Position numbers and translations under genes: made by a program. The notes beneath the pieces are model-generated. The model was not told where the DNA came from. It did no database searches and saw only the letters and a program-made list of their open reading frames with translations. This document shows positions 1-46,303 of a stretch of 46,303 nucleotides of DNA, piece after piece. Origin of the DNA: Ramicandelaber brevisporus. Lineage: Eukaryota > Kickxellomycota > Ramicandelaberales > Ramicandelaberaceae. Position 1 is the first letter of the stretch. Each line of letters begins with the position of its first letter. Where the stretch lies: positions 1-46,303 of the forward strand of contig MU602690.1 of the NCBI GenBank assembly GCA_025201865.1, given 5' to 3'.

Positions 1-794
1 GTGCAAAGCGTGGCCGCACTGACTTCGACTCGTATGGAGCAGTCCGCACAAAGCCTGGCCGAACCGATGCCGAAACAACGACCAGCATGTCATGCAGCGA
101 CAAGATCTCGCTGTGGATACTGCTTGGGCTGCAGTCGTCACTAGTGGCAAATCTGGTTCAAACACCGATCCACATCAGCACAGTTGTGGTGGGCGAGATG
201 GCGCACAAAGACGGCATGGAGCGAGCATTCAGAGATCGCCTTGCCGATGCACATCAAGTACTGTCATCATCATCATCATCACTATCGTCACATGGTGAGA
301 GTTACCGGCGCGATCCGCAAGCATTAAGATTAGAATCAACTGCAGCGATGTTTGTCGATGGATCAGCTGTGCTATCATCCAAGCTTGACACAGATACTCA
401 GCTGATTCCAGCCGATGCTTCTATCATCTGGTGGAAGACATCGTCTCCACCACAGCCAGATTCAAAGAAACAGAAGAAACCAATGACTCCACCAGAAGTG
501 TGTGTTGCTGGACGAAGGCAAGGAATATCACCAGCCGCCTTTGCCAGAGGCGGATCAGCCGCCATCTCAATGGTTTCGAAGCGAGCCTTGTTCGAGAGAT
601 ATCACCGAACCCTGCAGCTGCTCAGATCTCATGCAAAGTGTGCCACGAACCTGGATGTGAGTGGAAAGACCATGCGAGATGTGAAGAACGGAGCAACTTG
701 GCATTCCAAGCTCAAGAACCTCGTCAAGTCAATCGCGCCGTTTGATGGATGGGTTCAGTCCCCTGCCGACTGCGAGGACTTTTCCTTAAGTTAG
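1..794 (+). CDS. TAD1: tRNA-specific adenosine deaminase TAD1/ADAT1, C-terminal part (5' end outside window)
   Basis: The frame is open from the first full codon (base 3) to a TAG at 792-794, so this is the 3' part of a gene entering from the left. The visible protein carries the A_deamin signature of the ADAR/ADAT1 family: RTKPGRTDAETTTSMSCSDK, where the Cys of SCSDK (about base 94) is the last of the three zinc ligands. The HAE and PCG motifs must lie upstream. The tail also fits ADAT1: GRRQG, then SKRALFERYHRTL, ending in FDGWVQSPADCEDF, like the FGSWIRNPPDYHQF end of animal ADAT1. The enzyme converts A37 of tRNA-Ala to inosine. A poly-Ser stretch sits in a family-variable loop. The ATG at base 87 is internal to the conserved domain and is not the gene start. 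Confidence 0.88.
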   Translation, partial: AKRGRTDFDSYGAVRTKPGRTDAETTTSMSCSDKISLWILLGLQSSLVANLVQTPIHISTVVVGEMAHKDGMERAFRDRLADAHQVLSSSSSSLSSHGESYRRDPQALRLESTAAMFVDGSAVLSSKLDTDTQLIPADASIIWWKTSSPPQPDSKKQKKPMTPPEVCVAGRRQGISPAAFARGGSAAISMVSKRALFERYHRTLQLLRSHAKCATNLDVSGKTMRDVKNGATWHSKLKNLVKSIAPFDGWVQSPADCEDFSLS

Positions 795-1294
795 AGCAAC
801 TGCTTCGTTCCACTTTCAGAAGTAATATTAAACAAGGAAAAGCTTGTACTTTTTAGTCACTTGACAGCGAGAATGAGAGAGGAGCTCAGGCGTATAAACT
901 TTGAGGTATGGATCTGAGCAACTAGGTATATAAAACTCCAATCGTGATTTCGTTAGAGTTAATTGTGATTAGAACTGCCCTTACACATACAGGGATTGAG
1001 CAATGAAGGTTATAAGCCATTTAAAGTAAATTAAAGAAGAATCGTTGAGTGTATGAAAGAAAACTGAAGTCTATAATTGAAAGTTGGACGGCGTGTTGAT
1101 GACAAGAAAACAAAAAAGGAAAGAGAAAGAGAAAGAGAGAACCAAAGATGGAGGGATATACAGGACGGAAGTAAGAAGATGGGTAGAAATATATAATAAC
1201 CAAGTAAATGAGCAGTCGGCAAGTGTATAGGAGTGTATCTAGAAAATGGTGAGTAAAAAAAAACAAATAAAAAGAGGAGGAAAGCAATGATGTA
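795..1294. other. Convergent intergenic spacer with no gene seen
   Basis: This spacer lies between the 3' ends of TAD1 (+) and the RGS gene (-), so it should hold two polyadenylation regions. It is A-rich on the plus strand and includes a purine tract around 1100-1142 (repeats of gaaaga). A TATA-like stretch near 925 sits in the wrong context for a promoter of either gene. Short open frames here are low-complexity and unsupported. Confidence 0.6.
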
Positions 1295-4200
1295 TCAACG
1301 ACCAAGACGGACCCACTTTGACATCTTGTTACGGAAACCTTGAGCCATCGATGCAGCAGCAGTTGGTGTTGCAGAGCCTGCAGGTGTCGGTGCGCTGCTG
1401 CTACCCATGTCATTCGTAGGGATGGCAGATGCGGCCGATGATGAATGGGCAATGTAGTCGATCGGTGTCACTGTGCCTGCTGCTGGTTCAGCAAAATGAA
1501 CATGGGCAGAGCTGCTGGGAGCTGCGCTATATAGTGGCTCGGGATACATGTTTGGATTGATGATACCGCTGGCCACCAGGGCGTCAATGCTGACGGAAGA
1601 GCGCTGGCGCTTGGGCATAAATGGAGTGGCCAAACCAGCCGTTGCACCTGGAGTCAGCTGCGCCATTGCGGGAGTTGCTGCAACAGATGGAGTCGATGTC
1701 CAAAAATCGGTTCCATTGCATCCAAATGGCATGTCAAAGTATGAGTACTCATTGCACATGAATGGATACCCGCTGACGGCGGAGGCTGACTGTGTTGGAA
1801 GTGACGACGACGTTGCTGTAGTGGTAGTTGTTGTAGTGGCATTGGACACAGCAGCTGCAATTGCTGGGGCTGGTGAGTTTGTTCCAGGAGCAGTAAAGGC
1901 ACGAGTATTAATTTGCGATGTAGAAGACGAAGACGATGTAGACGGTGCATTTGAAGCTAGGACAGATGCCGATGCAAGGCGCAATTTGGCAGAAATGTAA
2001 CCACCAAAAGCGTTGCCAATTGACGTGTGCTTTGAACTTGAGCTGGTGTTTTGCGAGTCATTGGAAGATACATTGTGCAGAGGGACACTGTGCGATGGCG
2101 CAGCTGCAGTGTATGGAGTGGGTGGCATAGAGCCTGTAATACTGAATTCAGAGTTGGTCGCAGATGATGGAATGCCGAGTGTGTTGACATGCAGTGGGGC
2201 TAAAATGTTGGATCGGTTTGATGGCTGACGCGATGCAGGGATTGATTGCATATCACTCTCTGCCGATTGCTGCTGCTTGCGAGCTCGACTAGTGAGAGCG
2301 GGCATCAGCGAAGCCATCAGTCCTCGACTTTGAATCTTGCTGAAACCTGTAGACTGCTGCTGATGTTGTTGATGTTGCTGTGGAGTCTCAGATGGAACTT
2401 CAGTCTCAAATGACGAATACGACGACAAATCAGCACAATCCACTGTGACATCCAGGACAGTCTCGCAGAACATGTTCACAGCCATGTGCATCATGGAATG
2501 CGATGTTGTGCCATAGTCATCAAGCTCGTCAGTGCCTGGGATTGTGTGCGACGCAAGTCTGGCCAAGCACTTGCTGCTTCTTCTCGCAGCGTACGCAGCT
2601 TCGCATACAACACGAGCAGCGATGCGACGAGCGAGGTCAACCCGTGCCCGGTCTTGGCCATCACCACGTGGAAGTGCGTACTTGAGCGATGCAACCATCT
2701 TATTGTAGTGTCTGCTAGTGGCAAAGCGAGTGTATGCATCGGCAATGGTCTCTGTGGCCTGGCGCCTTGCGAGACTGAGCATGGATGGAGGCGCAAGTTC
2801 AGGTAGCTTGGTCACCTGCTGGTCATTGAAGTCGGCGGATGGACAGGCAGCGAGGTACTCTTGGATGGCAGTACGAGCGCGCTGATCAACATTGAGTTCC
2901 AATGGGACATTGTGACGCAGGAAGGTTTCATAGATGTCTTCAGCCAAATCACGAACGCGCTCTCTACAGTGACCGGCATTGGAGCAGCCACTAGTGTTAA
3001 ACAGTGTTGGCTCAGATGCTGCAGCTGTTGTGGCGCGAACACAAGGGCAGCTTCTAGCAGCAGCAAGGACGGCTGTAAAGTGCTCCGATGCCCGATAGAA
3101 CAGCAGAGACTCTGGGCACACAGCCTCCAGCAGTGACGCAAAGAAGTAGGCAAGCGGAATGCGGCTCTTGAGCACTGCGGCTACGCCATTCATGGAAATC
3201 TCGGCAGGAGACGTATCAGAAAGACTGCCTCGGCGAGGAGCAGCTGAGCCGGTTGCAATAGCCATTACGATTGAGGCTAAAGGACGGCCGCTTGAGTGGG
3301 AGTGAGTTCTGTCAGCTGAGGTTCTTTGCGGGAAAGAAGCCGACCGGAGTCGTGACTGTGTTTCAGCACCACCGCTGGTGTTGCTGTTGCTACTACGCAC
3401 TGGGACTGAGGTTGTTGGCAAGTTAGCGGATGCAGCCAGTAACGGGTCAAGAGGGAGTCCTCCAGCTGCCACTCCAACTGGCTGCCGTGGTGGTAGAATC
3501 GGCTCTTCTGCCTCTGGAGACTCTGTGATGGGGATAATGCCAGTGTCCGTCAGTGTCGACGACGCAGCCAATGTTGAAGACGTTGCTTGAGTGGAGCTGC
3601 GGGTAAGCATGGGCAGTGCCATAACAGGTTGTGGCTGATACTGCGATGCTAAAATATCACCAACGATGGCGTGAGCGCGTAGTCCGTTGATTGATGCAAA
3701 TGGCCCAGACGATGCCAAATCGAGCAGTGCGTTGGAGGAAGGGGTTCCAGGCGTGATGGGTGAGTAAATGCGCGACTCGGTATCAAATGTAGCTTCGAAG
3801 GGAACAAAGGCAGGCGATGTGGTGGTGGTGTTGCTGAGCACCGACATTGCAGTTGAGAATGTGTCGGGGACCGCCTGGTGAATGGCTGCCATTGGTGTTT
3901 GACTCATAGTGAATGTGTACTGAGCCAGTGCTGGATGGTACAGGTCAGTAGCGCTGTTGTTGATGTTGCTGTTGCTGTTGCTGTTGCTGCCGCTGTTACT
4001 GTTGTTGTTATTGTTGCCGTCGCCGCTAGTGTTGACGCTGTTACTGCTATTGTTGTCGTTACTGTTGCTGTTGTTGTTGCTGCTGCTGCTGCTATTGTTG
4101 TGAACTATCCGAGCAGGTTGACGTACCAGTGGAAGGCGCGGTTGATTTTCCCAGTCAAATGAGCAATTGTTGCTACTTGCGAGAGATGCTTGTGAATTAC

Positions 4201-4641
4201 ACCGCTGACACTGTTCTTGTTCTTGCTCTTGCTCCTCTTCTCCTGGGACAGTCTCAGAGTTAACTAATTGTGCAGACGTGGCTAGTGTGACTCTCTGAGG
4301 TGGCTGATGTTCTTCTTCATACTGTACTGATAAGCCAGTTGTTGCCACTGTGAGATGTGAAGGTTGCGGTTGTTGCTGCTGCTGCTGCTCAACCGGCGTC
4401 TGATGCACGAGTGATGATGAAGACGTTCCTGAATTAAGGCCCGAGGAGCTTTTGCAGACTGCTGGTGGCGACGCAGATGACGCTCTCTTCAGATGGGCTG
4501 CGCCAATACGCATGTCGCTCAATGTCGAACCTAGCCCATTTGTGGATGCAGTTGAAGGTCTTCGAGATGATGATACGTTCTGTGGACCGCCGCCGATCCA
4601 GTATGGCGCACCCGAGCGATACGACCCACTGCAGCTACCAC

Positions 4642-4672
<31 letters not shown>

Positions 4673-5224
4673 CGCTAGCGAGCCACGACGCAGGGGCAAA
4701 AGAGCACTCCCGCCGTGTGGTTGCGGCTGGTGCAGATGACTGCTTGCAACGGGTGAGCAGCTCATTCTTCGTCTGTAAAGCAGCGGCGGCTGTTCGCTAT
4801 TGTTGTTGCTGCTGTTACTGCCGCTGCCGCCACCAGCGGTCAAAGTGTGGTGCTGAAGAGACGTGGCCGTCAACAATGCAGATACGAGAGGAGGTAGAGG
4901 CAGAGGTGACAGTGCGAGCGCTCCGCTGCCACCAACACTGCCTCCGGCTGCCATGGCTGCACTTCCTCTACGGCTGCCCGTGCTGATCATCCCGCTGACA
5001 GATGACGAACTGGACGGGGGAAGCGGTTTGGGGACTAGGATATCAAAGGGCAATGCTGTTGGGAAGCCCAAGTCCAGCGCGGCTGTTGTTGAGGAAATAT
5101 CAGAGCCCAGTCCGTCGTGGACGTCACTAACTGCAGATGCAAACGAGGGCGGCTGATGAACCGAAATCACAGGCTCCAGCGAGACAATGGATGGTCGACG
5201 AAGCGAGTCTATATTGGGCTCCAT
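1295..5224 (-). CDS. Large RGS-domain protein (regulator of G-protein signalling)
   Basis: This 1309-residue protein is mostly low-complexity sequence (long Ser, Asn, Gln and Thr runs) around one folded core. Residues about 684-845 match an RGS domain: an AYFFASLLEAVCPESLLFY helix pair like FLKKEFSEENLLFWL, then DLAEDIYETFLRHNVPLELN, like the AKEIYDTFI-PGAPKEIN segment of the family, and a final helix with ADAYTRFATSRHYNKMV. A Cys-containing insertion of roughly 40 residues separates the early and middle helices. RGS domains accelerate GTP hydrolysis by G-alpha subunits and so switch off receptor signalling. No DEP, transmembrane or PX segment is visible. The conserved-looking stretch after the domain (about 850-930, many Ala and Arg) may extend the fold. 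The ATG at 5222-5224 is the first in frame. The RGS call is firm; the in vivo partner is unknown. Confidence 0.85.
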
Positions 5225-5964
5225 GTGCTGCTGTTCCTGCAGGACGAAGTGTGTGAGTGAGTGGGTGAGTGAGTGGAGTGAAGGAAAAGTCTATCGATCA
5301 AACTTGCAGGTTGTAGGTTGTAGGTTGTAGGCTGCAGTTGTTATTGTTGTTATTGTTGCTGCTATATCTGTGGTTATGTTATTTGTCGTTTTTCACGGTC
5401 GGTTTCACGGTCGTGGTCGTGGTCGTGGTTGTTCTCGACGATCCTGGTGCTGTTTGATTTCTGCGGGCGAAGAGGAGTGGGCTGAAGACAACAACAAGAG
5501 GCAAGAAGCAAGAGGAGGGAGACAGGTTTGTTCGCAGTTCCTCGAAAATAGAGACAGTCCTTTGTTCTATTGGATTGGACCAAGTGGACTAAAAAAAAAA
5601 AGAATCTTGTGGGATGTTTACTAATTGGATCGAGATGGTGTAAAGAAGAGAAAAAAGATGGTCGCAGATGATGTCGACGCTGCCAACAATGATGCAGTTG
5701 GTGTTGACCAAGGATCAGCGCTGTATTAGTAAGAAAAGGCAGAAAGAGGGGAAAGGCAGTCGAAAATGACTTGGCGTGTCCAGATGTCAAGATTTGGGGG
5801 AGAATGTGTATGAGTTTTTTTGGGGGAAGACGACGAAGACGAAGAAGACGAAGAAGAGTGAACAAAGTCAACACACGTTCTCACGCACACACAGACAGAG
5901 ACAGCAACACAAACACAACCACGCGGGATGACTGGTGATGACTTTTCAAGTTCCCAGCGCGGAA
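5225..5964. other. 5' region of the RGS gene and 3' flank of PPOX; no gene seen
   Basis: About 740 bases separate the start of the RGS gene from the end of the PPOX gene, both on the minus strand. The stretch holds gtgagtgagtg-type repeats just upstream of the RGS ATG (5252-5280), a tandem ggttgtag repeat (5308-5331), a gttatt/gttgct run (5337-5362) and a gtggtc run (about 5410-5428). Reading frames across it are repeat-driven and show no recognisable domain. It most likely holds the RGS promoter and a long 5' UTR. Confidence 0.55.
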
Positions 5965-7324
5965 TCAGCCGACTTTGACAGAATGCGCAGCACGGAGCCC
6001 CGAGGCAATGCAATTCCCAACGCTAACTCCGTACAGTGACGCTCCGGCCATTTTTAGCCGACTTCCAAACTCTTCTTCAGTCAATGCTTCCAAGTTCTTG
6101 ACTCGATCAGCATGACCGACCAGATACTGTGAGATGCACTGTCGGTTGACACGCACACTGTGGGCAATAGGTGTTGCGGCGATTCCGAGATGGTCGCGCA
6201 GTGTACTCAACGCATGCTGCAACAGCTGCTCGTCCGGAATGCTGTCGCCGAGAATGCGCTTGAACTCGTAGCCGCCCATCATGACTGTAACTCGAGTGAT
6301 GGTTGGGGCGTTCGGATCTGGGAAAGCATCCGAGTCGAACACGACACCGAGTGCAGCTGTTTGGCTGGCGGCGAGCACTGGCGAGGGGATGAGATATCCG
6401 AAGCCACTCACTGGCAGCTTGACATTTTCGAATGCCAGACACACTACTGCAACGTCGACTGCAGGGTTGAATGTGAGAAGCTGTGTGTACTGCTCAGAGT
6501 GCTGGCAGTGCGTCAGCAGCTTGGCAAGCTGTGGCCCAGGCAGCGCAGTGATCACAGCATCTGCATCCAGTGTTCGTCCACTCGAGGTTTCGATTCGAAT
6601 TGGCTCACTGCCACTGGCGGCACTTTGGATGCTCAGGCATGGTTCGCCTTGATGGATCCGAACACCGCTTCGCTCTAGAGACTGGTGAAGAGCGTCAACC
6701 AGAGTCTGAGCACCATTCTTGAATGAAAACACACTCGCATCAGACAGCACTTTAGTAACCGCAGGATCAATCTCACCAAACTCGCTCTCTTGAGATGACA
6801 TTGATGTCGATTTACTTCCAAGCATTGAAGCAATGCCTGCTCTAACAATAGATCCGTGACTCGATTCCATTTCCCACAGCGAGCCGAGTGTAGACCGTGC
6901 TGACAGCTTCCGTGCATCGCCCGCATAAATGCCATGCATAACTGCTGATACGATATCTGTCGCAACTCGCTCACTCCCAAGTCGTCTCGCCACAAACTCA
7001 TGCACCGACTCATCATCCACCGTACGCTTTGCAATAAACGGCTCCTTCAGCACGCCTAATGCAAACGCATAAACCGCCTTGGGAACTTGCCATGGTGTCA
7101 GCAGCATTGTCTTGAGCTGCGGTGGCAATCTGTTCAGTCTCTTTCCATCATAGATAAATCGATTCTTTGCTGCTGGCGACGATTTCGGAGTGGTGATAAT
7201 CTCATCCGCCAACTTCAAATCGCTAATCAGGCTCAGCATTGCTTGGACTTCAGGGCCGCCGCGTGGCCGCAGTGTACGAGGGCCTCCTTCAAACAGCACC
7301 GTGCGCTGAGCATTGCTGTCGTTA

Positions 7325-7385
<61 letters not shown>

Positions 7386-7590
7386 GTGTTGGTGTTGTTG
7401 GTGTTGTTGTTTTGGTGGGCACTTTTTGGGTAGAGATCCAGCCACCAGGACGAGAAGATGAGTCAAAGATATCAACTGACCAGCTGTTCTTGGGCAAGCC
7501 AAGTCTGTTTACGCGCTTCAAGAAGCCGTGAGCAGCAGCCAGGCCAGAGATGCCGCCACCCAGGACGGCAAGCTTTCGCTGTCGAGTCAT
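5965..7590 (-). CDS. HEM14: Protoporphyrinogen oxidase (haem biosynthesis)
   Basis: This 541-residue FAD-dependent oxidase oxidises protoporphyrinogen IX to protoporphyrin IX, the penultimate step of haem synthesis, on the mitochondrial inner membrane. Visible features are the N-terminal dinucleotide fold LAVLGGGISGLAAA (residues 7-20), the PPOX-type SRPGGWIST motif, the GGPRTLRPRGG substrate/FAD-site segment, and the C-terminal FAD-capping region GASLYGVSVGNCIASGLRAA. I chose the ATG at 7588-7590, directly before the FAD fold. The upstream in-frame extension begins with TTG and has no targeting character. A run of about 20 serines, encoded by a triplet microsatellite, sits between the GGWIST motif and the GGPRTL motif, where other PPOX proteins have a short loop. 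The gene is divergent from the YIPF gene, with 331 bases between starts. Confidence 0.95.
7328..7385 (+). repeat. (GAT)n microsatellite, about 19 copies, inside the PPOX gene
   Basis: This is a perfect or near-perfect GAT triplet run on the plus strand, read as TCA (Ser) codons of PPOX on the minus strand. It stays in frame with the enzyme, so length changes would only change the number of serines. Confidence 0.95.
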
Positions 7591-7921
7591 CTTGTTTGTG
7601 CTTGTTGTAAAAATTTGGAGGTGGATTATTTTTTTCTTGCTTTGATGATGCCAGGAACAATGGCATTGCACCAACTTGACATCCATGGATATCACCAAGC
7701 AAAGTTGGGCAAACTAAGCGACTGAATAAACAACCAAAGTGCGTCCAAATTGGTGAGATAAAGCTGTATCAGTAGTAAAGAAACAGAAACAGACGAGCGA
7801 TTCCAGATGATGGTTGCCGTATCCACATCTTGCTAGAATCCAATCTTCTTGTTCCTTCGAATGTGCTGTTGACTATCCAAAATTTATTCACTCCACGACA
7901 AACGTGTTCTAGCTCCAGACG
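7591..7921. promoter_or_regulatory. Divergent promoter region, PPOX (-) and YIPF/Yip5 (+)
   Basis: These 331 bases separate two divergent start codons and must hold both promoters and 5' leaders. I see no clear TATA box or operator and no tRNA or other RNA gene. The assignment is from gene orientation only. Confidence 0.5.
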
Positions 7922-8866
7922 ATGGCGAACTCTAGGTACGACGTGGTCGTAGATATCGATGACGAGGATCCTCTTCAGTTTACCGACTATCGGCCGAGCG
8001 TCCTCTCCACAACCTCTGGCACGATCGGCAGCAACAGTGCTCAACAGCAACAGTCATCTGCCCCGAAGCATCTTCGCGCACCACTCACTCCTTTCGAGCC
8101 TGCAGCTTCACAACAGCAACAGCAGCAGCAACAGCAACCACCACCACCAGCTGGCAATGGAAACGCGTCCATTTGGAGCGTTGAATACTACTCGTCGTAC
8201 TTTGATGTCGACTCTATTCAGGTTGTAGAGCGTATCAATATCAACTTGTTGCCGTGGCGCGGAGGTCGGTTCTTGGCGGCAATTGGCGATCGCCCTGAAG
8301 TGTATGGCCCATTCTGGATTGCGACAACATTGGTTTTAGCCATGTATGTTACCTCATCGCTGGCTGAATCGATTGCTGCGCTTCTCAGTGGTGCCAAGCA
8401 TGACTCCGACATTAACATCCTGTCACTGGCAGCTGCTGTCATATACCCGTACGTATTTGTAGTTCCGGGCTTACTGTGGCTATTCACCAAATACATGGGT
8501 ATCCAGGCGTCGCTGATTGAGCTGTGGTGCGTGTACGGCTATGGCTTGGCTCCATGGTTCATTGTTTGCGGATTATGCGTGATTCCAAACGAGTTGCTGC
8601 GGTGGGTGTTTGTCGGTCTTGGAGCTGTGCAGAGTTTGCAAAGCATGGGACGTAGTTTGCTGGCGATTTTGAAGAGATCGGGGCAGATGAAGCACACTGC
8701 CTTGCTGGTTGTAGTTATTGGGTTGCATGTGGCATTGGCATTCTTCTTTAAGATTGCATTGTTCAGCTATAAAGTTCCAATTCCGCAATTGCCTGGCACA
8801 GAGCCATCCAATCCTACTCCTACACCAACACCCACTCCTACTCCTACTTCATCGCCGTCTTCTTAA
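7922..8866 (+). CDS. YIP5: YIPF1/2-Yip5-type Yip1-domain Golgi membrane protein
   Basis: This 314-residue protein has the Yip1-domain layout: a cytosolic, Gln/Pro-rich N-terminus (1-80), then WSVEYYSSYFDVDSIQVVER (85-104), which closely matches the WTxEYYQxFFDVDTxQVxxR signature of YIPF1/YIPF2 and yeast Yip5, then ERININLLPWRGGRFL and GPFWIATTLVLA. Five hydrophobic segments follow at about 119-141, 155-177, 186-208, 210-228 and 248-267. A C-terminal Pro/Thr repeat tail ends the protein. Family members bind Rab GTPases in the ER-Golgi-endosome system. The ATG at 7922 begins MANSRYDVVVDIDDEDPLQF, an acidic start typical of the group, and no upstream in-frame ATG competes. The family is sure; the orthology to Yip5 rather than another YIPF1/2-clade member is likely. 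Confidence 0.88.
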   Translation: MANSRYDVVVDIDDEDPLQFTDYRPSVLSTTSGTIGSNSAQQQQSSAPKHLRAPLTPFEPAASQQQQQQQQQPPPPAGNGNASIWSVEYYSSYFDVDSIQVVERININLLPWRGGRFLAAIGDRPEVYGPFWIATTLVLAMYVTSSLAESIAALLSGAKHDSDINILSLAAAVIYPYVFVVPGLLWLFTKYMGIQASLIELWCVYGYGLAPWFIVCGLCVIPNELLRWVFVGLGAVQSLQSMGRSLLAILKRSGQMKHTALLVVVIGLHVALAFFFKIALFSYKVPIPQLPGTEPSNPTPTPTPTPTPTSSPSS

Positions 8867-9281
8867 CAAAAAAACAATTTAATACAAAAGCAATATAAAG
8901 CATAAGCCAGCCTTAGCATATTCCTTTTTCTGCGTTGCCTCGCGTTTGTGCTGTTAGATGAGATGAATTGTGAGTACCAAGTGCTGATGAACCGTCGAAG
9001 ACTCGAGGAATCGCAGTGGTAATAATAATAATAATTCAAAACAGTAAAATCCGAGATAAAGTTAATCCTTCCAATTACTTCCTGCGGCCACCGCACATAC
9101 AGAATACATTTGTTTTTCATTAGGTAGCGAGAAGCACATGTGTGTGCAAAGTGTGTGTCTCTGTGTGTGCAAAGTTCAAAAGGGTTGACTCCACTTTTCA
9201 TCCTCATCAAGATTGATTTCACTTTTCTTTCCTTTTTATTCCTCTTCCTTTCTTTAACGTTGCTGCCGACTGCTCTAAACG
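8867..9281. other. Spacer between YIPF and DCP1; no gene seen
   Basis: These 415 bases lie between two plus-strand genes. The first 50 bases are A-rich with AATATAAA-like signals suited to 3' processing of the YIPF transcript (8879-8900). The last 50 bases before the DCP1 ATG are a pyrimidine-rich tract (9219-9259), a common fungal promoter/leader feature. A short gtgtgtgc repeat lies at 9140-9172. Confidence 0.5.
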
Positions 9282-11069
9282 ATGGCGAACCACGCAAAGA
9301 CAAAGACACCTTTACCAACCCCAGCTCAGTTTGCTGAGGCCAAGGACGCTGCCAATCTCCAGGTTCTCCGGCGGTTAGATTCGTCGATTGCCAAGATCCA
9401 TGCCACCTCCAGCCACGCCGTTGTGTACCGCTTTGACCAGTCTGCTGGAAATGGCTCATGGGTAAAGTACAATGTAGAAGGTGTCCTGTTTATCATTGAG
9501 CGGAACACTGTGAACGCATCGTTGCCCAAGTATGCACTGTTTGTCATGAACAGAGCCGGATTGGATAACTTTGACTATCCCATTCAGAGCAAGAGCTGTG
9601 TAATGCTGAAGGGCGAGTATATAATGTGCCAACCATCAGCATCTTCATCTAAACATGATGGATTCTTTGGATTGTGGGTTTATGAGCAATCTGACAGAGA
9701 CAGAATTGTGGCTCTAGTTAAACAGCTGTTGGGTGCAAAGCATGCAGCTACAGCTACAGTTCCAGCTCCAGCCACAACAGTGGATACAGTGATTCCGGAG
9801 GACAAGGCGGTGATTTCGCCAAATGTACAAGCGACTGCATCAACCATGTCAACTAACGTGACAAATGCACCAAATGTGGCAGATGGAAAGAATGCGAACC
9901 CACTAATGAACATGCTATTGCAAGCCAAATCTCGTGCAAATACAACTGCCAGCGAGGAACAGCCACCAGCATCGGCCACTCCGACAGAGCCAGCATCAGA
10001 GCCAGAAACCCTGACTCAGAGATTGCTAAAGGCAAAGAATGCAAGTGTAGCTGGTAATGGAACTGCTACTGCTACCACTGCTACTAGTACCACTGCTACT
10101 AGTACCACTGCTGCTCCTGCTCCTGCTGCTACTCCTACATCTGGCTCATCATTGATGGACATGCTCCATCGCGCTCAGCAGAATCAACAGCGAGAAAAGA
10201 GTCCAGAACCCGCTCCATCTCCCAGCGCTAAAGTTAACCATTTGAGTGCTTTGCTGGCCAACATGAAGGCAGCCAGTCCAGTTCCGCAATCAGGTGATCA
10301 ATCAAAGCCACAGCAACAACAGCAACAGCCACAACAGCAACAGCCACAGCAACGCTCCACTTCAGCTACCCCGTTAAATGGTCCGCTCATGGGCCAGTCC
10401 CGTCCTCAGTCCCGCCTTCGTCAGTCACCTATGCTGCCACCAAATGTGCCAACTCCTCCAGCACACATCCATGAGGGTAAACCACTATCACCCTTGCATC
10501 AGCAGCCGCAACAGCCAGGACAACCAGTTCTGCCAGCTCCTGAGCAGCAACATCAGCAGCCAGAACATGCTCAACCGGCTGCACCAATGCCTATCCATCC
10601 ACCCCATCCTCACCTCACCGCCATGTCTCCACCTGTTGGCCAGTCAAGCCCCGGCATGCCTATGTTTAGTCCAAATGGCTCGGCTGTTCCTGGTGCAAGC
10701 TACTCCCCATACGGACAGCCAATGCCACCGTATCACATGTATCCTCACCAGCCCCACCAGCAAGGGTTCACTCCTCCGCCACCTTGGATGGCTGCCGGAA
10801 TGCCTCCAATGCATCCTCATCAACAACATCAGCAACAGCAACAGCAACAGCAGCAGTTTGCGCCAGGTCCATCAGCCGATATCAACGCACTTCGCGAACG
10901 ACTGATCATTGCGCGTCTGGCTAAGCCACCTGCTCCAGCATCCATGCTACCATCGCAGCAAATGACCCGCTCCCAATTCCAAGACGCAATCATCAAACTG
11001 CTTCAAACCGATGTCTCCGTCACCGACATGCTCTATGCGGTATACCTCGAGCAGAAGGCTCGTAACTAA
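9282..11069 (+). CDS. DCP1: mRNA-decapping enzyme subunit 1 (DCP1) with C-terminal trimerisation-like domain
   Basis: This 595-residue protein is the activating partner of the decapping nuclease DCP2. Residues about 15-152 form the EVH1-like domain: NLQVLRRLDSSIAKIHATSS, the VVYRFD strand, GSWVKYNVEGVLFIIER, YALFVMNRAGLDNF and the closing helix FGLWVYEQSDRDRIVALVKQ. The middle is disordered (Pro, Gln, Ala, Thr) but holds four short leucine motifs at about 207-216, 243-252, 290-299 and 320-329. The end (about 553-592; ASMLPSQQMTRSQFQDAIIK then LLQTDVSVTDMLYAVYL) resembles the C-terminal trimerisation domain of animal and plant DCP1, which budding- and fission-yeast proteins lack. The ATG at 9282 is the first in frame after a pyrimidine-rich leader. 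The gene is convergent with the uS12m gene, 112 bases away. The DCP1 identity is firm; the C-terminal domain call rests on motif similarity. Confidence 0.92.
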   Translation: MANHAKTKTPLPTPAQFAEAKDAANLQVLRRLDSSIAKIHATSSHAVVYRFDQSAGNGSWVKYNVEGVLFIIERNTVNASLPKYALFVMNRAGLDNFDYPIQSKSCVMLKGEYIMCQPSASSSKHDGFFGLWVYEQSDRDRIVALVKQLLGAKHAATATVPAPATTVDTVIPEDKAVISPNVQATASTMSTNVTNAPNVADGKNANPLMNMLLQAKSRANTTASEEQPPASATPTEPASEPETLTQRLLKAKNASVAGNGTATATTATSTTATSTTAAPAPAATPTSGSSLMDMLHRAQQNQQREKSPEPAPSPSAKVNHLSALLANMKAASPVPQSGDQSKPQQQQQQPQQQQPQQRSTSATPLNGPLMGQSRPQSRLRQSPMLPPNVPTPPAHIHEGKPLSPLHQQPQQPGQPVLPAPEQQHQQPEHAQPAAPMPIHPPHPHLTAMSPPVGQSSPGMPMFSPNGSAVPGASYSPYGQPMPPYHMYPHQPHQQGFTPPPPWMAAGMPPMHPHQQHQQQQQQQQQFAPGPSADINALRERLIIARLAKPPAPASMLPSQQMTRSQFQDAIIKLLQTDVSVTDMLYAVYLEQKARN

Positions 11070-11181
11070 CCCTTTACCACCCAATAGTTATTTATTAATT
11101 TAATATTTTATCTTGAAAAGTAATAGTTTGAAGAACGAATCGGCAGTTCGTGTTGTTTAATATGCTTTATGCTTTGCTTTA

Positions 11182-11760
11182 TTACTCCTTGTCGGGCTTC
11201 TTGGTTCCATACTTTGATCTCGATGTTCTGCGAGTTGGCACACCTTGGAAGTCCAATGCACCTCTCACAAGAGTATAGCGAACACCTGGCAAATCCTGCT
11301 TGTTTCCACCTCTAACCAATACCACTGAATGTTCCTGCAAGTTGTGGCCCTCGCCTGGGATGTACGCAATTACAGTCTTGCCGGTTGTCAAGCGCACATT
11401 GGCCACTTTACGAATGGCAGAGTTGGGCTTCTTTGGCTTCATGGTGTAAACTTTGACACAAACGCCTTTGCGCTGAGGGCAGCCGAGAAGAGCAGGGGAT
11501 CGAGAAGGACGGACCTTCTTCTTGCGGCAGCCGCGAATAACCTGATTGATGGTGGACATGCTGCGAGTCTGTTGTTGCAGCAGCAGTACCTGTGGCTGAA
11601 CAGTCAAACGCTGGAAGGAACTGATCAGCAGTGATGTCGAGGTTTGGGACTGGACAGTCGCGTAACGCGCAGCTACCATCGACGACGCAGCTACTGGCGT
11701 TGCTGCCGAAGCGCGCAGCCTCAAGGCCGGCGTAACCGTCCGCACGATCCGTTGGAACAT
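11182..11760 (-). CDS. MRPS12: Mitochondrial small-subunit ribosomal protein uS12m (MRPS12)
   Basis: This is a 192-residue protein. The first 67 residues are rich in Arg, Ala, Ser and Thr with no acidic residue, as expected of a mitochondrial presequence. The bacterial S12 core follows: [55 protein letters not shown], then the decoding-centre loops PNSAIRK and [18 protein letters not shown], and [15 protein letters not shown]. The protein lies at the mitoribosome decoding site. The ATG at 11758-11760 supplies the whole presequence. The stop codon is followed directly by TAAAGC, so an AATAAA-like signal overlaps the stop. This fits the short gap to the convergent DCP1 gene. Confidence 0.96.
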
Positions 11761-12323
11761 TACAGGTTAGAGTTTTTTGTTGTAAAATCAGAGGCAAGCA
11801 AGCAGATCAAGAGCAAACTCGCAACAAATTTGGGACAAACTTTTTTTATTTACAGTTCTGGTTTCCAGCTGGCGGCATGTTGTGTATCTATCCACTATGC
11901 ATCATTCCATAGTTGAAGGATGTTCTCGCGATGACATTAGGACAAATGTGCTCCTCACAGCATATTGAGTGTTGGAAATGTGGGGTATGCCGTTGTTGTC
12001 AGCAGTTCATACTCCAAATGAATTCATTTTCAGCAGTATCCCTGTAGTATGTGAGCTCTATTTCTTGACTTTTAATTACATCGAAGACATTATTCTGTAA
12101 TGTATGATGTGAGTAATTACACGTAATAATAGGTATCACAGCGATGAAAACAACTTAAACTTGCGATCTAGACTTACTGTGACAAATTTATGTACAGCCA
12201 CCTCACTTTAAGAGAGTGTTAAGCTTTAAAGACTAATTCAGACAGTGGTATATTAAACATGTTAAATAATGATGTTTGATGTTCTGAAGATAGTGTCGCT
12301 GTTTCTAGTTAATTAATATCATC
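11761..12323. other. Spacer upstream of uS12m; no gene seen
   Basis: These 563 bases separate the uS12m start from the 3' end of the zinc-finger gene, both on the minus strand. The part from about 12050 to 12323 is clearly A+T-rich and looks like a 3' UTR or terminator region. I found no reading frame with a recognisable motif and no RNA gene. Confidence 0.5.
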
Positions 12324-14315
12324 TTAATCACTATAGTCACTTGAAACTAGTTCATCGCCATCATCATCGACATCACATTCGCTGTTAAGCTGAGCTATCG
12401 AGTTATTTGGTTCGATAGTGTTGCTGGTGACTGTGTCCAGTCGAGTTATTAAAAAACACGACGTGTATATTTTCTCATAAAGTAATTGCAGTACGAGAGC
12501 AGGAGCTGTCAATTTTTGTTCACCTCTATGTTCTTTGTACTGATGCTGATATCTAGATCCATTAGTGGAACAGCAATAACCACAGTCTGATGCAACACAC
12601 AGCCAGCCGCGAACAATATCTGGATGCCACCATTGGTATGGGTCGTTGACAGCCGATGCGAGAAGTGTGTTGCTAGTGTGTTGATTAGTATGGGGGTTGG
12701 CACTTGCATTTATTGCACTCTCCGGGAGAGCAGAGTTGTCAATAGACTTCTCGTCATATCCATGCTTCTGTTGTAGATGAGTCAGCAGACATTCTGGCAT
12801 CAATCGACATTCGTGACAAACAAACACTCCAATGGTAGTATGATAGCCACAACGAACTCCATTCACATAAAAATCGTCCACCTTTAAATACAACCGGATG
12901 CGTTTTCTCCTCTTGATAATTTGCTTCTGTTGCTGCTGATAATAGTCGTCATCACTATTAGTACGTTTCTGTTTCATCGATGTTTTATGAGTCTTTAGAA
13001 TATGTTTACGAGTATTGCAAATCATTTTGTACGTCATTTCACAATCTGAAATTGGACATGACCATCGATCATCTGCAGACTGACGACTGAGAGCGAAAGT
13101 GTTACCTTGTACAGTAATTACAGCTTCAAGGTTGTGCTCACGCCGATGTGTGCTAAGCTGACCAGTTGAGTTGAAGAAACGTCCACAATCTGGATACTCA
13201 CATCTCCATTGTAGTTTCTGATTGGATGCTTCCGTGGCCTCATTCTGGCTGACATCATTCTCATTCTCATCCTGAGCGATCAATCCATTGTGACTGTGGT
13301 CGAGCCTGTGCCGATTCGTGTTGTTCCTATTCGTTGTGACATGGTCAATGCGAGCTATGAGAAAGCACGAAATGTATGTTTTCGCATACACAAGGTGTAG
13401 AATGAGCGCTGGGACAGTTGTTATCCGTTCACCTTGATGAACTTTTCTCTTGTGATTATTCTTATTCGTACCTGAATGCCCACAATAACAACAATCAGAA
13501 GTAACACACAGCCAGCCTCGAACAATATCCTGATGCTGCTGCTGATAAGGCTTGAGAATGGCTGCTGCGAGATGCGGGTTATTGGTATGCTGATTGATAT
13601 TGGGATCAGCATTAGCATTTACTGCACTTTTAGGCAGAACAGAGCTGTCAATCGTTTTCTCATCATATCCGTGTTTCTGCTGTAAATGAGTGAGCAGACA
13701 TTCTGGTACCAGTCGACAGTCGTGACAAATAAACGCTCCAGTTGAATTGTGATAACCACAGCGAACTCCATTCACGTTAAAGTTATCCACACTAAGGAAG
13801 CGATGTTTAGGCCGAGACCTCTGAGCTGGAAACTGCTGATGTAGCTGCTGTTGTTTCAGAATATTATCATGACATGCTCGTATATGTTTACGTAAACCAT
13901 CAACTGCTTTATATGTCACTTCACAGTCTGGAACGGGACATGGCCATCGGTCATCTAACGACTGCCGAGTCAGAATGTAAGCCTTTCCATGTATGGTGAG
14001 ATCTGTTTGGAGTCTGTGCTCGTGTTGATGTCTTCCCAGATAACCAGTTGAAGTGAAACTACGACCACATTCTGGATGTTTGCAGATGAACTGTCGCTGA
14101 TTCTTGAGTGCTTCTGCAGTCTGATACTGGCCATCGTCACTCTCGGATTTGACGTCGTCTTCGTCGCTGTCAATATCCGAGGCAGACTCAACTTTGGTGT
14201 CAATGTCTGAAGTATGTTGTTCGAGTTTGATATCACTTGTTGAGAGACTCGGTTCGAGCTTGACTTGCACGTCGACTGCTGCAGTTGGTTCTGTTTTGAT
14301 CTTCACGGTCGACAT
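12324..14315 (-). CDS. C2H2 zinc-finger protein made of a duplicated four-finger block
   Basis: This 663-residue protein has an acidic N-terminus (1-65) followed by two homologous blocks, residues 74-325 and 369-626. Each block has the same order: a C2H2 finger (C78, C83, H96, H100; copy C372, C377, H390, H394), a second finger after DDRWPCP/DDRWSCP (C126, C131, H144, H149; copy C420, C425, H438, H443), a VNGVRCGYH lead into CHDC/CHEC and LLTHLQQKHGYDEK (C197, C200, H210, H215; copy C500, C503, H513, H518), and a DIVRGWLC segment with Cys and paired His near 270-293 and 573-596. The last two modules recall the zinc-binding parts of the fungal OrsD-like (DUF3505) family, but only loosely. It is probably a nuclear DNA-binding protein; no target can be inferred. 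The region is more A+T-rich than its neighbours. The ATG at 14313-14315 is the first in frame. Confidence 0.8.
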   Translation of the reverse strand: MSTVKIKTEPTAAVDVQVKLEPSLSTSDIKLEQHTSDIDTKVESASDIDSDEDDVKSESDDGQYQTAEALKNQRQFICKHPECGRSFTSTGYLGRHQHEHRLQTDLTIHGKAYILTRQSLDDRWPCPVPDCEVTYKAVDGLRKHIRACHDNILKQQQLHQQFPAQRSRPKHRFLSVDNFNVNGVRCGYHNSTGAFICHDCRLVPECLLTHLQQKHGYDEKTIDSSVLPKSAVNANADPNINQHTNNPHLAAAILKPYQQQHQDIVRGWLCVTSDCCYCGHSGTNKNNHKRKVHQGERITTVPALILHLVYAKTYISCFLIARIDHVTTNRNNTNRHRLDHSHNGLIAQDENENDVSQNEATEASNQKLQWRCEYPDCGRFFNSTGQLSTHRREHNLEAVITVQGNTFALSRQSADDRWSCPISDCEMTYKMICNTRKHILKTHKTSMKQKRTNSDDDYYQQQQKQIIKRRKRIRLYLKVDDFYVNGVRCGYHTTIGVFVCHECRLMPECLLTHLQQKHGYDEKSIDNSALPESAINASANPHTNQHTSNTLLASAVNDPYQWWHPDIVRGWLCVASDCGYCCSTNGSRYQHQYKEHRGEQKLTAPALVLQLLYEKIYTSCFLITRLDTVTSNTIEPNNSIAQLNSECDVDDDGDELVSSDYSD

Positions 14316-14689
14316 AACTGGCTGGCTGCTGGGTAGATCTGCTGTTCAGCTCTTTTCTGTCGTTGTTGCTGTTGTTGGTAGTTGAGAGCAGAGAGAGCAA
14401 ACCAGTCACCTCGTTTCGTGATAGCAAACAAAACAAAACAAACACGAATAAAATCGACTAATAAAATGGCATTCCTACCACGCTGTATTTAGATACTGAC
14501 TACTGTCGTTACCTATACTTTAGGCGAACTCATCTTCAGCCGAGTTGTATGGCTATCAACGGGATATCAGCTATCTAACTCTTGACATTCAGTTTGTATC
14601 AACAATATTTTTACATGTTATGAGTGGCTTAGCTATAATCATGTTAGTTTGTTCAACTTTTAACTTTCATTCTTTTATGTTTCTTTTAC
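14316..14689. other. Promoter side of the zinc-finger gene and 3' flank of RRP41; no gene seen
   Basis: These 374 bases lie between two minus-strand genes. The stretch contains A-rich sequence (14429-14470) and a T-rich half next to the RRP41 stop (14590-14690). I see no coding motif; a short plus-strand frame here runs into the antisense of RRP41. Confidence 0.5.
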
Positions 14690-15439
14690 TTATGCAGTGG
14701 TATTCTCGAGTCGCTCAACGGTTCTTGCCCGAATCTCACCGTCCAAGTATCCATGAATGTGCTTGCATCCTCCAACCGCCAGTGCCACAACATCCTTTAA
14801 CCTCTCAACTGCCAGCCTCGACTCCATTGTCATCAAAACAACCTGTTCAGTTCTCGGTAGGATTGCAACCGTCACCACTGGCGTTGCAAACGAATTTGCC
14901 TCAACGCCATTCAAATCCAACAATGGCTTCGTCATATCCGCACATCCCGCACTAACCGCAACCGCCATATCCGACACTGCAATTCCAGCGTCCACAAGCG
15001 CCAAGCTCGCTGCATTAATACATGTTTCCAACAAACCGCCATCCTGCTGCAAAATGTGCAGATGGATATCGATCACACTGCGCGGATACAAGCCCAAGAA
15101 AACGCTGGCTTCAAACGTTTGCACAATGTATTGGGCGAGCTCTGATGCGCGCTTGTCGTTTCGAGACCAGCGTTTACGCTCGGTGCCACTGAATGGTGCG
15201 ACGAGAACTTCGACGTTCAGGACGGCGCGATCGTGGCGAGGCTGGACGTTGGAGCTGGAGGAGCGCGGTGCATGAGGACCGTGGATGGCGGCGAGGACTT
15301 TGGTGTTGCCCTGTTCGAGGTAGGCAGATCCGTCGGCGCGGCGCAACGTGCCAGCGCGACAAACAATGTTGCGAAGCTCATTGGCACGACGGCCATCACT
15401 GCGCAAGCCTTCTGGCGACAACAACTCAACGCGAGACAT
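14690..15439 (-). CDS. SKI6: Exosome ring subunit RRP41/SKI6 (EXOSC4)
   Basis: This 249-residue RNase PH-fold protein belongs to the six-subunit ring of the RNA exosome, which channels RNA to Rrp44 in nucleus and cytoplasm. Diagnostic segments are the start SRVELLSPEGLRSDGRRANE, SAYLEQGNTKVLAAIHGPH, the RAVLNVEV strand, an FSGTERKRWSRNDKRASELA segment, the QTFEASVFLGLYPRSVIDIH block, LQQDGGLLETCINAASLAL and the DMAVAVSAG-DLNGVE end. Length matches the family (about 245). The ATG at 15437-15439 directly precedes the conserved start. In eukaryotes this subunit is structural and not catalytic. No oddities are seen apart from a short Ser insertion after HGPHAPR. Confidence 0.96.
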   Translation of the reverse strand: MSRVELLSPEGLRSDGRRANELRNIVCRAGTLRRADGSAYLEQGNTKVLAAIHGPHAPRSSSSNVQPRHDRAVLNVEVLVAPFSGTERKRWSRNDKRASELAQYIVQTFEASVFLGLYPRSVIDIHLHILQQDGGLLETCINAASLALVDAGIAVSDMAVAVSAGCADMTKPLLDLNGVEANSFATPVVTVAILPRTEQVVLMTMESRLAVERLKDVVALAVGGCKHIHGYLDGEIRARTVERLENTTA

Positions 15440-15729
15440 TATTATTGTTTTTTCTGTTTAAAAACAAAAGTGGTGTTTTTTGGGATTTTATGGAGGAATT
15501 TGTCCTAAAATTGACTGATGATGTGAGGCAAAAGTAGACAGTGTTGTTTTTTTTTAAAATGAATACTGGGGGGAAAGGAACATGGTGTGGATAGGCAGAC
15601 AGACAGACAGACAGACAGATGCGGATAGACAAGTGATGAGGGATAGTGAAAAAGGGAGGTAAAGGGGGAAAGAGTGATTAGTTAGCTGATTATGCATTAA
15701 TGCGGTTGATTGAATGTATGCTTGCTTGA
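15440..15729. other. Spacer with a (CAGA)n run; no gene seen
   Basis: A 290-base gap upstream of RRP41. It contains a (CAGA)-type tetranucleotide run at about 15594-15619 and A/T homopolymers. No coding signal was found. Confidence 0.5.
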
Positions 15730-16992
15730 TTAAAAGAAGCTGGCAAAGACAACAGCAACGGCAGCCATGGCATAGGTCGCAGAGTTTGACGAAACGAGTG
15801 CAGAATTGCCATCTGGCTGCATACCATCCACAGCGCCATCGTTTCCACGGCGTGCTGCATCTCCGCCATTGTTGCCAGAAGCCGCATCATCACTGTTGAT
15901 TTCAGCAATACCCTTTCTTCCGCTACCTCTGCCAGCGGCACCACCATCAGCCGAGGTTGTCGACATGGGCTCATTTACAGATTGTGCCATCAACATCTGC
16001 CTGCCGACACCCGTGATTCCAGCAATCCAGTCTGCGTAGTGTGCCACATGAGTATAGAACGCAACTATCTCGCCAGAACCGCACAATGGATGACTGCTAT
16101 GGCTGGCCGTATCTCCAAAGCTTGTTAGTCCAACCAGCGTTGCCACCCTGGTCGGCTCCGCCGATCTATCGTTTCTGACCGTTTCCATCGTAACCAATGG
16201 ACCGCCACTGTCACCATAGCAAGTATCGCGTCCTGGAGTGTTCGCAGTGCACACAACATTGGCGTCGCTGTTTGTAAACTCTGGCATTACACGCCTGCAA
16301 GACATCTCATCGCCCGTTTGAATCATCACGTGTTTGAGTGTTGGAGATGCCGACATCATGTCGTTCGTTGTCTGTCCCCAGCCCAGTGCGACAACTTGCG
16401 TTTGTGGAGTCGTCATCGACATTCTCGAGATTCGGGCTGGCTGGACATTGGGACCGAATGCCACTGGCTGCGACAATCGCAACAGTGCAATGTCATTGTG
16501 GAGATTGGTTGGATTCCACTCGTCATGAACTGTAATTTGGTCAGCGCGCGCCTGCTGCATAGAGTTGACGTTTTCACCACCATAGCGCACCAAGATGTCT
16601 GCTGGGTTCAACTTCTGAGACGACTCTGCTTTGGTGAGACAGTGAGCTGCTGTAACAACATAGCTATTTGTGATCAATGATCCAACACAGTAGAAGCCTT
16701 GAGTTGGAGTGGTGTGTATGGTGAGATGAACCGCAAACGGAAACTGGCCCTTGCCAGAATCGGAGCCGCCAATGATGTGCGTTGTTGGGCCAGTGTGAGG
16801 CTGCTGTTGCGATTGAGGCTGTTGCTTCTGAAGGTGGGAGAACGTGACCTGGTCAATGTTTTCAACCATTTGGATTGGAGGGACTCGTCTGATGCCGACA
16901 GCTTTGGCATTTGCAGTGGGTGAATTGCTGAAGAGGAGTGTGGCTGTTGATAGAGCCATGGCAAATGTCGATGAAACCATGTTGGTTCGCAT
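15730..16992 (-). CDS. Secreted trypsin-like serine protease (S1) with probable GPI anchor
   Basis: This 420-residue protein has an N-terminal signal peptide (hydrophobic 9-22, then Ser/Ala-rich to about 30), a propeptide to about 72, and an S1 domain beginning IIGG (73-76). The triad is complete: H117 in TAAHC, D167 in NDIALL and S262 in GDSGGP. D256, six residues before the catalytic Ser, matches trypsin D189 and predicts cleavage after Lys or Arg. C102 and C118 fit the conserved Cys42-Cys58 bridge. After the domain (about residue 325) comes a Gly/Ser/Asn-rich spacer and a terminal hydrophobic segment (about 405-420), the pattern of a GPI-anchor signal. The protein is expected at the cell surface or secreted. 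The residue before IIGG is His, not Arg or Lys, so activation may differ from classical trypsinogens. The ATG at 16990-16992 is used; a second Met at residue 5 is equally possible. Confidence 0.93.
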   Translation of the reverse strand: MRTNMVSSTFAMALSTATLLFSNSPTANAKAVGIRRVPPIQMVENIDQVTFSHLQKQQPQSQQQPHTGPTTHIIGGSDSGKGQFPFAVHLTIHTTPTQGFYCVGSLITNSYVVTAAHCLTKAESSQKLNPADILVRYGGENVNSMQQARADQITVHDEWNPTNLHNDIALLRLSQPVAFGPNVQPARISRMSMTTPQTQVVALGWGQTTNDMMSASPTLKHVMIQTGDEMSCRRVMPEFTNSDANVVCTANTPGRDTCYGDSGGPLVTMETVRNDRSAEPTRVATLVGLTSFGDTASHSSHPLCGSGEIVAFYTHVAHYADWIAGITGVGRQMLMAQSVNEPMSTTSADGGAAGRGSGRKGIAEINSDDAASGNNGGDAARRGNDGAVDGMQPDGNSALVSSNSATYAMAAVAVVFASFF

Positions 16993-19364
16993 GCTGTGAC
17001 TCCGTAAATGCTAGTATAGAGATAAAAGAAGGGAGAGGAAGGTGCGAGACGAAAAAAATGAGAAAGAGTCGATCGTCACAATTCGTATTCAACAAGTTGA
17101 ATGCCTGCTGATATGGACTAGTGTGTATCGTACTGATGAAGAAGTGAAAAAAGAACTGGAGTTGCAGAAACCCGTGTCGAGGTTGTATCGATATCGCTCG
17201 GTACTCTAAAACAGAAACGAATCGCGTCCGTATACTCGGTTGGATGCTGCAAACACCGGGGAAAGCAAAACAAAAACAAAGAGAAAGAAGAAAGAAGAAA
17301 ACAAACCAAAACAAAAAGGAAGGAAAGAAAGTAAATAAGAAAAGTAAATATGAAGAAAAGGATGTGATATTAGAAAGTTCCAGTAACTGGCGCACGCGAA
17401 GAAGGGAAAGGGAAAGGGAAACTTGGAGGGAAGGTTGAGCTGCAATAGTCAAGTTCGAAGGGGGTTAGAATACTTGCAACTCACGCGATATTATTAGGAT
17501 GGCCGACAGATGGGGGAGAGAGAGAAAGAGAGAAAGAGATGCTACACACGCAAGAAATCAAGGAGTGTTGCAATTAGCGCGCTGGCTGAACTGGATGGGA
17601 AAAATATATTAAAAAAAGAGTAAATGAAGGAGGTGCAGATGTGTCGGTATGTAGGGTGATTGAGCCCTGATGTGTATTGTGTGTAATAGTTCGATGTTGA
17701 TGTCAAACGTATGTAAATGTGTGGGCTGTAGTTGTAGTGTAAGCGTAAGTGTGAGGTGTAAACGTGTAGGTGTGTGGAGCGCGCGTGTGGGAATGTGGAC
17801 GTCAAAGGATCGGGTTGCTGTTGCTGTTTGATTTTTGACAGGTTATATTTGTAAACACGCAAACAAACAGGTAAGCAGGTAAGCAGGTAACGCTGAGCCG
17901 ATGTGAACGTGAATGCGAATGTGTGTAAAGCGTGTAGTGTAGTGTAGTGTGATGCTGTGATTAGTGATTGTAGGAATGATATCAGTATGATGATTATGAT
18001 GAATATGATGGATAGATGAATGGATGAATGGAATCAGTTGGTAGTCACAAACAATGATGCAGTGGAATGTCAGTCTACTTTGATAGCAACCACAATACGT
18101 AGGTGTATCGCTGCGGAATGGTTGATATGGCTGCTAGGGCTAGAAGGGGGCAAATAAAAGTGAATGGAGCTGTCAAAAGTCGGAGACAAAAATAGGCACG
18201 ATCGGAGAGGTTACAGAGGTTAGAGGACGAGCCTATATTTAACTACTGCTATTACTGCTACCACTACTGCTGTTACCACCACTGTGCGAAGGATGTGTGC
18301 GGGCAGTGTCTTGAGTTGAATTCCACGCCCTCCGCGTCTTCGCTTGTTCTTGCTCGTACGATTGGTGAGTGAGTGAGTGGGTGAGTGGGTGAGTGAGCTG
18401 AGCAAGAGAGTGTGCAGATCACATTTGATGTAAGCCCTGTCAAAACGAGTGACGAGGAGGAGAATAGCGGGCGTGGTACACCGAAAAAAGAGGCGTGTAG
18501 TGCAGCCGAAGTCGAAAGCAGTGTGTGGAAATCAGGATTAGCCGCTAATCCGTGGTAAAAAGCAACAAAGTGGTGACGTAGTGAATACGATTGTCTTTCT
18601 TTTTACGTACACGTGGAGGAGGAGGACGGGGAGGACGATGGGAGTTCTACTCCAGTTGAGGCGCGATTAGGTTGTGAGAGATGTGGCTGTTGTCGGCGCG
18701 GAATGGACAAGCTGTCGGCCGTTCTCCAGTTTCCGTTCTTGTTGTCGTCGGCGTTATTGTTCTTGTTCTCGTTGATATCGTTGTTGTTGTTTGTGGAAGG
18801 TTGCTGGTGAAAATGTACCAAAGCACAAAAAAAAGAGAAGAGAAAGAAAGCAAGGAGGTTGTCCTTTTTCGGTCCGCAATGCTGGCAATGTTTGCTTGAA
18901 CAGGAGGCTGCGTTACTGCTACAGCATTCCAAGGATTCCACTATGCGGATGAGAGATGCCGCGAATACTTGTGGTCAATTCCAGCTTGATTACACGTGGA
19001 GGTGCAAACTATTGTCTGATGAACTGATTCACATCTTCTCTTATTCAATGCTTGTATTGAGGTAGATGCCCGCTGTTCATTCAAACGGCAATGAACGCGT
19101 GTATTCATCTGGGTTGAATGCTTTTTGGTGGCTTTTGGGCCGAATGGGCCGCTTCTGCTCCTTTTGATGACTCGCATTCACTCTCTATTGGTCCACAGCA
19201 CACACACACACTTGCACCTGCACTTGCACCTGCGCTCGCACTTGTTTACTGCTCATTAGAAATAGAATCGACGCGACACAGCTTCAACCACAGCCAACAG
19301 CAACACACAGCTCCTGATAAACACCGGCCTTGTTGAAGCACACTGTGCAAGTTGTTTTGCAGCA
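16993..19364. promoter_or_regulatory. 2.4-kb gene-free spacer between divergent protease and UBR1 genes
   Basis: This is the longest gene-free stretch in the window. It must hold both promoters. It is full of short-period repeats: purine runs (about 17240-17440), three gtaagcag units at 17868-17890, a gtagt run (17934-17950), gatgatgaat-like repeats (17988-18030), gtgagtgagtg (18364-18402) and gttgtt runs (18735-18795). A CA/cctgcact tract lies at 19198-19240, shortly before the UBR1 ATG. Several open frames of 60-196 codons cross it but all are repeat translations without recognisable domains. I found no tRNA, rRNA or transposon signature. An unannotated non-coding RNA cannot be excluded. 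Confidence 0.5.
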
Positions 19365-22300
19365 ATGAGTGCGTACCTTGATTACGAGGCGATTGGCCGG
19401 CTGATGCAGCAGATTCAGGCCGTCCGGCTTGCTGATCGCGGCGCTGCAGCCTCAACCTCAGCCTCGGCCGCCTTGGCTGGTGCAACAGCTGGCAGTGCGG
19501 CAGCATATGGAGTCAGTGCAGTTACTCATCTACCTCGTCCTCCACCTGCATCTGATCCTCCAATTCCGCGTTTATACAAACCATCAGATGGCATTCAGCA
19601 GCAACAGCAGCAGCGTTATAGAAGCGAGGATTTGCGGACATATTTGAAGCAAGCTCATCGTCGCTTTGGCTATCATTTGGGCGAAGCTGAGAACGAGACG
19701 TTTTTAAAGGAGATAACCAGCTATTTGTTTGGTGGACATCAAGAGTTCTATGAGCTAGTTTATCCACCAAAGGCAATTGTGGAGGTGGCTATGGATGAGG
19801 ATACAGAGTCTGATGATGGCAGCTTTTACGATGCAATTGAAGCACCTGAATCAATGGTAGATGACAGCAGCAGCTCTACAGCACAACCGATGGGACGTGT
19901 GCGCAGTGGGCGAAACAAACCTGCTTCGAATGCACCGTCAGCAACTGCAGCTCATACCGGGTGTGGTCATGGCCACAGTCAATCAACCATTGATTCTGCT
20001 AATAGTGATAGTGATGGCAAGCACTATGTAGAGTATAGTGACGCACGCCATGGCAAAGCTTGTGGACATGTCTTCCAGCGCGGTGAAGGTGTGTATCGCT
20101 GCCGCAATTGTGCGGTTGACGAGACTATTGTAATGTGCTCTCGCTGCTTTTCTGAAACCGATCATGATGGCCACGAGATTTCATTCAATGTCAACTCTGG
20201 CACTGGAGGATGCTGTGATTGCGGTGATCCTGATGCATGGAAAGTGGCTCTCTCATGCAAATACCACGCTCCAATTGAGTTACTCGTTGAATGCGGCAAG
20301 CTCTCTCCAGAGGTGGCTGAAGCTCTGCAGCCAAAAGAGACAACTGTGCCACCCGAGGTTGTCAAGAGTATGGAAGCGACATTTGGCATTGTGGTGGAGT
20401 TTATACTGAGTGCCTTGGTTGGTTCGCCAGAAGAGCACGACCCATCATTTGAAAAGCCAATGGTCTTGCGCAGAGCTGCCGATGGTGCTCATATCACTCG
20501 TCTTCCGTATGATGACCCACCTCGTGCTAGTATTTCCTCTGGAGATGGCTCTCTGCCCGCGGATGTTGATGCACACGATGCTGATGCAGAGCCAGTTTAT
20601 TCCTGTGTTGTTTGGAATGATGAATCGCATTCGCTCAACGACGCCATTACTCAGAGCGTGTTAGCGCTCAAATGCAGTCGTCGTCATGGTCGGTTGATTG
20701 CCGAGACGATTGATCAAGAAGGCCGCGCCGTCATTGCCACAACCACTGACCTGGACCGGTTGATTACAATTGCTGAGACGATGGCCTCAACCTCATTTGG
20801 TGTCACCCTGCGTCCAGCTCGTCAGGTTTTCCGCGAGCAGCTGTCCGGCTTGCTGATGACATGGCTGATTGATGTTTGCTGTGGTAAGCTTCCAACTCTT
20901 CTCAAGTGGAACAATGGATACATGCACCTCCTATTGGTCAGGACTCTGAATTCTGCATTGTTTGTACCGTGGAACACTCCTCGTGACAATGAGGCTCTGC
21001 GCAATCATCTGCTGGCTCGCTTGGAATCCAGTCACTTGCTCCCCAGTGTTGACGATGTGGAAACTCGTGCACTCCATCACGATGATGTACATTTTGCCGA
21101 TGAGTCAATGACAGCCTCCGCTCCCGTCGATCCGCCTCCAGCCTTCCCCTCCGGCCAGCAGCCGTATGCCTATTATACCGGCGTGACCGAGCTCCCGCCA
21201 GCTAGTGACAATGATGGCCACTGGTCACCGCAGAATCCACTGGACAGCATGCGCCTCGACTGGTTGCTCTTGTTTGATTTGGCAATGTGGCGTAATGTGC
21301 GTAAGAATATGCGGATTCTCTTCTTTGGTGCTGTGATGGCCGATCCTCAGCCTCGTTTACAGCTTGCTCGATGCTTTGCTCGCAATTATCGTCGGCTGAC
21401 TACTGACTTCCTGCTACGGGATCGTGGTCCTGAGCACTCAATCTTGCTGTTCTCAGTTCAGTTGTTTACCATTGCCTCGGTGTCTCGCGCATTGGTGTCT
21501 CAGCGTAACTTTGTATGTGTTATTATGGATGTGCTGCGCGATTTCTTTATCAATCTTACTCCGCGTCCATTGCGTGATCGTGGGTTGATTCTGTGTGATG
21601 CTGAAGCATTCCGCAATCGTCGCTATTTCCACATCTTTCACGATATTCGATATCTGTGCATGACCGCGCCTGTTCGTGAATGCTTGAGCCAAAACACGGA
21701 GTTGCTCTGCCGCTACGTGTCATTTGCTTCATTGTTTCAAGGCATGAATCCTAGCCGTAGATTGATCACACAGCACATTGAGTTTGAAGTTGACATCTGG
21801 GTGAATGCATTTAATGTAACTCTGCAGGTTGCCAAAACATGCCGCACAGTAACCGACATTTACAGAGCTAATCCAGCGTCACTTGTGGCTGCTATCGGAT
21901 TGGCACTGAGAGCAGTTGTGCGTCGTAGCTTAGAGTATGCAGAAGAGAATTATGTTGCCCATGTGTCTAATATCAATGAAGAGATTCTACAGCGGCAGCA
22001 GTATCCACCTGTTGAGGACAATGATAGAGTGATTAAACAGACTGTGTGGAGAAATGTGCCTAATCTATGGAATGAACAGCACTTGGTGGTACTATTCAAT
22101 GTTGGGTTGGAGTATGTCAGTTTCCATCATCCGCTCCATTGGCTATTGGCTGGCTTGATGAGATATGGCTACATTATAGATGAACATCCAGAAACGCTGC
22201 GCAGGTTTGGAGTCAATAACTTTACAGAATTGGTTCGCAAGATGGCATCAGATGCTGTGGCTGATTTACAGGCTCAACCTCCACAAGTTCAAATCATTCC

Positions 22301-25300
22301 TGGTCTTGTTCAGCCCAACACTGCAGAACCACCAAACGGGACTACAATGATAATAACAGCACCGCAGCATAATCCTGATTTGGTACTGCTTCATGCTATG
22401 GAGCATCCGCTGAGAGTGTGTGTTACAATGGCACAGATCAGAGCGGGACTGTGGGTTAGAAATGGATTTGTGGTTAGATCACAGGCTCATCATTATAGAG
22501 AGATTTCGTTACGAGAAAACACTTATGATCAGGATATGGCATTGTTGCAGATGTTTGCTTCATTCCTGAATTCAGATCAGTTTTTAATGACAATAATCGA
22601 TCGATTCGACTTGACGCCTTACTTCAATGGAAGCGTGGCACCTCACGCACTCTATGAACCAGCTCAGTTAATATTCATGGTGGAAGAATTGCTGGCATTG
22701 CTAATTGTGTTGTTTACAGAGAGAAGCGCGGTGAGCAATTTGACAGATCTAGAATTAATTAGAAGAGAAATTATTCATGGAACAGTTGCGCCAGTTAGTT
22801 ATCAGAATTTGATGAGAAGAATTCCAGAGAGATTGCATGAATTGATTGGATTTGATAAGATGCTGGCAAAGTTAACCAGATATAAATCACCCGAAGGAAT
22901 TAATCAGCTGGGAAGTTATGAACTGAAAGATGATCATTTGGATGAAGTTGATCCATTCTTTGTTCATTATTCAAGAAATCAAAGAGAAGAGATGGAAGAG
23001 CATGTAAGAGAGCGCTTGAGGAAATTACAAGCAACCAATCAGAGTTTGCCCAAACTTTGGTTCCCAATCACTTCTCACAATGATGATAATAACGCGCACA
23101 AACAGCAGCAACAGCAACAGCAACAATCTGCAGAGACTCAGCAGCAAACTGATCACTCACAGCCACCGCCCGCAAGAGCCGGCTCTCCACCAGTATTGAA
23201 AATACCAGTTGTATCATCGATTACTCATAATGCATTTTCAGCCATTGGAGAGGCATTGCATTGCAAGATGACTTGTCAAATTATATTCTATTGCATATTT
23301 AACTCATTGAGACCAGCATCAGCAAACACGACTATTCATGAAACTTTGCTGGATTCTGCTCTGTATTTGTTCCATTTGGCTTTGGTTGACACTAACAACT
23401 CATTTGCACGCGCCAAAGGATTGGGCGGAGCTGATTTGAATGCGCTTGATTTGCCTGAAGACTTGCTGTGGAAGCCAATTGAAGGCGAATTGCCAGTGTA
23501 TGATCCAAATAGACCTGATATGCCAGCTGGCTTGGTTTTGAATGCAGTCTCATTGTGCTTCACAGTGTTTGACATTATGCCACCTGCCGATAGCCAGTCT
23601 CAGCATCAGCATCAGCATCAGCATCACACTCCTCAGCCTCAGCAAATCAATTTACTATCGCTCTTAATTTCACTCACCTTGCGTTCAGACTGTTTCCCAT
23701 GGTTGCCTCGTATTGAACGCATTCTCAAATTGCTTGCTTACTTGGGTGGTCCGCTCGTTTTGTCTGAAATTCAAAAGAAATTGCAGGCCATAGAGTCGAA
23801 TAATGCATCAGGCAGTGGCGGTGGTGGTGGATCGATGAGGTTGGGTGGAGCAGCTCGTGAGGTGTTGTTGAAGAAGCAGAAAGACGCTGATGAAAAGAAG
23901 CGACTAGCCAAAGAGCGTCAGTTGAGAATGAAGGAAGAGATGGCCAAAGCACAAGCACTCTTTGCTCAGAAATTTGCAGATGAATTGGACGACATTGGCG
24001 ATGCTAATGGTGAAATTATTGCATCAACAACAGACTCTCCATCAGTTGGCTTGTCAGCTTCAACAGCTGTGCAGCAAACTGCATCGAATATGGATCTTGA
24101 TGACAGCATTCAAGCGGGTCAGCAGTCGACTGGCAGCGGAGATGACAACTTAATGACGATTGATGATGGTGATGATAGTGGCTCAATTATAGTAAGCTCA
24201 GATCGTGGCACAGCTGGTGAGGATGATGAAAGCATCCAGTCTCATACAAGTGACGAGTTTGGTGGATTGCCGCGTGCCACAAAGCGCAGTCGCTCCGCAG
24301 CTGGCATTGACTCTGCTCCTGGAAGTGCTATCACTGGCCGGCCTGCCGCCCGTGCACGCAGTAACCGCGTTGTCTCTGACCCGTCACCAGCACCTGCCCC
24401 ATCCAACGAGCCAGTCTACACTCCTCTGCCGGCCACACATCCCCATCCAGTGCCAACATCCAGCTGTGTTGTGTGTCGAGATCAATTGGATGAGTCATCC
24501 GACCGTTTGTATGGATTGCTGTCATTTATTCAAACATCTCGACTGCTGCCGCGTGTTGCTATTGAGACAAACACAAACTCTCCAACTGTCAGTGGTGCAC
24601 CAGCTAATTTGGATGTCTACGTTCCTCGCGAGCCTCGCAAATCTCCAGGCGAAGCTGAAGGCTTAATCTCACAAATTAGATACAATAACATGATGGCGTC
24701 AATCAAGTCTAACAGCACAAAGACTGGCGACATGGTTGCAGATGGCATTGGTGAGTTGGATCCGGCATCTGTTGAAGCTGCAATGTTTTCACGCGAGTAC
24801 AACATTACTGAGACGCTGCGTGAGCCAGGTACAATTGACAGTGTGTTCCAGGGCCAACTAATCACAACGTGCGGCCATTACATGCATGCAGAGTGTTTCC
24901 ATACATATGTTGGTGTTATTGAAGCTCGACAGGCGTCTCAGCCAACTCGCAATCACCCAGAGTCCATTTATCGCGCAGAGTTTTTGTGTCCACTGTGCAA
25001 GTCATTGGGCAACACTCTTCTTCCTGTACTGACTGGTGGACTGAAGACATCGCTGCCTGGTGGCAACAGGCCGATTGTACCTTCGACATCGTCAATTCTG
25101 CACCGTGTCCACCCAGGTAGCGCAGTTGAGCAGCAAATGAACTCTGGCTTCTATGGATGGCTCGGCGGTGTAATGTGGCCACTTGCTTGCAAAGCGGTTG
25201 AAGATTTGCGTCATGAACACGAGCGCTTGGCTATAATGACTATCGTTGATCCAAGCATCCATCCCCATTCTTCTAATGGTGTTGTTGGTGATGTTGCATA

Positions 25301-26961
25301 TCTTCAGTATCAGGTACAGCGTGCACTTTATCATCACCAAGTTCAGCAACAACAGCAGCAATTGGCAATGAATCCAGACACTGCGCACTCTGAAGCTGTC
25401 TCTTACTTTACGCCACGGCCCGGCCAGCTGTATCCGATGGATCCCAATGAGTATGCAATTGTGTTTGGGCGAATTGCGCGAGTGTTTGATTTGAACGATA
25501 GACCTCATCCTTATGGTGGAAACTTCCATGCTCACCTGATGAATGCGTTTGTTTACACTCTATGCTGTGCTGAACTTGGCACTCGTGGCATCGCTCCTAC
25601 CCACTCATCTGCCACAGCGAGAGCCTCCTCTTCTTCCTCTGTGGATAACGATATGGACGATACTGACTCCAACACTGCAACTGCAACATCAGCAACAGCA
25701 GCGTCAACTGCATCTTCGACCAGCGTTGGATACACAATGCCAGATTCAATCCCAGCAAATCAGTCCACGATTCTTCAGCTACTGTGGGGAATGTTGATTG
25801 CTTGTCCAGTACTGGACACTCCTCGTGATGTTCGTCAGCACTTCCCAAACACTCCGTACAGCACAACTACAAACCCAATCGATCCAACCAACGGTGGAGT
25901 GTATCTAGCAGCTGAGAATACTGCTGGCTCTGCACAGCGTAGATTTGCAAACGCACTGTATGCACTCTTTGGCCGCAGTATCTTGCCTCGCGATCAACGC
26001 CAGCCTGAGCACAGCTTGCCACCACTGGCGGTGTATGATGACTTGCAGCTTGATCCCGTAATGATTTGCACAAACAGCAGTCGCTCATCATCGGATGCAA
26101 TGTCAGCAATCATGTCCATTTTGACAATGAATGGATTGGATCCGGCTGCGCCTGTATTGGCTGGCGATGCATTTACACTGCTGGTTAGATTGGCTAGCTT
26201 TGGCGCATTGGAACATGAGTTGGATGTTTTCCATCTTGTTAGACTGGTCTTCACTGTGCATGTTGTTCAGATTGTTTTGATGTATCACCGCTCTCGTCTG
26301 ATGGAAATAACGTCTTGTAGTTGCTCCTCTTGTCAGTACAACGGAATTGGTGCTCCATTATTACCCGGTGATGACACTCCAGCGCTGCAATTCTTACTGT
26401 GGCTTTTACGCTGCCACCCAATGCTTGAGAAACACAGCGAGAAGTTGATGACTTGCCAAAAGACCACTGAATCTGGATTGACCGATTACATTCGAAAGAT
26501 GGCTCTTCCGTTCATGAGACGCACCATGATTTTGATCAAAACCGCGTTTAGCGTTGTATTTGATGAGCCTCCAGTGGTCCCACCTGTGCCTGCTGTCGTC
26601 ACTGCATCCTCTGAGAGCACAGCCCAACCAATGTCTCCATCGTCTACGATGGCTGCAATCTCACTGGCCAAGCAACGGTCGCCAACTGCTCGGTCGTTCC
26701 GCAGTCGAGGTGGCAGCAGCGTGGGTCGTGGGTCCCGCTCTCTTAGTCGCTCCAGCCGCCCCTCTCAGCCTCCAGCAGCTCTGCAAAGCCCAGGTGTCGG
26801 CGCTCAGCCAGCGCGCCGTGTCCCCAAGCCGTCTACATCGATGGATGAATTCGATCGCATTCTTTCTTGGTTGCGCTTACCATGTCTGGATGCACTCATC
26901 TTCTGTGCGGCTACTGCTCCATCTGGTGGCGATTCTGTTGATTCACTGCGTCCGTCTTCAA

Positions 26962-26995
<34 letters not shown>

Positions 26996-28724
26996 AGTGG
27001 CATCGCTGATCTTTGCCTGGGTTGCACAGTACTGCTCAATGGAGAATTTGATGCGCAGTAAAAAGAAGTTACCCGTTGTTCCATCTACCAGCACGAAGCT
27101 CGGTGGAGATACTGATGGTCTTGGTGCAAACAGCGACTCTACCTCCTCAGCGTCTACTTCCTCAGCCAACAATGCTCGAAATGTGGACGATGGAATTCAC
27201 TCGACCACTGGATCAACACCAATGGCAGGTAGCAGTGTAACAAACTTGTACCTCGCTCTGCAAAACTTCCCTCATCTGTCCGCAATTGCGAGCAATCTCG
27301 CTGGAATGGGGTATCTGCCGAATCCAAATGAACCTGACCCAGCTACAACACAAGACACGGCGCATCCTCAGCAGCAGCCAGGAAGTACCCGTCAGAATTT
27401 CGAGTACCTGCAAGGTGTATCAGTCAGTTTGGAGCCGTTCATTGCTCAACGTTTGCCAAATCGTCAGCGTATCCAGCAACTTCAACAGCAGATTCAACAA
27501 CAACAGCAACAGCAGCAGCAACAGCAACAACAACAGGCCGGGCAGCAACAGCAGCAAGTGGGACAGCAACAGCCTCAGCAAACAGAACAGCAACCTCAGC
27601 AGCCACCACAGCCTGGACAGCCTGGACAGCCATTGACAATGAACCATCAGGTTACACCCAATGTTGCAACTCAGCTCAGTCGACTGCCACAGTTCTTACA
27701 AGAACATCTCCTTCAGCAACAGCAGCAACAGCAGCAACAGCACCAAGTTAATAGACAGCCGCTGCCACAGCCACCTCTCATGCCACCCGGCTTATTGCCT
27801 CCTCAGCATCACCATGGACAGGTCACGGCCAGTACTCTATCATCGACTGCAGAAGGTGGACTCCGCCGTGGCTCAGATACTGATTTAGATGACGAGTATG
27901 ACGATGGGTATGATTCTGCCGAAGAGTCGGTTGATAGTGACAACGATGATGACAGCGACATGCTGCTTACTGACAATGAGGATATGCTTGATTCGTCCAC
28001 TTCAGCCGCAGCCTCCATGTATCGCAACATCTTTGGCAATGTTAGTGGCGGCGACCAATCTGGCGACTCTAACGCTGCTGCTGAATCATTTGACTCTATT
28101 GATACCTTTGCATTGGAGCTTAGCCATCTTAAAGGTTCTAATGGCGACAACAACTGTGGTAGTGGTGGCGGCATTGGCGACTGTGACAGCAACTTTGTTC
28201 CACAAGCACCTACCCAGATTCCTCGCTGCTCCACTCTACCGTTCCCACGTGTCAGTTCTCCAGCCATTCTTGAGCTCATTCCTCTGCCGCCTCGCTTCGA
28301 GCTTCTCTACGAATCCTGCACCGACATTGTCTGCCCCCGCTGCGAGAAAATCCCCAGCGACTCTGCCCTCTGCCTGCTGTGTGGCGCCTTCATGTGCGCT
28401 CAAGGCTTTTGCTGCACTAATGATGATGGTGTAGGAGAATGTAACCAACACGTTCAATTATGCGGTGGCATGTCTGGCATCTTTTTGTTTGTTAAGCGCT
28501 GTGCAGTTTTGGTGCTTTACAACGGCAATGGATGCTTCATGAATGCGCCGTATTTGGATGTGCATGGCGATATTGATTTAGGGCTGAGAAAGGGAAGACC
28601 ACTGTTCTTGAGTGAGAAGAGATATGAGGAACTGAGAAAGATGTGGTTAGCGCAGAGTTTGCCATTTGTTGTGGCAAGAAAATTAGACCAGCAACATGAT
28701 CTTGGCGGCTGGGTTACACTTTAA
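19365..28724 (+). CDS. UBR1: Giant UBR1-type E3 ubiquitin ligase (N-recognin)
   Basis: This single open frame of 3119 residues encodes an N-degron ubiquitin ligase. The UBR box lies at about 229-300 (ACGHVFQRGEGVYRCRNCAV then CSRCFSETDHDGHE and GGCCDCGDPDAW) and holds the zinc ligands that recognise basic N-terminal residues. A ClpS-like domain follows at about 407-490 (YSCVVWNDESHSLNDAI), the site for bulky hydrophobic N-termini. The RING-type domain spans about 1698-1880 (CVVC, CGHYMHAECF, FLCPLCKSLGNTLLPVL). The C-terminal UBR cap covers about 2968-3119 (CPRCEK-CLLCG, ending HDLGGWVTL). Yeast Ubr1 has about 1950 residues; the excess here is mostly low-complexity sequence with several poly-Gln runs (about 2530-2545 and 2700-2800) and an acidic Asp/Ser stretch near 2840-2885. 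The ATG at 19365 is the first in frame. The absence of any intron in 9.4 kb is notable. Confidence 0.95.
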
Positions 28725-29110
28725 ATCTTCCTTACTTTGCTTTTCTTTTTATAGAGTTTTAACTTCTTTTATTTTATTCCTTAACGCCATCAGTAGTACA
28801 TGCAGGATGAGCATTGATCACAAGGCAAAAGATGGTGCTTCCGTAGAGGAGGCCTTGTGTGTCAATGCGCAGTTTATTTGAGATCGTAAACAGGATGGAT
28901 AAGATTAACGAATAAAATTGTCTTTTTAAAAGCAGTGTAGAGAAAAATGTCCAATGTCATTTAGAAGAAGAGGGTGAAGAAGAAAGAAGAGGATGAGGAT
29001 AAAGTAAAAAGTAAAAAGTAAAAAAATAGTCCAAAGAAAAAATAGGGCGAAGTAAAGGTAATAAAAGTAATAAAAAGCGTCCAGTAAGTCGAAAAGGCAT
29101 CACATGGATT
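28725..29110. other. Convergent 3' spacer between UBR1 and MMADHC homologue; no gene seen
   Basis: These 386 bases follow the UBR1 stop and face the 3' end of the MMADHC homologue. An AATAAA at about 28911-28916 is a plausible UBR1 polyadenylation signal. A tandem gtaaaaa tract lies at about 29004-29027. No coding content was recognised. Confidence 0.55.
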
Positions 29111-30112
29111 TTAAGCTGAGCCAAACACGTCTGCAATAGCATCACGCACAACCTCAGTCGTCGTGACTGCAAACATGGTCGACGGATACACGTTGGCACC
29201 CCATTTCGGATGCGACAACATCGAGCAGCATCCCGTCGAAAATGTCTCATAGCCCAGCAGATATTCAGCGCCAACCACATCTGGGTAGAATGATGGTCCC
29301 TGAGTTCCAAATACCGGGTAGCCAGAGGCTGGATCAGTCGCATCAAACCAGGCAGATGGGTCGCGCTTACTAATGGCAGCCTTGAGCTTATTGGCCAAGT
29401 CGAGCGCAGCCTCTAACTTGGCGTCCTTTTCAGCCGCTTCGACCGGGCCGTATGCAACGAGCGAATGTTTCGTCGACTGGAACAAAGGCAACACTATCAA
29501 CGCGCGATCATTTGCCGCAATGGTGTTCTTTGAAGCCACTGCTTTCAGAGCTGGCATCTGGTCTGCGATATCTGGGAAAACCAGAACCAACTCGCTCAGG
29601 AATCGACGTGGACAGAAATGGGCAGATACCTCGAGTTCGCCATCGGAAACGACACGACGCTGGGGGCCGATGATGATCAAAGCTCTACGGCGCTGAGGAA
29701 GGTTGAGTAGCAATTGATGTCCGTCGCCTCGGTCTGTGTTTGAAGTGGAAGCAGATAGCTTTTGCTGTTTCTGTGGGTTTGATGATTGTGCAATCGATAG
29801 CGAGCACGTTGCTGGTAGCAATGGAGTGCTACAAGCTGGTTTGGTAACGGTGGCAGTAGTGGCTGAGGCGACGGACATCTCTTGCTCGTAATTGTCTGAC
29901 TTGAGACGGGCGTTGTTGCTGTTGCTGAAGTTGCTGTTGTTGAAGTTGCTGTTGAAGTTGTTTGTGAAGTTTGGCTGATTGGTTTTTTCAACAAGAGATT
30001 TGTGTGTATGTGTGTGTAGAGGCGGAAAAGGTTGAGTGGAGATCGCACCATTTCTTATCTTTGACGAATCTGCGGTTTGATCCATGTCGATGGCGCCAAC
30101 TCCTACAAACAT
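29111..30112 (-). CDS. MMADHC: MMADHC (cblD)-type cobalamin trafficking protein
   Basis: The C-terminal half matches animal MMADHC, which accepts cobalamin from MMACHC and directs it to cytosolic methionine synthase and mitochondrial methylmalonyl-CoA mutase. Matching segments are SAHFCPRRFLSELVLVFPD (compare [20 protein letters not shown]), then AWFDATDPASGYPVFG (compare YWADFIDPSSGLAFFG), and STGCCSMLSHPKWGANV (compare DLGCCKVIRHSLWGTHV). The first Cys of GCC (codon 29228-29230) corresponds to human Cys261, the residue reported to ligate cobalt. The N-terminal half is low-complexity (Asn, Phe, Ser, Thr) as expected for a variable leader. The start is uncertain: in-frame ATGs end at 30154, 30112 and 30085, and the frame before them opens only with a TTG inside a GAAT repeat. 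I use 30112, giving 333 residues and 101 bases to the upstream CHMP5 gene. Confidence 0.85.
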   Translation of the reverse strand: MFVGVGAIDMDQTADSSKIRNGAISTQPFPPLHTHTHKSLVEKTNQPNFTNNFNSNFNNSNFSNSNNARLKSDNYEQEMSVASATTATVTKPACSTPLLPATCSLSIAQSSNPQKQQKLSASTSNTDRGDGHQLLLNLPQRRRALIIIGPQRRVVSDGELEVSAHFCPRRFLSELVLVFPDIADQMPALKAVASKNTIAANDRALIVLPLFQSTKHSLVAYGPVEAAEKDAKLEAALDLANKLKAAISKRDPSAWFDATDPASGYPVFGTQGPSFYPDVVGAEYLLGYETFSTGCCSMLSHPKWGANVYPSTMFAVTTTEVVRDAIADVFGSA

Positions 30113-30117
30113 GATCA

Positions 30118-30150
30118 ATGGATGGATGAATGAATGAATGAATGAATGAC
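30118..30150 (+). repeat. (GAAT)n/(GGAT)n short tandem repeat
   Basis: About eight tetranucleotide units (two ggat-like, then gaat) lie between the CHMP5 stop and the MMADHC start. They may be part of the MMADHC leader. Confidence 0.85.
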
Positions 30151-30213
30151 TCATCGAGTTTAAAAAGAGATAATTGGTTGCTTTCAATGGAGATGTTAAA
30201 GATGTTAAAGATG

Positions 30214-30915
30214 TTAAAGTGTATGAGTGTTGCCCGAAGCGTCGATTCTGACTCGCTCTTCGCCGGTAGTGTCTGCTGGAGTGGATTCTTCTGGGACCAG
30301 CTCAGGTAGTGCACCAATTCCAGATTCACCCAGGTAAGATGGCGCTCCAATGCTTCCGACTGTTTCGCTGCCAGTGTTTATGCCATTGTCCCAGTCCATT
30401 TCCAGTGCCTCCAACTCAGCCTCTAGATCCAAATCCTCCATCTCGTCAGGCACTGCGTAACTTCTGCTCAATGCATCCTGAACCTCATTGGCCGCCTCCA
30501 TCAAATCCATCATTTCATCCTGCACATCGTATATCTTGTCAATATCAATGCTCTTGTATTCCTTCTTCATCACTTCATTGGCTGTTTTCATTGCGTCGAT
30601 TGTACTTAGCGTGTTTCGCAAGTTATCAGTGACAAACGAAGCCTGCTCCATGTTGAATGACGTTTGGGTGATTTGCTGGCGCTGAGCTTCGTACATTTTC
30701 TTCTGCTTCAGCACCTGCAATGCCTGCTGCTTGAGACCTCTCTTGGCAGGGCCGTCTCTCATTTTGGAGAGCTGGTCTCCGTATCGTGCTAGCTCGCCGT
30801 CTAGCTTGCGAATTTTGACATCAACCGATTCGATACGCTGATCGTTTGAGCGGATCGCATCTTGAAGCGTTGGCTTGGGTGCTTTGGGCTTTGAAGTGCC
30901 AAACAGTCGCTGCAT
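30214..30915 (-). CDS. VPS60: ESCRT-III subunit CHMP5/Vps60
   Basis: This 233-residue protein matches CHMP5/Vps60 along its length: MQRLFGTSKPKAPKPTLQDA (compare MNRLFGRAKPKAPPPSLTD), SVDVKIRKLDGELARYGDQL, KMRDGPAKRGLKQQALQVLK, KKMYEAQRQQITQTSFNMEQ and the NEVQDALSRSYAVPDEMED-DLEAELEAL tail. The N-terminal helices are basic and the C-terminal third is acidic, the usual ESCRT-III charge split. The protein acts with Vta1/LIP5 to regulate the Vps4 ATPase during multivesicular-body formation. The C-terminal 50 residues, which bind LIP5 in animals, are longer and Glu/Thr-rich here. The ATG at 30913-30915 begins the conserved first helix. It is divergent from the MMT1-like gene, with 220 bases between starts. 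Confidence 0.96.
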   Translation of the reverse strand: MQRLFGTSKPKAPKPTLQDAIRSNDQRIESVDVKIRKLDGELARYGDQLSKMRDGPAKRGLKQQALQVLKQKKMYEAQRQQITQTSFNMEQASFVTDNLRNTLSTIDAMKTANEVMKKEYKSIDIDKIYDVQDEMMDLMEAANEVQDALSRSYAVPDEMEDLDLEAELEALEMDWDNGINTGSETVGSIGAPSYLGESGIGALPELVPEESTPADTTGEERVRIDASGNTHTL

Positions 30916-31135
30916 CTTGCTGTGTATATGTGTGTGTGGTGTGGATGTGTGGATAAGAATGTGTTATTGCGTACGTGTGCCTGCTGAGGGAGGAGGGGGA
31001 GGTGGTCGTGGAGTGTTTGGAGGTGAAGAATGAACGCCAAGCTCCACTCTGCGCATCTCTCGACTCGCAAAGAAGAAAAAAACAAGCAAAGAAAGAAAGA
31101 CACTCACAATCAGTCAATCTTCATTTCCAGTTGAC

Positions 31136-32398
31136 ATGATTCGGTCCTGCGCGCTTCTTCGACAAGCAGCAGCACCGCCGCACCGACGACACCTTCTGCT
31201 GCAGTGCAGACCTCGCGTCGTCACACTCTCTGCCACTATCACTCGCCAGCATTCCGGACACAGCCATCCCCACGACGACGAATCCGGCAAAGGCCACGGC
31301 CACGGCCATCAACACACTGAACAGCTCGAGCGCGCTCTTCTACATGCCGACTTTCGTGACCCTGGAACACGCATCACGCTAGTTGGTCTCGTCGCAAACG
31401 TGTTTCTAACATCGGTCAAAGGTGTAGCTGGCGTGTTGACGAATTCGGCCGCGCTGATTGCAGATGCAGGCCATTCCTTATCTGATCTAGTGAGTGATTT
31501 CGTAACGCTGTATACATTCCGCAAAGCCAGACAGCCAGCAGACGCTTTACATCCGTTTGGGTACGGAAGATATGAGGCTATTGGAACGATTGGTGTTGCA
31601 GCATTCTTGATCACGGCGGGCGGTGGAATCATTGCTGGCTCATTCGAATCTATCGTAAGTGTTGCAGCCGATCCTGGCACTAGCGAATTGGCTCGCTCAC
31701 TGACAGAGGTGTCTGCGGAAGTGGCTAAAGACGCGCATACACATGCACATGCGTCATCGTCATGGCTAGCAAACATGTTTGGACATTCGCATCATGGAAG
31801 CTTGCAGCTTGATCCAAATGCAGCCTGGTTTGCTCTGGCGTCTATCATCATCAAAGAAGCGCTGTATCATTCCACAATTAGAGTAGCGCGCAAAACAAAC
31901 AGCGACGTGCTTGTGGCAAACGCATGGCATCACAGATCCGACGCGCTCTCTTCAGTCATTGCATTTGTCGCAATTATCGGCGCGGATATGGGGATTCCAA
32001 TGCTAGACCCAATTGGAGCCATAGCGGTTGCGGTAACCATCGCGAGAAGTGGCTGGCAGCTGGGCAGAGGTGCGTTTTATGAATTGACAGACAGAACAGC
32101 CGGGCCGCTGGTGACCAATGCAGTTGAAGATGTGCTGAGAGATGTGCAAAAGTTAAAGCCAGAAGAAATGATTGGATTCTCGAGAGTTAGAGCAAGAAAG
32201 ACTGGGCCGTATGTGACGATTGATTTAGCATTGACTGTGCCACCAACTCTGACAGTGCAAAGGGCTCATGATTTGGAGGACGTTGCGAGAAATGAAATTA
32301 GAAGTAAAGTTGAAGGCGTTGAGGAAGTTATGATCCATATTCATGCTGCGAATCAAGAAAACTGCGGGGCAGTTCCACCTAATGCCAATAATTACTAA
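31136..32398 (+). CDS. MMT1: Mitochondrial cation-diffusion-facilitator carrier (MMT1/MMT2-like)
   Basis: This 420-residue CDF transporter begins with an Arg- and Leu-rich, acid-free leader (1-38) typical of mitochondrial import, followed by a His-rich stretch (39-60). Transmembrane helices are recognisable from TLVGLVANVFLTSVKGVAGV onward. The metal site is HxxxD in helix 2 (H113, D117 in AGHSLSDLVSD) and HxxxD in helix 5 (H265, D269 in WHHRSDAL). A second His cluster (H201-H220) lies in the cytosolic or matrix loop between helices 4 and 5. The C-terminal domain (about 305-410) has the CDF ferredoxin-like pattern with VEEVMIHIHAANQ. Yeast Mmt1/Mmt2 are mitochondrial iron exporters; zinc or manganese cannot be ruled out from sequence. 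The ATG at 31136 is the only one giving the full leader. Confidence 0.88.
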   Translation: MIRSCALLRQAAAPPHRRHLLLQCRPRVVTLSATITRQHSGHSHPHDDESGKGHGHGHQHTEQLERALLHADFRDPGTRITLVGLVANVFLTSVKGVAGVLTNSAALIADAGHSLSDLVSDFVTLYTFRKARQPADALHPFGYGRYEAIGTIGVAAFLITAGGGIIAGSFESIVSVAADPGTSELARSLTEVSAEVAKDAHTHAHASSSWLANMFGHSHHGSLQLDPNAAWFALASIIIKEALYHSTIRVARKTNSDVLVANAWHHRSDALSSVIAFVAIIGADMGIPMLDPIGAIAVAVTIARSGWQLGRGAFYELTDRTAGPLVTNAVEDVLRDVQKLKPEEMIGFSRVRARKTGPYVTIDLALTVPPTLTVQRAHDLEDVARNEIRSKVEGVEEVMIHIHAANQENCGAVPPNANNY

Positions 32399-32756
32399 AC
32401 TCAATTACACTATAGATTATTATATTTATATTTAAACGACAGAAAGAGTTCACTAAGAAAAGAAAACAAGGCGGAAGCATTATATTGAATGAATGACAGA
32501 AAGGCGTAATAAAATCAAAGGAATCAGGGATATTGGATAGGGAATAAGGGAGGAAAGTGGTATAATTGGGATGGAATGAAAGGGAATGAAAGGGAATGAA
32601 AGGGAGTGAGAGGGAATGAGAAGAAGTGAGAGGGAATGAAAGGGAATGTGACGAAGGGAGGAGTTCGAGATACTCTGACTATATGTTATGCTACGAGAAC
32701 ACCAAGACAGACGAACGGAAAGGGAGTGATTAGTAGGGAAAAAAGGGAGGGATGAG
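32399..32756. other. Convergent spacer with decamer repeats; no gene seen
   Basis: This spacer lies between the 3' ends of the MMT1-like gene and SVF1. A+T-rich sequence directly after the MMT1-like stop (32399-32440) probably carries its polyadenylation signal. The middle is a purine-rich tandem repeat, described separately. Confidence 0.55.
32571..32651 (+). repeat. Tandem repeat of a ggaatgaaag-like decamer
   Basis: About eight diverged copies of a 10-base purine-rich unit (ggaatgaaag, with variants ggagtgagag and gaagtgagag). It lies in the convergent spacer and outside any coding region. Confidence 0.85.
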
Positions 32757-33995
32757 TTAATCCATGTAAGTTTGTTCGTGGAAAGCACGGCCAGACAGAA
32801 CCAATTTGATTTGAGAGCCATCAGTATCCGTCAATGTGACAGTTGGCTTCACTTCATTGAAATGCTGGTACAAGAATGGACGGGTGATTAGAGCCTGAAT
32901 GACTTTGCGAATCAGATATGGCAGTTCAGCCAGTACATCAACTTTAGCGATCAAGCTCTTGTTGTTGGTATCAAATGTCAAGTCACCTTCAAATGTTGCA
33001 GTTGGTCCAGCAAACTCTTTGTCACCAATAACATTGGCTGGCAGTACATTTGGAAGAGTATTGCCCGCCAAGTGGTATTTGACATGAGCTGGCACTTCAT
33101 ACTTGGTATCCTTGTCAAAAGAAGTGTCCAAATAGTCACAAGTGTTCTGAGTGGTGACTGAGTACAACTTGCCATTCCACACAAATCCACCCATTGAAAT
33201 GTGCTCGCTGCCAAACTGCTTACTAGTGATGTATCTCAGCAGTGATAAATGTGCATTGGCATTTCCATTGTAATCTCCAGATTTGGTCCATTCATCTGAC
33301 GAGGTTTGGCGAGAATACACTTCAGCGGATGGCAGGCTGGCTACCAATAAAGACCAGCGTGGCGCCACGGAATGAGGCTTGACGCCACCACCATGCGCAT
33401 GGATAAATGTACCAACTCCGTCCAACGATACTGTAGTCTTGTTCTCAATGACCATCTCACCTCTGCACTTGCCGAATGGGAAATAGCGATGCGACATGAA
33501 CTTGGCTTCATCGCCGTTGGACTGGCTCAGAAGGACGTTGCCCTGCGGACCAACCTTGTATCCACGGTCAACCACCTCAAACACCACGGAGCCACGCAGG
33601 TGCTTGGCATCAGAATTGCTCAGTCCAAACTTAAACTCCCATGTTGCACCAGCGTTCGATCCTTTGGGAGAGGCTTGCTGAGAGGCGGTGACGTTCATGG
33701 CGTCTGTCTTGACTGACCGTCTGTCCTCAGCTAAATTGAATGTCGAGCAATTCACAGTTCGATGCGCCACAACCCCACCAGAGCCGTTGTATCGCATACT
33801 GACTTGGATTGTAGGAAACAGGCCGACGTGAGCCCAGGCAACCTGCAGCAGGACAATGGCGCCGTCGTTGGTGACGACATAGAGGGTTTGCGACTCGGAG
33901 CCAGTACCGCTGGCGTGCCAGGCGGTATCGGACGCAACCAGGTCGTATGGCGTGCTGTCTTCAAAGTGGGCAGAATCACGGGATTGCGTCGGCAT
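32757..33995 (-). CDS. SVF1: Survival factor 1 (SVF1), lipocalin-like stress protein
   Basis: This 412-residue protein belongs to the fungal Svf1 family, two successive lipocalin-like beta domains required for survival under oxidative stress and cold and linked to ceramide handling between ER and Golgi. Visible landmarks are the start DTAWHASGTGSESQTLYV, then DGAIVLLQVAWAHVGLFPTI and a cysteine-containing strand NCSTFNLAEDRRSVK. FPFGKCRGEMVIENKTTVSL falls at the middle of the protein, and the second domain ends with VTLTDTDGSQIKLVLSGRAF. The length is close to the yeast protein (about 480) minus part of the N-terminus. The short N-terminus here (about 20 residues before the first strand) leaves little room for the amphipathic membrane helix of yeast Svf1. 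The ATG at 33993-33995 is the first in frame. Confidence 0.9.
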   Translation of the reverse strand: MPTQSRDSAHFEDSTPYDLVASDTAWHASGTGSESQTLYVVTNDGAIVLLQVAWAHVGLFPTIQVSMRYNGSGGVVAHRTVNCSTFNLAEDRRSVKTDAMNVTASQQASPKGSNAGATWEFKFGLSNSDAKHLRGSVVFEVVDRGYKVGPQGNVLLSQSNGDEAKFMSHRYFPFGKCRGEMVIENKTTVSLDGVGTFIHAHGGGVKPHSVAPRWSLLVASLPSAEVYSRQTSSDEWTKSGDYNGNANAHLSLLRYITSKQFGSEHISMGGFVWNGKLYSVTTQNTCDYLDTSFDKDTKYEVPAHVKYHLAGNTLPNVLPANVIGDKEFAGPTATFEGDLTFDTNNKSLIAKVDVLAELPYLIRKVIQALITRPFLYQHFNEVKPTVTLTDTDGSQIKLVLSGRAFHEQTYMD

Positions 33996-34734
33996 CTCTA
34001 CTAGCTATTAATGTAATTAATGTGATAGCTGTATGTATGTGGGTATGTATGTGGGTATGTATGTATGTAGGTATGAGCGTATGTAGCAGGTGCGTGCGCG
34101 GAGGTTGAGTCGACAGAAAGGAGGTTGCTGCTGCTTCGGGAAGTGCTAGTAATTTATCTGTGTCGATGTTGCCTGATGTTGTTGATGTTTCTGCTGCTGC
34201 TACGAGGGGTGAGGGAAAGTGACTGGATTGGACAGTGCGTTGTGCTAGTCGAATTCGTGTGTGCGTGCGTGCGTCTTGCGGAAAAATGATGTTCGTTTGT
34301 TCGTTCGTTCGTTCGTCTTTTTCAAATTGAAGACACGTGCACCCCGCAGTCTGTTCAGTTCAGGTTGTTAGCTGCTCTTTATAGTCAGCAGTTGAGACTC
34401 TCTTTTCCCGTCAGGAAGGCGGTTCATTGCTCGGGGCCGAAGTTCAGCACACCCGCCCGCAGCACAGCACAGCACGGCCGTCGTCGTCCATCCTTGCCCC
34501 TCCCCCCAAAACAAAGCTTGGCGTTCGTAATACAGTCCCCTGCCCTGCCCTGCACTTTCTCCCCAATGCGGCATTTCGGAATAGTAATCAGTTTACCCAC
34601 TCTGACAAAAGGGAAACACAAAGGTGAGATAAATTAGTAATGCCAAGAGGCGCCTTGCCAAGCGAGTCATCCCAGTCGCGGTTGGTGTCAACTGCATGCC
34701 AAGGAAGCTCCCCACCTCTCTCTCTCTCCATCCG
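33996..34734. other. Repeat-rich spacer upstream of SVF1; no gene seen
   Basis: These 739 bases separate the SVF1 start from the 3' end of CYS3, both on the minus strand. They contain a gtatgtatgtggg-type run (34030-34070), a gttc run (34290-34316) and a gcacag run with C-rich sequence (34455-34510). A ctctctctctc tract (34719-34729) lies just downstream of the CYS3 stop. Frames of 65-90 codons exist on both strands around 34365-34640 but have no recognisable domain, and I do not call them. Confidence 0.5.
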
Positions 34735-35949
34735 TTAATTGGCGTATTCCGTCGTGGAAGTTGCTGTCATGGCACTGTTGGCTGCAACCTTGACTGCGTG
34801 GATAACATCCTCCACCAAGTCCTCCGTCTCCTCGATGCCAACCGATAATCTAATCAAGTTGTCAGTGATGCCCAGCTTGAGGCGGTCCTCGGCCGACACC
34901 GAGCCGTGGGTCATCAGCGATGGCAGCTCAGCCAGGCTCTCAACGCCACCGAGACTCTCGGCCAGAGTGAACAGCTTTGTAGCCTTGAGGAACGCATTGG
35001 CCTCGGCCAGACCACCCTTGATGCGGAAGGTGATCATGCCGCCAAAGCCGCGCTGCTGACGAGCAGCCAGTTCATGCTGTGGATGGGATGGCAAGCCTGG
35101 ATATGTGACCTGTTCAATCAGGCCGTCTCCGACCAAAGATTCGAGAGCAGCGGCGACAGCGATGGCGTTGTGCTCGTGCTGACGCATTCTCAAGTGGAGA
35201 GTCTTGAGACCGCGGTGAGCCATGAAGCAGTCAAACGGAGATGGGACGGCGCCAATGGCATTCTGCAAGAAACGCAGCTTGCTAGCCAAATCAGCATCAT
35301 TGGTGACGGCAACGCCCATAACGACATCGGAGTGGCCGTTGATGTACTTGGTGACAGAGTGCACAACAATGTCGGCGCCAAGAGTGAGCGGGTTCTGGAA
35401 GTATGGGCTCAGGAAGGTGTTGTCGACAACGAGGAGAGCGCCGTGGTCGTGGGCAATCTGGGCAGCGGCGGCAATGTCGACAAGACGCAGAGTCGGGTTG
35501 GTTGGAGTCTCGAGCCAGACCAGCTTGGTGTTGTCGCGAAGAGCTGAACGCAAGTCATTCGGGTCGACCAAGTCCACAAATGTCACATCCACGTTCGACA
35601 ATGCCGCGACCTTGGTGAAATAGCGGTAGGTGCCGCCGTAGACATCGTTGACCGAAACGACATGCGAGCCGGCCGGGAGCATGTGCAGGATGGTGGCAGT
35701 TCCCGACGAGCCAGATGCAAATGCCAGGCCATGCTCGCCCTTCTCGAGCGCTGCCACAGCTTGCTCAAAGGCATCTCTGTTTGGGTTGCCGGAGCGGGAG
35801 TACTCGAAGCCCTTGTGCTCGCCGACAGCAGACTGCGCAAAGGTGGTCGACAGGCTGAGCGGTGGGATAACCGCACCAGTGTTTGGGTCTGGGTGCTGAG
35901 CGGTATGGATGGCGAGAGTGCCAAAGCCCGGTGTCTTCGTCTTGGTCAT
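34735..35949 (-). CDS. CYS3: Cystathionine gamma-lyase (CYS3)
   Basis: This 404-residue PLP enzyme cleaves cystathionine to cysteine, 2-oxobutyrate and ammonia, the last step of reverse transsulfuration in the cytosol. The PLP lysine is K201 in HSVTKYINGHSD. Cofactor-site residues are visible as FEYSRSGNP (Y50, R52), DVYGGTYRYF (Y104) and VVDNTF (D176). The segment SLGGVESLAELPSLMTH holds the Glu (human E339 equivalent) that marks gamma-lyases over cystathionine gamma-synthases. The ATG at 35947-35949 precedes TKTKTPGFGTLAIH, the family start; a few upstream in-frame codons open with TTG and are leader. The leader contains a gctgctgttgctgcttctgc-type repeat (about 35968-36001). The gene is divergent from the small basic protein gene. 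Confidence 0.96.
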   Translation of the reverse strand: MTKTKTPGFGTLAIHTAQHPDPNTGAVIPPLSLSTTFAQSAVGEHKGFEYSRSGNPNRDAFEQAVAALEKGEHGLAFASGSSGTATILHMLPAGSHVVSVNDVYGGTYRYFTKVAALSNVDVTFVDLVDPNDLRSALRDNTKLVWLETPTNPTLRLVDIAAAAQIAHDHGALLVVDNTFLSPYFQNPLTLGADIVVHSVTKYINGHSDVVMGVAVTNDADLASKLRFLQNAIGAVPSPFDCFMAHRGLKTLHLRMRQHEHNAIAVAAALESLVGDGLIEQVTYPGLPSHPQHELAARQQRGFGGMITFRIKGGLAEANAFLKATKLFTLAESLGGVESLAELPSLMTHGSVSAEDRLKLGITDNLIRLSVGIEETEDLVEDVIHAVKVAANSAMTATSTTEYAN

Positions 35950-36297
35950 TGTGGTATCGAACAAAGTCTGCTGTTGCTGCTTCTGCTGCTTCTGCTGCTG
36001 CTTGATAATATGAAATATGCGTGCGTATGCGTATGTGTATGTATGTGTGTGCGTGAGTGCGTGGGTAAGAACTCTTTTCTTCCTCTTTATTTCTGCTCAG
36101 CGAGAGGTTTGGAACAGCTGACTCTCGCTGTCTGTTTAATGTTCTGCAGACTGACTGACTGAGTTTGCAGGGACCGAGACTGTCGTGAGAAAAAAAAAGT
36201 CAAGTGCGCTGCGTCCAAATGACTGGCTGATACCGCCGCCAATTTTGCATTCCTTTTGCTTGAAACCGAACTTTTATTTTAAACAACAGCAACTAAA
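35950..36297. promoter_or_regulatory. Divergent promoter region, CYS3 (-) and small basic protein (+)
   Basis: These 348 bases separate two divergent start codons. They contain the CTG-type repeat of the CYS3 leader, a gtatgtgtatg run (36025-36050) and an A run (36190-36197). No clear operator was recognised. Confidence 0.5.
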
Positions 36298-36777
36298 ATG
36301 TCAGCACTTGCGAAGTCAACGCTGTCGTTACTGAACAACACAGCTAGCAGCAGCACCAACAGCAGCAATAGCACCGGTGGTCGTCACGGCAGCAGCACTA
36401 GCTCGGCTAGTGACGCACTAAAAGCTCTCCGAAAGAGCAAGCAATCTCAACAATCAGCGACTTCAAAACCAGCACCTCGAATCTCCACTTCATCCGACAG
36501 CAAACAAGCAGCAACCTCAGCTCTCAAGAGCGTTCTCAAGCCGCATGTATTCGCATCGATCAAGTCATCTGAAAAGGAGCGCAAAGAGCGGCTACAGCGG
36601 ACTGTGAAGAAGCTCGCCAGTCCACATGCTGCAGCATCGGGTTCGCAAAGGGAACGAGACCTGCAAAAGAAGATTCTCGAGAAGTTTGCGGACAAGGAGG
36701 CTGGATTGACAAAGATTGAACTCGATCGCAAATACAAGAAGCAAAAGAAGCGCGAACTCAAATTTGCCGATTACTAA
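36298..36777 (+). CDS. Hypothetical small basic protein
   Basis: I do not recognise this 159-residue protein. The first 85 residues are Ser/Thr/Asn-rich and disordered. The C-terminal half is strongly basic and likely helical or coiled-coil: ATSALKSVLKPHVFASIK, KSSEKERKERLQRTVKKLAS, then RERDLQKKILEKFADKEAGL ending in DRKYKKQKKRELKFADY. Lys/Arg-rich clusters of this kind are common in nucleolar and ribosome-assembly factors, but that is only an analogy. It looks real because it has an A-rich context before the ATG (aactaaaATG), a clean stop, steady codon use in the C-terminal half, and its own divergent promoter with CYS3. Confidence 0.7.
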   Translation: MSALAKSTLSLLNNTASSSTNSSNSTGGRHGSSTSSASDALKALRKSKQSQQSATSKPAPRISTSSDSKQAATSALKSVLKPHVFASIKSSEKERKERLQRTVKKLASPHAAASGSQRERDLQKKILEKFADKEAGLTKIELDRKYKKQKKRELKFADY

Positions 36778-37009
36778 TCTAGAAAGTTAATTAACAAAAT
36801 AATTGGATTGTAATGTTTGGCATGGTACAAGATGTAAAATAAGGATGAAAATGAAAATAAGAGGAGGTACTAAAGAAGGATGAGAGAGGAAGCAAGTACA
36901 GAGAGCTATAAATGAAGAAAGAGAGGGCGAGGTGAAGAGTGGCAGAGCGAACAAATGAGGAATATGTATAATGAAGTAATGAGCAGACAGTAAGTGCGAA
37001 AGAATGCAT

Positions 37010-38461
37010 CTATGGCAGAGGCTCTTCATGGTCGCTGTGACGCGGCAAGTGGATAAACGCCTCTGTTCCATGACCTTCATGAGACCGCAATGTCAAGTCG
37101 CCGCCAAAGTAGCGCGAGTACAACCGGCTCATTGGCAGACCATATCCAAAGCCAGCAAGCGGGGCACGGAAATCCGAAGCATCGTAATCCTGGGCAAGCT
37201 GCGGAGCAATCGCCGTCGTGTACATGTACGTCCACACCAGTGCCTGTGCGCTCTTGGCGATACCGCCGCCTTCGTCGCTAATCTTGACGACGATCTCGTC
37301 ATTGTCGGCAGATACTGAAAGCTTGATGGGTGGGTACGAGCCAACATCGTCACCGTAGTACTCAACAGTGGCGCGCAAAGAGTTCTTGAGCAGCTCGAAA
37401 ATCATGTGGTGCAGGTGGCTGGGAATGTACGTGAATGTGAGGTCCTTTGGGCAAGACAGCTCAACGGCAGGTGCCTTGTACAGGCCGTAGTACTCCTCGC
37501 AAATGTAGCTGGCGTCATCGATGGCCTGCTTGGCAACCTGGGCAACGCTGGTGTTGGTGTTGATGATGCCCACGTAGCCTGGCCGAACTGGAGTGCGGTC
37601 AAGAGCAATGTGCTGGCCAATCAGTACACGAATGCCGATGCGAGACATGAAGAAGCGGTCCAGGAAGCTCTGGAGCTGCATGTCGATGATGCCAGAGCCA
37701 ATCTGAGTCTTGTACTCGTTGATGCCTTGGGCAAGTGTCGTGGCGACAGGATCATGCCGCCGCTTGATGCTTTCAATCAGCTTGATGAAGGCAGCATTGT
37801 ATTCACGAATCGAGTCTGGCAATGGAACATCCTCGGTGTCGACGTAATATTTGCGTAGCATGAGCGGGACTGCTGTGACTGGGGCTGTTGATGCGCTGGA
37901 TGTGGCTACAGACGCATTGTTGGAGATGGCGGATGTATGATGATGCGCTGCTGACGAACCATTGCCGCCGCCGCTGGTTAGCCAGCCAGAACGCCGCTCG
38001 TAATTGGCAGCCTTGCGGTTTGGCTGTGCAGCTGGGAACCGCGACACGTTCGCCTTTGCTGCCGTTGCTGTTGCTGTTGCTGCCGAGCTAGAGGTCGAAT
38101 CAACGGTCGATGAAAGAGTCTCAACTGGCGACCGACCCTTGCGCAATGCATCAGGCACAGAGAGTTTGGGGAAGTCCGTGAGCTCTTTGAAGGACTGCAG
38201 ATACCAGCCGCGCACCTTGTCGACTGATGGACATTGTGCCAACACAGGTGGCAATTGCTCGAGCTCAGCGACACGGTGTGCGTAGCGAATGGGTAGTTCC
38301 TCAGCAAGGAACCGCGTAGCCTGGAGAAGAGTTGCCTGGGACGGCTTCGCACCAAACCGAACGAGCTGAGAAAGGGAGACACTTGTCTGCGGAAACCGTG
38401 CGAAATGATGGACTCGCTCCATCAGTGGTGCTGCGACTGCCGATGCTGTTGGTGGAGGCAT
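37010..38461 (-). CDS. Mitochondrial pyruvate dehydrogenase kinase family protein (PDK/BCKDK, Pkp-like)
   Basis: This GHKL-fold kinase of mitochondrial 2-oxoacid dehydrogenases inactivates the E1 subunit by phosphorylation. The N-terminal helical domain starts RVHHFARFPQTSVSLSQLVR and RFGAKPSQATLLQATRFLAEEL-like sequence, with YLQSFKEL further on. The nucleotide fold shows the N box (HHMIFELLKNSLRATVEYYG), the G1 box (ISDEGGGIAKSAQ) and the G2 region (AGFGYGLPMSRLYSRYFGGD), ending GHGTEAFIHLPR. A roughly 105-residue Ser/Ala/Thr-rich insertion (about 105-210) separates two N-terminal helices and explains the 483-residue length against about 400-430 in relatives. I use the ATG at 38459-38461. 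The frame stays open 121 codons further upstream but only from a GTG; part of that stretch, or a spliced exon, could encode the import presequence. PDK versus BCKDK specificity is not settled here. Confidence 0.88.
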   Translation of the reverse strand: MPPPTASAVAAPLMERVHHFARFPQTSVSLSQLVRFGAKPSQATLLQATRFLAEELPIRYAHRVAELEQLPPVLAQCPSVDKVRGWYLQSFKELTDFPKLSVPDALRKGRSPVETLSSTVDSTSSSAATATATAAKANVSRFPAAQPNRKAANYERRSGWLTSGGGNGSSAAHHHTSAISNNASVATSSASTAPVTAVPLMLRKYYVDTEDVPLPDSIREYNAAFIKLIESIKRRHDPVATTLAQGINEYKTQIGSGIIDMQLQSFLDRFFMSRIGIRVLIGQHIALDRTPVRPGYVGIINTNTSVAQVAKQAIDDASYICEEYYGLYKAPAVELSCPKDLTFTYIPSHLHHMIFELLKNSLRATVEYYGDDVGSYPPIKLSVSADNDEIVVKISDEGGGIAKSAQALVWTYMYTTAIAPQLAQDYDASDFRAPLAGFGYGLPMSRLYSRYFGGDLTLRSHEGHGTEAFIHLPRHSDHEEPLP

Positions 38462-39279
38462 TCTCAAACTGCGTGAATGTTGCTGTAATGCTGATACAGT
38501 GGGGAGGGGAAGGATTACGAAGATAAGAACGACGCTGCTATCGACCAAAAACGAACGAACGAAAAAACCAGCAGCTGTGACAAAAGCGATAAGTGAATAG
38601 GGGGAGTGGCACTTTTGTCGATGGATGGATTGATTGTTGATGGATTGGACTGATAATCGTTCAAGAGTCAAGCTGGAGTCAAGCTGCCGTTGATGGTTGT
38701 CGCTGGTAGTTGTAAACGGATGGGTATTACAAGAAGACTGGAGGAAAGAGTCAAGGGTGTGATAGTGGTGTGAGTGCTGCAAGAATAAAAAGAGAGAGGA
38801 AGAGAGAGAGAGGCTCGGTGGCACGTGGTGTCAGCAGCTTGAGTGTTGGCGTAGAATGACGTGCTCCGCTTCGAAGGACTTCGAGATCTCTTGGAAAATC
38901 GGCGGCGCAGTAGAGGAGTGGAGTGGAGTGGAGGGCGGGTGAATGATATTCGCTGACAAAAAAAGCGAGCTAGTCGTGGGAATGAATTTGTGAAGGAGGG
39001 ACAAGCGGAACAAGACTGTGCGCATCAAGATGCAGTGGAGGAGAGAGGAGAACCTGCATCGAGTATATACATGCTCGGGTGGTACTTGTGTTTTTTTTTT
39101 AGTACGAAGACGTGCTCGCTCGCCTAAACCATTCATTCGGCGGCGCGCGCTGCAAATGATTCACACTGTGTGAGAGCGGGTTCCGAAAAGTCATGTGGTC
39201 TGCTCTGTTTTCCGTTCCGTGATTCGTTCACGATGCCAAAAATAACAAAAAAGCATTTGAAAGTATGAACACGAGTGAG
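38462..39279. other. 5' region of the PDK-family gene; no separate gene seen
   Basis: These 818 bases lie between the PDK-family start and the 3' end of THOC5, both on the minus strand. The stretch holds a ggagtggagtggagtgg repeat (38918-38934), an agagagag tract (38792-38810), and a T run (39091-39100). A frame continuous with the kinase extends to 38824 without ATG. The reverse-strand sequence just upstream of the ATG has CAG triplets that could be splice acceptors, so a short 5' exon is possible but unproven. Confidence 0.45.
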
Positions 39280-40152
39280 TTACTTGCTTTGATCTCGTTG
39301 GTTTATCGGCTTGCCAGGGACAGCTGCAGTAGCAGTGGCAGTGGAAGCAGACGCGGTGGCGGCAGCAGAAGCAGATGACTTGCTTGGAGCTGGAGCTGGA
39401 GTGGATGATTTCTTGATGGCGCTTTTCAGTTCCGTGCCAACACGAGCAGCCAACTCCTCGATTGACGACAGCCTCTGACTCAACTCATCAAACGAAGCCG
39501 TCTTCTCCTGCAGGAGTCGCTGGAGAATGGTCTTCTTCCGGGCAAGTGCACTGCGCATCGTCTCACATCGCTTGCGCTCCTTGAGTTCGTATTGCAATCG
39601 CTCAACCAGAATCTGGTGTTCATCGGTCGGTACTTCTCGTCTTTGTCTTTTTGAACCGTCATTGTCAGCGTGCTCAGTGTCCGCATCATCTCGCTTCCGT
39701 TTTGCTTCCGCTTTTTCGCCGGCTTCTTCGGCTGCATAAATGTCATGGATGTCGTCTAGCTCAATGTTTTGATAGATGGTTTTGAGGTTCTCAGACTGTT
39801 GAATCTCCATTACAATGTGGTCGCGTTCATACACTAGATTCTGCAGTGTAACCATGAGTTTATCCATCTTGTTTCGTGCATCCAGTGCATTGTCGCGCTC
39901 CCGACGCAGTCTCACTGTAGCATCGCGGTTCAAGTGTCTCAACTTTAGAAACAGCAGCAGTGGATCTTCAGCCGTTTCATTGACATCAGCTACTGCTGTT
40001 GCTGCCGTTGTTACTGCTGCTGCTGCGGTTGCCGCTGGTAGTTGGCTGTCGCCTAGAAGATGGACTGTGCGTTGCTTGATGGCTCTGCGCAGTCGCTCGC
40101 AAGTGTTCGTTACACTCTGCAGCGCTGGAGACTGTTGATCGTCGGTCATCAT
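39280..40152 (-). CDS. THOC5: THO complex subunit 5 (THOC5) homologue
   Basis: This 290-residue protein matches the N-terminal coiled-coil half of THOC5/FMIP. The core LLLFLKLRHLNRDATVRLRR, RERDNALDARNKMDKLMVTL and LQNLVYERDHIVMEIQQSE parallels the animal KKLNRLAHIRLKKGRD and QNLLYEVMHLQKEI segments. LVERLQYELKERKRCE parallels LARLDWELEQRKRL. THO couples transcription to mRNA export in the nucleus. An Arg/Lys-rich cluster (EAKRKRDD, GSKRQRREV) after the coiled coil is a likely nuclear localisation signal, and the end is Ala/Ser/Thr-rich. Animal THOC5 is about 680 residues, so the C-terminal half is absent. The ATG at 40150-40152 is chosen; the upstream hydrophobic extension overlaps the divergent NUDT21 leader and has no ATG. 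Confidence 0.82.
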   Translation of the reverse strand: MMTDDQQSPALQSVTNTCERLRRAIKQRTVHLLGDSQLPAATAAAAVTTAATAVADVNETAEDPLLLFLKLRHLNRDATVRLRRERDNALDARNKMDKLMVTLQNLVYERDHIVMEIQQSENLKTIYQNIELDDIHDIYAAEEAGEKAEAKRKRDDADTEHADNDGSKRQRREVPTDEHQILVERLQYELKERKRCETMRSALARKKTILQRLLQEKTASFDELSQRLSSIEELAARVGTELKSAIKKSSTPAPAPSKSSASAAATASASTATATAAVPGKPINQRDQSK

Positions 40153-40230
40153 TGTGTCGCTTTGATTGCACTCCAAACAAGAACAAAAGAAACAATAAAA
40201 AAACAAACCAAGAGGTGTATAGTGGAGAAG
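40153..40230. promoter_or_regulatory. 78-base bidirectional promoter region between THOC5 and NUDT21
   Basis: The start codons of two divergent mRNA-processing genes are only 78 bases apart. The interval includes an A-rich stretch (about 40180-40207). Transcription start sites must overlap or lie inside this interval. Confidence 0.6.
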
Positions 40231-40863
40231 ATGACTTCGTCGACCTTGACCTTGTACAAGCTGGCTAACTTTTCGTTCGATGCCAAAGACGCGTTGCCGG
40301 CCAAGGACACATCTCTCCAGTCCTTTGCCCAGCGACTCGAAGACGAGTTTGTTTTGAACGGCATGCGTCGCTCAGTCGAGGCTGTTTTACTTGTGCACGA
40401 TCACGGCCATCCACATGTATTGCTGCTGCGAAACACCGCGCCTGTTAATGGACTGCCAACGTTCACACTACCAGGTGACCAGCTGCAGCCCGATGAAGAT
40501 GAAGTTAGTGGATTGCGTCGGATTCTCAATGTACAACTTGCACCAAACTCAAACAAAGATGATGCCACTGCAGCAGAAACAACGATCGATTGGAAGATTG
40601 GAGAATGCATTGCATCGTGGTATAGACCAAACCCAGAAGTGGCCTTGTATCCATATCTGCCCGTGCACATTACGAGACCAAGAGAATTCAGACAGACATT
40701 TGTAGTCTCCCTTCCGTCTCAACTAAAGTTGGGCATTCCGAGCAACTATCAGCCAGTGGCTGTGCCTCTATATGAACTGTATGATGGCGAAGCCAAGTAT
40801 GGACAGCAGCTGGCGTCACTGCCGGTGGCTCTTAGCAGACTGCAACTAGTTTGTGCTAAATAA
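40231..40863 (+). CDS. NUDT21: Cleavage factor Im 25-kDa subunit (CFIm25/NUDT21/CPSF5)
   Basis: This 210-residue Nudix-fold protein matches CFIm25, which binds UGUA elements upstream of poly(A) sites and guides 3'-end choice. Conserved segments are LTLYKLANFSFDAKDALPAK, the NGMRRSVEAVLLVHDHGHPH strand pair, LPGDQLQPDEDEVSGLRRIL, WKIGECIASWYRPNPEVALY and PYLPVHITRPREFRQTFVV, ending SLPVALSRLQLV. The Nudix box lacks the catalytic Glu pattern, as in animal CFIm25, so it should bind RNA and not hydrolyse. A loop insertion of about five residues and a changed FF pair precede the Nudix box. Saccharomyces cerevisiae has no CFIm25. The ATG at 40231 is chosen by homology; longer in-frame sequence upstream is antisense to THOC5. 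It is convergent with the PRKRIP1 gene, 48 bases away. Confidence 0.96.
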   Translation: MTSSTLTLYKLANFSFDAKDALPAKDTSLQSFAQRLEDEFVLNGMRRSVEAVLLVHDHGHPHVLLLRNTAPVNGLPTFTLPGDQLQPDEDEVSGLRRILNVQLAPNSNKDDATAAETTIDWKIGECIASWYRPNPEVALYPYLPVHITRPREFRQTFVVSLPSQLKLGIPSNYQPVAVPLYELYDGEAKYGQQLASLPVALSRLQLVCAK

Positions 40864-40911
40864 ACGGTAAATTAGATTCATATCTTTAACTACCTGATTC
40901 TTTGTTCTTAT

Positions 40912-41532
40912 TCAAAAGTCATCATCGTTGTCGTAAACTACAAGTTGAGGTGTTGGTTCAGGTGCTGAAAGTGGCACTGTTGCTGGTTCCGGTCTTTTTG
41001 TGCTCTCAGTTCCTTCCCTTGAGTTTTCTACAGGTGTATCGACATTACCATCATCCACGATAGTTGATGCTGCCTCTTTTGACGTCTCTTTGGATGCGTC
41101 ATTGTCCTCATTGTTCTCACCATGTTCCACTTGCTCCAGCTGCTCCACTTGCTTGTCATTCTTTGCTGCATTCTTCTTTCGCCGCTTCCGCTTGTCTGCC
41201 TTCTTTGCCGTTTCTTTCACATCTGCCTCCATTAGTTCTGCTCGCCTTCTTTCATGTTCCTTCATTTCTTCCTCTTTCGCTGCTTCAGCATCGACTGCCT
41301 CCAGTCGCCGCTTCTCGGCAACCATATGCCGTCTTGCAACATAGAAATCACCGCTGTTTGCACCACTACTCGAGCCTGACAAGTTCCGCAGACTCAGCGA
41401 TGCCTCTCGTTTGGCATCTGCTTTTGCTTGCTTCGCTTTTACCTCAGCTTCCAGTTCGACTGTGGACAGGATGCGCAGTTGTTTATCTGGCTTCTCTTGC
41501 AGTTTGGCTAATCTTTGTGCGTTTGCAGACAT
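40912..41532 (-). CDS. PRKRIP1: PRKRIP1-family spliceosomal protein (DUF1168)
   Basis: This 206-residue, highly charged protein matches the PRKRIP1 family. The best segment is GSSSGANSGDFYVARRHMVA followed by EKRRLEAVDAEAAKEEEMKE and ADKRKRRKKNAAK, paralleling human [20 protein letters not shown], then a long single helix rich in Glu/Lys. In human spliceosome structures PRKRIP1 is a long helix bridging U2 snRNP and the step II complex. The C-terminal third is acidic and disordered, ending in YDNDDDF. The ATG at 41530-41532 gives MSANAQRLAKLQEKPDKQ, aligning with the LEKLMKNPDKPV start in animals. It lies next to NUDT21 in a convergent pair with a 48-base gap, so both 3' ends must be processed in very little space. 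Confidence 0.85.
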   Translation of the reverse strand: MSANAQRLAKLQEKPDKQLRILSTVELEAEVKAKQAKADAKREASLSLRNLSGSSSGANSGDFYVARRHMVAEKRRLEAVDAEAAKEEEMKEHERRRAELMEADVKETAKKADKRKRRKKNAAKNDKQVEQLEQVEHGENNEDNDASKETSKEAASTIVDDGNVDTPVENSREGTESTKRPEPATVPLSAPEPTPQLVVYDNDDDF

Positions 41533-41872
41533 TTACTTCGTGTTTGTTTTTATTCTTTTGTTCAAAATGAACTGAAATTGGAAAACGAAAGGAATTAAAA
41601 GGAAAGCAAAAATGCATAACTCAAATGGATGTATAACAATAAGATATAGTGGAGAAGCTAACTAGCTGATTCAGTCTCTTGCATTATGGATATGCGTTTT
41701 GTTCACTTCGGCGAGCTTGTTCTCGCACCAGATGAATGTGCCCATTTAGAATAACTGAACAGCTTTCTAATTGAGTGTTTGGAGGCTTTAGATATGAAGC
41801 GGAGTTTACTTTTAGCTCTCTCAAGCACTCTTGTTCTTTCCTCCTTCCAAAGTTAATCTAACTCACACGGCG
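41533..41872. promoter_or_regulatory. Divergent promoter region, PRKRIP1 (-) and F-box-like gene (+)
   Basis: These 340 bases lie between two divergent starts. The stretch is A+T-rich in its first half. The open frame before the F-box-like ATG starts with TTG and is treated as leader. Confidence 0.5.
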
Positions 41873-43477
41873 ATGAGGAACAACGACGAACACGAGCAGC
41901 GAGATGAGCTCCAGCAGCAACAGCTCCAGTGGCCGACTCTCCCTCTGCTGTACTTGCCAATCGAACTAGCAGAGGAGACCAGCTTGTACTTTGGCGGACG
42001 AACTGCAGCCAGACTGCTCAGAGTTAGCCGTTCTTTTCACAGCTTGTTCCTTCCTCGCGTTTGGGTCGAGTTGCGTACTTTTGCTGGCATCAGAGATACT
42101 GGAGTGAAGCGACATATGCTGGAGAAGTACGGCCATCTTGTGCGCATCGTCAACCTTACCTATTACAAAGCTGATTGGTTCAACTTCGACTGGTTGCCAT
42201 TTGTCAAACATGCAGTGCATTTGAACACCAAAAATTATTGCAAATCCACCGCTGAAATAGCTGAAATACTGATCAAGTTGATCATGCAGTCCGAGATGCT
42301 ACGGACATTGAACTTACGCCTTGATAAATATGAGCCACGTCTAAAACTTGACGAGTTGGCAGCTGCAATCAATGGACTCAATTATTTGGAGTGCATCATA
42401 TGTGACTTTGGGGTTCAAAGTAATCCAGAGGAGGAAAAAAGTGAGTGGAGACGAGTTGCCAGCTTTGTTGATTTGTTACATCCTTCAAAGAAATCCAAGC
42501 TGAGATTGAATATGAAACTTAACACAGTTGTAAATGCGATGGATGTACGAGCATTGGCACCGTACATTGTTGAACTCAGGAAATACGGAGATGTTGTTTG
42601 CACAACGGGATTGGCTCATGAATTATTTAGTGTTAGAGACAGTAATAGACAGCAGCTGGTGTTTCCACAGCTAAAAGTACTATTAATGGGAACGTGTTGT
42701 TTCAGTCTTGAGCATTATGATGTAAAGAGCATTACAACCAATCAACTCCCGCAACTAGAGCGTATTTACCTTCGTTTTGGCTCATTCGATGTATTAGACC
42801 GTGGTGAATCAAACGAGAATGAACATGAAGTGCATTACTGGAAATCTGAACACTCTAGTTTAGCTCACATTATTGTTCCTTCCCAGCGCTGGCAATATGT
42901 GACAGAGTTGACCATTGGCTACATTCCCTCTTCGATTCTGATGGATACCATCAGTCTTTGTCCGCAGCTCCGGCGACTTAATACTAGAGTGGGAATCTCT
43001 GAAGTACCAGCTGAGAATGACGCTTCAAGATACAATCACGATGAAGTCCAACTTGACGCTATTCTGGATCGTCTGCCCTACCTAGTGAATTTCACAATTG
43101 GAGGGGGACACTCAAGACTTGTTGCCGATCCAGCTGCGATTCCAGCGAAACGTCGATATGACATTGATATCACCATTGCCTTTGCCAGCCATATGTCAAT
43201 TGCACCATCGGCGGCTGTATATATTCTGCAAATGCCACAGTTGACCGAATTGATTTTTAACGATGGCGTGTTCGTGGATGTTGATGAGACCATTCGGTTG
43301 CTTCGAGGCAGTGCTGGAACGTGTGGAGTCAAAGAGTTCCATTGGCATTCAACTGTGTGGAATCAGGATTTGGCACTCGCTGTAACGGAGAAGATGCCGC
43401 GGCTGGAGCGATTCGTGGGACGTAATTGCCCAGAAGATTATCGTGACGCATTTAACGTAAAATGCCAGCCCAATTAA
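41873..43477 (+). CDS. F-box-like leucine-rich-repeat protein, lineage-specific family (full length)
   Basis: This 534-residue protein opens with a divergent F-box-like segment, LPLLYLPIELAEETSLYF followed by RVSRSFHSLFLPRVWVELRT, and a family-typical KYGHLVRIVNL. The rest is an irregular leucine-rich solenoid (for example LRTLNLRLDKY, LVFPQLKVLLMG, LPQLERIYLRFG, CPQLRRLNTRVG, MPQLTELIFNDG, MPRLERFVGRNC). F-box proteins are substrate receptors of SCF ubiquitin ligases; the Skp1-binding consensus is weak here, so the SCF role is inferred. Two further loci at 43785-45905 share the same N-terminal motif, so this is a local paralogue group. The ATG at 41873 is used; upstream sequence in frame lacks ATG. 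Confidence 0.75.
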   Translation: MRNNDEHEQRDELQQQQLQWPTLPLLYLPIELAEETSLYFGGRTAARLLRVSRSFHSLFLPRVWVELRTFAGIRDTGVKRHMLEKYGHLVRIVNLTYYKADWFNFDWLPFVKHAVHLNTKNYCKSTAEIAEILIKLIMQSEMLRTLNLRLDKYEPRLKLDELAAAINGLNYLECIICDFGVQSNPEEEKSEWRRVASFVDLLHPSKKSKLRLNMKLNTVVNAMDVRALAPYIVELRKYGDVVCTTGLAHELFSVRDSNRQQLVFPQLKVLLMGTCCFSLEHYDVKSITTNQLPQLERIYLRFGSFDVLDRGESNENEHEVHYWKSEHSSLAHIIVPSQRWQYVTELTIGYIPSSILMDTISLCPQLRRLNTRVGISEVPAENDASRYNHDEVQLDAILDRLPYLVNFTIGGGHSRLVADPAAIPAKRRYDIDITIAFASHMSIAPSAAVYILQMPQLTELIFNDGVFVDVDETIRLLRGSAGTCGVKEFHWHSTVWNQDLALAVTEKMPRLERFVGRNCPEDYRDAFNVKCQPN

Positions 43478-43784
43478 CTATAGCTCTTAAAGGCAGTTCA
43501 ATAGTAATGATAGCTGTGATTGAAGATTAAAAAGAAATATGCTGAGTTAAGAAAAAAAAAAGTATGGTTTGAGCGCAGCTGAGATTAGACTAAACGACAC
43601 ATGTTCGCTTGGAACTAGAACAAGCTCACGGGAAGTATATAAAGTGTATAGGCTCTACTTCATGGAATATGATTGTGCCGAATTGGTTCATAAACATTGA
43701 ATATAGTCAAGCAGATTGGTCTAAATACCTATGGATTATAAACCACCAAGAAATCTTAATTTTCTTTAACTTGACTTGAATTTG
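43478..43784. other. Convergent spacer between F-box-like genes; no gene seen
   Basis: These 307 A+T-rich bases lie between the 3' ends of two F-box-like genes. The spacer contains an A run (43551-43561) and a TATATAAAG stretch near 43637. Given the convergent orientation, the TATA-like stretch is not an obvious promoter of either gene. Confidence 0.55.
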
Positions 43785-45294
43785 CTATGCGAACTTGATA
43801 TGCGGATATCTTGCATAAATCTCTTCTTTTTGTGCAGGTCCGGTTGATACATGTAGCTTTGTCGCGCTTGCAAAGGCTTGAATCAGAGTTATCATGTGCT
43901 CGCTAAAGGGTTCATCCGCTGCAGCCGAAAACGCTACAACGTCAAGATTAACCAGCGGAGTCTTGGCAGCCTGGCGAACACCATACCTCGCAACATCCTC
44001 TTGGATCTGACAATTGTTTATAGATAGTGCTCTGAGGCATGGTGATGCTGTAAAAATGAATCGCAACAAATCAATCGATATTACTGTGAACTGAACGCTA
44101 ACACTCCTGATACGACTTGTGGCAATGGATACCTGCTTTGGCTGGGAGTAAATAATCTTTGATGATGGCAAGTTCAAATCCACAAGACGCAGCAGTCGGG
44201 ACCGGATGACTTCAAGATCCAGCGGATATTTGTCCATGCAACAATTCAATATTCGAACATTTGGTGTAGCTGAAAGAGCAAAGTCCAATTCCTCTGACGA
44301 GAAGCGATCAGTAATGCTAAGACCGATAAGCTGTGACCAATCAGATTTAAATATGCGCAATAGAATCTGCCCTGGACTCCTATTACACTCTCTGGAACAT
44401 AGTGATAACCCAAGGTCTGTGAGGGCCGGGAAGTTTGCAGGAATCAGCGCAGCAAACTCCTGTGTAGCTTGATGGAGACAGCACACTGGAATCGACAACC
44501 TCGTCAAATGTGGGATATAAACACCATGTTGATGACCAAGCAACGGTCCCAAATGAGAGCTCAAACAGTGATCCTCTCGGCCACTCAAAATTTCAATCTC
44601 AGTATATCCTACCGATGACTGTGCCCAGTGGTCAGGTTTCATAACATCTTGCAAGCTATAAACCGCGTGCAATCGAAGCCGATGTAAATTGCGTACTTTC
44701 CTCATGATTGACGGAATTACCTGCCCAATGACACTCGAAGCAATCATGCTAACAGTTTCGACCTGACCACTTTGTGACTCATTATTCAGCCATTCAATAA
44801 AACCGTGTGGCAATGATGGCATGCTATATTCACGCGAACCCTTCACTGCTCGGAGATTGCGTAGAGTTGCAAACTGTTGATAGTTGATGTCTCTGTAGTA
44901 ATCGCTTTCAAAATTCGAGCCTGAGATACATGACATTTGGTACAAGCTCTCCGAGGTTAACAGAGTCATGAATCGGTCTGTCAACAACAAGGAGGCGAAC
45001 CAAGTGGCCATATCGCTGCCATGCCGATGGACGAATGTAGAGTCTGGTGCTCTTGGGGAGCATAAGCCGGGCACAGTGCATCATGCGCCAAACAGCGCGC
45101 GAGAACACGTCGTGGAAGTCCCGACTGACGCGTATCAGCTTCACAGCGTCTTTTCGAGCGAGGAAATTGCCGAGATACTCGCGCAGATCATATGGCAGTG
45201 CGGCAACGTCGAACAATGGCTTTCGCGAAACAGAAGCGGCAGCCTTCGCAGCAGCCCTCGCGGCCTGGACTCGACGGACTCGAACTTTGCCCAT
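43785..45294 (-). pseudogene. F-box-like leucine-rich-repeat gene interrupted by a frameshift
   Basis: Two overlapping frames together make one family member. The first (45294 to 44908, ATG at 45292-45294) encodes an Ala/Arg-rich start, then VAALPYDLREYLGNFLAR, KLIRVSRDFHDVFSRAVWRM and RYGHLVRLLVV, and stops with YLRLEF at 44908-44910. The second frame continues with ESDYYRDINYQQFATLRNLR and runs open to 43785 through about 370 residues of leucine-rich solenoid. The switch falls at a four-base A run (44910-44913 on the plus strand), and loss of one of those bases would join the frames. The alternatives are a sequencing slip or a tiny 37-base GT-AG intron just there (gtatct...ctacag). Because the downstream frame is intact, the break is either recent or not real. 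It sits divergently next to the truncated copy at 45495. Confidence 0.65.
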
Positions 45295-45494
45295 CGCCAC
45301 TTGCTCACTTGCTCACTCGCTTCCAAGTATACTTCGTGACAGATTGAGGCTGCTACTGAAAAAAAAAAAAATGTAGGGGAAAAGTTACAAAGAAGGGGAG
45401 AAAAGCAGGGTCTGATTGGCTGAATGTGGAGTATTCTGGAAAGGGTTTACTGACCCAAAACAAACAACAAAATAAACATCAAAACAAACTCGCT
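45295..45494. promoter_or_regulatory. Divergent interval between two F-box-like loci
   Basis: These 200 bases separate the start codons of two paralogous loci in head-to-head orientation. The interval includes an A run (45359-45371) and repeated acaaa units (45459-45487). Confidence 0.5.
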
Positions 45495-45905
45495 ATGACC
45501 CAGGCCGATCGCGTTCGTGCCAGGCTGCTCCAGCTGATTGCGAGTGCCAGCGACGACGAGCTGTTCAAGATCAACGACACTTTAGCTGAAGCTGGTCATC
45601 TGAGCCTCAACCGTTGCAGTAAACCTGGCTCGCCCTTCCCACTCTTTGACTTGCCGCTGGAGTTGTTCGAGTATTCTGCGCACTACCTTTCACGGCGTGA
45701 GGCTGCGTCGATACTAACTGTTAATCGGCTGTTTCATGATGTGTTTGCGAGGGTTGTTTGGCGCTGCATAGAAGTCTGGCAGATCAAGAATTCCAAGTTC
45801 CAGATATCTGCCCTTCATCGGTATGGACATTTGGTGAATAAGGGCTGTTGCACTTCGATTTTCTTTTCCGGGCTACAAACCCCTCGATGTAGTGTCGGAA
45901 ACTGA
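45495..45905 (+). CDS. Truncated F-box-like protein
   Basis: This 136-residue frame begins MTQADRVRARLLQLIASASD and then shows the same family segment as its neighbours: FDLPLELFEYSAHYLSRREA, TVNRLFHDVFARVVWR and HRYGHLV. Immediately after HRYGHLV the homology ends with NKGCCTSIFFSGLQTPRCS and a stop. The leucine-rich part that follows in the full-length relative is missing, and the 260 bases downstream show no such repeats. It may be a 3'-truncated pseudogene or a short F-box-only product. A GTGAAT just after CATTTG could serve as a splice donor, but no matching second exon is visible. The ATG at 45495 is chosen; codons upstream in frame open with GTG. Confidence 0.65.
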   Translation: MTQADRVRARLLQLIASASDDELFKINDTLAEAGHLSLNRCSKPGSPFPLFDLPLELFEYSAHYLSRREAASILTVNRLFHDVFARVVWRCIEVWQIKNSKFQISALHRYGHLVNKGCCTSIFFSGLQTPRCSVGN

Positions 45906-46166
45906 AAAAAGTCCAAAAAATCGAAGCGTATTATTGGCTGGAGAGGGGGAGGGGAGACTATACGATTGGTTGATCAGTCACTCAGCTAGTAGACAGCACT
46001 AATAGACGAGGCAGGCTCTTGCAGTTTACAGCCACTCTACACAGACACTTCTCGCACTTGCATAAACACCCGTTTGAAGCTGATCAGCACTTCGAAGATC
46101 ATCAACTCGACCTCAACCTCAGACAGAGAGTAGTGAGAGTTTAGTGACCGCATACAGCGACAGATA

Positions 46167-46303
46167 TGAGCCTCTCGAGCTTGACAGCTGGCAGTACTCC
46201 AGGTTTACAACGCGTGAAGCTCACTATTTACATTGGCAACCTGAGTACAGTCAATCCACTCGCAACTCTGGAAGACGTGTCGATTGCCCCAGACACGACA
46301 TAC
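46167..46303 (+). CDS. Start of an unidentified gene running off the window
   Basis: An ATG at 46167 opens a frame that is still open at the window end after 45 full codons. The translation begins MSLSSLTAGSTPGLQRVKLT and continues IYIGNLSTVNPLATLEDVSI, then APDTT. The alternating hydrophobic RVKLTIYIGNL could be a beta strand of a folded domain, but I do not recognise the family from this much. The 260 bases upstream look like a promoter/leader: no frame, some CT-rich and CA-rich sequence. Confidence 0.45.

What the first reader, a model, noticed from the sequence alone, without database searches (positions are those of the whole stretch)
9900..11069. A fungal DCP1 with an animal/plant-type C-terminal trimerisation domain and four leucine motifs
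The sequence shows an EVH1 domain, four short Leu-rich motifs (PLMNMLLQAK, LTQRLLKAK, SLMDMLHRAQ, HLSALLANMK) and a C-terminal segment (about 553-592) resembling the DCP1 trimerisation domain. The family literature describes that domain in animals and plants and its absence from yeast DCP1. Helical leucine motifs that bind Edc3 are on DCP1 in animals but on DCP2 in yeasts. If the motifs are genuine, this fungus keeps the ancestral arrangement, and the yeast layout is a later rewiring. Four motifs in one DCP1 would be unusually many.
Basis: partly seen in the sequence, partly recalled or inferred. Interest (0 to 1): 0.75.

Follow-up and report, generated by a model that had tools for sequence, protein, structure and literature searches.

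The report
Fungal DCP1 with animal-type tail
A fungus carries a version of the mRNA-decapping helper protein DCP1 that ends in the animal-type three-way joining domain and has several short leucine motifs, a layout that the reviews read here describe for animals and contrast with yeast.

Summary
Window 9282-11069 (+) is one intronless DCP1 ORF of 595 aa. It has an EVH1 domain (PF06058, E 5e-28) and a long P/A/Q-rich linker; its last 35 residues match the DCP1 trimerisation domain PF16741 (E 8.7e-5 whole protein, 3.2e-6 on the tail; at the curated cut-off), and the only PDB match of the tail is the human DCP1A trimer domain (E 0.031). Five copies stand against 0.005 expected in shuffles (pattern chosen after seeing them) and none in 29 other long frames of this genome. 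The assembly also encodes EDC3 and PAT1, known readers of such motifs. Not shown: that the motifs bind EDC3, that the tail trimerises, or that the layout is ancestral. No DCP2 was found in this assembly, so whether DCP2 lacks the motifs is open, and no relatives were reachable. Best reading: a fungal DCP1 of animal-type layout that acts as a trimeric, multivalent docking hub. A new variant of a known kind; moderate interest.

The parts
9282..11069 (+). DCP1 gene, single exon, 595 aa, stop codon included
   Evidence: ORF from the first ATG after an in-frame stop; only PF06058 match (E <= 0.001) in the 17.9 Mb assembly
9345..9722 (+). EVH1 domain (residues 22-147); Y49, W60 and W132 align with Drosophila DCP1 aromatics
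   Evidence: PF06058 E 5.3e-28, 97.7 bits, cut-off 22.5; PDB matches 2lyd, 2qkl, 5kq1, 4b6h; positions
9900..9929 (+). leucine motif 1, PLMNMLLQAK (residues 207-216)
   Evidence: pattern L..[LMR]L..[AM][KQR]
10011..10037 (+). leucine motif 2, LTQRLLKAK (residues 244-252)
10149..10178 (+). leucine motif 3, SLMDMLHRAQ (residues 290-299)
10239..10268 (+). leucine motif 4, HLSALLANMK (residues 320-329)
   Evidence: AF2 model of residues 529-595, mean pLDDT 62.8
10962..11066 (+). C-terminal trimerisation domain (PF16741; profile match residues 561-591, protein ends at 595)
   Evidence: E 3.2e-6 on residues 529-595; 27 bits, over cut-off, six-frame; only PDB match 2wx3 human DCP1A, E 0.031; 12 of 34 residues identical, 0 of 5000 shuffles reach the ungapped score

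Best explanation
This is the single DCP1 of a fungus, with the layout known from animals. Its EVH1 domain docks on DCP2 and on proline-rich activators; its C-terminal helical domain joins three DCP1 chains; and leucine-rich helical motifs in the disordered linker bind the LSm domain of EDC3. With 4-5 motifs per chain, a trimer would offer 12-15 docking sites to EDC3, whose YjeF_N domain dimerises in known EDC3 proteins. DCP1 would then be the multivalent hub that gathers the decapping machinery and nucleates P-bodies, the job that Dcp2 (and Pdc1) motif arrays do in fission yeast. Shown here: domains, motifs, their excess over chance, and the EDC3 and PAT1 genes. Inferred: trimerisation (strong, from homology), EDC3 binding (moderate), hub role and ancestry (weak).
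For: EVH1 and trimer-domain profiles in the expected order in one ORF. Five copies of one motif pattern; 0 in the 29 other stop-to-stop frames of at least 300 aa among 30 examined in the window and four fetched regions. EDC3 in the same assembly: FDF (E 2e-7) and YjeF_N (E 6e-17), and an N-terminal stretch that models as an LSm-like barrel (single-sequence AF2, pLDDT 63 in the best of five models, 43.6-48.7 in the rest; 956 Foldseek matches, none at E <= 0.001, best 7e-3; the 50 listed are LSm/Sm proteins and snRNP or spliceosome complexes by title, LSM14 and RAP55 LSm among them, plus two NatC chains). PAT1 (E 7e-61). Literature: the metazoan DCP1 linker holds an HLM that binds EDC3, and its end trimerises (PMC8984151, passages); full-length human DCP1 is a trimer through that domain (PMC13103063, passages); the number of HLMs sets phase separation with dimeric Edc3 (PMC4320757, passages).
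Against: The trimer-domain score is at the cut-off, not above it (22.2 whole protein, 26.8 tail, 27 six-frame; cut-off 27). The single-sequence model of the tail is poor (pLDDT 62.8) and Foldseek found no PDB match for it. None of the motifs fits the yeast core LLx(hydrophobic)L, and a pattern-free repeat search did not pick them out. No relative was found that would show conservation. DCP2, LSM14/SCD6 and EDC4, the scaffold on which trimeric DCP1 works in animals, were not found. In human cells DCP1a without its trimer domain still supported decay, and without its HLM did so in part (PMC11530239, passages). Recombinant human DCP1 did not bind DCP2 stably or stimulate it (PMC13103063, passages), so docking on DCP2 cannot be taken for granted in an animal-type DCP1.
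Confidence: 0.62

Rival explanations
1. The layout is as described but the leucine motifs are lineage-specific (convergent) and say nothing of the ancestor; the trimer domain alone is old.
For: Motifs of this size arise easily, and five copies in one protein look like local expansion. PMC8984151 stresses rapid divergence of such motifs between species. No relatives could be compared.
Against: Motifs 1 and 3 (LMNMLLQAK, LMDMLHRAQ) resemble the human DCP1A motif as I recall its letters (ILEMLSRAK; no call confirms them). The human HLM also lies soon after EVH1, before residue 169 (PMC11530239). Recent DNA duplication is not seen: 8 to 15 of 27 bases identical between motif cores, all 10 pairs.
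Confidence: 0.35
2. The motifs are read by PAT1 (or another helical partner) rather than by the EDC3 LSm domain.
For: PAT1 is present. In budding yeast eight of nine Dcp2 leucine motifs bind Pat1, and none of their deletions affected Edc3 binding (PMC9170289, passages).
Against: The Pat1 motif that binds them is called yeast-specific in PMC8984151; on DCP1 of flies and humans the motif binds EDC3 (same passages).
Confidence: 0.2
3. The C-terminal helices are a decayed remnant of the trimer domain that no longer trimerises.
For: Score only at the cut-off; the protein ends a few residues after the matched stretch (profile positions 4-34 of 43).
Against: 11 of 14 hydrophobic positions of the human stretch stay hydrophobic and the alignment has no gap.
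Confidence: 0.12
4. The motifs are chance clusters of leucine in a low-complexity linker.
For: A pattern-free repeat search is swamped by P/Q-rich matches, with 21 to 109 of 300 shuffles reaching the observed count at its four thresholds. LxxLL alone is not enriched.
Against: 0 of 20,000 shuffles, full or block-wise, reach five copies; 11 of 11 leucines of residues 153-364 lie in the motifs; 0 copies in 29 other frames.
Confidence: 0.04

Closest known systems
Metazoan DCP1 (human DCP1A/DCP1B, Drosophila DCP1)
   Same: EVH1, then an EDC3-binding helical leucine motif, a long disordered linker and a C-terminal trimerisation domain (PMC8984151, PMC13103063; passages)
   Different: PMC8984151 and PMC13103063 describe one such motif per chain; here one motif pattern occurs five times. 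The host is a fungus, and no EDC4 was found.
Yeast Dcp1 (S. cerevisiae, S. pombe)
   Same: EVH1 domain; the N-terminal NLQVL stretch is shared with S. pombe Dcp1
   Different: Yeast Dcp1 is EVH1 alone, with no linker, motifs or trimer domain (PMC8984151)
S. pombe Dcp2 and Pdc1 motif arrays
   Same: Several helical leucine motifs on one chain that could cross-link dimeric Edc3 (PMC4320757)
   Different: There the array sits on Dcp2 (at least seven, PMC4320757) and Pdc1 (at least three, PMC8984151), here on DCP1; none of the motifs here fits the LLx(hydrophobic)L core given for S. cerevisiae Dcp2

Membership tests
DCP1 (PF06058) | EVH1 domain matching the family profile | tested here: met
   97.7 bits, E 5.3e-28, cut-off 22.5
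DCP1 (PF06058) | Binds and activates DCP2 | not testable with these tools
   No DCP2 found in the assembly; binding needs an experiment
DCP1 trimerisation domain (PF16741) | Profile match at the extreme C-terminus | tested here: met
   E 8.7e-5 and 22.2 bits whole protein, E 3.2e-6 and 26.8 bits tail, both under the cut-off of 27; 27 bits, flagged over it, six-frame; 2wx3 the only PDB match of the tail. Borderline: over the cut-off in one of three scorings.
DCP1 trimerisation domain (PF16741) | Helical fold of the solved domain | tested here: inconclusive
   Model has helices 563-574 and 580-594, but pLDDT is 62.8 and Foldseek returned no PDB match
DCP1 trimerisation domain (PF16741) | Forms a trimer | not testable with these tools
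   No multimer prediction available
Helical leucine-rich motif (HLM) | Core LLx(hydrophobic)L as first defined for S. cerevisiae Dcp2 | tested here: not met
   0 matches in the protein; so the motifs are called HLM-like, not HLMs of that definition
Helical leucine-rich motif (HLM) | Short leucine motifs in a linker, more frequent than chance | tested here: met
   5 copies of one pattern, 0 of 20,000 shuffles reach 5; pattern chosen after the fact
Helical leucine-rich motif (HLM) | Binds the LSm domain of EDC3 or the PAT1 C-terminus | not testable with these tools
   EDC3 and PAT1 genes are present; no complex prediction available

The most novel reading that the evidence does not exclude
In this fungus, and by inference in the common ancestor of animals and fungi, the multivalent hub of the decapping machinery is a trimer of DCP1 carrying 12-15 EDC3-binding motifs, not Dcp2; the yeast arrangement, long treated as the reference, with animals as the 'rewired' case, is the derived one.
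Probability: 0.35. Interest if true: 0.62.

Novelty: new variant of a known kind. Interest (0 to 1): 0.45.

Why it matters
Reviews and papers seen here describe the DCP1 tail and its motif as acquired by metazoans or multicellular eukaryotes, with functions 'transferred' from Dcp2, and speak of a 'rewiring' in higher eukaryotes (PMC8984151, PMC11530239, PMC7329352; passages). A fungus with the trimer domain and several motifs on DCP1 turns the direction of that change into a testable question and offers a fungal system for trimeric DCP1. The five-motif array would also be a natural experiment on how valency sets P-body assembly. It is not a new kind of machine, and the domain match alone may already be listed, uncommented, in public domain databases (not checked).

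Tried and rejected
Chance leucine clustering: rejected by shuffles, with the reservations given above. Recent DNA duplication as source of the motifs: not seen; 8 to 15 of 27 bases identical over all 10 pairs of motif cores. EDC4 in the genome: the two weak Ge1_WD40 matches (E 0.0013 and 0.045, under the cut-off) lie in WD40 proteins that I read by eye as Cdc20/Cdh1-like and Elp2-like (ORFs), not EDC4; EDC4_C gave nothing. DCP2: box A profile, no match; DNA pattern for W-(G/S/R/E..)-F-P-(K/R)-G-K, no match; 9 of 9 NUDIX matches read (8, the ninth, L013), none like DCP2 by eye; S. pombe Dcp2 core, three matches, best E 7.7e-4, all at places already among the NUDIX matches; human DCP2 core, none. 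LSM14/SCD6: none. Caveat: the tool says that nothing rang in any control, so they do not show absence; no positive control for DCP2 was run. Since DCP2 and SCD6 are expected in every fungus (recalled), I read this as an incomplete assembly or split genes, not as loss. The second PF16741 match in the genome (C171, E 0.68, with a stop) is noise. Homologue searches: 3 of 3 empty; one search scored 7994 candidates, chosen by shared words, and the protein's low-complexity stretches probably supplied most of those. Viral contigs: 7 pattern matches, no relative. Motif region against PDB: none. A fold of the tail without an alignment was too poor to use.

Papers: PMC8984151, PMC9170289, PMC11530239, PMC13103063, PMC4320757, PMC10590902, PMC7329352 and PMC9962611 were seen as passages only. 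Tritschler 2009 (PNAS) and Fromm 2012 (EMBO J), the primary papers, are not held and are known here through those passages and recall. Literature searches that bear on DCP1 in fungi. No listed title or abstract start reports a trimer domain or leucine motifs in a fungal DCP1; but four lists were cut (20 of 686, 12 of 43, 12 of 18 and 10 of 553), and only open-licence PMC papers are held. So novelty in print is not established.

Full report
What is there. Window 9282-11069 on the + strand is one open frame of 595 residues with an in-frame stop just before its ATG, and so reads as a complete intronless gene. It is the only DCP1 match at E <= 0.001 in the 17.9 Mb, 510-contig assembly. Pfam gives the DCP1 EVH1 domain at residues 22-147 (E 5.3e-28) and the DCP1 C-terminal trimerisation domain, PF16741, at residues 561-591. 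Between them lies a linker of about 410 residues rich in P, A and Q. The finding's coordinates begin at the first motif and so miss the EVH1 domain.

Is the trimer domain real? The whole-protein score is 22.2 bits (E 8.7e-5); the last 67 residues alone give 26.8 bits (E 3.2e-6) against a curated cut-off of 27; the six-frame search of the genome gives 27 and flags it over the cut-off. Against the PDB, the tail matches one chain only, 2wx3, the human DCP1A trimer domain (E 0.031): 34 residues without a gap, 12 identical, 21 identical or similar, 11 of 14 hydrophobic positions kept. No shuffle reaches that ungapped score (0 of 5000 shuffles of residues 529-595; 0 of 500 shuffles of the human stretch). 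The position, at the extreme C-terminus of a DCP1, is the expected one. I take homology as established. A single-sequence AlphaFold model shows helices at 530-547, 563-574 and 580-594, but with mean pLDDT 62.8 and no Foldseek match it adds little. Trimerisation itself is inferred.

Are the leucine motifs real? Five copies occur in residues 153-560 against a mean of 0.0049 in 20,000 shuffles and 0.0036 in 20,000 shuffles within 40-residue blocks; none reaches five. I wrote that pattern after seeing the motifs, so these figures flatter it. Simpler patterns: L..[LM]L (3 seen, mean 0.11) was reached by 5 of 20,000 full and 0 of 20,000 block shuffles; L...L (6 seen, mean 1.2) by 16 of 20,000; LxxLL (1 seen) by 1216 of 20,000. 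All 11 leucines in residues 153-364 lie within the four motifs. Of 30 stop-to-stop frames of at least 300 aa in the window and four fetched regions (any frame, so some are not genes), DCP1 has five copies and the other 29 none. Against: none fits the LLx(hydrophobic)L core of S. cerevisiae Dcp2, and a pattern-free repeat search was dominated by proline- and glutamine-rich stretches and did not pick the motifs out (21 to 109 of 300 shuffles reached the observed counts at its four thresholds). The motif cores share only 8 to 15 of 27 bases, so they are not recent DNA copies. The fifth motif lies in a predicted helix just before the trimer domain and may belong to that domain. I recall the human DCP1A motif as ILEMLSRAK, which would fit motifs 1 and 3 closely; no call confirms those letters.

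Partners in the same genome. EDC3 is present as one frame of 981 residues with FDF (E 2e-7) and YjeF_N (E 6e-17) domains. Its N-terminal stretch has no Pfam LSm match; its best PDB sequence matches are a small nuclear ribonucleoprotein (E 0.01) and an EDC3 chain, 6y3z (E 0.095). A single-sequence model (pLDDT 63 in the best of five, under 50 in the others) gives a small barrel whose 50 listed Foldseek matches of 956 are LSm/Sm proteins, snRNP or spliceosome complexes by title and two NatC chains, best E 7e-3, none at or under 0.001. PAT1 is present. DCP2 was not found by a box A profile, a DNA pattern, inspection of all 9 NUDIX matches, or S. pombe and human DCP2 cores. LSM14/SCD6 and EDC4 were not found either. 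Nothing rang in the controls, so these do not prove absence. Missing DCP2 and SCD6 most likely mean an incomplete assembly or split genes.

Is it a fungus? The window encodes an Svf1 protein with both its domains (E 1e-25 and 1e-19); Svf1 is described from yeast and other fungi (PMC9962611, passages), and its restriction to fungi is recalled. The uS12m protein is nuclear-encoded here and has a mitochondrial chain, 6yw5 (Neurospora crassa by recall), as its second-best PDB match, after a chloroplast protein and close to many bacterial ones, which is weak evidence. Nothing seen speaks against a fungus; the lineage within fungi is not known.

How it most likely works. By homology with animal DCP1, EVH1 docks on DCP2 and on proline-rich activators; residues Y49, W60 and W132 align with Drosophila DCP1 aromatics in 2lyd (that these form the proline-peptide pocket is recalled). 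The tail makes trimers; full-length human DCP1 is a trimer through this domain (PMC13103063), though the same paper finds no stable binding of human DCP1 to DCP2. The linker motifs bind the LSm domain of EDC3, as the motif of fly and human DCP1 does (PMC8984151). In fission yeast the number of such motifs on Dcp2, with dimeric Edc3, sets phase separation (PMC4320757). A DCP1 trimer with 12-15 motifs would make DCP1 the hub here. Only the parts list and the sequence homologies are shown; the binding and the hub role are inferred.

Compared with the known. [quoted passage not shown] others tie the trimer domain to multicellular eukaryotes (PMC11530239) and speak of rewiring in higher eukaryotes (PMC7329352). 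This fungus fits the animal side. If the plant domain is homologous too (recalled), loss in yeasts is simpler than repeated gain. For the short motifs convergence cannot be excluded, as no relative could be fetched. Verdict: observation confirmed, interpretation partly supported, a new variant of a known kind.

Noticed in passing
window 9714-9740: The end of the EVH1 domain itself reads LVKQLLGAK (residues 145-153), which resembles the linker motifs; chance, or the seed from which they were copied.
   Followed up: no
whole assembly G000: DCP1, EDC3 and PAT1 are found but DCP2, LSM14/SCD6 and EDC4 are not; probably assembly gaps or split genes, but a lineage without recognisable DCP2 would be remarkable.
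   Followed up: partly
window 12324-14315 (-): A 663-aa protein that by eye consists of two similar halves with C2H2-like zinc-finger stretches; Pfam gives only matches below cut-off (FOXP-CC, ZNF512_C2HC). Looks like an internal duplication.
   Followed up: no
window 40060-40152: Start of a CFIm25-like NUDIX_2 ORF (+) overlaps the start of a THOC5-like ORF (-) by 93 bases if the first ATGs are used.
   Followed up: no
window 41873-43477 (+) and 43785-45011 (-): Two proteins of 534 and 408 aa with no Pfam match at E <= 0.001; they look like leucine-rich F-box-type proteins by eye.
   Followed up: no
window 15730-16992 (-): A trypsin-family serine protease (E 9e-44) with a hydrophobic N-terminus by eye, probably secreted.
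   Followed up: no
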